From a virus: a stretch of DNA of 36,442 bases. The translations under genes were made by a program, and so were the position numbers. Shown piece by piece: positions 1 to 36,442 of the stretch (positions are counted from its first letter, which is position 1; each line of letters begins with the position of its first letter). Location of the stretch: positions 1 to 36,442 of IMG/VR virus record IMGVR_UViG_3300042562_000223. One strand, 5' to 3'. The notes under the pieces were generated by a model, which was not told the DNA's origin, did no database searches, and saw only the letters and a list, made by a program, of their open reading frames with translations.

Positions 1-74
1 ATGCTTAGGGTCCGAACTACGGTTTCGGTTATTATCTTGGTCTGGGTAGGGTACCCAAGAAAGTGAGCCTTACT

Positions 75-260
75 ATGATGCTGATGACAATGGACAATGC
101 GCTAGAGCTGGGGAATGCGCTACTGGCTGCTGCAGATCTGATGAAATCGGTTGATGTGACTACTGTCTCCATAGAGATCTACAATGGTCTGGCTGTAGCC
201 GTGCAAGGCAGTGGATCAGACCATACGATAATCCAGGTGATCGATACCTTACCTATCTAA
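75..260 (+). CDS. Small hypothetical protein
   Basis: A 61-residue protein that I do not recognise. It has no clear motif: a leucine/alanine-rich helical first half and a hydrophobic, valine/isoleucine-rich second half, with no obvious membrane segment. The frame is open from a GTG at 63, and ATG codons at 75, 78, 84 and 90 are all possible starts. I chose 75 because the weak purine-rich AGTGAG lies about 7 bases before it. The gene is followed closely by a terminator hairpin at 290-309, which supports it as the last gene of a unit entering from the left edge. Confidence 0.5.
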   Translation: MMLMTMDNALELGNALLAAADLMKSVDVTTVSIEIYNGLAVAVQGSGSDHTIIQVIDTLPI

Positions 261-289
261 CCTGAGACATCTGATCACTAGGAATGACA

Positions 290-309
290 AAGCCCCCGCA
301 AGGGGGCTT
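290..309 (+). terminator. Rho-independent-type hairpin
   Basis: Perfect 8-bp stem AAGCCCCC/GGGGGCTT with a GCAA tetraloop. No long T run follows, so termination may be incomplete. It closes the unit that contains the gene at 75-260 and isolates it from the integrase. Confidence 0.7.
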
Positions 310-334
310 ATCCATGTCTGGGGTATGGGGACGG

Positions 335-349
335 TAGTCCTAAGGACTA
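335..349. promoter_or_regulatory. 15-bp perfect palindrome upstream of integrase
   Basis: TAGTCCT-A-AGGACTA, two perfect 7-bp arms around one base. It lies in the 247-bp non-coding stretch before the integrase and is not followed by a T run, so an operator is more likely than a terminator. No known regulator is assigned. Confidence 0.4.
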
Positions 350-433
350 GTGGTTATGGTATTGGCTCGGGGCTGAAGGCCCTCGCAGGGTACATACGTT
401 CACAACATCTGTAAAGACATTTCTTCGTACATT

Positions 434-473
434 AGCAAAGTAATTTGCTTGACCATTTGTTCCTACCTTAGCA
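434..473 (+). promoter_or_regulatory. Integrase leader: inverted repeat and operator-like motif
   Basis: AGCAAA (434-439) and TTTGCT (444-449) form a 6-bp inverted repeat. TTAGCAA occurs at 432-438 and again at 468-474. The second copy is part of CTACCTTAGCA (463-473), a variant of the TTA-N3-TAACA motif seen ahead of other transcription units here. A -35-like TTGACC lies at 449-454, but I find no good -10 at standard spacing. The remainder of 310-507 shows nothing else I can name. Confidence 0.4.
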
Positions 474-507
474 ATGTATCCCAGTTCACCCCACTGGGAG
501 CATCACC

Positions 508-1584
508 ATGAAAGTCAAATACTGTGAAGAACGCAAGCGTGCAGACGGCAGCACAGCGTTCATCTTCAACCCACCCGCCTATGTGAAGGCAGCTACAGGT
601 GCGGTCTACACCCTCTTCCCCACGCGCAAGGAAGCCCATGCTCATGCAAATAGCATCTCCGCTGCGTACTGGGACTACAAGGCCAAGGCACGCAACGACA
701 GCATCTACATCGATGAGAACACGGTCGAGGGTCTGGTAGCCCACTACCGTACCACAGAGGCGTGGAAGATCCTGGCAGACAACAGCAAGCGGTCATACGA
801 CCTCATGCTCCGTAACAGCTGTTCGGTTCGTGTAGGCTCTTCCAACATCAATTTCGGTCACATGCTGGCCCGGAATGTTACCGTAGAGCTTGCTGACAAG
901 TTCAAGGAGACGATGCTCAAGCATAAGGGCCGTCACCGTGCCAATGCCTGCTGCAAAGTCATGCGCCGGGTCTTCAACGTGGCTCTACGGCACTCCCGGG
1001 TGCGGGCAAACCCCTTCATCATGCAGAACCTGAAGTCCACGCAGCCCAGAGTGGTGCTGTGGGAGCCAGAGCATATCGATACCTTCATCAAGAAGGCAGA
1101 TGAGATGGACCGCTGGTCGGTCGGGACCATCGCTTTGCTGTGCTACGAGCTGTGTCAGCGGCCTGGAGACATGCGGCAGCTGAAATGGGGCAACTACGTC
1201 AATGGTGTGTTCTCCTTCGTACAGGAGAAGACCAAGGTTGAGATGGAGATCGAAGCCACACCGTCCATCATGGATCGTCTGGCTATGCGGGATCGTGGAG
1301 CAGACGATCAGTTCATCATCATGGATGAGACTGGGCTTCGCGTAGGCTACGACCGGTTCAAGTACTACAAACTAGCGCGTGAGATCATCAAGGCTGCAGA
1401 TCTGCCTGATCATCTTCAGCTGAGGGATCTGCGCCGTACCGGTGCCACTGAGCTTGCAGAGCATGGATGCACTGAGGACGAGCTTAGATCGATCACTGGC
1501 CACCAGGGTCGGGATATCCTGAACACCTACGTCAGACCGACACGCGCAATGGCCCGTAACGCTATGCGGAAGCGGTTCGGCTGA
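508..1584 (+). CDS. int: Tyrosine recombinase (phage integrase)
   Basis: Site-specific recombinase that would join phage attP to the host attB; 358 residues, normal for the family. The C-terminal catalytic domain shows Arg218 in LCQRPGDMR, a beta-hairpin lysine around 241-243, the second Arg309 in RDLRRTGAT, His332 in TGHQ and the nucleophile Tyr341 in NTYVRP. The usual HxxR box reads RxxR here, so the first histidine is replaced by Arg306, a substitution tolerated in some family members. Residues 60-170 are the expected core/arm-binding region. ATG at 508 follows GGGAGCATCACC, a usable ribosome site. The probable attP is not adjacent but 3.7 kb downstream at 5267-5312. The function is confident; the host target is inferred from attP. 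Confidence 0.95.
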   Translation: MKVKYCEERKRADGSTAFIFNPPAYVKAATGAVYTLFPTRKEAHAHANSISAAYWDYKAKARNDSIYIDENTVEGLVAHYRTTEAWKILADNSKRSYDLMLRNSCSVRVGSSNINFGHMLARNVTVELADKFKETMLKHKGRHRANACCKVMRRVFNVALRHSRVRANPFIMQNLKSTQPRVVLWEPEHIDTFIKKADEMDRWSVGTIALLCYELCQRPGDMRQLKWGNYVNGVFSFVQEKTKVEMEIEATPSIMDRLAMRDRGADDQFIIMDETGLRVGYDRFKYYKLAREIIKAADLPDHLQLRDLRRTGATELAEHGCTEDELRSITGHQGRDILNTYVRPTRAMARNAMRKRFG

Positions 1585-1745
1585 TGTACGACAATCACCT
1601 TCCGCCACACATCGAAGCTGCCCTGCTCAACATGGGCGTCATCAGCCGCCAGCTGCTGGATCAGCCGTACCAAGGCCAGGTGGAAGATACCGACATCACC
1701 AAGCTCCTGGCTGAATTCGATGAAGACGGCGAACCCAACTTCTAA
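1584..1745 (+). CDS. Small acidic hypothetical protein
   Basis: A 53-residue protein starting MYDNHLPPHIEAAL and ending with an acidic tail (EFDEDGEPNF). Its ATG overlaps the integrase stop by one base (TGATG), which implies translational coupling. It has a predicted helical middle (about 9-25) and no cysteine or membrane segment. Coupling to the integrase makes an accessory role such as excision control conceivable, but nothing in the sequence shows a DNA-binding motif and the acidic composition argues against it. Unrecognised. Confidence 0.65.
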   Translation: MYDNHLPPHIEAALLNMGVISRQLLDQPYQGQVEDTDITKLLAEFDEDGEPNF

Positions 1746-1761
1746 TCCTAAGGGAACTGAG

Positions 1762-1929
1762 ATGCATTACATTGCTGGACTGCTGACTGCCATCCTGATG
1801 ATCGCCAAATTAGGTGGGTATGCCACCATTTCGTGGCTCATGGTGTTTGCTCCGCTGCTGATCTGGGCGGGAATGGCCCTGCTCATCCTGATCGTGATGG
1901 TTGCTATTGCTGCTCTGGTGGGCAAATGA
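1762..1929 (+). CDS. Small two-helix membrane protein
   Basis: A 55-residue, very hydrophobic protein with two membrane segments (about residues 4-24 and 27-52) separated by a short turn at residues 24-28, and a C-terminal lysine. The ATG at 1762 is preceded by AAGGGAACTGAG, a good ribosome site; an upstream in-frame ATG at 1720 lacks one. It overlaps thyX by ATGA. Many tailed phages carry similar 50-70-residue, two-helix membrane proteins of unknown role. A holin is possible by topology, but it lies in the early arm, far from the lysis genes, so I do not call it one. Confidence 0.75.
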   Translation: MHYIAGLLTAILMIAKLGGYATISWLMVFAPLLIWAGMALLILIVMVAIAALVGK

Positions 1930-2618
1930 AGGCTGAACTGATCGACCACATGGGATCAGACCTGAGTGTGGTCAACGCTGCACGGGTGTCCTTCGACAAG
2001 GTGAGTGACTGGGAACTGGTTTCTACGGAAGAGATACGGGACGGTAAGCTATATTTTACTACCCACCACCTTGCTCTTCCTGAATCTGACGCCGACCTGA
2101 TCACCTACCTCGCCAAGCACGACCATTGGAGTCCGTTCGCCCATACCGCCATCTCACTGAGGATGCAGGCACCGGTACCGATCCGTACCCAATGCTTCAA
2201 GCATAAGCAGGGCTTGGTCGAGAACGAGGAGAGCCGCAGGTATATCAGCGGTAGGCCACAGCTGTTCGTGCCTGATGAATTCAGGTCGAAGCCTGAGGGA
2301 TCAATCAAGCAGGGCAGCGGTGCGGTTCATGACCAATCCGGGGTGTGGAACATCAGGTACGAGGCTGCGTGTCAGGACAGCATCGATCTCTACAACGAGA
2401 TGATCGCTGATGGCGTATGTCCCGAGCAATGTAGGTTCGTCCTTCCCCAGGGCTGTGAAGTCCAATGGATCTGGACCGGTAATCTCTACGCCTTCGCTAA
2501 CTTTTACCTGAAGCGTACCGATACCCACGCACAGAAAGAGATCCAAGACCTGGCCCGCATGGTGGGCGAGATCATCGAACCGCTGTTTCCGATCAGCTGG
2601 AAATCCCTAGTCTCCTAA
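1926..2618 (+). CDS. thyX: Flavin-dependent thymidylate synthase ThyX
   Basis: Makes dTMP from dUMP using FAD, NADPH and methylene-tetrahydrofolate. The 230-residue length is typical. The start GSDLSVVNAARVSF is characteristic of the family. The signature is present in a variant form, KHKQGLVENEESRRY (92-106), where most bacterial enzymes have RHRxxSxNExSxRY; Asn100, Glu101, Ser103 and Arg105 are conserved. RTDTHAQKEI near 197-206 matches the C-terminal folate/dUMP-binding region. The upstream part of the open frame is non-coding; the start at 1926 forms an ATGA overlap with the membrane protein. Together with class II RNR and MazG it forms the phage nucleotide supply. ThyX is known from marine roseophage SIO1. 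Confidence 0.95.
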   Translation: MKAELIDHMGSDLSVVNAARVSFDKVSDWELVSTEEIRDGKLYFTTHHLALPESDADLITYLAKHDHWSPFAHTAISLRMQAPVPIRTQCFKHKQGLVENEESRRYISGRPQLFVPDEFRSKPEGSIKQGSGAVHDQSGVWNIRYEAACQDSIDLYNEMIADGVCPEQCRFVLPQGCEVQWIWTGNLYAFANFYLKRTDTHAQKEIQDLARMVGEIIEPLFPISWKSLVS

Positions 2619-2633
2619 TCAATCAAAAAACGA

Positions 2634-2921
2634 ATGAGCAGCAATATGTGGATCTACGCAAAAGACGACGAAGCCAACATCTGGAAGATCGATTTCAATA
2701 TCGTGAAATCCAAGATGGAGAAGACCCTGACCGAGAATTCCCCGATCAAGCGCATCCGTTGCACTGAGGATGATGTGCTGGATTGGGCATTGGATAACGC
2801 TCATTCGTTTGAGGATTGGATCCTGATGGAACAGGCACAACCTGCCAAACCAGTCCATCTGATCTTTGCGATGGTGATCCTGCGTGATGCTGAAGCAATG
2901 CCAATTCAAGGAGTAACGTGA
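2634..2921 (+). CDS. Hypothetical protein
   Basis: A 95-residue acidic protein with no motif I recognise. It contains several aromatic and charged stretches (DDEANIWKIDF, DWALDNAHSFEDWILM) and looks soluble. The start at 2634 has no good ribosome site; ATG at 2646 is an alternative that shortens it by four residues. The stop overlaps the next start (TGATG), so it belongs to the same chain of coupled small genes. Confidence 0.65.
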   Translation: MSSNMWIYAKDDEANIWKIDFNIVKSKMEKTLTENSPIKRIRCTEDDVLDWALDNAHSFEDWILMEQAQPAKPVHLIFAMVILRDAEAMPIQGVT

Positions 2922-3247
2922 TGGGGGAACCTATCATCACCATCCACCTATCGGACTACCATGCAGTGCAGGGTACCCGTGCTGAGGTTTCCGCAATCCT
3001 GGGACGGGATGTAGAAGCATATGCCAGAGAGGTCTTGAAGGATCCGCATCACTATAACTTCGACTGCGTTGATGCTGCCTTTGACATCCTGTCGTATAGC
3101 ACCGTCCAGTCTGATCACGAACTCTGCCGCAATGCAGAGGAATTCCTGGATGAACCTATATCCATGAAGGTGGTAGCGGTATGCGCCACACTAATATCCG
3201 TCTCTCTGATCGTACTGTCCGTAATGTTTGCACAGGTGCTGCTATGA
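2921..3247 (+). CDS. Hypothetical protein with C-terminal membrane helix
   Basis: A 108-residue protein with a soluble N-terminal part of about 80 residues (rich in Asp, His and Tyr) and one hydrophobic helix at about 83-107 (VVAVCATLISVSLIVLSVMF), giving a tail-anchored topology. The start at 2921 is supported by AAGGAG seven bases upstream; the GTG three bases earlier is less well placed. It overlaps its neighbours by one base before and by ATGA after. Function unknown. Confidence 0.7.
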   Translation: MGEPIITIHLSDYHAVQGTRAEVSAILGRDVEAYAREVLKDPHHYNFDCVDAAFDILSYSTVQSDHELCRNAEEFLDEPISMKVVAVCATLISVSLIVLSVMFAQVLL

Positions 3248-3543
3248 CTGATGATCTGGTCTCCCGTTATGACGCGTTGAAAGCCGTGGATATCTGGGAA
3301 AGCGACTGGCCCTGTACCTATAGTGCCATTCTCGCCCTTCCAGCCGTGCAAACTGCCTTCGTTCGTCTGGTGTTCAACAATGCGGATGCCACACCAAAGA
3401 CAGAAGTGCTGGATGTCTCCAGAGATTGTGTCGCACGTATTATGGAATGGTACGGCGCTTTCTGTGCTGGGGACAGATACACCGTGACAATGGACGGTAG
3501 GAATGTCCGCATGGACCAGAATGGAGCAATGGCAGATGGATGA
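3244..3543 (+). CDS. Hypothetical protein
   Basis: A 99-residue protein starting MTDDLVSRYDALKAVD, an opening often found in small phage proteins of unknown role. The start is set by an ATGA overlap with the preceding gene; an earlier in-frame ATG at 3181 would lie deep inside that gene. The middle is rich in valine and aromatic residues and looks like a compact soluble fold. No catalytic motif is visible. Confidence 0.65.
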   Translation: MTDDLVSRYDALKAVDIWESDWPCTYSAILALPAVQTAFVRLVFNNADATPKTEVLDVSRDCVARIMEWYGAFCAGDRYTVTMDGRNVRMDQNGAMADG

Positions 3544-4051
3544 TGTGGTGAAGCGTCTGAAGCTTTGGGAAAAGGTCTTCCCAGAGGATTTGGATAAGGA
3601 AGAGGGCCACCTCTATCAGGAAGCTGCTGATCGTATTGAGCAGCTGGAGCTGGAACTGTCTATCTCCCGCATGGCACAGGTGGTTATGGACAATACCGTT
3701 GAGGCCCTGACTAAAGCTGACGACCGCATCGACACTTTAACCGCGCAACTGGAAAGCACCCTCAGGGACCGGAAGCTGATCCTTGAGGAGCGCGACCGCA
3801 CCTTTGCGCTGATGCTGGCCCGCGTCTTAAAAGCAGAAGCAGAATGGCGCAAATATGAAGCCGCTTGGATGACTGCCGAGGGTAAGCTGGCTGACGCAGA
3901 GGCAGACAACGCGCGGCTGCGTGGGGCGATGACAGGAATTAAGCGGGCAGCGGCGCACAGGATGCAAAACGACCCAAAAGACTTGCACAGCTACTACTTT
4001 TACACCGCCGACGCCGCCCTCAACACCGGAAAGGAGCCGAGCCATGAGTGA
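3536..4051 (+). CDS. Coiled-coil hypothetical protein
   Basis: A 171-residue protein dominated by long charged helices (residues about 15-140), with heptad-like leucines in the stretches around ADRIEQLELELSISRM and DDRIDTLTAQLESTLRDRK, consistent with a coiled coil. The start at 3536 is chosen because GGAG lies about nine bases before it; in-frame ATGs at 3503 and 3521 are alternatives with poorer spacing. From about 3820 the base composition shifts to many GCGC/CGCG words, unlike upstream genes, which suggests that the end of this gene and the next ones were acquired together. Function unknown. Confidence 0.65.
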   Translation: MDDVVKRLKLWEKVFPEDLDKEEGHLYQEAADRIEQLELELSISRMAQVVMDNTVEALTKADDRIDTLTAQLESTLRDRKLILEERDRTFALMLARVLKAEAEWRKYEAAWMTAEGKLADAEADNARLRGAMTGIKRAAAHRMQNDPKDLHSYYFYTADAALNTGKEPSHE

Positions 4052-4301
4052 CCTACCAGAGTCTATCTGGGCTGATCCCCCTGACATTTTCGATGACATG
4101 AGCATTTGGTACAACTATCCGACCAAAGGCCAAACCCAATACATCCGCGCAGACACAGTGCAAGCGCAGATCGACGCGGCTGTGAAGGCGGAACGGGAGC
4201 GGTGCGCGAAGGTGGCCTTTGGCTTTGGCGCTGTGGACATGCTGGCCGAACACAAACCGTTCGCTATCGCCGCAGCTATCCGCAAGGGGGACCAGCCATG
4301 A
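4044..4301 (+). CDS. Hypothetical protein ending in IRKGDQP
   Basis: An 85-residue protein. The central helix with AQIDAAVKAERERCAKVA is a pattern common in small phage proteins of unknown function. A clear ribosome site AAAGGAG precedes the ATG. Its last codons, the ribosome site for the next gene and that gene's ATG lie inside a 24-bp sequence that is repeated exactly at the end of the following gene. Function unknown. Confidence 0.7.
   Translation: MSDLPESIWADPPDIFDDMSIWYNYPTKGQTQYIRADTVQAQIDAAVKAERERCAKVAFGFGAVDMLAEHKPFAIAAAIRKGDQP
4278..4301 (+). repeat. 24-bp direct repeat, copy 1
   Basis: Exact 24-bp sequence shared with 4514-4537. It encodes the terminal IRKGDQP and stop, and also carries AAGGGGG plus the overlapping ATGA that starts the next gene. 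Flanking bases differ, so the match ends sharply. Confidence 0.9.
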
Positions 4302-4537
4302 GCCTGCAAATCTGCCGCGTGCCGACATGGGGCTTCAGCATCACCGAGGCAAGCTATTACGGGTGGCGCTGGGGCGCGCATGTGGGACCGTGGGTCGTGC
4401 TATTTGGAAAGCCGAAGTGGCCCGCTGGATTCATGCAATGCGGACGTGATTGTTATTACGGCGACGACAACTGCAACGAATATTGCTGCGGTTCGGCAAC
4501 GTACCCGCCCATGATCCGCAAGGGGGACCAGCCATGA
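4298..4537 (+). CDS. Cysteine- and tryptophan-rich hypothetical protein
   Basis: A 79-residue protein with many Trp, Tyr, Gly and Cys residues, starting MSLQICRVPTWGFSI and containing CGRDCYYGDDNCNEYCCG (about 49-66), where five closely spaced cysteines could bind metal or form disulfides. The start is fixed by ATGA overlap with AAGGGGG upstream. The C-terminus IRKGDQP duplicates that of the preceding protein through the 24-bp repeat. I do not recognise a family. Confidence 0.65.
   Translation: MSLQICRVPTWGFSITEASYYGWRWGAHVGPWVVLFGKPKWPAGFMQCGRDCYYGDDNCNEYCCGSATYPPMIRKGDQP
4514..4537 (+). repeat. 24-bp direct repeat, copy 2
   Basis: Second exact copy of the 24-bp gene-junction sequence at 4278-4301, 236 bp apart. 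It again spans a gene end, a ribosome site and the next start codon. Confidence 0.9.
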
Positions 4538-4704
4538 CCGATGACCCAAACCCCGGCTCACCCAAAGCAGTGGAGAAAGGTTGCACATGCCCAATCATAG
4601 ACAACCACCACGGCGAAGGTTTCCCCCTCGAAGGGATTCGCACCTTCTGGATTGAAGCTACATGCCCGCTGCATGGAGTTTACCCTGAAGGGGGTGACGC
4701 ATGA
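4534..4704 (+). CDS. Small cysteine-containing phage protein
   Basis: A 56-residue protein with CTCPIIDNHHGEG (residues about 19-31) and CPLHG near the C-terminus. The paired cysteines and the neighbouring histidines suggest a small zinc-binding fold. Similar short proteins with a CTCP...CPLHG pattern are, from memory, common in phages of alphaproteobacteria, without known function. The start is set by ATGA overlap and the ribosome site inside the 24-bp repeat. It overlaps the next gene by ATGA. Confidence 0.7.
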   Translation: MTDDPNPGSPKAVEKGCTCPIIDNHHGEGFPLEGIRTFWIEATCPLHGVYPEGGDA

Positions 4705-4877
4705 ACGACCTAATCAATGACCTAGACCGGATCGCCACCATCGCTGATGGACCACAACTGTACTGGCCGTACGTAGCGATGGTGGCGAGGAAAGCGGCTC
4801 TGACCATCAAAGATATGGAAGCTGAGATTAATCAACTGCAGGAGCAGGTACAGTGCGACAGGATCTCACCGATATGA
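4701..4877 (+). CDS. Small hypothetical protein
   Basis: A 58-residue protein starting MNDLINDLDRIATIADG. It is mostly helical, with a charged C-terminal helix (IKDMEAEINQLQEQVQ) that could form a short coiled coil. GAAGGGGG lies upstream at the usual distance, and the gene overlaps both neighbours by ATGA. Function unknown. Confidence 0.65.
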   Translation: MNDLINDLDRIATIADGPQLYWPYVAMVARKAALTIKDMEAEINQLQEQVQCDRISPI

Positions 4878-5086
4878 CCAAAGAGCCGTGGGAGATGGTG
4901 GTGACTGAGGTACAAGAGAATGAAGACGGTGGAGCCACCATCACCTTCGATCTGGATGCAGGCGCTACGAAGGCTATGACTAATATCGGTCTGCAGTTCG
5001 TGCTATATTGTGCTGCAGCTGGCGTTGATATGCAGGATGCCCTGGACGGGATTCTCGCTAGTAACCCAGCTACCACACCAGCTTAG
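4874..5086 (+). CDS. Small conserved-looking hypothetical protein
   Basis: A 70-residue protein, MTKEPWEMVVTEVQENEDGG followed by a segment with VLYCAAAGVDMQDAL. Short phage proteins with the pattern VxENEDGxA...GLxFVLYCAA...DAxD are familiar as conserved hypotheticals. The start at 4874 gives an ATGA overlap; GTG at 4853, preceded by GGAG, is a credible alternative adding seven residues. It is the last gene before the attP region. Confidence 0.7.
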   Translation: MTKEPWEMVVTEVQENEDGGATITFDLDAGATKAMTNIGLQFVLYCAAAGVDMQDALDGILASNPATTPA

Positions 5087-5266
5087 GTAACAGTTACGCC
5101 CTGGCTGATGGCGGTACGGGAATAGCCCAAGCCGGATCTGATCGAAGTCAAACCCAGGTCCGGTACGCCCCAACTAAGTGAATTTCTAGTGTGGTTACTA
5201 CAGATACCGCCACTTTTACCAACTCCACTACACTCGCGGACACAAAAGTGAATGATATCAGTGGTT

Positions 5267-5312
5267 TGGTTGCGGGGACAGGATTTGAACCTGTGACCTT
5301 CAGGTTATGAGC
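5267..5312 (-). other. attP core: 3' half of an initiator tRNA-Met
   Basis: Read on the minus strand this gives the anticodon loop CTCATAA (anticodon CAT), the 3' anticodon stem CCTGA, variable loop AGGTC, T arm ACAGG-TTCAAAT-CCTGT, the acceptor strand CCCCGCA and ACCA. The A at position 72 of the acceptor strand is a hallmark of initiator tRNA. The sequence left of the anticodon loop does not continue as tRNA, so this is not a gene but the identity segment that restores the host tRNA after integration. Confidence 0.85.
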
Positions 5313-5323
5313 AATCCTATAGA

Positions 5324-5336
5324 TATCAATGGGTTA
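5324..5336 (+). promoter_or_regulatory. IHF binding site (perfect consensus)
   Basis: TATCAATGGGTTA matches WATCAANNNNTTR at every position and sits 11 bases right of the attP core, where IHF would bend the arm. A one-mismatch copy, TATCAGTGGTTTG, lies at 5256-5268 on the left edge of the core. Confidence 0.65.
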
Positions 5337-5368
5337 CAGACCGACCCATTCTCCACTTTGATACCTTC

Positions 5369-5413
5369 TTACCTTAACAAAGTTCTTGCCTTTACCTGAA
5401 CGGTCAGCATAAT
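5369..5413 (+). promoter_or_regulatory. Primase leader: operator-like motif and possible promoter
   Basis: TTACCTTAACA (5369-5379) is a good copy of the TTA-N3-TAACA motif. TTGCCT (5386-5391) and CATAAT (5408-5413) form a possible sigma-70 promoter with 16-bp spacing. If it is used, transcription would begin almost at the primase ATG (5422), giving a nearly leaderless message, so the true promoter may instead lie upstream of the motif. Confidence 0.4.
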
Positions 5414-5421
5414 GGACGGTC

Positions 5422-6198
5422 ATGTACAGCTATCGCGAACAGCTTGAGCTTCTGAAGCCTATCCGGATACGGGACGGGGAATCCAAGCGCATCGACTGCC
5501 CCTTCTGTGGTGGTAGAGGCACCTTCACGCTGTCGAACATCGATGGTCGGAAGGTCTGGAACTGCTACAAGGCCAGTTGCCCATCGTCTGGATCTGTGGC
5601 CACGGAGATGAGCCTGGACACGATCAAGCGTCGTCTGAGCGGCACCCCAGCTGATGCATCCAGACCCCTGGTAGCCCTGCCTACGCTCCTGTCTGACCCC
5701 AAGAATCACGATAACGTCCTGACGTATCTGGACAAGGTCGGATCTCTGTATGCCTACGAACAGGGTCTGATCCAGATCAAGTTCGCCCCAGCTGAGAACC
5801 GGGTTCTGTTCTTTTTCCATCATAAGCTCGGGGCCGTAGGACGAGCTTTGGATGATCGCAAGCCGAAATGGAAAGCATACGGGGATGTCTCTGGCCTGCT
5901 TTCGGTAGGGTCAGGACAGGTCGCGGTACTGGTCGAAGATGCTGCTTCTGCCTGTTCTGTAGCAAGGTTGCCACTTTGTTCAGGTTGCGCGCTACTAGGA
6001 ACTTCAGTTAGTGTAACTCATAAGGCTCAACTGCGTGCGTACACCAGGGTCATCATTGCTCTGGATAAGGACGCCAGCCGAAAGGCCGTTGAACTGAGTA
6101 AAAAGCTAGAGGGACTACTAGACGTGCGGATCGCCATGCTAGATGAAGATCTGAAGTATTTAAGCATCGCAACCATAACAAGGATACTCAAACTATGA
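5422..6198 (+). CDS. DNA primase (zinc-binding and TOPRIM domains)
   Basis: Synthesises RNA primers for replication. The 258-residue protein has an N-terminal zinc finger with Cys26, Cys29, Cys48 and Cys53 (CPFCGGRG and NCYKASC), as in T7 gp4 and DnaG-type primases. A TOPRIM domain follows, with the acidic glutamate Glu172 in VLVEDAAS and the paired aspartates Asp215/Asp217 in IIALDKDA. There is no helicase domain in the same chain; the helicase is a separate gene at 6502, so the T7 gp4 arrangement is split here. The start MYSYREQL fits the distance to the zinc finger. It overlaps the next gene by ATGA. Confidence 0.92.
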   Translation: MYSYREQLELLKPIRIRDGESKRIDCPFCGGRGTFTLSNIDGRKVWNCYKASCPSSGSVATEMSLDTIKRRLSGTPADASRPLVALPTLLSDPKNHDNVLTYLDKVGSLYAYEQGLIQIKFAPAENRVLFFFHHKLGAVGRALDDRKPKWKAYGDVSGLLSVGSGQVAVLVEDAASACSVARLPLCSGCALLGTSVSVTHKAQLRAYTRVIIALDKDASRKAVELSKKLEGLLDVRIAMLDEDLKYLSIATITRILKL

Positions 6199-6398
6199 AG
6201 GCCCGTGGAATCATTCTGATCGACTTCGACCTACCTGGTGGATTTAAGGACGCAGCTATCGAACAGGAGAAGATGGAACGCGCCATGCAGGAGCTAATCC
6301 GTGGCAATCCCCGTGCTGTGTACTATCAGTGCGACATCAAGGAGCGTCGTGGTGATGCTCATCCGGATATCACGAAGCTGAAGATCCGCACTTCGTAA
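6195..6398 (+). CDS. Small hypothetical protein coupled to primase
   Basis: A 67-residue soluble protein, starting MKARGIILIDFDLPGGFKDA, with a central helix (EQEKMERAMQELIRG). Its ATG overlaps the primase stop, and it is followed by a strong terminator, so primase and this gene form one short unit. The residues after the first strand (IDFDLPGGF) give it the look of a small alpha/beta fold. Small proteins with this opening occur in replication regions of related phages, from memory; the function is unknown. Confidence 0.7.
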   Translation: MKARGIILIDFDLPGGFKDAAIEQEKMERAMQELIRGNPRAVYYQCDIKERRGDAHPDITKLKIRTS

Positions 6399-6424
6399 GC
6401 TTCACACCACACCAAATCTTCAAC

Positions 6425-6452
6425 AGCCCCCGCTTTGGGGGCTTTTCTTTTG
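6425..6452 (+). terminator. Rho-independent terminator after primase unit
   Basis: AGCCCCC/GGGGGCT 7-bp stem with GCTTT loop, followed directly by TTTCTTTT. This is the most canonical terminator in the window. Confidence 0.88.
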
Positions 6453-6467
6453 TCCGCACTATGGTAT

Positions 6468-6486
6468 CACTGTTACCCTAACAGTG
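6468..6486. promoter_or_regulatory. 19-bp operator-like palindrome ahead of helicase
   Basis: CACTGTTA-CCC-TAACAGTG has two perfect 8-bp arms. It lies between the terminator at 6425-6452 and the helicase ribosome site, in the only non-coding stretch before a 4-kb replication unit. Its core TTACCCTAACA matches the TTA-N3-TAACA motif seen at other unit heads, and this is the most symmetric copy. It overlaps a GTG at 6484 that is not the helicase start. Confidence 0.7.
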
Positions 6487-6501
6487 ACCCTAGGGGGCAA
6501 G

Positions 6502-7728
6502 ATGCTGGACACGAACCTACTGAGATCCCTGCTCGACCACAGCTTCTACGAGCAGCACAAAGACAAGATCAGACCGTCCCTCTTCGGACATGATCTGGCA
6601 GACCTCTACACCTCACTGAACGCTGCTCACTCCAAGTACGGTCATGACCTGACCTGCGATGACGTGATGCTGGCATGGAAGCTGGACAACCCAGTGGCCA
6701 CCCGGGCTGAGGTCAGCCAGATGGAAGACGTGGTGGATGACCTGAGGAAGGCCACACCCGTATCTCAAGACCTCGCCCATGATGCGATTGAGACCCTGTG
6801 GCGTCGTGACCTGGGTAAGCGGATTGCCTCTCTCGGTCTGGAGATGTCTGAGGGTAACGCCGAGTCCATGAAGCAGCTGCAGCGGCTGATGGAGAAGCAC
6901 GCTGACGGATACCTTCCCGACGACTTCGGTGACGAGACCACACAGGATCTCGACGAGCTTCTGCTCGACATGGATGAAGCCAGCCGCTTCAGGTTCAACA
7001 TCCAGACATTGGCACGGCATGTGACCGGCATCGGTCGTCAAGAGTTTGGCATCATCTTCGCCACCCCTGAAACCGGCAAGACTGCATTCGTGGTCTCACT
7101 GGCCTGCGCTCCAGGTGGCTTTGTCGATCAGGGTGCATCTGTGATGATCTTGGGCAACGAGGAAGCCACCAGACGCACCGTGGTCCGTGCCTTCTATGCT
7201 GCCACCGGCATGGACAAGGCCAAGGTCATGGATGATCCGGAGATGGCCAAACAAATCTACCGGGCCAGAACCCAAGGTCGTCTGCTGTTCATGGACACGC
7301 AGGATTGGACTCTCGACAAGATCGAAGCGTACATCGCCAAGAAGAAGCCTGACGTGGTCTTTATTGACCAAGCCGACAAGGTACAGATCGGTGGAGCATT
7401 CAACGCTGGCCATGAACGCCTGCGTGAACTTTATCGCCGACTGAGAGAGACAGCCAAGCGCCATAACTGTGCTGTGATCGGCCTGTCCCAGGCTTCAGCT
7501 GAGGCTGACGGTAAAACCAGACTGACATACACGATGATGGAAGGCTCCAAGATCGGTAAAGCAGCCGAAGCTGACCTGATCATCGGTATCGGTAAGCACA
7601 ATGGCTCCAGCGAGACCAATGAACCCGACAACGTGCGTTTCCTGACCGTCAGCAAGAATAAGCTGACCGGTTGGCACGGAACCATCGTCTGCAACATCCA
7701 ACCGGAGATTAGCCGTTATGTCGAATAA
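6502..7728 (+). CDS. Replicative DNA helicase (RecA/DnaB-like)
   Basis: ATP-driven ring helicase that unwinds DNA at the phage fork. The protein is 408 residues from ATG 6502, which is preceded by AGGGGG; the earlier GTG at 6484 falls inside an operator-like palindrome. An N-terminal helical domain (about 1-150) is followed by a RecA-type core with Walker A in ATPETGKT (187-194), Walker B in VVFIDQAD (from about 285) and a GLSQAS segment typical of the family. The Walker A is a slight variant with proline and glutamate. It is separate from the primase, unlike T7 gp4. The gene overlaps the following gene by 11 bp. Confidence 0.92.
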   Translation: MLDTNLLRSLLDHSFYEQHKDKIRPSLFGHDLADLYTSLNAAHSKYGHDLTCDDVMLAWKLDNPVATRAEVSQMEDVVDDLRKATPVSQDLAHDAIETLWRRDLGKRIASLGLEMSEGNAESMKQLQRLMEKHADGYLPDDFGDETTQDLDELLLDMDEASRFRFNIQTLARHVTGIGRQEFGIIFATPETGKTAFVVSLACAPGGFVDQGASVMILGNEEATRRTVVRAFYAATGMDKAKVMDDPEMAKQIYRARTQGRLLFMDTQDWTLDKIEAYIAKKKPDVVFIDQADKVQIGGAFNAGHERLRELYRRLRETAKRHNCAVIGLSQASAEADGKTRLTYTMMEGSKIGKAAEADLIIGIGKHNGSSETNEPDNVRFLTVSKNKLTGWHGTIVCNIQPEISRYVE

Positions 7729-7966
7729 CATGCGTATTGAAGGAACAAACCTGATCGTGAAGTTGCATAGCGAAGCTGGCGACGAGATCTTTGTGGCTAT
7801 GCTGAACAATGTGATTGATCTCTGTAAGGAGAACATTGCTCAGACCAGCCAACAGGCAATTGAGGGAGGTGTGGGCAACCATCATATCGCCGATACGGTC
7901 GATGACATCAAACTCATCGGAGCTTGCGTGATCTTGCTGGAATACCTGGGGGTACACCGTGAGTGA
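7718..7966 (+). CDS. Hypothetical protein
   Basis: An 82-residue protein with two predicted helical regions (around 25-50 and 60-78), no cysteine-pair motif and no clear membrane segment, although GACVILLEYLGV at the end is hydrophobic. The start at 7718 overlaps the helicase end by 11 bp and has GGAG about 10 bases upstream. It sits between helicase and a probable nuclease, so a replication accessory role is likely, but nothing specific can be read from it. Confidence 0.7.
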   Translation: MSNNMRIEGTNLIVKLHSEAGDEIFVAMLNNVIDLCKENIAQTSQQAIEGGVGNHHIADTVDDIKLIGACVILLEYLGVHRE

Positions 7967-8531
7967 TATTCCGGTAATCCTGACCCCATACGAGATCAGC
8001 CTATGCCACCAGGGTGCCATGATGCGGACCCAGATGGCCCGGGCTGCTGGAGTTGAGAACCAGCGCCGGGACTATGAGAGATCAGACTTCGACATCGACT
8101 ATCTTGGTATTCGTGCTGAGATGGCAGTGTCCAAGCTGTACGGACTACCATTCGATCCCAGAGCAATGGGTGTCGATGCAGGCCAGGATCTCTGGGTCGA
8201 TGAGCATATCAGTATCGACGTTAAGGCATCCTTTCACGGGGATGCTCACCTTCTGTACAAATCCCTGAAGTCATTCCGATCAGACTTCGCCATCTTGGTC
8301 ATTGGTACGGCATTCCCCCAAGTGCTGCATGTCTCTGGGTGGGTGTCCCGTGATCGCTTTGCCAAAGAGAGCAAAGATCACCAGCTGGCCAAGGGTAAGG
8401 GCATAGGTCGTGTCCTTCACAAGGACATGCTCTCCACACCGGATACCTTCACCCGTCGCATGGCACAGGAACGGTTCAAGAAAGCCACCACGCTGTACCC
8501 ATTACTGACAGGGGAAGTAGATGCTGAGTGA
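7959..8531 (+). CDS. Probable PD-(D/E)XK-type endonuclease
   Basis: A 190-residue protein whose central region has the spacing expected for a PD-(D/E)XK nuclease: Glu54 in GIRAE, Asp77 in QDLWVD, and Asp87-x-Lys89 in SIDVKAS, on predicted strands. The likely role is DNA processing during replication or degradation of host DNA. It starts with GTG (7959) with GGGGG upstream, and it overlaps both neighbours within the helicase-polymerase unit. The fold assignment rests only on motif spacing; a structural prediction would settle it. Confidence 0.65.
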   Translation: MSDIPVILTPYEISLCHQGAMMRTQMARAAGVENQRRDYERSDFDIDYLGIRAEMAVSKLYGLPFDPRAMGVDAGQDLWVDEHISIDVKASFHGDAHLLYKSLKSFRSDFAILVIGTAFPQVLHVSGWVSRDRFAKESKDHQLAKGKGIGRVLHKDMLSTPDTFTRRMAQERFKKATTLYPLLTGEVDAE

Positions 8532-8661
8532 GCATGACCTGAAAGAGTATTACGACGAGCTTGCACGCAAAGAAGAAGAAGCTCGACGCAAGAAGGAATC
8601 GATATTCGATTGGCACCTTCGGCAGATCAATGCGGTAATCAAGAGAATGGGCCTTAAATGA
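8521..8661 (+). CDS. Small charged helical protein
   Basis: A 46-residue, highly charged, helical protein with a Glu/Arg/Lys-rich stretch (ARKEEEARRKKE, residues 15-26). ATG 8521 has GGGGAAG just upstream. It overlaps the nuclease by 11 bp and the polymerase by ATGA, so it is almost certainly translated as part of the chain. The basic/acidic helix could contact DNA or the polymerase; this is speculation. Confidence 0.7.
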   Translation: MLSEHDLKEYYDELARKEEEARRKKESIFDWHLRQINAVIKRMGLK

Positions 8662-10775
8662 TCGCCATCGTCCTAGACCTTGAGACAACGGTACAGAAGG
8701 TCGGAGACGATAAGGATAACAGCCCCTACAACCCGGATAACAAATGCGTCTCAGCCCATTGGCTTGAGATCGATCCTCTCGGTATCCCCGGCGCTGTTAG
8801 CACCCTAGTCTTCCATCATAATGAGAAACCTACACCTGACCCCAGAGAGGCCCTACAAGCCGCACTGGACGCCGCTGACGTGCTGGTGGCACACAATGCC
8901 AAGTTCGATGTGAGTTGGCTGCGGGAGATGGGTTTCAGGCTCCCCGCCAGCGTCTGGTGTACCATGATCGGCGAGTATATCTTCGCCCGTGGTCAAAGGG
9001 CCGAGTTGAGCCTTGAGAAGACAGCCCTGCGCCGTCGTGTGACCGCCAAGAAGTCTGAACTGATCCATGACCTGTTCAAGGGCGGTACTGGCTTTGAAGC
9101 CATGCCTCTGGATATCGTGATTGAGTACGCTGAGGCTGACGTACAGTCCTGTGCAGAGGTCTATCTCAAGCAGCTGGACGATCTTGAAGGCGAGAAGAAC
9201 AAAGGCCTGAAGCCAGTCTTCGATCTGATGTTCGACATGCTCGACTTCCTGGTGGAGATCGAAAGCAATGGGGTGCAGATCGACCTGGAAACCCTGTCTG
9301 ACGTGGAGATGGAGTTCCGTGCTGAGAAAGACAAGATTGAGAAGCGTCTGAACGAGATCGTCCGTGATGTGATGGGCGACACCCCGATCAACCTCAACTC
9401 TGGCATCGACATGACCAGGGTGGTCTACAGTCGTCGGGTCAATGACCGTGAGCTTCATCAGAAGATGTTCAACATCGGCCTGAACGCTGTCGGTAAGCCT
9501 CTGCCACCACCCAGGATGAAGCCGACTGAATTCACGGCTGCGGTACGGGCTACAACAGAGATTGTGTATCGTACTGTCCTGCATTGCTGCCCGGTCTGCA
9601 AAGGCAGCGGTAAACAATGCAAATTCACCAAGGCAGGGCAGTTATACAAGGTTCAGCCACGATGCATGGAGTGTGGTGGTGGTGGTGCGTTGTACCTATC
9701 TGATGGCAAGATCGCAGGACTACGTTTGGTGCCTGCTGGCCCAGCTGATGCATCGATCAATGGCTTCAAGGTGGACAAGCTCACGATCAAGGCTCTGATC
9801 GTTCAGGCTGAGATCAAGAACCGTCCAGTAGCTGTGGAATTCCTCACCAAGATATCTCGCCTGAACGCCGTTAACACCTACCTGGACAGCTTCGTGAAGG
9901 GCATCCAGACATGGACCAGGCACGACAGCGTCCTGCATCCCAATTTCAACCAGACGGTAGCTGCAACAGCACGCCTATCATCCACCAAGCCGAACTTTCA
10001 GAACCAGCCTAAGGGTGGGAAATTCCCAGTACGCAAGTGCGTGGTCAGCCGGTTCGAAGATGGTCAAATCCTTGAGGCAGACTTCAGCGGGTTGGAGTTC
10101 AGGGTGGCAGGGGAATTGTCCCGTGACCCGCAGATCATCGATGACATCAAGAACGGGAAGGATGTGCATAAGCAGACTGCTTCTATCATCCGCCAGAAGC
10201 CCGTAAGTGAGGTGACTAAGGATGAGCGGCAGGGAGCCAAGGCCTACACCTTCGCCCCCTTGTACGGTGGAATGGGAGCCAATGAAGCACCTCACGTCCA
10301 GAAGTACTTTCAGGAATTCTTCCAGATCTACAAAGGGCTTGCAGTGTACCATAAGACCCTGATGGATGGGGTGCTGCACGACGGCATTGTACGGATCCCC
10401 TCAGGCCGTGAGTACATCTGGCCCAGCGCCAAACGTCTTCGCAATGGTCGGATCACCAACGCCACCCAGGTGGTCAACTACCCGGTCCAGGGCTTTGCCA
10501 CAGGTGACATCGTACCTCTCGCCTGTATACGGGCTGTGCGGGCATTCAGGGAGCGTCAGCTGCGGTCCAAGCTGATCCTGACCGTCCACGATTCCATCGT
10601 AGCTGATGTCTATCCAGGTGAGGTCGAGGCGGTAGCTGAGGCTCTGTCATGGGCCATGAAAGGGGTCAAGGATGAGATCCTAACCCGCTTCGGCTACGAG
10701 TTCGTGTTGCCCTTGGATATTGAGATCGAAGCCGGAAAAAACTGGATGGAAATGTCGTCTGTACCGTTGACTTGA
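8658..10775 (+). CDS. Family A DNA polymerase with 3'-5' exonuclease
   Basis: Replicative polymerase, 705 residues, close to T7 gp5 in length. Exonuclease motifs are Asp7/Glu9 (VLDLET), AHNAKFD (78-84) and YAEAD (157-161). Polymerase motif A is ADFSGLEFR with Asp475; motif B has Arg524, Lys528, Phe532 and Tyr536 (KAYTFAPLYGG); motif C is TVHDS with His644/Asp645. The residue equivalent to E. coli Pol I Phe762 is phenylalanine. A segment at about 305-350 carries CPVCKGSG and CMECGGGG (Cys311, 314, 336, 339), a DnaJ-like zinc-ribbon placed between the exonuclease and the palm, which is unusual. The start is ATG 8658 by ATGA overlap. No 5'-3' exonuclease domain is present. Confidence 0.96.
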   Translation: MIAIVLDLETTVQKVGDDKDNSPYNPDNKCVSAHWLEIDPLGIPGAVSTLVFHHNEKPTPDPREALQAALDAADVLVAHNAKFDVSWLREMGFRLPASVWCTMIGEYIFARGQRAELSLEKTALRRRVTAKKSELIHDLFKGGTGFEAMPLDIVIEYAEADVQSCAEVYLKQLDDLEGEKNKGLKPVFDLMFDMLDFLVEIESNGVQIDLETLSDVEMEFRAEKDKIEKRLNEIVRDVMGDTPINLNSGIDMTRVVYSRRVNDRELHQKMFNIGLNAVGKPLPPPRMKPTEFTAAVRATTEIVYRTVLHCCPVCKGSGKQCKFTKAGQLYKVQPRCMECGGGGALYLSDGKIAGLRLVPAGPADASINGFKVDKLTIKALIVQAEIKNRPVAVEFLTKISRLNAVNTYLDSFVKGIQTWTRHDSVLHPNFNQTVAATARLSSTKPNFQNQPKGGKFPVRKCVVSRFEDGQILEADFSGLEFRVAGELSRDPQIIDDIKNGKDVHKQTASIIRQKPVSEVTKDERQGAKAYTFAPLYGGMGANEAPHVQKYFQEFFQIYKGLAVYHKTLMDGVLHDGIVRIPSGREYIWPSAKRLRNGRITNATQVVNYPVQGFATGDIVPLACIRAVRAFRERQLRSKLILTVHDSIVADVYPGEVEAVAEALSWAMKGVKDEILTRFGYEFVLPLDIEIEAGKNWMEMSSVPLT

Positions 10776-10795
10776 TGTACCTACTAAGGTAATTT
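10767..10795 (+). promoter_or_regulatory. Possible promoter and operator motif for the SSB gene
   Basis: TTGACT (10767-10772), a 17-bp spacer and TAATTT (10790-10795) make a plausible sigma-70 promoter, weak at the -10. CTAAGGTAATT (10784-10794), a degenerate TTA-N3-TAACA copy, overlaps the -10. The -35 overlaps the last codons of the polymerase. Confidence 0.45.
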
Positions 10796-10821
10796 TGTCA
10801 CCTCAATAACAGGAGATGGCG

Positions 10822-11673
10822 ATGAACCTTCCCATGACTATCGATGCAGACGAAATTGCGGCACTCCGTCGTTCTATGGGTGTCGATCCAAGTGCAGACC
10901 GGGGTATGCAGCTGCCCGAACTGAAGGTCATGCATGACGACGAAGACGAGAATGGCGTGGCTCTCCCTAAGGGATCCTTCTACCTGAAGGGACATGGCAC
11001 GGAGAACGTATACTCGAAAGAGGTGAACATCCGCGTGATGTCTCATCACTTCCAGTATGTCGATTTCGACGGTGAAGCGAAGAAGGTCCGCAACAAGACC
11101 ATCCTCGCCACATCGTTCCGCTCAGACTTCCCTGATATCCGGGGTACGCTTCGCTGTGGACGCCCAAGTTCCAAGGTCTTCAAGGAACTGGGTGATGCCG
11201 CCAAGAAGAAGTACGAGACCATCACATGCTACCGGATCATCCGTGGCATCGTCTCGTATGAAGGCAAGACGCAGTCTGGTGAGGTTGTGAAGATTGAGAA
11301 CGTACCATTTATTGTACGTCTCAAGGGATCTAACTTCATGGGCTTTGACGAGGAGTTTGCATCCAAGCTCCCGTCTGGACGTGACCTGTGGGACTACTGG
11401 ACCACGCTCTCGCTGGAGCGGAAGAAGAACGGGTCGGTGACCTACTTCGTGTTCCACTATGCACCGCAGTTCAATTCACCGGCTGTATTCGACATGCCTA
11501 CGGTCGAAACCATCCGCGCATTCAGCGCAATGGTTGGCGGTGAGAATGACCGCATCATGGAGAGCCACCGCAAGGCTCTCTCCAAGTCCTACGAAGAGGA
11601 TACGGTCTACGGCACGATTGTCGATGACCTCAGTGCTGATGATCTCGAAGGCGATCTCGAAGACGCAGCATAA
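10822..11673 (+). CDS. Probable single-stranded DNA-binding protein
   Basis: A 283-residue protein with a mixed alpha/beta central region and a strongly acidic tail ending DDLSADDLEGDLEDAA. Such a tail, together with a place between DNA polymerase and exonuclease, is what T7 gp2.5-like single-strand binding proteins show: the tail recruits polymerase and helicase. ATG 10822 is chosen over 10816 because AGGAG is six bases before it. The gene has its own leader with a possible promoter and a terminator hairpin behind it, consistent with high, separate expression. I do not see a diagnostic OB-fold motif, so this is inference from context and composition. Confidence 0.6.
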   Translation: MNLPMTIDADEIAALRRSMGVDPSADRGMQLPELKVMHDDEDENGVALPKGSFYLKGHGTENVYSKEVNIRVMSHHFQYVDFDGEAKKVRNKTILATSFRSDFPDIRGTLRCGRPSSKVFKELGDAAKKKYETITCYRIIRGIVSYEGKTQSGEVVKIENVPFIVRLKGSNFMGFDEEFASKLPSGRDLWDYWTTLSLERKKNGSVTYFVFHYAPQFNSPAVFDMPTVETIRAFSAMVGGENDRIMESHRKALSKSYEEDTVYGTIVDDLSADDLEGDLEDAA

Positions 11674-11676
11674 ACA

Positions 11677-11694
11677 GGGGGGCTTCGGCCCCCC
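11677..11694 (+). terminator. Hairpin with UUCG tetraloop
   Basis: GGGGGGC-TTCG-GCCCCCC: a 7-bp GC stem closed by a very stable C(UUCG)G loop, immediately after the SSB-like gene. Only a weak pyrimidine run follows, so it may be a partial terminator or an mRNA 3' protector. Confidence 0.7.
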
Positions 11695-11716
11695 GCCTCT
11701 TCTCAGGCGGTGAAAT

Positions 11717-12595
11717 ATGTCGATCAACTATTTGGAAGCCCAGCTTCGGCAGGTTCTGGATCGCGTGTCGAACAACGACCAGGTGGACGTTGATGATGCG
11801 TGGATCGAAGAAGCTGGGGAGCAGATGAAGGCTGCACTGCGGAAGCAGTTCACGCCACGACAGCCAGAGTTCCGTATCCGTATGTCCAACCTGGGTCGTC
11901 CCCTCTGCCAGCTGCAGATGGAGAAGGCAGGGATGGAAGCATCAAGGATGCCATACAACCATGTCATGCGGATGCTTGTTGGCGATGCCACGGAAGTATT
12001 CGTGCGTCTGCTTCTCAAGATCGCCAAGGTTAACGTCACAAGCCACGGGGATAGCGTCCAGCTTCCTGTAGCCGGTGAGACCATCAAGGGCGATAGCGAC
12101 ATCGACATCGATGGCAAGGTCTATGACGTTAAGTCCTGCTCTGAATGGGCGTTCAAGAACAAGTGGAGCCAGGGCTACGACGGCATGAAAACCGGCGATG
12201 ACTTCGGCTATATCGGTCAGCTGTTTGGCTATGCAGACGCCCAGAAGAAGCCTGCCGGTGGGTGGGTTGTGGTCAACAAATCATCCGGAGAGATCCGCGT
12301 GGTCGAGGCTACACCGACTGAGGCAGAGCAGCAGGTAATCCGCCAAGAGCGTCATGACGCAGTTGTGGCCATCACCACGGACCAGCCCTTCCAGCGTAAG
12401 TTTACTGCACAGGAAGAACTGTTCCGGGGTCGGCCTACAGGTGCCATCAAGGTCAACGACAGCTGCACCCGCTGCAAGTTCATGCAGGTATGCTGGCCTA
12501 ACGCCAAGTTCCTCAAGCATCCCAGGAGTGAGGCCAAGAACCCCCCGTACAACTGGTACGTCGAGTATCCGGTGGTTGTTGAGGTGGCTGAGTGA
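11717..12595 (+). CDS. Exonuclease, PD-(D/E)XK with predicted Fe-S cluster (Cas4/RecB-like)
   Basis: A 292-residue nuclease. The PD-(D/E)XK core is visible as GDSDIDIDGK followed by Asp137-x-Lys139 (YDVKS) and the RecB-type Gln168-x3-Tyr172 (QLFGY). Four cysteines are spaced as in Cas4 and AddB nucleases: Cys64 (RPLC) before the core, and Cys250, Cys253 and Cys259 (CTRCKFMQVC) after it, which would hold a 4Fe-4S cluster. It occupies the place of the T7 gp6 exonuclease and would resect DNA ends for recombination or degrade host DNA. The ATG follows AGGCGGTGAAAT. It overlaps the next gene (GTGA). Confidence 0.88.
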   Translation: MSINYLEAQLRQVLDRVSNNDQVDVDDAWIEEAGEQMKAALRKQFTPRQPEFRIRMSNLGRPLCQLQMEKAGMEASRMPYNHVMRMLVGDATEVFVRLLLKIAKVNVTSHGDSVQLPVAGETIKGDSDIDIDGKVYDVKSCSEWAFKNKWSQGYDGMKTGDDFGYIGQLFGYADAQKKPAGGWVVVNKSSGEIRVVEATPTEAEQQVIRQERHDAVVAITTDQPFQRKFTAQEELFRGRPTGAIKVNDSCTRCKFMQVCWPNAKFLKHPRSEAKNPPYNWYVEYPVVVEVAE

Positions 12596-12789
12596 TCGCC
12601 CAGGAATGGCAACCGGTTACCTTTGCCGCAGACTGCGATCCAGATGGTGAAGGATGGTGCTGCGTCCGAGATATTGACCCAGCTGAGTGTGATTGCATTG
12701 GGCCAACTGAAGACGGGGTGCAGTATCAAGTCATCGGTGGCGTCGTCTATGGTCGCAGGCTGGATACGGTAAACTCTGATGCCCATTAA
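12592..12789 (+). CDS. Small cysteine-containing hypothetical protein
   Basis: A 65-residue protein starting with GTG that overlaps the exonuclease stop. Cysteines at residues about 15, 23, 24, 33 and 35 (DCDPDGEGWCC, ECDCIGP) with many aspartates suggest a small metal-binding or disulfide fold. GAGGTGG lies just upstream as a ribosome site. It sits between two nucleases. Function unknown. Confidence 0.65.
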   Translation: MIAQEWQPVTFAADCDPDGEGWCCVRDIDPAECDCIGPTEDGVQYQVIGGVVYGRRLDTVNSDAH

Positions 12790-13126
12790 GGTTTCGTCGG
12801 CTAAGGCCAAAGGGCGGAAGCTGCAGCAATGGGTACGTGACGTTGTCTTAGGTCTAATCCCAGACCTTGAACCAGATGACGTTAAATCAACCAGCATGGG
12901 TGCAGGCGGTGAGGATGTTCAACTCTCGCCTGCTGCCCGAAAGAAGATGCCAATCTCGGTCGAGTGCAAGGCGCGCAATTCTATCGCCGTATACGGATGG
13001 TACGATCAGGCTGTGACTAATGCCAAGGCAGGCATTGAGCCAATCGTAATCCTGAAGGCTGATCGTAAGAAGCCACTTGCACTGATTGATGCAGAAACCC
13101 TCTTGAATTTGATGGTGGTTAAATGA
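12779..13126 (+). CDS. Probable PD-(D/E)XK endonuclease / Holliday-junction resolvase-like
   Basis: A 115-residue nuclease candidate. Asp46 in GGEDVQLSPAAR and Glu62-x-Lys64 in VECKARNS, followed by YDQA, form the pattern GxDV...(P)xxVECK shared by a group of small phage endonucleases. This size and motif, next to exonuclease and polymerase, match the position and job of T7 endonuclease I, which resolves branched DNA and cuts host DNA, though T7 gp3 itself is not obviously homologous. It overlaps the preceding gene by 11 bp and the next by ATGA. Confidence 0.78.
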   Translation: MPIKVSSAKAKGRKLQQWVRDVVLGLIPDLEPDDVKSTSMGAGGEDVQLSPAARKKMPISVECKARNSIAVYGWYDQAVTNAKAGIEPIVILKADRKKPLALIDAETLLNLMVVK

Positions 13127-13437
13127 CCGAAGATGACCTGAAGAAAAGCCCCAACACGATGCAGCTGACATTCGTAGTTGCTCCTGACGGTGAGATGACG
13201 ATCTCCAAGGGCTGGTTCTTCACTGAGGATTTCCCTGATGATGTCATGGAACGCTGCCAGATGATGCTGGATGGCATTCTCTTGGCCGTTGAAATGGAGC
13301 CTGATGAATTCGTCAAGAAGGCTCTCTACGGGATCATGTGGTCCAGCATGAAGGATCAAGAGCAGGAAATGCGGGATGCTGAGGCTGCTCCCTCAGGTGA
13401 GAATATCGTATCTCTGGCACGTAGGAAGATGAACTGA
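13123..13437 (+). CDS. Hypothetical protein
   Basis: A 104-residue acidic protein with no recognised motif. The N-terminal half looks beta-rich (MQLTFVVAPDGEMTIS) and the rest helical, ending SLARRKMN. It overlaps the nuclease by ATGA and the DUF3310 gene by one base, so it is part of the recombination and nucleotide operon. Confidence 0.7.
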   Translation: MTEDDLKKSPNTMQLTFVVAPDGEMTISKGWFFTEDFPDDVMERCQMMLDGILLAVEMEPDEFVKKALYGIMWSSMKDQEQEMRDAEAAPSGENIVSLARRKMN

Positions 13438-13658
13438 TGGCTACGGATGATGTTGTTAACAGCCCCGCCCACTACACCAACAGCAAGATCGAAGCCATCG
13501 ATTACCTTGCCGATACTCTTGGTGAAGGCTTCAGCTATTTCCTTGAGGGAAATGTGAAGAAGTACATGCACCGCTGGCGCTACAAGAATGGGATTGAGGA
13601 TCTCAAGAAAGCACAGTGGTATCTGGATCGCCTCGTCCTGTCGGAGCAAAATAAATGA
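13437..13658 (+). CDS. DUF3310 family protein
   Basis: A 73-residue protein with the hallmarks of the DUF3310 phage family: VNSPAHYTNSKIEAIDYL at the N-terminus, then FLEGNVKKYMHRWRYKNG and IEDLKKAQWYLDRL. Family members are small, helical and widespread in phages of many hosts, often near nucleotide metabolism genes; their biochemical role is not established. The start is set by the TGATG overlap and the protein is full length. Confidence 0.88.
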   Translation: MATDDVVNSPAHYTNSKIEAIDYLADTLGEGFSYFLEGNVKKYMHRWRYKNGIEDLKKAQWYLDRLVLSEQNK

Positions 13659-14089
13659 CCGTCCCTGGATATGAATACTTCACTACAGACTTTGAGAAGA
13701 TGAGGCTGAGCAGCATGACCCCACTGGATATGGTCCGTGAATTCGCCTCAGCTATGGGTCAGTCGGTAGACGAGCGTTGGAACAATACCGTCTACAGCGA
13801 TGAACTGTGCGATATTGAAGCTATGCGGATGAAGCTGATTGCTGAAGAAGCTCAAGAAGTACGGGATGCTGCGACTGCAACAGATCTGCTCAAGGAATTG
13901 GCTGATCTCGTCTACGTCACATATGGCTACGCTGCGACATTTGGCTGGGATCTAGATGAAGCTGTCATGCGTATACATACTTCCAACATGTCGAAGCTTG
14001 GCGCTGACGGTAAACCCATCCGCCGAGAAGACGGGAAGATCCTTAAAGGTCCGAACTACAGGCCCCCGGTTCTGACCGACCTGGTCTGA
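13655..14089 (+). CDS. MazG-like nucleotide pyrophosphohydrolase
   Basis: A 144-residue protein of the all-alpha NTP pyrophosphatase group. The metal-binding pattern is visible as LIAEEAQEV (EExxE) and KELADLVYVTYG (ExxD), followed by the helix AVMRIHTSNMSKL and the C-terminal GKPIRREDGKILKGPNYRPP found in phage and bacterial MazG/HisE-like proteins. It would hydrolyse (d)NTPs or related nucleotides to monophosphates, cleaning pools or altering alarmones; its exact substrate is unknown. It lies directly before the ribonucleotide reductase. Confidence 0.85.
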   Translation: MTVPGYEYFTTDFEKMRLSSMTPLDMVREFASAMGQSVDERWNNTVYSDELCDIEAMRMKLIAEEAQEVRDAATATDLLKELADLVYVTYGYAATFGWDLDEAVMRIHTSNMSKLGADGKPIRREDGKILKGPNYRPPVLTDLV

Positions 14090-14128
14090 CTTAAACAGAC
14101 CCACCCCCCCGATACCGCAAACCTAAAG

Positions 14129-14157
14129 CCACTCATCTCCGGATGGGATGGTCTTTT
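14129..14157 (+). terminator. Imperfect hairpin before RNR, possible weak terminator
   Basis: CCACTCATC-TCCG-GATGGGATGG folds into a stem of about nine pairs with one bulged A and one G-T pair, followed by TCTTTT. It lies in the 93-bp gap between the MazG-like gene and RNR. It may attenuate read-through. No promoter is evident in the gap, so RNR is probably reached by read-through. Confidence 0.45.
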
Positions 14158-14182
14158 CATCTCTAACAACGAGCAGAGAACG

Positions 14183-15940
14183 ATGAACATCAGTACCAAA
14201 GTATACGGACCCACCCTCACAATCTCTGAGGACATCCACGCGATGAAATATCGCGGTAAGAACGAGACATTCAAAGAGGCCATGACCCGGGTGGCAGACG
14301 CCCTGAAGGATGACGAGAACCACTTCAAGGCCTTCCGAGATATCCTGTACGATATGCGCTTTCTCCCAGCTGGCCGTGTACAGGCTGCTATGGGAGCGCC
14401 GCGTGAGGTTACCCCGTACAACTGCTTCGTATCCGGTACGATTGAAGACAGTATGGGCGGCATCATGCAGGCAGCGTGGGATGCATCTGAGACCATGCGC
14501 CTTGGTGGCGGTATCGGGTATGACTTCTCGACCCTACGCCCCCGTGGAGCATTGATCAGGAGCCTCGATTCCCGCTCCTCAGGCCCCATCAGCTTTATGG
14601 GTATCTTCGATGCTGTCTGCAAAACCATCGCCTCTGCAGGGCATCGTCGGGGCGCTCAGATGGGGGTCATGCGGGTTGACCATCCCGACATCGAAGAGTT
14701 CATCCGCGCCAAGAACAACAGCACAGACCTGACCCAGTTCAACATCTCTGTCGGGGTCACCGACGAGTTTATGGAAGCAGTCCGGTCCAATGCGATGTTT
14801 GACCTCAAGTTCGATGGCCGTGTCTACAAGACAGTCAAGGCCACCGCTCTGTGGGACGACATCCTACGCAGCACCTGGGACTGGGCTGAACCCGGTATTC
14901 TGTTCATCGACCGGATCAATCGGAAGAACAACCTATGGTACTGTGAGACAATCGCTACAACCAATCCGTGTGGCGAACAACCGCTGCCCCCATACGGAGC
15001 CTGCCTGCTTGGGTCATGGAACCTGACCAAGTACATCCAGAAAGGTGCAGACGGAAACTTCTGGTTCAATGAAGGGATGCTGATTGCCGATATCCCCCAG
15101 GTCGTCCGGGCTATGGACAACATCATCGACAGGGCGATCTACCCACTGCCGCAACAGAAGCATGAGGCGCAGAGCAAGCGTCGTATGGGCATCGGTGTAA
15201 CCGGTCTGGCCAATGCCCTAGAGGCTCTTGGGTACCCATACGGTAGCGAGGAGTTCCTTCAGAAGACTGCCCACATCATGGGGATCATCCGTGACGGGTG
15301 CTACTCCGCATCGATCAAGCTGGCCGTTGAGAAGGGTCCGTTCCCTCTCTACGACAAGCGTCTGCTGGAGAGCGAATTCGCCAAGACCCTGCCCTTAGAT
15401 ATCCGTGCAGGTATTGAGCAGAACGGTATCCGTAACTCCCACCTTCTGTCTGTGGCTCCTACAGGCACGATCAGCCTGTCTGCCGATAACGTATCCTCTG
15501 GGATTGAACCGGTCTTCAGCCATTACTACGACCGTACCATCCAGACGTTTGATGGACCCCGTGTTGAGCGGGTTGAGGACTACGGGTATAGGACATTTAA
15601 GGTGAAAGGCCAGACTGCTAACGAACTGTCCGTGTTCTCTCACGTTAAGGTTCTGAATGTAGCCAGCGCGTATGTGGACTCTGCCTGCTCCAAGACCTGC
15701 AACGTCGGGGATGATGTATCCTGGGAAGACTTCAAGGATGTCTACATGCAGGCGTACCTTGGTGGCTCGTCTGGATGCACGACATTCCGGGCATCGGGTA
15801 AACGGTACGGTATCCTGAATGCGGCAGCTTCAGAGGACGTAGCAGAAGAGCCAGCAAAGGCTGAGGATACCTTCATTGACGAGAAGGAAGGCGGGGCCTG
15901 TTACTTCGATCCTGCAACCGGCCTGCGGACCTGTGAATGA
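14183..15940 (+). CDS. nrdJ: Class II (adenosylcobalamin-dependent) ribonucleotide reductase
   Basis: Converts ribonucleotides to deoxyribonucleotides. The 585-residue protein lacks an ATP cone and has no nrdB-like partner nearby. Cys263 in NPCGE is the expected thiyl radical residue, with Cys81 (YNCF) and Cys274, exactly 11 residues after Cys263, as the redox pair; this spacing equals that of Cys408/Cys419 in the Lactobacillus leichmannii class II enzyme. A C-terminal Cys573/Cys584 pair (ACYFDP and TCE) would pass electrons from thioredoxin. The class II assignment is inferred from single-gene context and layout. Activity would need host vitamin B12. A similar gene is known in roseophage SIO1. 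Confidence 0.92.
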   Translation: MNISTKVYGPTLTISEDIHAMKYRGKNETFKEAMTRVADALKDDENHFKAFRDILYDMRFLPAGRVQAAMGAPREVTPYNCFVSGTIEDSMGGIMQAAWDASETMRLGGGIGYDFSTLRPRGALIRSLDSRSSGPISFMGIFDAVCKTIASAGHRRGAQMGVMRVDHPDIEEFIRAKNNSTDLTQFNISVGVTDEFMEAVRSNAMFDLKFDGRVYKTVKATALWDDILRSTWDWAEPGILFIDRINRKNNLWYCETIATTNPCGEQPLPPYGACLLGSWNLTKYIQKGADGNFWFNEGMLIADIPQVVRAMDNIIDRAIYPLPQQKHEAQSKRRMGIGVTGLANALEALGYPYGSEEFLQKTAHIMGIIRDGCYSASIKLAVEKGPFPLYDKRLLESEFAKTLPLDIRAGIEQNGIRNSHLLSVAPTGTISLSADNVSSGIEPVFSHYYDRTIQTFDGPRVERVEDYGYRTFKVKGQTANELSVFSHVKVLNVASAYVDSACSKTCNVGDDVSWEDFKDVYMQAYLGGSSGCTTFRASGKRYGILNAAASEDVAEEPAKAEDTFIDEKEGGACYFDPATGLRTCE

Positions 15941-16419
15941 TGCTGATCTATAGTGCCACGAATACTGTGACTGGCATGAAGTACTATGGGCGAACGAAAC
16001 ATTCGCTGGCCCATAGGAAATCTCAGCATGAACGGTCTAGGTATACGCCGAAGAGCGAGTTCCACAGAGCCATGAATGAGTACGGCCTAGATAGCTTCGA
16101 ATGGAATGAGGAGATCATCTGCAACAACGAGGAAGCGTCGTACCGGTTGGAGCAGATGTGCATCTCAATGTGGGAGCCAGAGCAGCTGTACAATCGGTCT
16201 GCAGGCGGAAAGTACCCTGCCTACGGCATGAGACATTCGGACAAGACTAAGGAGATCTGCGGTGAGTACGCGAAGCAAAGATGGGACGGTAAACGAGCCG
16301 CCGACAAGTACCCAGAATGGGTTTTCCTTCTTACTTCTTATAAGGAAGCCAGTCAGTTCGGAGTACCTAAGACAACTTGGTACCGACAGCGCGGGAAACG
16401 TACCGACCTAACGAACTGA
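15937..16419 (+). CDS. GIY-YIG endonuclease, probably homing
   Basis: A 160-residue protein. The N-terminal GIY-YIG module is visible as LIYSATNTVTGMKYYGRT (IY and YYG), followed by a basic HRKSQH segment and a glutamate-containing helix (RLEQMCISMW) that would carry the metal-binding Glu. The C-terminal half (about 90-160) includes RHSDKTKEICGEYAKQRW and KEASQFGVPKTTWYRQRGK, which looks like the DNA-binding repeats and helix-turn-helix of free-standing phage homing endonucleases. It overlaps the RNR stop by ATGA. Such genes often sit beside nucleotide metabolism genes and cut phages lacking them. Confidence 0.85.
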   Translation: MMLIYSATNTVTGMKYYGRTKHSLAHRKSQHERSRYTPKSEFHRAMNEYGLDSFEWNEEIICNNEEASYRLEQMCISMWEPEQLYNRSAGGKYPAYGMRHSDKTKEICGEYAKQRWDGKRAADKYPEWVFLLTSYKEASQFGVPKTTWYRQRGKRTDLTN

Positions 16420-16427
16420 ACCAAGAA

Positions 16428-16453
16428 AGGGCTGCATCTCCGGGTGCGGCCCT
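16428..16453 (+). terminator. Terminator hairpin after the homing endonuclease gene
   Basis: AGGGCTGCA/TGCGGCCCT, a 9-bp stem with one G-T pair around an 8-base loop, just after the GIY-YIG stop. The following ATTCC is a poor U tract, so read-through into phoH is possible. Confidence 0.62.
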
Positions 16454-16463
16454 ATTCCGTTAG

Positions 16464-16494
16464 TGTTATAATTAAGGTAACGAGTAACCCTTAA
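16464..16494 (+). promoter_or_regulatory. Extended -10 promoter of phoH with operator-like repeats
   Basis: TGTTATAAT (16464-16472) is a perfect extended -10 element; no good -35 is visible, as is common for this promoter type. TTAAGGTAACG (16472-16482) is a copy of the TTA-N3-TAACA motif covering the expected start site. TTAAGG and CCTTAA form a 6-bp inverted repeat around TAACGAGTAAC, which also contains a GTAAC direct repeat. Confidence 0.65.
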
Positions 16495-16507
16495 CCAATG
16501 GTATTGC

Positions 16508-17230
16508 ATGTCCAACACCGCCCGTCGCTACACCCGTAAGATGAAGATCGAAAACGGTGAGGAGCCACCAAAGACGATCAAGACGATTGAGATCGTGGCA
16601 CAGTCTGATCGACAGCGTGAATACCTCACTGCATTACGGGATGCAGACCTGGTCTTCGCTGTGGGCTGTGCTGGTACCGGCAAGACCTACATCGCTGCTT
16701 CGGTAGCTGCCCAGCTGTACCTGAACCGCAAGATCCGCAAGATCGTGATCACCAGACCTAACGTCACGGCTGGCAGTAAGGGTATCGGCTTCTTCCCAGG
16801 TACGTTGGAAGAGAAGATGGCACCGTGGATTGCACCAGTGATCGACGTGCTGAGGAAGCACCTGGGTGGTCAGAAGGTGGATGCCATGATGAAGGCTGGA
16901 GAGATCATCATCGAACCATTTGAGACGATGCGGGGCAAGTCCTTTGAGGATGCCTTCGTGCTGCTGGATGAGGCACAGAATACCACCTACGATGAACTCA
17001 AGATGTTCCTCACCCGTCTCGGCAAGAACTGCCTGACCGTGGTGGACGGTGATGTGAGCCAGTCTGATCTCAAGCAGACCAGCGGGCTGAAGCGGATCCT
17101 GCACATGGTTAAGAACCAGATGTTACCTTTCCCGCTCATCGAATTCACGGAGAAAGACATCGTCCGTAGTGACATCTGTGCGATGTGGATTCGTGCCTTT
17201 ATCAAAGAAGAAAGCCCCCGGGCTACTTGA
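16508..17230 (+). CDS. phoH: PhoH-like ATPase
   Basis: A 240-residue P-loop ATPase of the PhoH family, common in marine phages. Walker A is GCAGTGKT (53-60), Walker B is VLLDEAQN (151-158), and ITRPNV and GFFPGTLEEKM in between are family hallmarks. The proposed roles (RNA metabolism, stress or phosphate response) are unsettled. The N-terminus MSNTARRYTRKMKIENG is basic. No Shine-Dalgarno sequence is seen before ATG 16508; a second ATG at 16541 also lacks one. It has its own extended -10 promoter and is the last plus-strand gene before the convergent virion arm. Confidence 0.94.
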   Translation: MSNTARRYTRKMKIENGEEPPKTIKTIEIVAQSDRQREYLTALRDADLVFAVGCAGTGKTYIAASVAAQLYLNRKIRKIVITRPNVTAGSKGIGFFPGTLEEKMAPWIAPVIDVLRKHLGGQKVDAMMKAGEIIIEPFETMRGKSFEDAFVLLDEAQNTTYDELKMFLTRLGKNCLTVVDGDVSQSDLKQTSGLKRILHMVKNQMLPFPLIEFTEKDIVRSDICAMWIRAFIKEESPRAT

Positions 17231-17298
17231 CCCAGAGGCTTCAATGTCTTACATAGTTGGCAAGGAAGGGGTTTGGTCGCCTCTTCTCTGTTAGGTTA

Positions 17299-17328
17299 AG
17301 CCCCGCTGGATTGGTCTCTGGCGGGGCT
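17299..17328. terminator. Terminator between convergent arms
   Basis: AGCCCCGC (17299-17306) pairs perfectly with GCGGGGCT (17321-17328) across a 14-base loop. The plus side is followed by ATCTTATTT. It can serve phoH and perhaps the minus-strand virion genes ending at 17338. The rest of 17231-17298 shows nothing identifiable. Confidence 0.72.
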
Positions 17329-17337
17329 ATCTTATTT

Positions 17338-20300
17338 CTAACGGAACCCTTCCGGTACTTCCTCTTCAAGAGCGCCACGGACACCGTTCACAGCCTGGCC
17401 CATAGCATCCAGTTCATCCTGTAGGAAATCAGGGGTGAGGAAGTCTGGAAATGCGGAATCGACCTTACTAGCTTCAGCATTCGGATCATCCCGATCCGTC
17501 TTGAGATAGCCCGAGACTGCCCCTCGACTAAGGATAGCCCGGTTTACCTCGTCGATAGGACGAAGCCCCGAAGTCGTATCCATCGCAGCCTGACCTAGAC
17601 CCCGAGGATCGCCTCGCACGATGTAGTCAGCGAAAGCTTTGGCATAGTACTCGTTGTCAGGAGTATCACCGAAGCGACGGGCCAGCGTCATGAAGTACTC
17701 AGGATCTGCGAACATCCGGTCCATCAGAACCTTGGACTTGCCGGTCGCATCCATCTTATCGAAGACCATACCAGACAAGCTTCGGATCTGCGTACCAAGG
17801 CGGTTCAGCGGACCCACAGTCATGTAGATCGACCGTTGTACGGACTTCATAGCTTCCTGGTTGAAGGCTGTGGGGGACATCGATGTGATAGGTGTAGCGG
17901 ACTTGTTTCGTTCAATGAAGTTAGCTGTCTCCATCAGAGCGGTAAGTGCCTCCATGACCTCTGGCTTATCCGCGAATAGCGCGCGACCGACGAGCAGATC
18001 GTTTCGCAGTTCCTCGTTGGTCTTCTGGACGACACCGCTTTTCATGGCAGGCTCACCACCGGCATCCAGCTTGGAACCAAACAGGTTTTCCTGCATGTAC
18101 TTGAAGTAGGCAGTCTCCATCCCGTTACGGACAGCATCCTGACGACCTGGTGGTAGGGCATTCACAGCGTCCATCAGGTTCGATACCCGTGCCGTACCTT
18201 CCTTGCTGCCGAAGACTTGCCTGAAAGCTTCATACGGGTTGGACGTGGTTCCCATAGCCGCCCAGGGGTGGTCATTGATGAAGAACCGCAGTTCGGACTG
18301 CATCACCTCATCCTTGGCGATCTTGGCCCGTTCTGCGGTGGAATCGACGATAGCCTTCAGCTTCGCCTTGTCCTTTCCCGCTGCATCCAGCTGGGCCAGG
18401 AACGCATTCACCGTACCTGCCTTCTGAGGGAAGACCTCATTGAGGGCCATAGCGTTCTGGCGCAGGGCAGACGTGATCCCAGCCACGTCCAGGTCTTCCA
18501 GATTACCGCCCTTGGACATCTTCTCAATCGCATCGAAGATCATGTAGTCCATGATGTCTTCAGCACTGTCAGGACGGTTGGAATTCAGAACTTCTGCCAG
18601 GTTACGGACTTCTTCAGGGTTACCGCTGTTCAGGATGTTTGTGGTGCCGACGTAGTCCTGTTCACGGAAGCCACGTTCAGAGAAGCCAGTGCCATCGATA
18701 CGGGAAGTGAGATCCGTACCATCAGTCCTGCCGATGGTGCCATCGTACAGTTCAGCAAACTCCTGCATCTTGCCCTGCGACCGCCAGATCGGGGCAAACT
18801 CGTTCTTGTAGTAGTCTCGTGCAGCTTCTGCAGCTTGAGCTACATCCGGATCGGTAGCCCGCACGGAATCGATCATCGGACCATCGATGAAATGCACCAG
18901 ATCCCGTACCTGCTGACCGGCAGCTGGCATCTGAGCATCGTACAGGTTGGATGCAGCAAGGCTCAATTCAGGACGGATCTGGCGATACAGGAAGCCGAAG
19001 TCTATCCCGTTCTGAGAGAAGGTATCGGTCACCCGTAGGCTGCGTTCAGCGTCAGTCTCAGACCGCATAATCGGCTGACCGTTAGGACCGACATCCTCAA
19101 CCTGCCGACGCTGTGCAATCGTGAGCAGCTTACGCAGCGGGCTGTTCGACTTCACTGCCACGCCAGCCTTGGAGATGTTCTCAATCTCAAGGATATCGTC
19201 CAGAGGCTGCAGCAGGAGATCTACGTCGAGTTGCCCCCCGTCCACTGAAGCATACAGGACATCCTTCTGAGCCTTCATCGTCTCGTAACCAGTACGCAGA
19301 CCGTCCTGAATAGAGGTCAGGCTGTTAGCGCGAGGGGTCACAACTTCCGTACCGACCTTGCCCTCAAGATCCATGACCTTCTGGCCGAACTCCACATCCT
19401 GTGCGTAGCCGTCCAGCAGCTTGGCCACACTGGCATCGTAGTCAGCCTGGGCCTTGCTCAAGGCACCACCGAGATCATCGACAGTACGACGACCCTGATC
19501 AGCAAACTCTTCGGCAGAGACGCCCATAGCAGCGGTCTGATCAGCAGGAGTATCCCCGCCAACTGAACGGAGATACGCATCAGTTTCCGCCGCAAGTTCA
19601 GCTTTAGGTCGTTGGATGGCAGCATTCAGCTGAGGTGACATTGCCCCCTGGTTCAGCTGACCGGCACGGATACCGACAGCCCGGTTGTACTGTTCAGGGT
19701 TATCGATGCCACGAAGCAAGGCTGATACTGTGTCCAGCTGGATAGGTTTGCTTTGGTCAGCATCCTGCATCAGACGGACGGTAACTTCTTTGTTCTCGTT
19801 GACCACCCGGGCGATCTCACGACGGGCTGCAGCGATCTCTTCAGGTGTGCTGGCATCCGTGATGTTCACCAGCTTGGACATGATCTCGTCGTACATACGA
19901 CGCTCAATTGCAGGCTCTCCACGCAGCACAGTGAGAGCAGGAGCCACCGTCATCTGCACAGCGAAGCTACCAACAGCCTTGGACGTGGTGGCGACACCAG
20001 CGATGGCACTGCCCAGGAACAGACCTTCAGTCAGAGTATTCAGGCGCTGTTCGATAACCGCATCAGCACGGCTATCTCCGAGATCCACACCCTTGAGCAA
20101 AGGCATGATCGCGGTATCACCCATGAAGATCGTACCTTCATTGGTCCCCACAGTGGACGCTGCAGCCACCTCAGAGGTCGTAGCAATGCCGACAGCCTTG
20201 ATAGTATCCGTAAGCAGCTTGACCGCTGTACCGGCGTCTTTGGCCACCGGCAGAGCAGCTGCCAGAGCATTCTTGGCCATCATGCCGCCAGAGAAGGCTG

Positions 20301-20919
20301 CAAGCAGTGCTGGACCGCCATCTGCGATCAAGGCATCGGTAAGGTCCGATCCGGTATCCACGTCAGGCGTGGCCTTATCCACGGTCTCTGAGAGGTTAGT
20401 ACCGGCTACCTTATCCACGCCAGCTGCAACCATCTCTGCAGCGTCACCGGCACTCTCCGTAGCGCCCAGAGCCAACTTATCCATTGCGTCTGTCTTGGCA
20501 CGGGGTTCGAAGGTATCGATGAGACCTTGAGTCAAACCGTTCTGAGCCATGCTCATCAAGCCTTCACCAGGCCGGAAATAACTGATGTCAGGCGGGGAGA
20601 TGTAGGTCTTCTCCTGGGTCTCAGGGTCCGTGTAGAAAGCGTACCCAGCACCACCAACAGGCGCGGTAACATCGGGATCTTTGAGGATCTCAGAGTACCG
20701 CTGCATGGCATCTTCGAACTTCATGCCGTCAAACATCGCACTGTCATACGATGGCTTCAGCGTGGCCTGGGGAGCAGCCACAGGGACATCTTCAGCAGGC
20801 ACCTCAGCCGCATCTAGGTCTTCCAGAGGAATACCGAACTTGGAGACCAGGTCAGCAGCGTCATCACCCTCGACAGTCATGCCGAGAGCTTTCAGTTCCT
20901 CTTCAGTGAACCCGCTCAT
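17338..20919 (-). CDS. Large internal virion / DNA ejection protein
   Basis: A 1193-residue protein, the largest here and last in the late arm. By size and place, after a transglycosylase-bearing virion protein, it parallels the T7 gp16 core protein, which helps move DNA across the envelope. Visible features are an acidic N-terminus (about 1-50), Ala/Gly-rich hydrophobic stretches around 200-330 (ALLAAFSGGMMAKNALAAAL, GLFLGSAIAGVATTSKAVGS) that could insert in membranes, and long helical segments after that. No lytic motif is evident in it. The ATG overlaps the previous gene by ATGA. The functional call is inference from context. Confidence 0.75.
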   Translation of the reverse strand: MSGFTEEELKALGMTVEGDDAADLVSKFGIPLEDLDAAEVPAEDVPVAAPQATLKPSYDSAMFDGMKFEDAMQRYSEILKDPDVTAPVGGAGYAFYTDPETQEKTYISPPDISYFRPGEGLMSMAQNGLTQGLIDTFEPRAKTDAMDKLALGATESAGDAAEMVAAGVDKVAGTNLSETVDKATPDVDTGSDLTDALIADGGPALLAAFSGGMMAKNALAAALPVAKDAGTAVKLLTDTIKAVGIATTSEVAAASTVGTNEGTIFMGDTAIMPLLKGVDLGDSRADAVIEQRLNTLTEGLFLGSAIAGVATTSKAVGSFAVQMTVAPALTVLRGEPAIERRMYDEIMSKLVNITDASTPEEIAAARREIARVVNENKEVTVRLMQDADQSKPIQLDTVSALLRGIDNPEQYNRAVGIRAGQLNQGAMSPQLNAAIQRPKAELAAETDAYLRSVGGDTPADQTAAMGVSAEEFADQGRRTVDDLGGALSKAQADYDASVAKLLDGYAQDVEFGQKVMDLEGKVGTEVVTPRANSLTSIQDGLRTGYETMKAQKDVLYASVDGGQLDVDLLLQPLDDILEIENISKAGVAVKSNSPLRKLLTIAQRRQVEDVGPNGQPIMRSETDAERSLRVTDTFSQNGIDFGFLYRQIRPELSLAASNLYDAQMPAAGQQVRDLVHFIDGPMIDSVRATDPDVAQAAEAARDYYKNEFAPIWRSQGKMQEFAELYDGTIGRTDGTDLTSRIDGTGFSERGFREQDYVGTTNILNSGNPEEVRNLAEVLNSNRPDSAEDIMDYMIFDAIEKMSKGGNLEDLDVAGITSALRQNAMALNEVFPQKAGTVNAFLAQLDAAGKDKAKLKAIVDSTAERAKIAKDEVMQSELRFFINDHPWAAMGTTSNPYEAFRQVFGSKEGTARVSNLMDAVNALPPGRQDAVRNGMETAYFKYMQENLFGSKLDAGGEPAMKSGVVQKTNEELRNDLLVGRALFADKPEVMEALTALMETANFIERNKSATPITSMSPTAFNQEAMKSVQRSIYMTVGPLNRLGTQIRSLSGMVFDKMDATGKSKVLMDRMFADPEYFMTLARRFGDTPDNEYYAKAFADYIVRGDPRGLGQAAMDTTSGLRPIDEVNRAILSRGAVSGYLKTDRDDPNAEASKVDSAFPDFLTPDFLQDELDAMGQAVNGVRGALEEEVPEGFR

Positions 20920-23366
20920 TCCTGACCCTCCACAACGATCTGGATCTGGCCATTGCGCTTGACCGCTTTGATGTTCTGTCCCTCATACGGGGCTAGTCGC
21001 GGGTCCGCTGCGACCATTTCAGATGTTACAGCCTTGAAGCCACCGCCACCGGTCACCTGGGCTTCGACATTGGCGTAGCTACGGTCATCGGACAGAGCCA
21101 TGCCAAGCTGTTCCAGTTCCTGAGGCTGCAGCTGGGTCTGCAGGAACTGCTCAAACGGCATACCGAAGGGCTTGGTCTTGAAGCTCTCAGCCATAGCAGT
21201 ATCAGTCATGACGCTGTCGATCTGAGCAGCACGGTTGGTTTCCACCATCGGGATCACCGACGAGATCTCAGCGTTGATCATGCCGATGACCTTACCCGGA
21301 TCACTGACCTCAGCCCCCAGGGAGCCAAGGTTAAGACGCAGTTCCGTATCGGACAGACCTTGACCTGACGATCCACGAATGGACGCCAGACCGTAGGCTG
21401 CACGAAGCTGGGCTGCAGCGATGAGTTTATCCGCAGAAGTCAGATCCTTGATCGAATTGAGCTTCTGGCTTTCAAAGCCGTAGTTGTACGAACCATCCGC
21501 TTTGATCAGAGACCTGAGGGTGGAGACAGCTGCCTCACCCTCGCCCAGGACAGAGCCGAACAGCTTGCTGTACCGGTTCACAGCTGCAGGATTGGCGATC
21601 ACCAACTCACGATACTTCAGAAGGTCACGGACACCGTTCGCACCCTTGGATACGGTAGCTGCAACCTCACCGAATTCATCGTTGTATTGCTTGACCACAT
21701 CCAGTGCCGTCTCAGGGGGCAGGAGACGCCCGTTGGTGGCATCCACAGGCTCATTGGTACCTGCGTCCACCCACTGACCGTCACGCTTCACCACGGTCAC
21801 CGTATTGGCGCTGTCGTACATGCCATTGGAACCCAGAGGCACGAAGCTGAGGGGATCCCCGCTCTGTTCAGCCTTGGCCACCTCACGATCAGTCAGCTGC
21901 GTCTGAAGCCCATTCAGCTGGCCCAGGGCAGCATCACGCATCTCTTGGGGGATACGAGGATCACCTGAGATAGCCGTCTTGGCAGCGAGGAGATCGTCCA
22001 CAGACGTTACCCCAGCAATGAGGGTAGCAACCTGCTTGTTCGGATCGAAGCTCGTACCGTTCACGTCAGCTGCAGCCAGGCGATCCTTCAGACCAACGAT
22101 CTGGCCCAGCATAGCGGCCTTCTGGTCGTCAGGGATCGTGGGGTTGGCTTTGATCGACTCTTCGGTAGCGATGGCCTTCTCGACAGTCGTGATATCGCTA
22201 AGGATCTTCGACGGGGACGTAGCCGGATCCCATGCACCCATCGCCGAATTGTCTTCCAGTGCGGCGATTTCTTGACGATGCTGTGCCAGTGCAGACAGGA
22301 TCATCTCCTTCTGCTCCGGGGTAGCCTGGGTGTTGTATTGAACCGAGTTCTCCAGAGCCACGACCTCTTTCTCAGTGGTCGCAGTCTTGATCATCTCTTC
22401 GATGTCAAAGGGCAGAGGCTTATTGTACTCAAAGCGCAGAGGGCCGGTATCAGCAGGATTAGGCTGCTCAGTCACAAGCTCAGACTTTGTGGACAAAGTT
22501 GCATCCACAGGCTCTTCACCCATCGACAGACCAGCGAAGCCCAAGTCTTTCATCTGGTTGTCTTCACCGAATGTCACTTTGCTCTCAGCAGGATCAGCTT
22601 TGGCATCGTCCAGGTTGAAGCCTTCAGGGGCGTAGGCTGTATCGACAGTCTTTCCACCGTGAATCTGAGCGTACTTCGACAGGGTCGTACCAAGCTCGTC
22701 GGGTTTGTTGTACGCTCCATTGGTCTCAAGGAACTTCTTCATTCCGGTCTGACCACCAAGGTGAGCCATAGCGATCATACCGGATCTGGTCATCTCTACG
22801 CCGCCAATGACCTTACCTTCGTACTTGTCCAGCCCATTCTCGTTGATGAAGCTATCGATGTCGGCGAAGTGCCAATCGTTGACTGGACCCTGCTCTTCCG
22901 CACTCGCAGCAGCAAACGCCTGTGGGGTCCAGTTGGTACCGTTTGCCCGATTGTAATCAGTCAGACGATCCGGTCCCATCTGGAACTCGCCGCCGTATGA
23001 TTTCCCATCCTTGTTGGTACGGAAAGCATCGATGTTGCCGCTACTCTCCGTACTGGACAGAGACCCGCGCAGAGACAAGGTACCGCTGTTGTACATCGAT
23101 ACGAAGCTCTCGACGCCAACAGTATCGACCATCTTGGCCACGTCACCGCGCATGGTCGGATCAAGGCCGAGCATCGTCATGACGCCATCGGTATCCTTGC
23201 CCAGCTTACGGTCGATGATCTCCTGCTGCTTACGATCAGTGATGTCGAGAAGGTCCAGCTGCTTCTGCCACGACCGTTCCTCTTTATCCTGCTCGTTCTT
23301 CAGGTCTTCACGACGGATACGGTCATCCTTGGCTGCGGCCATGAAGCCTGCGAATACCATACTCAT
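20916..23366 (-). CDS. Internal virion protein with lytic transglycosylase-like domain
   Basis: An 816-residue structural protein. After a helical N-terminus (10-60), residues about 100-240 look like a lysozyme-fold murein hydrolase: the candidate catalytic Glu107 in STESSGN, GGEFQMG (125-131), and MIAMAHLGGQTGMKKFL (197-213). Such domains in podovirus ejection proteins open peptidoglycan during DNA entry. The remainder (240-816) is long, helical and rich in Ala, Asp and Glu with repeated patterns such as TATTEKEVVALENSV, ITTVEKAIATEESI and VTSVDDLLAAKTAI, suggesting about three copies of a helical module. The start is ATG 23366, overlapping the previous stop. Confidence 0.82.
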   Translation of the reverse strand: MSMVFAGFMAAAKDDRIRREDLKNEQDKEERSWQKQLDLLDITDRKQQEIIDRKLGKDTDGVMTMLGLDPTMRGDVAKMVDTVGVESFVSMYNSGTLSLRGSLSSTESSGNIDAFRTNKDGKSYGGEFQMGPDRLTDYNRANGTNWTPQAFAAASAEEQGPVNDWHFADIDSFINENGLDKYEGKVIGGVEMTRSGMIAMAHLGGQTGMKKFLETNGAYNKPDELGTTLSKYAQIHGGKTVDTAYAPEGFNLDDAKADPAESKVTFGEDNQMKDLGFAGLSMGEEPVDATLSTKSELVTEQPNPADTGPLRFEYNKPLPFDIEEMIKTATTEKEVVALENSVQYNTQATPEQKEMILSALAQHRQEIAALEDNSAMGAWDPATSPSKILSDITTVEKAIATEESIKANPTIPDDQKAAMLGQIVGLKDRLAAADVNGTSFDPNKQVATLIAGVTSVDDLLAAKTAISGDPRIPQEMRDAALGQLNGLQTQLTDREVAKAEQSGDPLSFVPLGSNGMYDSANTVTVVKRDGQWVDAGTNEPVDATNGRLLPPETALDVVKQYNDEFGEVAATVSKGANGVRDLLKYRELVIANPAAVNRYSKLFGSVLGEGEAAVSTLRSLIKADGSYNYGFESQKLNSIKDLTSADKLIAAAQLRAAYGLASIRGSSGQGLSDTELRLNLGSLGAEVSDPGKVIGMINAEISSVIPMVETNRAAQIDSVMTDTAMAESFKTKPFGMPFEQFLQTQLQPQELEQLGMALSDDRSYANVEAQVTGGGGFKAVTSEMVAADPRLAPYEGQNIKAVKRNGQIQIVVEGQE

Positions 23367-23911
23367 GCCAGTTGCTCCTCATCGCCGTAGCCCAGCATCG
23401 TGCTTTGCACGTCAGGCGATACAGGCTCATCCGTCATGCCCATCAGACCATCAACTGGTGCTACGGGTTCACCTTCAACTGGCTCTTCGACAGCCTCGAC
23501 AGCGTTCTTGCCACGAACTGCATCCAGACGAGCTTTGGTCAGGAGAGTAGGTTTCTGCTGCCATCCACGCTCAAACTTGATGTCGTGCTTGGTGGCCATA
23601 GTTTCGATGTACTTGACCACCGGACCCGCTGCCAGGATAGCCACATCGATAGGGTAGCGACCATTGGCGATGTTCAGGCGCAATGCTCCCACAACCACAT
23701 CGATGATGGTATCTCCATCTTCCAATGCCGTGAATACGGTGGACAGCTTCTCAGGCTTGGCGATAGCTTTGATCATACGATCAACTGCAGCCACATAATC
23801 CGCTTCATCCGGTGGTCGATGCCAGGGGTAATTCCGGGTATCCGAAGTGAAGTTTTCACCAGGGATGGGGCCATCAAAGCGGGGACTACTTCTTTTTTGT
23901 GGCTGCTTCAT
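23363..23911 (-). CDS. Virion-arm hypothetical protein
   Basis: A 182-residue protein with a conserved-looking N-terminus SPRFDGPIPGENFTSDTRNY then PWHRPP, a phrase I associate with structural or assembly proteins of marine phages. A helical middle (about 35-110) and an acidic, Pro/Glu-rich tail (EAVEEPVEGEPVAPVDG) follow. It overlaps the upstream 55-residue gene by 26 bp and the downstream gene by ATGA. A role in virion core assembly is likely by position but not shown. Confidence 0.75.
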   Translation of the reverse strand: MKQPQKRSSPRFDGPIPGENFTSDTRNYPWHRPPDEADYVAAVDRMIKAIAKPEKLSTVFTALEDGDTIIDVVVGALRLNIANGRYPIDVAILAAGPVVKYIETMATKHDIKFERGWQQKPTLLTKARLDAVRGKNAVEAVEEPVEGEPVAPVDGLMGMTDEPVSPDVQSTMLGYGDEEQLA

Positions 23912-24053
23912 TCTTCTTGTCCTTGGCGAGAAGCTGATCGAAAAACTCTAGAGTGTAGACGAACTCTTCGTCCGACTGCTCAATAGCTTCCGTTGGGAGA
24001 GTACCGTCGTAGTACTGACGGACTGATTGCGTGACTGCGTCTCGAAAGTTCAT
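23886..24053 (-). CDS. Small hypothetical protein in virion arm
   Basis: A 55-residue protein starting MNFRDAVTQSVRQYYDGTLP and ending in a lysine-rich tail (KDKKNEAATKKK). Its ATG lies one base after the stop of the 703-residue virion gene, with GGTGGTGAG immediately upstream, and its end overlaps the next gene by 26 bp. It therefore fills what would otherwise be a gap in a tightly packed operon. Acidic body and basic tail; function unknown, perhaps a small assembly factor. Confidence 0.7.
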   Translation of the reverse strand: MNFRDAVTQSVRQYYDGTLPTEAIEQSDEEFVYTLEFFDQLLAKDKKNEAATKKK

Positions 24054-24054
24054 C

Positions 24055-26166
24055 TCACCACCAATTCAGTTTATCGCCGACATCGAATGCCGTCTTAGCC
24101 AATTCGAAGATACCCGCACCCTTGGCTGCAGATTCTTCGTTATCAAGTTCACGGCTATTGATTTCGAAGCCTTTGTCGTACCCGTAGATCGTAACATTCC
24201 GATCCAGTGCGTTGTCATTCGACTTCCATGCGTAATCCAGCAAGGCATCTTCACGATCCCACATCCGGGTCATGGCTTCATTGGACAGGTTCACCATGTT
24301 CTGTACGTCAGTACGAGCAGCCTCAAACTTCATCTGAGTATTGGTGGTGGCTACAGTCTGACGCCAACGAGCATTGGACAGATCAATGTTGTACTGCATC
24401 TCTTTGTAGAACTGCTCACGCTGGTTCTCCATCGTGGCATTGAACTGAGCAGTATTGTTGATCTCACCGACGTTGAACCGGTTCATCTCATTCGTCTGGA
24501 CAGCATTGAACTGCGAGATCTGCGTATTCAGGTTATCGTAGAACTTGGTGAAGTCGTTCTGGCTCTCAGCTGCGAACAGACGAGAGGCATTCTCAGCCTT
24601 GGCATCCTCAAGGATCGACTGCACCCGGGCTTGAGTGTTCACCATCTCGGTCTGCTGACGATTGTCCAAGTTAGCCAGGTCCATAGCGAGGAAGGCTTTG
24701 GAGTTCTCGACAGCTGCAGTCATACGAGCATCAAGATTGGCCAGATCCAGGTTAGCCATGACCTGGGCCTTCTGGACAGCCATCTGCTGACGGTTGTTCA
24801 GGTTGGTCACAGTCAGGGTCTGGAAGAACTGTGCATCCTGTGCCGCAATCGGCAGACTTGCTTCCATGATAGCCGTAGCCATCGCTGCGGTAGCTGCAGT
24901 GCCGGTCATGCCCTTGAAGGCAGCGATACGGGAGACGTTACGAGCCACACCTGAAGCCCAGCTGGGGATCTTTGGCTCACCTGTGGCAGGGTCCACGAAC
25001 TGCTTAGACAGGATGTCCAGCTGACCCTGTACGGTAGCCTTACCGTCCGTGTAGTTCCCCTCACCCAGTTCCTGTGCAAGCAAGCGACCAGCCACAGTCG
25101 AGGTATCGATGATCTGCATACCCTGCGTCTTGGCGCTGTTCAGGGCCACACCGGTATAGTTCACGCTACCGTCAGCGTTCATGCCGGTGGCCGTACCCTG
25201 GGCATCCAGCTGTTCGGCATTGATCACTGCAGCATCACTGACCCTGCCCTGCTGTGCAGTGGCCTGGCCCTTATTGACTACATCATCGAAAGTGGTTGCT
25301 GCAGCGTAGGTTGATACAGGCTTAGGAGCCATTGTAGGGGCTACAGCGGTATCCGAGACCACAGCTGCAGTGACGTTCAGACCATCTGCATCTACCGCAT
25401 ACCGGGGGTCGGCAGGATTAAGAACGGTACCAGGAGCGTTAGGATCCATCGTAGGGATCTGCGTACCTAGCGTCATCCCCTTGAGGAAGGTCTCAGGGCT
25501 ATCGAATACCGCAGATGGATTGACTGCACCGGGACGATTATAAACAGCATCAGCTAGCGGCTGTACCGACGACATAGCATCAGCGGCATTGACCTCACCC
25601 GAGAGTAGGTTGTTGATCGCTGCATTCTTCTGTGCGTCATTCTGTGCTGGGTCGCTAAGGATAGCATCGATCCGCTTCTCCGTATCGCTACCACCACCGG
25701 ATGAGGCATACTGAGATGGATTAGCACTGGCAGGCAGGATACCACGACGCTGCAGTTCAGTAATGGCACGGACACCCAGACCAAGGGGGCCACCGATGAT
25801 GCTCATTACCTTACTGACAGCCTTACCGGCATTGTACTGCTGCTCAGTAATCGTGGTGTTCGGGTTCTTAGTGGCGAATGCCAGATCCTTGCCTGCAACG
25901 AGCGTAGCACCCCTGCCTTGGGTATCTTTGTTCAGCTGCCTTTGATAGTCGGCGTCAGATTGACCTCTGGCCCGTGGGCGAGTTGCACCTGGAAGGTTGC
26001 TACCGACGTTCCTAGAACTGCCAGAGGTACCACTGGACCCAGTACCATTGTTATTGGTCAGCTTATTGGCAACATTAGACAACGCACCGCCACCGGAGTA
26101 AGCCCCACCAGACTTACCGGGTCCACCGCCATCGATCCTATCTTTTAAGTCTTTGTACGCAGCCAT
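24055..26166 (-). CDS. Large virion protein (probable internal/ejection protein)
   Basis: A 703-residue protein. The first 85 residues are Gly/Ser/Asn-rich and probably disordered. Residues about 430-700 are helical with repeated, Asn/Gln-rich units that share NL(N/D)NRQQ or NLDARM (LTVTNLNNRQQMAVQ, MANLDLANLDARMTAAV, AMDLANLDNRQQTEMV), a coiled-coil-like repeat. It begins with a one-base overlap with the o-spanin gene. Position between the lysis genes and the transglycosylase protein suggests a core protein comparable in role, not sequence, to T7 gp14/gp15. No enzymatic motif was seen. Confidence 0.75.
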   Translation of the reverse strand: MAAYKDLKDRIDGGGPGKSGGAYSGGGALSNVANKLTNNNGTGSSGTSGSSRNVGSNLPGATRPRARGQSDADYQRQLNKDTQGRGATLVAGKDLAFATKNPNTTITEQQYNAGKAVSKVMSIIGGPLGLGVRAITELQRRGILPASANPSQYASSGGGSDTEKRIDAILSDPAQNDAQKNAAINNLLSGEVNAADAMSSVQPLADAVYNRPGAVNPSAVFDSPETFLKGMTLGTQIPTMDPNAPGTVLNPADPRYAVDADGLNVTAAVVSDTAVAPTMAPKPVSTYAAATTFDDVVNKGQATAQQGRVSDAAVINAEQLDAQGTATGMNADGSVNYTGVALNSAKTQGMQIIDTSTVAGRLLAQELGEGNYTDGKATVQGQLDILSKQFVDPATGEPKIPSWASGVARNVSRIAAFKGMTGTAATAAMATAIMEASLPIAAQDAQFFQTLTVTNLNNRQQMAVQKAQVMANLDLANLDARMTAAVENSKAFLAMDLANLDNRQQTEMVNTQARVQSILEDAKAENASRLFAAESQNDFTKFYDNLNTQISQFNAVQTNEMNRFNVGEINNTAQFNATMENQREQFYKEMQYNIDLSNARWRQTVATTNTQMKFEAARTDVQNMVNLSNEAMTRMWDREDALLDYAWKSNDNALDRNVTIYGYDKGFEINSRELDNEESAAKGAGIFELAKTAFDVGDKLNWW

Positions 26167-26411
26167 CAGAACTTATCCCTCTCGTCTTCGCAGCGGCGGA
26201 TGCGATCAAGCAAGTCCACATAATCACCGAGGGCTTCCGGTATCGCCGTAGCGTGGGAAGGTAAGCTCTGGACTTCGTCCGCTAGTTCTTCATTAAACAT
26301 CGTGTCGTAATCTCGTACCGGTGGGCAGTAGATGATTGGCCTAGAGACCATCCCTACGCAGCCGTTCAATAAGAGGATCACGGGAACGGAAAGCGCCAAT
26401 CTGAGCATCAT
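26166..26411 (-). CDS. Outer-membrane spanin lipoprotein (o-spanin, Rz1-like)
   Basis: An 81-residue lipoprotein. A signal segment MMLRLALSVPVILLLNGC ends in a lipobox with the lipidated Cys18, followed by a short mature domain with Pro (PIIYCPP) and a helical C-terminus (DYVDLLDRIRRCEDE). It would sit in the outer membrane and pair with the inner spanin to fuse the membranes at lysis. It starts in a different frame inside the i-spanin gene (71-bp overlap), the usual Rz/Rz1 overlap. The open frame extends upstream to 26504, but the signal peptide fixes the start at 26411 (or 26408). Confidence 0.82.
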   Translation of the reverse strand: MMLRLALSVPVILLLNGCVGMVSRPIIYCPPVRDYDTMFNEELADEVQSLPSHATAIPEALGDYVDLLDRIRRCEDERDKF

Positions 26412-26577
26412 GCTTTGACATCCGTGTTTGAAACTTAGCCAGCTTTTCACTCTGGTCAGCGTCGTGTTTGTACTTATCAAGCTTCGCTGTACGCTTACCG
26501 CCAAAGGTTCCGAGCATGTACAGCACCGGACCTAAGGCCAGCACGATTGCAATGATTGCATCCTTGAGACGGATCAT
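26341..26577 (-). CDS. Inner-membrane spanin (i-spanin, Rz-like)
   Basis: A 78-residue protein with an N-terminal membrane anchor (about 5-24, AIIAIVLALGPVLYML) and a charged, helical periplasmic part (KLDKYKHDADQSEKLAKFQT) ending RRDGL. This is the short type-II topology of Rz-like spanins. It follows the lysozyme with a one-base overlap and encloses the start of the o-spanin. It is shorter than lambda Rz, so the periplasmic span would depend on the o-spanin. Confidence 0.8.
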   Translation of the reverse strand: MIRLKDAIIAIVLALGPVLYMLGTFGGKRTAKLDKYKHDADQSEKLAKFQTRMSKHDAQIGAFRSRDPLIERLRRDGL

Positions 26578-27305
26578 CAGCGTTCACCACGGCGATGGTC
26601 ATCCCAGCGGGCATAGGCAGCAAGTCCGATACCAAGCAGGGTGATCACAACGAAGATGATCTTGAGGCTCTCCGAATAGGTGATCAAACCCTCAACCTCT
26701 TCAGCCACAGTGCCGATGATGGTGGCTGTACCAGCGATTGAAGCACCCAGCATGGTACGGGATTTGGTCAATGGTTTGGGGGCAGTTGCTACAGGCTTCT
26801 GGGGCATCTTAGGGCCACCATTACCGGCGAACTTCGTATCCATAGAGAACAATGCAGCCTCAGCTGTACGACGCCGTGTGAGGCCCTCTAAAGGCTGTAG
26901 CTTGCCTTCTACCGTGGCTTTATTCCACCGCATGAATTGTTCAGGCACGGAGCTATACTTACCGGCATTCAGCGTCTTCAGCAGCGTCGATTTAGTGAAG
27001 GCACCAGCACCGATGTTATAGGCCAAGGAGACCAGAGCATCGAACTGGTTCTGCGACAGATCAACCGTAACCACACGCTCAACTGTAGCTGCAAACTCTC
27101 CAAGATCCTCAAGGAGCATCCTATCAGCGTCAGCCTGGGTGATCGTCATAGCCGAGCGGACACCCTTGGTGTGGCCATATCCAATGGTCCAGCGGCCAGC
27201 AGGGCAACGGTACGCACGGATAAGGCCATCCTTACCGAGACGATGCAGCCCCTCAAACTTCTTGACCAGTTCAACGCCGGTAGATGAGACGGTATACTTT
27301 GACAT
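26577..27305 (-). CDS. Endolysin: GH24 lysozyme with C-terminal membrane segments
   Basis: Cleaves peptidoglycan at lysis. Residues 1-150 form a T4/P22-type lysozyme: Glu18 in KFEGLHR, then CPAGRWTIGYGHT with Cys34 and Thr40 in the place of the T4 Asp20/Thr26 pair; many GH24 phage enzymes carry Cys here. FDALVSLAYNIGAGAF is the second family signature. Beyond a linker with Pro/Lys (about 160-180) two hydrophobic stretches follow, MLGASIAGTATIIGTVA and IIFVVITLLGIGLAAYARW, then a basic end (DDHRRGER). The tail looks like a holin-type membrane domain fused to the enzyme. No separate holin is seen in this cassette. It has no N-terminal signal. Confidence 0.92.
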   Translation of the reverse strand: MSKYTVSSTGVELVKKFEGLHRLGKDGLIRAYRCPAGRWTIGYGHTKGVRSAMTITQADADRMLLEDLGEFAATVERVVTVDLSQNQFDALVSLAYNIGAGAFTKSTLLKTLNAGKYSSVPEQFMRWNKATVEGKLQPLEGLTRRRTAEAALFSMDTKFAGNGGPKMPQKPVATAPKPLTKSRTMLGASIAGTATIIGTVAEEVEGLITYSESLKIIFVVITLLGIGLAAYARWDDHRRGER

Positions 27306-27308
27306 CTA

Positions 27309-28505
27309 TTATCCCATGAAGCCGGTGGCTGCAGGCTGGGCATTTGCACCGAATGAATCCGCAGCTGCCAGCATCTGATTTACGTTGAACCCGATACGGC
27401 CAAGCGGCTGTCCGCTACCGTTGAACTTATTGACGATCAGGTTATTCTGTCCGTCCATCATCCGAGATACGAACGCACCGGATTGATCGATAGCTTGGGA
27501 GATAAGCTGGCCCCGATTATCAAAGGCGGAGACCAGTTCTGCGTATTGGTTACGCATAGCAGGGTCGAGACGATCACCCATTGTGGTCAGGATATTGCGG
27601 GCATTGTTCAGGGAGTTAACCATCTGAACAGTCTCGTTAGGACCAGGCTCCACAAAGCCACCAACGGGGGCCGCTACGGTACCAGGTTGAGCAGGGGCTG
27701 GGGAGGGTACCGGAGCAGCAGCAACGCCACCCACGGACTGCATGAGGCTTCTCTGAGTGGCATCTGCAGTACGACCGATGTCACTACGGACCATAGCCGT
27801 GGAATTGGTCAGTCCAGCCATGAGATCTTTACGATCAGACAGATCCTGAGCTGCATCCTTGGTGTACTGATTAGTGAAGTCATTGAGGCCAGTCTGGACG
27901 CCACCAACAGCCCCACGGATATCTGTCTGACCCGCAGCAAGACCCGTGTAGTAGGTATCCTGCTTGGTACTGGAAGCAGTCAGCGCATCGTTAAGCTTAC
28001 CTTGCCCCTGCATGATAGCTTTCTGGTATTCCGTAAGCTGGTTCGCACCAGTCTGAAACCCGGTATTCACCATGCCAGCAAGACCAGCGAAGCCTTCGGT
28101 TTGATTGTCGTACAAGGCATTGGTACGAGCATTGAGGTTAGCGTTGGTGTCCTTGAAACCGGACTCCATGTTGGTGTTCAGGTTCGTGACAGCTGTACCA
28201 ACCTGGCCAACCTTCTGATCTACCTGTCCGACTTGGGTACCTACGCTATCGACCTTAGTACCGAGAACATTGCTTGTATCGGTGATCTGGTTACCTACTT
28301 TGGCAAAGCCAGCTTTCTGTGCCGTACCGAGCGAGTTAAGCTCGTTCATGCTGTTGGTGTAGCCAATGCCTATTTGCGTAGACAGGTCTTTCAGCCCAGT
28401 ATCTTCAACCACACCCGCAGCAGGAGCAGAGGCCAGCGTATTGAACTGGCTAGAGCCTAGACCTTGGGATGCAACAACAGTACTTTTATTTGGCGTGCCG
28501 CTCAT
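27309..28505 (-). CDS. Virion-associated protein with coiled-coil region
   Basis: A 398-residue protein rich in Asn, Gly, Gln and Thr. Residues about 60-130 show a heptad-like pattern with repeated VGxQ, VGTQVGQVDQKVGQVG and VTNLNTNMESGF, followed by NANLNARTNALYDNQTEGFA, which suggests a long parallel helix bundle. A Pro/Ala-rich linker (PVPSPAPAQPG, about 265) joins it to a C-terminal globular part (300-398). It starts with a one-base overlap with the acyltransferase gene. By position it may be a virion core or tail protein, and a candidate substrate of that enzyme; neither is demonstrated. Confidence 0.7.
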   Translation of the reverse strand: MSGTPNKSTVVASQGLGSSQFNTLASAPAAGVVEDTGLKDLSTQIGIGYTNSMNELNSLGTAQKAGFAKVGNQITDTSNVLGTKVDSVGTQVGQVDQKVGQVGTAVTNLNTNMESGFKDTNANLNARTNALYDNQTEGFAGLAGMVNTGFQTGANQLTEYQKAIMQGQGKLNDALTASSTKQDTYYTGLAAGQTDIRGAVGGVQTGLNDFTNQYTKDAAQDLSDRKDLMAGLTNSTAMVRSDIGRTADATQRSLMQSVGGVAAAPVPSPAPAQPGTVAAPVGGFVEPGPNETVQMVNSLNNARNILTTMGDRLDPAMRNQYAELVSAFDNRGQLISQAIDQSGAFVSRMMDGQNNLIVNKFNGSGQPLGRIGFNVNQMLAAADSFGANAQPAATGFMG

Positions 28506-28915
28506 CAGAACCTCCGAGCATGTAGTTTTTGTGGGGAATGGCTGCGACGGAAATAAGCTATGCCGCCTGTTCCATACAGTTCAGCTAGTTTGCGGCGGAT
28601 GAACCGTACCATCTTGGTAGCTTGTCCATGAGTTGAGACTATCTCAATCACCCACAGCTGGTCTCCGGTGTTCCGACTATAGGCTTTCTCAGATGGAACC
28701 CATTGCTCATTGAGGAAGTCTTTGGCTTCTTCGTCGGTGAACCAGCACCAAGTCATAATACCGACTGGTAGGTCACCATCGTAGAATAGGTGGACTTTGT
28801 GATGAAGTAGCGGGAAGATGAGGTAGTTGTTGAAGTCAGATATCGTGTAATGTCTGTGGAAATCTGACTTACCGAATAGGTACAATCCCGCTAGGATTGC
28901 GTCTTTGTACTGCAT
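28505..28915 (-). CDS. HlyC-like toxin-activating lysine acyltransferase
   Basis: A 136-residue protein resembling HlyC/RTX-toxin acyltransferases, which move a fatty acyl group from acyl carrier protein to lysines of a partner protein. The stretch KSDFHRHYTISDF matches the HlyC SPLHRNWTV region with catalytic His20. DGDLPVGIMTWCWFTDEEA corresponds to DDEFPIAYCSWANLS, and LWVIEIVSTHG to KWFIDWIAPFG, where Glu91 stands in for the HlyC Asp92. FIRRKL follows as in the family. The full length is slightly shorter than HlyC (about 170). No RTX toxin gene is in the window. It is the first gene after a strong late promoter. Family assignment by remembered motifs. Confidence 0.82.
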   Translation of the reverse strand: MQYKDAILAGLYLFGKSDFHRHYTISDFNNYLIFPLLHHKVHLFYDGDLPVGIMTWCWFTDEEAKDFLNEQWVPSEKAYSRNTGDQLWVIEIVSTHGQATKMVRFIRRKLAELYGTGGIAYFRRSHSPQKLHARRF

Positions 28916-28942
28916 ATGTCCGGGGGCTTTCTGTTAACGGTA

Positions 28943-28971
28943 AGTATACTACCGCAACTAATCCTGGGCAA
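28943..28971 (-). promoter_or_regulatory. Sigma-70 promoter ahead of the acyltransferase/core-protein operon
   Basis: On the minus strand TTGCCC (-35, plus coordinates 28966-28971), a 17-bp spacer and TATACT (-10, 28943-28948) form a near-consensus promoter in the 68-bp gap after the DUF4376 gene. TTACCGTTAACAG (28931-28943), a variant of the TTA-N3-TAACA motif with one extra base, covers the expected start. An imperfect inverted repeat, CTAATCCTG/CAGTATTAG (28958-28981), is centred on the -35. Confidence 0.72.
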
Positions 28972-28983
28972 GCAGTATTAGGT

Positions 28984-29466
28984 TTAGGGCCAGAGCGCAT
29001 CATCAGTAACGTCGATAGGACGAGGGATGGCGTCTTTGATGGCACGGGCTGCGAAGATATGCCCAGCTTCATGCGTGGCAGCAGCCTGACCAAAGGAGAA
29101 GCAAGTCACGGCGTCCATCGGCACGAAGCTATTGTCTGCGGCAATCCACGCAAAGTCCGTGGGCCATTCTGTTCCGTTCGATACCGAAAAGCCTGCAAGC
29201 GTGGCCATGCCTGTGATACGGCTTTTCGACTCCGCGTCGAAATCATAAGCCACACCGTTGAAGGTAAAGTTTCCAGCGATGCGCCTTTCGCGTTCTGCGG
29301 TGATAGCCGCATCACTGTTATCCGGTGGAGGGGCTGTGAAGGCTTCCCCGTCATAGGACCAGCCGATTTGCGCGTCACCGGCTTCCACCCAATTGGCTTC
29401 AAGGGCGGAATCAGACTCCGCCATGTTGACGACAAGGCCGTCGAGGATGATTGCATACTTTGCCAT
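28984..29466 (-). CDS. Tail fibre assembly protein (DUF4376-type)
   Basis: A 160-residue protein. The N-terminus MAKYAIILDGLVVNMAES resembles the small domain of phage fibre-assembly proteins. The C-terminal half, YDFDAESKSRITGMATLAGF through FVPMDAVTCFSFGQAAATHE and FAARAIKDAI, is characteristic of DUF4376, found in tail fibre chaperones or fibre-associated proteins. It lies five bases after the tail fibre gene, the standard place for a chaperone. GCGC-type words are more common here than in the core genes, consistent with exchange of fibre and chaperone as one module. Confidence 0.8.
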   Translation of the reverse strand: MAKYAIILDGLVVNMAESDSALEANWVEAGDAQIGWSYDGEAFTAPPPDNSDAAITAERERRIAGNFTFNGVAYDFDAESKSRITGMATLAGFSVSNGTEWPTDFAWIAADNSFVPMDAVTCFSFGQAAATHEAGHIFAARAIKDAIPRPIDVTDDALWP

Positions 29467-29471
29467 TTATC

Positions 29472-31388
29472 TCACCACGCCCAAATTCTGACTTCGCCAC
29501 GTGCGCCGTCGCCGCCGCCGCCGTTGCCGGTAGACCCGCCGCCACCGCCGCCTGGGGCTGTTCCATTGCTAGCCTTGGTGTTTGCTGTCGAGTTTCCGGA
29601 CCCACCATTGCCGTGGTGCTGAGACACGCCACCAGCCTGCCCTCCCATTGCAGACCCACCACCACCGCCACCACCGCCGAATAGTGCGTTTCCTCCCGGC
29701 CCGATCATTGTACCGACCCCACCGCCTGACCCATCAATTGGCCATGTACCCGGGCTAGCAGGGTCAATGACAGCAGTCGATGCGCCAGTGTTTGTTACAG
29801 CTGTGCCGCTGTTGCCAATGGTACCCTGCCCGCCACCATAAGCAAGAAGGTGGCTACCAAAGGTGGAACTACCCCCGTCCGCTCCAGAGCCATTGATACC
29901 GTTCGCCGCACCCGCGCCAAAAGCCCCGACAGTTACCGTTACAGTTGCGGCCAGGTCAGAGGCACGCAATACACCAGACGAGAAGCCCCCCCCAGATCCA
30001 CCCCCGAAGTAAGTACTAGTTGGATAGGCTGTGAGGTTCGCCCCACCCCCGCCCGCGCCAATGCATTCAACATAGACCATCGTGCAGTTGGCGGGCTTCG
30101 TCCATGTACCTGACGAGGTGAACGCCTGATAAGCAGTCTGAACTGGTAAAGCCCATTCCACACCAGTAGCAGCACCGTTGACCCTAAGCGCCTTGCCAGC
30201 ATTACCAGACAAAGACCCAAGCACGTTGATCTCAGACGCAGGTACGGTGAGGCCTAGGTTGGTCAAGGCTCCTGCAGCCGTAGATGCCCCCGTACCACCA
30301 TCGGCTACCGCTAAGTCAACGATACCGGTGACGCTACCGCCGATGATCGACACAAAGTTAGCATCCTGAGTTGAGATCGTACCCAAACCAAGATTGGCAC
30401 GGGCGTCTGCTGCAGTGGATGCTCCGGTACCGCCGTCAGCGATGGCCAGATCCGTGATGCCGGTGACGCTGCCCCCAGTGATCGACACGGAGGTAGAGGC
30501 CTGCGTAGAGATCGTACCGAGACCCAGATTGGTACGGGCAGCGGACGCACTGGACGCACCAGTACCACCATCCGCTATTGCCAGGTCTGTGATGCCGGTG
30601 ATCGTACCACCAGTGATGGCGATGCTCGACAGGTTGATACTGGCAGCAGCAGCCGATGCAGCAGCCGCAGCATCAGACGCAGCCTGGGCAGACCCAGCGA
30701 CGGCATCAGTGTAGCTCTTGGTGACGGCATCACTCGCCGCTGTAGGCGTACCCAGACCAGTGATCCGGTTGTTCCCCATAGCGATGGCACCGGACATGGT
30801 ACCGCCAGAGAGGTTCAGCTTCAGAGCATCAGCAGTATCGACGTAAGCCTTGGTAGCAGCGTCTGTGGCACTCACAGGTGTACTCAGACCGGTAACCGTC
30901 GCGGCGGTAGCCGAAGACATGTCCAGGGAGCCGGTGACCACCAGGTTAGTGAACGAAGACGTACCGGTGGCTGCAGTGACGTTACCTGCGATGTTCACAT
31001 CAGCGGTGCCACCAGTAGCGTGGACTTCCTCACGCCAGACTGCAGCATTGGTGGCATTGCCGATACAGCGATAGGTACGGCCATTGGTGATGTTGATCCA
31101 GATCGAACCTGGGACATAACCCTGCAAGTTATCGTTCGTAGTGGCTGGGGCTACCGTAGCATCGATCTTGTTGATGCCACCTAGACCACCATTAGCTGCA
31201 GGCAGATAACCCTGCACAGACGTGGCCAAGTTGATCTTGGGGGCATTGCCGGTGCCACCAGTATGAGTGTGACCTGTGGTGCCATTGAAGGCAGCATCGA
31301 TCTGGTTGAACTCGGCGGTCAGCGGAGGAGCCGTGATGTCTAGACCGTTAACAATGTCTGCGATTGATTGGCGGGTATAGCCAGCCAT
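29472..31388 (-). CDS. Tail fibre protein with tandem repeats and glycine-rich tip
   Basis: A 638-residue fibre. The N-terminus has FNQIDAAFNGTTGHTHTGG, a common start of podovirus fibres that attach to the tail. A collar-like Ala-rich region near 225-245 is followed by three 45-residue repeats beginning ITGGTITGITDLAIADGGTG. The C-terminal 210 residues are extremely rich in glycine (GGGSGGGFSSG, FGGGGGGGGSAMGG) and end GARGEVRIWAW, the pattern of polyglycine-rich receptor-binding tips. It would recognise the host surface. The N-terminal part is conserved in style while the tip is likely to vary. It follows the nozzle gene with no gap. Confidence 0.88.
   Translation of the reverse strand: MAGYTRQSIADIVNGLDITAPPLTAEFNQIDAAFNGTTGHTHTGGTGNAPKINLATSVQGYLPAANGGLGGINKIDATVAPATTNDNLQGYVPGSIWINITNGRTYRCIGNATNAAVWREEVHATGGTADVNIAGNVTAATGTSSFTNLVVTGSLDMSSATAATVTGLSTPVSATDAATKAYVDTADALKLNLSGGTMSGAIAMGNNRITGLGTPTAASDAVTKSYTDAVAGSAQAASDAAAAASAAAASINLSSIAITGGTITGITDLAIADGGTGASSASAARTNLGLGTISTQASTSVSITGGSVTGITDLAIADGGTGASTAADARANLGLGTISTQDANFVSIIGGSVTGIVDLAVADGGTGASTAAGALTNLGLTVPASEINVLGSLSGNAGKALRVNGAATGVEWALPVQTAYQAFTSSGTWTKPANCTMVYVECIGAGGGGANLTAYPTSTYFGGGSGGGFSSGVLRASDLAATVTVTVGAFGAGAANGINGSGADGGSSTFGSHLLAYGGGQGTIGNSGTAVTNTGASTAVIDPASPGTWPIDGSGGGVGTMIGPGGNALFGGGGGGGGSAMGGQAGGVSQHHGNGGSGNSTANTKASNGTAPGGGGGGSTGNGGGGDGARGEVRIWAW
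30240..30620 (-). repeat. Three tandem 135-bp repeats inside the tail fibre gene
   Basis: Units of 45 codons encoding variants of ITGGxxTGITDLAIADGGTG followed by AS and LGLGTISTQ; the third is shortened at its end. The repeats are similar but not identical at DNA level. They probably form repeated beta-structured shaft elements. Boundaries are approximate. Confidence 0.8.
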
Positions 31389-33029
31389 TTAACGTCTCCC
31401 TGCGACAGCGAATTCAAAGACCAGGCCTTGGATAGAGTAAGGCTCGTAGTCTCCTATGGTTACGAATGTGGCCCGGGTTGAGAAACCAGACCCTTGAATA
31501 TCAGACAGCAGCACTGGCTTCGTACTACCGCCCCACTTAACGCTATCCCCTGCACCGTAGGTAATGCTGCTACCGCCATAGACGATTGGAGCGCCATCAG
31601 ATGTCTGAGAGTAAGATGCGGGTCTGGCGGTGTTGCTGTCGTCCCAGTCGTAGGACAACGAGATGTTCATCGTGAACGGACCCTCAGCACGGATGAAGGT
31701 ATTGATCTTGTGCAGGGTCTTGCGGATCTCGGTATCACCGAAGTCGAGATACGGAGTGGAGTAAATGGCTGCGATGTCCTGACCATTGAACGTGGTACCG
31801 GATTCCTGACGATAGACTACGCCATCGTAATCACCATGCAGGACGTACTCTTCACCTTCGATGTACTCAGAGGTGCAGCAGCTGGCACGGATACCGAGAA
31901 GCTGTCCGTACTCCCATCCGATAGATCCACCCTGGTCAGTCAGTCCACCGATGATGCCAACGCTGTTGGTCGTCTGTTGAGCATCATCGCCGAAGAAATA
32001 CCGCAGCTGTGATTTGGATCGTACCACAACCCCGTTCAGATCATCCTTGTTGAATGACTTGATGTAGTCGAGGACCAGACCCTTGATCGACTTGGAGATG
32101 GTCTCCAGTTCCACGTCACCGATACGAGACGTACCTGCCACTGGGCGAATACCATCTGGAGCCAGGAAGACCAGATCCCCACCAATCTCCATCACGCTAT
32201 CACGGGCAATGCAGCCGACGTTAGCTGTGACCTGGTCCAGCAGGAACCCAGCGGTTACGTCCGGGCTAACTTTCTTGATCCCGTTGCTACCGAAGACGAA
32301 CAGGTTATCTCGGAATGGCTTGAACTGGACGACCTTGAACCCAACTGGGATTTGACCAGCACCAGCTGCAGCCGTGAAGGTCAATGGATCTCTAGGTGCA
32401 GAATGTACGATCAGGGAATTGCTGGTAGGATCTCCACCGATGAACAGGTGGTTCTCAAATACGTCGATGATCGCAGGGGCGTTAACTGCCTGATCCCCAC
32501 CAGCAGATGATGGTCCACCAGTACCCGTCGAAGCAATCTGATACCAGTTGGTACCATTGAATACGATGGCTTTGTTAACCCCATCAGCGAAGGCAATCGT
32601 GCTACCGGTACCGAAATCAAACTGGACATGCCGGATCTTCGTAACGGTACGGCCACCAGCTGTGAACAACCTGGTGAAGCCAGTGGTCATCTTGGACCAG
32701 CCAGTGAGCGGGTTCAGTTTCCAGAAGCTGTAGGCATTAACCCCAGTGTCTTTACGGGCAGCGATGATGTACGGATCACCCAGATGCTCATTGCGGAATA
32801 CCGCCACGCAAAGGATCCGTCCCTCGCCGAGAGCATTGCCGACGTTAGGGAAGTCTGCACTGAGCGGAGAGAAGCCCTCAATGCGACGATACCCACCGAA
32901 CATCGATGGCTCGTAATTGACCAGCCTAGTGGCACCACCAGGGAAGTTCTCAGACAGATCCAGATGGTTCTCATTATAGTTGAGACCACCCCGGCAGACT
33001 AGCTTGAATGATTGGATCTTATCCGGCAT
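31389..33029 (-). CDS. Tail nozzle / tail tubular protein B-like
   Basis: A 546-residue, beta-rich structural protein. The opening VCRGGLNYNENHLDLSENFP followed by ATRLVNYEPSMFGGYRRIEG is typical of podovirus nozzle proteins comparable to T7 gp12 (tail tubular protein B). Later segments (FENHLFIGGD, VVQFKPFRDNLFVFGSNGI) have the beta-propeller-like character of that group. It is shorter than T7 gp12 (about 790). It directly follows the tail tube A-like gene with a one-base overlap and precedes the fibre, the order seen in T7-like phages. Confidence 0.82.
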   Translation of the reverse strand: MPDKIQSFKLVCRGGLNYNENHLDLSENFPGGATRLVNYEPSMFGGYRRIEGFSPLSADFPNVGNALGEGRILCVAVFRNEHLGDPYIIAARKDTGVNAYSFWKLNPLTGWSKMTTGFTRLFTAGGRTVTKIRHVQFDFGTGSTIAFADGVNKAIVFNGTNWYQIASTGTGGPSSAGGDQAVNAPAIIDVFENHLFIGGDPTSNSLIVHSAPRDPLTFTAAAGAGQIPVGFKVVQFKPFRDNLFVFGSNGIKKVSPDVTAGFLLDQVTANVGCIARDSVMEIGGDLVFLAPDGIRPVAGTSRIGDVELETISKSIKGLVLDYIKSFNKDDLNGVVVRSKSQLRYFFGDDAQQTTNSVGIIGGLTDQGGSIGWEYGQLLGIRASCCTSEYIEGEEYVLHGDYDGVVYRQESGTTFNGQDIAAIYSTPYLDFGDTEIRKTLHKINTFIRAEGPFTMNISLSYDWDDSNTARPASYSQTSDGAPIVYGGSSITYGAGDSVKWGGSTKPVLLSDIQGSGFSTRATFVTIGDYEPYSIQGLVFEFAVAGRR

Positions 33030-33736
33030 CAGTACAAACCACCACCACCGAAGTTGATCCGGGTATCACGGATGCTGTCGTAGGTATTGATGTAGATGGT
33101 ACGGAGAGACTTCATGCCTTGCTGGAAGACATCGTAGGCAGCAGAAGCATTGTCCATGTTATCCTTGAAGGTGTACATGTAGTACAACGCACCGTCTACG
33201 ATCACCCTCTCGAAATCATCTGGGATCGTGGTGGTATCGCTAGCATTCTCAAGAGGAATGAAATTGAGAAAATAGCGGAACTGAATTCGGTACGGTAGAT
33301 CAGGTGACGGGGATACCCCGAAGCCATTACCATGCGCGCGGAAGACAAAGCGTGGGATGCCAATACCAGCAGCCCCTGCATCATCATCAGCATCACGGTA
33401 GTTCTCGTACCACACATCACGGTCGATATAGACGAGGCGACTATTGCGTGTAGCCTCACCCACAGACGGGATGATCTGGAAGCTGTTCCAGTCAATGCTT
33501 TGAAACGTGGACGGGTAGGTATACTCAGTCTGACCTGTAGTAAGATCACGGGACTCTTCGGCAGCGTTGAACGGCCATTCAAACTGAGACTGGTTAATGG
33601 TGGCAATAGCGTTACGAACTGCGTCCTTCACCAGAGACTGAATACCCCTCGTCGAAGGGAAGTCAGGGGCCTGGATCTCAACTTCATTCAGACGCAGAAG
33701 CGTCTTATTGCATAGATTGATGAACGTCAGTGCCAT
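33029..33736 (-). CDS. Tail tube/adaptor protein A-like
   Basis: A 235-residue protein. The N-terminal helix MALTFINLCNKTLLRLNEVE, the QFEWPFN segment with LTTGQTEYTYPS, and a beta-rich middle (FRYFLNFIPL, DDFERVIVDGALYYMYTF) match the style of podovirus gatekeeper proteins such as T7 gp11, which connect the portal to the nozzle. It is slightly longer than T7 gp11 (196). The downstream nozzle gene supports the call. The assignment is by pattern and order. Confidence 0.82.
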   Translation of the reverse strand: MALTFINLCNKTLLRLNEVEIQAPDFPSTRGIQSLVKDAVRNAIATINQSQFEWPFNAAEESRDLTTGQTEYTYPSTFQSIDWNSFQIIPSVGEATRNSRLVYIDRDVWYENYRDADDDAGAAGIGIPRFVFRAHGNGFGVSPSPDLPYRIQFRYFLNFIPLENASDTTTIPDDFERVIVDGALYYMYTFKDNMDNASAAYDVFQQGMKSLRTIYINTYDSIRDTRINFGGGGLY

Positions 33737-33748
33737 TGTAACCCTATG

Positions 33749-34126
33749 TCATTCGACGGAAAATGGAGTCAGCCCCATGAGGGCCAGGGCAGCTACAGCG
33801 TCAGGTCCGCCTAGTGCAGTAAGCTGGTCTGGCATTGCTGGTACAGGCCCCAACGAGAACACCAGAGCGGTTTGAGCGCGTTCTGCGGCGTCCATGTCGA
33901 TCACTTCGTCTACGTCCCAGGACGGTCGCTGTAGGGGCTGTGACGCTGCCTGTACCCACTCCTCACGGGCTTCCCACGAGGCTGCGGCGTAGAGGTTGCC
34001 GTCCGCGTCCGTCCAGTTAAGGCCGGTGTAGGTCAGGCCGTCCGCCACGCTGAAGGCGAGGCACATGGCGAGGTTGTTGCTGTCGCTGACGAGGGCTTCG
34101 GGTGCGGCGGCTGTGATCCTAGTCAT
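33749..34126 (-). CDS. Hypothetical protein after the head-spike gene
   Basis: A 125-residue protein whose ATG overlaps the stop of the preceding spike-like gene (TGATG). It is acidic and alanine-rich: it opens MTRITAAAPEALVSDSNNLA, has a central WTDADGNLYAAASWEAREEW, and ends in a hydrophobic helix (DAVAALALMGLTPF). The W-T-D-A-D-G-N-x-Y phrase is seen in fibre-associated accessory proteins, so it may help fold or attach its neighbour. The base composition (many GCG words) matches the spike gene, not the tail tube gene, so the two probably moved together. Confidence 0.7.
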   Translation of the reverse strand: MTRITAAAPEALVSDSNNLAMCLAFSVADGLTYTGLNWTDADGNLYAAASWEAREEWVQAASQPLQRPSWDVDEVIDMDAAERAQTALVFSLGPVPAMPDQLTALGGPDAVAALALMGLTPFSVE

Positions 34127-36442
34127 CAGAATGCTCCGGTCTTTTCGTTGAGCCAGTATTCAGTGGCGTTGATGTTGGTGCTGGCGAGGTTCGGGCCGAA
34201 GCGGGTGATAAGGCCGAAGAGTTGGCCGTTGAAAAACAATGTCGATCCTGCGCGTGCGCCGACGTATAAGGGGTAGGCATTGTAGTTTCCGGCCCCTTGA
34301 TCGGTAGTCGTTTCAACTGCTTGAACACCGTTGACCCGCAATCTCAAAATGTCTTCCGAGATGCTTGCGATGCCTGTGAGTATACTTGTCAAAGGGGCCG
34401 TGAACGTGTTGGCGGTTGTAGCGTCCAACCGCATCGTCCCACCAGAGTTGAAACCGTAGTTTGCCAATCCGTTTTGTCTGGGGCCTGCCAGATAGAAGCC
34501 CCCATTGTCTGCTGCCGGGCTAAACTCTGTAATAATCCCAAGCGCAGTATCGGTATTTTTCCTTACCCCAGCAAACACCTGAACCTTGTCCGTCCCCGGC
34601 GTAATAGTGCCGGTTGACATGCTGTCACTTGCCCCATCAAACGCGAGATACGACAGCGATTGCACGCCCGCCTCGGTCACATCGTATTGAGTTGTGACGC
34701 GCTGGTAGGGAGTAACTATGGCGGATTGCTCCATCTGAGCGCCCCAGATGAAAGCCGTAGTAGTTCCAGAGACGCGCCAGCCGGGGCCACCGTTTGTGGT
34801 GTTTGAAAGTGCGGTGGCACTGATGCGATACCAGCCGTTCCCGACATCCTGCACTGTGGTGGTAAATCCACCGCCCGCCGACCATGATGCCGTGGCAAAG
34901 GTGAAGGTCGGCCCAGAAGCCACGTTGATAAAGTCGAAACCTATGGTGGGGCTGGTCCCCTGTTTGACGTAAGCTGACAGGGTATACGGTACGCCGTTAA
35001 GGATAGGTGAGATAATCTGGTACGCTCTGAAGAGGCCAGAAACCCCAGTCAGAGTGTCCGCAGTCATGGTGCCATCGGGGGCGACGGTAGTGTTTGCAGA
35101 GACAGTTGCGGTGTCTTTTAGCCAAGCCGCATTCTCGAAATCTTGCGAGAAGGTCAGCAAATTCCGCCTACCCCCGCGAGGTACGATACCGTAGAGGGGC
35201 CGAGAGGCTGCGGTCGCTTGCACGGCGTGGTTGCCGGGGAGTTCTTTGATGGACGTAAGGGTAAATCCAGCGAAGCCCCCGCCAGATGTAATCGTGACAG
35301 ACCCGCCCCCGATAGGGGTGTAGATCGTCGTAATGTCGCCAGCAAATATTGTGATAAGCGCGCCACCAAAGCTACCCGCGCGAACACCGATAAAACCGCT
35401 GGTGCATGTGATCGTAACTTTGCAGTAGCCCGCGCTAAGGCCCGTCCATTGGACGAACGATTGGTTGCTGGCGTCAACCCGCGTAACCGTCCCCACACCA
35501 GTCGTTGTGTTGTAGGTTGCGGCGGTTGCCGTCCCGACAATGGCCGTCACACCAGAGCCGCGCAATTCACTCCCCAGAACCAAGCCCTTCGACTTGTCCA
35601 GCATAAGCCCAACAGTCTGACCGGGGGTGGTGACGGGGGAAACCCCGAGGTTGTCCTGATACAGAGTGGCGTTAGGAAAACGCGCTATGACCCCGGCATC
35701 CACGGTGGTGATGGGCTGATATGTGGTGGCAACAGAGCCAAGTTCGGCTTGCGGGAAGCACACGTCAATACTGTCGCCAGATGTAGCGAGAATTAGTAGA
35801 AAATACCCCGCCCCAGCATTATTAACCGCACCAATCTCTACACGCGTCCAAGAAGAACTGACGCTAGACGTGATGTCAACCTGAGCATTTCCCGTATTGG
35901 TGAGAATTACAGCCCCAGTCCCTGTCCTACGCCGAATCCAAAGAGAGTTGGTATAAGTTAGGCCGAGCGTTACAGTGTAGTTAGCTTGTCGCAAGACTAC
36001 CTGACTGGATGCAGAGGCAGTTACAGTTACAGCCTTCGTGCCACCATCCTTGTCCTGTACGCCATAGACTGCGCCAACTTTTGCAATCCAAATTGGATCG
36101 CTGAAATCTTCCGTCTGCGTCAGGAGGTTCCTGCGCCAGTCGAGGTTGGCGACGTCCGACGGATCGTACCACACACCCGGCTCATTCAGAGCGAAGAGCA
36201 TCGCGGGGCTGTACGTCTCGACCGGTCCGACGCCCGCGCTGGTGGCAGAGGTGATCCCGAGGAAGTTGCTCTCGCCCTGCTTAACCGTCAGCAGCGCATC
36301 GATATCCTCGGTCGTGACGACATACCCAGAGGCCGTGGCTGCAGGGATCGCGGTCCCACTACGGAACCACTGCCATGTCCTTGTAGAGGTAGGGCTGGCG
36401 TTGACCGTAGCTGCCGTGGCCGTCAGGATGTTGCCCGGATAG
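34126..36442 (-). CDS. Head-spike/fibre-like protein (Ig-like, repeated fibre domains, LamG-like end); 5' end outside window
   Basis: The reading frame stays open to the window edge, so at least 772 codons are present and the N-terminus is missing; ATG 36201 is internal. The first visible part reads as an Ig-like domain with TWQWFRSGTAIPAATASGYV. Two copies of a fibre domain follow, each opening RRNLLT with (S/T)xDF and a W: NLLTQTEDFSDPIW near 36130 and NLLTFSQDFENAAW near 35150. The last 180 residues (YLAFDGASDS to YPLYVGARAG and FFNGQLFGLI) look like a LamG/concanavalin-type carbohydrate-binding domain. NCBI uses the name head spike fibre domain for such units. It precedes the tail tube genes, so a capsid-bound adhesin is plausible. 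Confidence 0.78.
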   Translation of the reverse strand, partial: YPGNILTATAATVNASPTSTRTWQWFRSGTAIPAATASGYVVTTEDIDALLTVKQGESNFLGITSATSAGVGPVETYSPAMLFALNEPGVWYDPSDVANLDWRRNLLTQTEDFSDPIWIAKVGAVYGVQDKDGGTKAVTVTASASSQVVLRQANYTVTLGLTYTNSLWIRRRTGTGAVILTNTGNAQVDITSSVSSSWTRVEIGAVNNAGAGYFLLILATSGDSIDVCFPQAELGSVATTYQPITTVDAGVIARFPNATLYQDNLGVSPVTTPGQTVGLMLDKSKGLVLGSELRGSGVTAIVGTATAATYNTTTGVGTVTRVDASNQSFVQWTGLSAGYCKVTITCTSGFIGVRAGSFGGALITIFAGDITTIYTPIGGGSVTITSGGGFAGFTLTSIKELPGNHAVQATAASRPLYGIVPRGGRRNLLTFSQDFENAAWLKDTATVSANTTVAPDGTMTADTLTGVSGLFRAYQIISPILNGVPYTLSAYVKQGTSPTIGFDFINVASGPTFTFATASWSAGGGFTTTVQDVGNGWYRISATALSNTTNGGPGWRVSGTTTAFIWGAQMEQSAIVTPYQRVTTQYDVTEAGVQSLSYLAFDGASDSMSTGTITPGTDKVQVFAGVRKNTDTALGIITEFSPAADNGGFYLAGPRQNGLANYGFNSGGTMRLDATTANTFTAPLTSILTGIASISEDILRLRVNGVQAVETTTDQGAGNYNAYPLYVGARAGSTLFFNGQLFGLITRFGPNLASTNINATEYWLNEKTGAF

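Follow-up and report, generated by a model that had tools for sequence, protein, structure and literature searches.

The segment at positions 5267 to 5312 of the DNA analysed here, a virus record of 36,442 bases and 54.5% GC (hereafter the window), is very likely the attP core of a temperate HMO-2011-type phage that integrates at the initiator tRNA-fMet gene of its host and rebuilds the tRNA in the process. Its minus strand (5312 to 5267) reads GCTCATAACCTGAAGGTCACAGGTTCAAATCCTGTCCCCGCAACCA, which is the 3' half of an initiator tRNA gene from the anticodon stem-loop to CCA, aligns with the corresponding segments of the phages CRP-3, CRP-212 and CRP-235, and is identical along its full length to alphaproteobacterial initiator genes (46/46 positions). 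The initial annotation, which had recognized this half gene from the letters of the window, was exact on this point. The integration at tRNA-fMet that it predicted, with reconstruction of the tRNA, is supported by the integrase on the same element, by the exact initiator half, by its recurrence in the three CRP phages and in most relatives (69/80), and by the wet-lab integration of CRP-3; that the window phage itself integrates is what we infer from these observations.

The half-tRNA segment and the phage that carries it

When up to three mismatches were allowed, the segment was the sole match in the window and none of 100 dinucleotide-preserving shuffles contained a match; scanning all 36.4 kb with a generic T-arm-to-CCA pattern likewise returned this site only. 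The 5' half is absent, as the initial annotation had stated. Neither ARAGORN nor Rfam calls a tRNA in the window, which is what one would expect of half a gene. The segment is intergenic, since it is bounded on one side by a small ORF (4853-5086) and on the other by the primase gene (5422-6198). The earlier statement that its stems are complementary holds for the T stem (ACAGG/CCTGT), which is paired at 5/5 positions; the anticodon and acceptor stems are without their 5' strands, and hence the T stem alone could be checked. Comparison with CAT tRNAs from Rhodobacteraceae showed that the core agrees with the Ile2-type tRNA at 32/46 positions and with the elongator tRNA-Met at 30/46, as against 46/46 for the initiator. 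When a host 5' half is joined to the window core, ARAGORN reads a full tRNA with the anticodon CAT; the fragment, being identical to host halves, would restore the gene. Among the matches listed when a 48-nt version of the core was compared with genome loci, the 5' half common in initiator genes, CGCGGGGTGGAGCAGCCCGGTAGCTCGTCAG, is found in at least 60.

The element encodes a tyrosine integrase (508..1584, plus strand, 358 aa; PHROG 1 integrase, E=7.9e-30) with an intact reading frame, in which R218, K241, R309, H332 and Y341, which we take from knowledge of the family to be the catalytic set, are invariant in a four-row alignment. The nearest annotated integrases are those of CRP-3, CRP-235 and CRP-212 (42-46% identity). 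Between int and attP lies a ThyX-type thymidylate synthase gene (1833..2618, plus strand; PHROG 85, E=1.7e-65), as it does in CRP-3, CRP-212 and CRP-235, while the DNA primase gene (plus strand; PHROG 47, E=5.7e-21) adjoins attP, an adjacency common to the CRP relatives. The DNA polymerase (8658..10775, plus strand; 58% identity to CRP-212) has the unusual HMO-2011-type architecture, namely the partial DnaJ domain with two CXXCXGXG motifs (here at residues 311 and 336) that typifies this group (PMC6918029). Collinearity is also of the HMO-2011 type, with 19 of the 41 window ORFs matching CRP-212 in the same order. Further genes encode a DnaB-like helicase, a ribonucleotide reductase, PhoH and tail proteins. 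An ORF adjoining the ribonucleotide reductase gene (15937-16419, plus strand) has a start (LIYSATNTVTGMKYYGRT) that by eye resembles a GIY-YIG endonuclease. The window is a 36.4-kb fragment, the genomes of relatives being about 53-55 kb, and at its end a tail-region ORF runs off the edge; the core capsid, portal and terminase genes would lie beyond it.

In the proposed mechanism, the phage integrase would recombine the attP core with the identical stretch in the host initiator tRNA-fMet gene (attB), with the crossover probably falling in or beside the anticodon loop. The host 3' half, from the loop to CCA, would be replaced by the phage-borne one, the tRNA would be rebuilt with its sequence unchanged, and the displaced host half would mark the far end (attR). 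The placement of the crossover is suggested by the block of identity, which begins at or near the anticodon loop, and by the relatives L061 and L075, whose sites are common up to TCATAAC and then diverge.

Conservation of the site and competing explanations

A single-sequence integrase search of viral contigs recovered no relatives, and the four-row integrase alignment searched against viral contigs recovered 80 loci (IMG/VR). The fMet half is present in 69 of these, in 68 cases on the minus strand and 258-2420 bp downstream of int, and a complete tRNA in none of the 80. In one relative (L066) attP, primase and helicase are inverted as a block with respect to int and thyX, and attP has kept its place next to the primase. 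CRP-3, CRP-212 and CRP-235 carry an fMet-type half in the same place and on the same strand as the window; no tRNA 3' half was found within the first 12 kb of HMO-2011, CRP-1 and CRP-2. The integrases of three relatives (L062, L087 and L109) are 95-97% identical to those of half-bearing ones, yet neither an fMet half nor the 3' half of any other tRNA could be detected in these three; L062 and L087 are missing the homologous intergenic stretch ahead of the primase.

The 69 IMG/VR relatives, the window and the three CRP phages together provide 73 sites, in all of which the sharp half-gene boundary near the anticodon loop recurs. The T stem is paired at 5/5 positions in 73/73 of them, with six stem alleles, a count that does not amount to 73 independent events because the sites share ancestry. 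The intact pairing would follow naturally from selection for a functional tRNA, since integration swaps the host 3' half for that of the phage; recopying from hosts is another possible reason. Position 66 is C in the window and T in most phages, matching the G7 and A7 alleles of host fMet genes, both of which exist.

Two short motifs flank the core, and they are read as candidate arm-type or accessory sites. TAA[GC]N4TG, represented on the P side of the window core by TAACCCATTG (5327..5336, minus strand), occurs in 29 of 35 dereplicated sites, 28 of which have it precisely at -31 relative to core position 1 (shuffle mean 0.34, maximum 4), and YTGAHHT, represented on the P' side by CTGATATCATT (5251..5261, minus strand), lies no more than 24 nt past CCA in 20 of the 35 (shuffle mean 1.7, maximum 7); both motifs were picked after viewing the same alignment, so that the shuffle comparison overstates their significance. 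The fixed spacing of TAA[GC]N4TG is a stronger point than the shuffle statistics. A wider inverted-repeat model of the att site was left unused, since the positions of core-type sites could not be assigned confidently.

It is very improbable that the site targets another CAU tRNA, i.e. the elongator tRNA-Met or tRNA-Ile2. All three tRNAs have a CAT anticodon and close integrase relatives do possess an Ile2-type half, but the window core agrees throughout with the initiator and departs from the other two at many positions (the counts given above), and the elongator loop is ATCATAA, not CTCATAA. The notion of a degraded tRNA gene, once carried by the phage for translation, draws on the frequency of tRNA genes in phages, many of those in the phage collection being tRNA-Met; it is scarcely to be credited against a perfect 3' half with the 5' half absent and one sharp boundary in 73 sites, and against the lack of a full tRNA in every one of the relatives.

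Several points count against the attP reading itself: the publication on CRP-3 (PMC6918029) does not call the tRNA-Met(CAT) target an initiator, the window is a fragment, the genomes searched yielded no integrated relative, and attP is 3.7 kb from int, a distance greater than in all relatives measured. The last two, along with the three relatives that have int and no detectable tRNA half, would fit a non-functional leftover, in which integration has been lost and the half tRNA is the relic of an older att site. We regard this as quite unlikely in view of the 46/46 identity, the intact integrase frame with its conserved catalytic residues and the T-stem pairing that is preserved across the clade. 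CRP-3, moreover, is known to integrate (PMC6918029).

Integrated copies, hosts and changes of target

With the segment taken as an attP core directed at the initiator gene, prophages of this type would be expected downstream of tRNA-fMet genes, as the initial annotation had anticipated. None was found in genome contigs, in 395 family genomes or in 289 class genomes, searches which cannot prove absence in nature. A scan of the genome contigs with the four-row alignment found no relatives of the window integrase, and the family and class genomes yielded distant integrases only. In most cases where a tRNA was called, these integrases adjoin tRNAs for Thr, Arg, Leu or Glu, or other tRNAs, and the nearest cellular integrases are by tRNA-Thr or tRNA-Arg, or are without a called tRNA. 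No integrated copy bounded by a tRNA and a displaced fragment was seen in these genomes, the case of CRP-3 having been shown by others. Potential target genes are nevertheless present, since CRP-3-type 45-mers occur in 122 of the 395 family genomes and the exact window core in 17 of them.

The exact core is common to many Alphaproteobacteria, for which reason host identification through it failed and a Rhodobacterales host is to be considered plausible; the sequence narrows the host to Alphaproteobacteria that have this fMet allele and no further. Fragments that match the core exactly but lack the initiator 5' half are also present in Rhodobacteraceae genomes and unrelated viral contigs, implying that other elements use initiator genes too. 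One Roseovarius genome (G001; L256, L259, L260) has five exact core copies, two of them in complete tRNA genes; the remaining three are without a called tRNA, which suggests displaced halves from other elements.

Of the 11 relatives without an fMet half, eight have the 3' half of a CAU tRNA that is probably tRNA-Ile2; that these are eight separate contigs makes contig chimerism a less likely source. ARAGORN labels initiator, elongator and Ile2-type genes all as tRNA-Met, and the Ile2-type label of the GGGCCTG... gene is our assignment, made because the genomes G007 and G312 both have, besides this gene, an initiator gene and a separate elongator gene, and on account of its C4-G69 and C5-G68 pairs, which are presumably determinants for lysidine synthetase. 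This label is scattered on the integrase tree, on which six changes are needed and at least five are forced by well-supported branches. The integrases of L061 (fMet; attP 2105-2143, minus strand) and L075 (Ile2-type; attP near 4270, minus strand) are 85% identical and the DNA around their sites shows about 88% identity over 550 bp; the alignment agrees up to TCATAAC, differs across the tRNA half and agrees again past CCA. The fMet and Ile2-type CAU tRNAs have CTCATAAC in common, both possessing the loop CTCATAA followed by a C.

Judging from these alignments, members of the integrase clade might swap tRNA targets by exchanging the tRNA half alone inside a conserved attP frame, a proposal to which we give slightly less than an even chance. 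The shared overlap sequence (CTCATAA plus C) could permit occasional integration at a second CAU tRNA gene, after which, in a possible two-step route, the chimeric tRNA would be repaired and excision would take along the new half. The integrases of the clade are in any event not tied to fMet, as some relatives carry Ile2-type or Asn halves. Nor is the target new in kind, since CRP-3 already shows it.

The window is a further, divergent member of an abundant group of marine phages, and it indicates that one integrase clade usually attaches at the initiator tRNA gene, CRP-3 being no special case in this respect. From the attP allele the fMet allele of the host can be predicted, which for uncultured phages gives a clue to the host that can be put to the test, and sister pairs that differ in their CAU tRNA half provide a natural system for studying how integrases change target. 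The finding is ordinary in kind and well supported, the target-switching pairs being its most interesting by-product.

Comparison with known integrating elements

The closest precedent is CRP-3, a Roseobacter phage of HMO-2011-type subgroup III, for which hybrid reads and PCR have demonstrated integration at a tRNA-Met(CAT) gene of the host, RCA strain FZCC0040, with an att core overlapping the 3' end of that gene (PMC6918029), a result repeated in PMC9038755. The target is described there as tRNA-Met(CAT); from sequence, it is probably the initiator. CRP-3 and the window have the same gene order (int-thyX-attP-primase-helicase-polymerase), an fMet-type 3' half on the same strand and integrases with 46-47% identity. 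They differ in the start of the core, which in CRP-3 is identical from about tRNA position 39 and in the window from the anticodon stem, in its allele (GTAGG/CCTAC with T66 in CRP-3, ACAGG/CCTGT with C66 in the window), and in the int-attP spacing, which is longer in the window. The Roseobacter phages CRP-212 and CRP-235 share the arrangement and the fMet-type half, with integrases 42-47% identical to that of the window; no report of their integration was found in the literature. The Roseobacter phage CRP-738 has a related integrase (33%) and a minus-strand tRNA 3' half between int and primase, which unlike the fMet half of the window derives from tRNA-Asn(GTT). This half (L054; at 2961, minus strand) is likely the attP of that cultured roseophage.

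More broadly, elements of this kind as a standard rebuild the tDNA that they split from a fragment which the phage carries, as described by Islander (PMC4383910). The anticodon-centred 'A' class islands of that collection resemble the window in having a tyrosine integrase, a 3' tDNA fragment in attP and a restored tRNA (PMC4383910), whereas attP in the window is several genes away from int, unlike in those islands. Both principle and target were already known through CRP-3, and the window is a new, divergent member that uses a mechanism which is not itself new.
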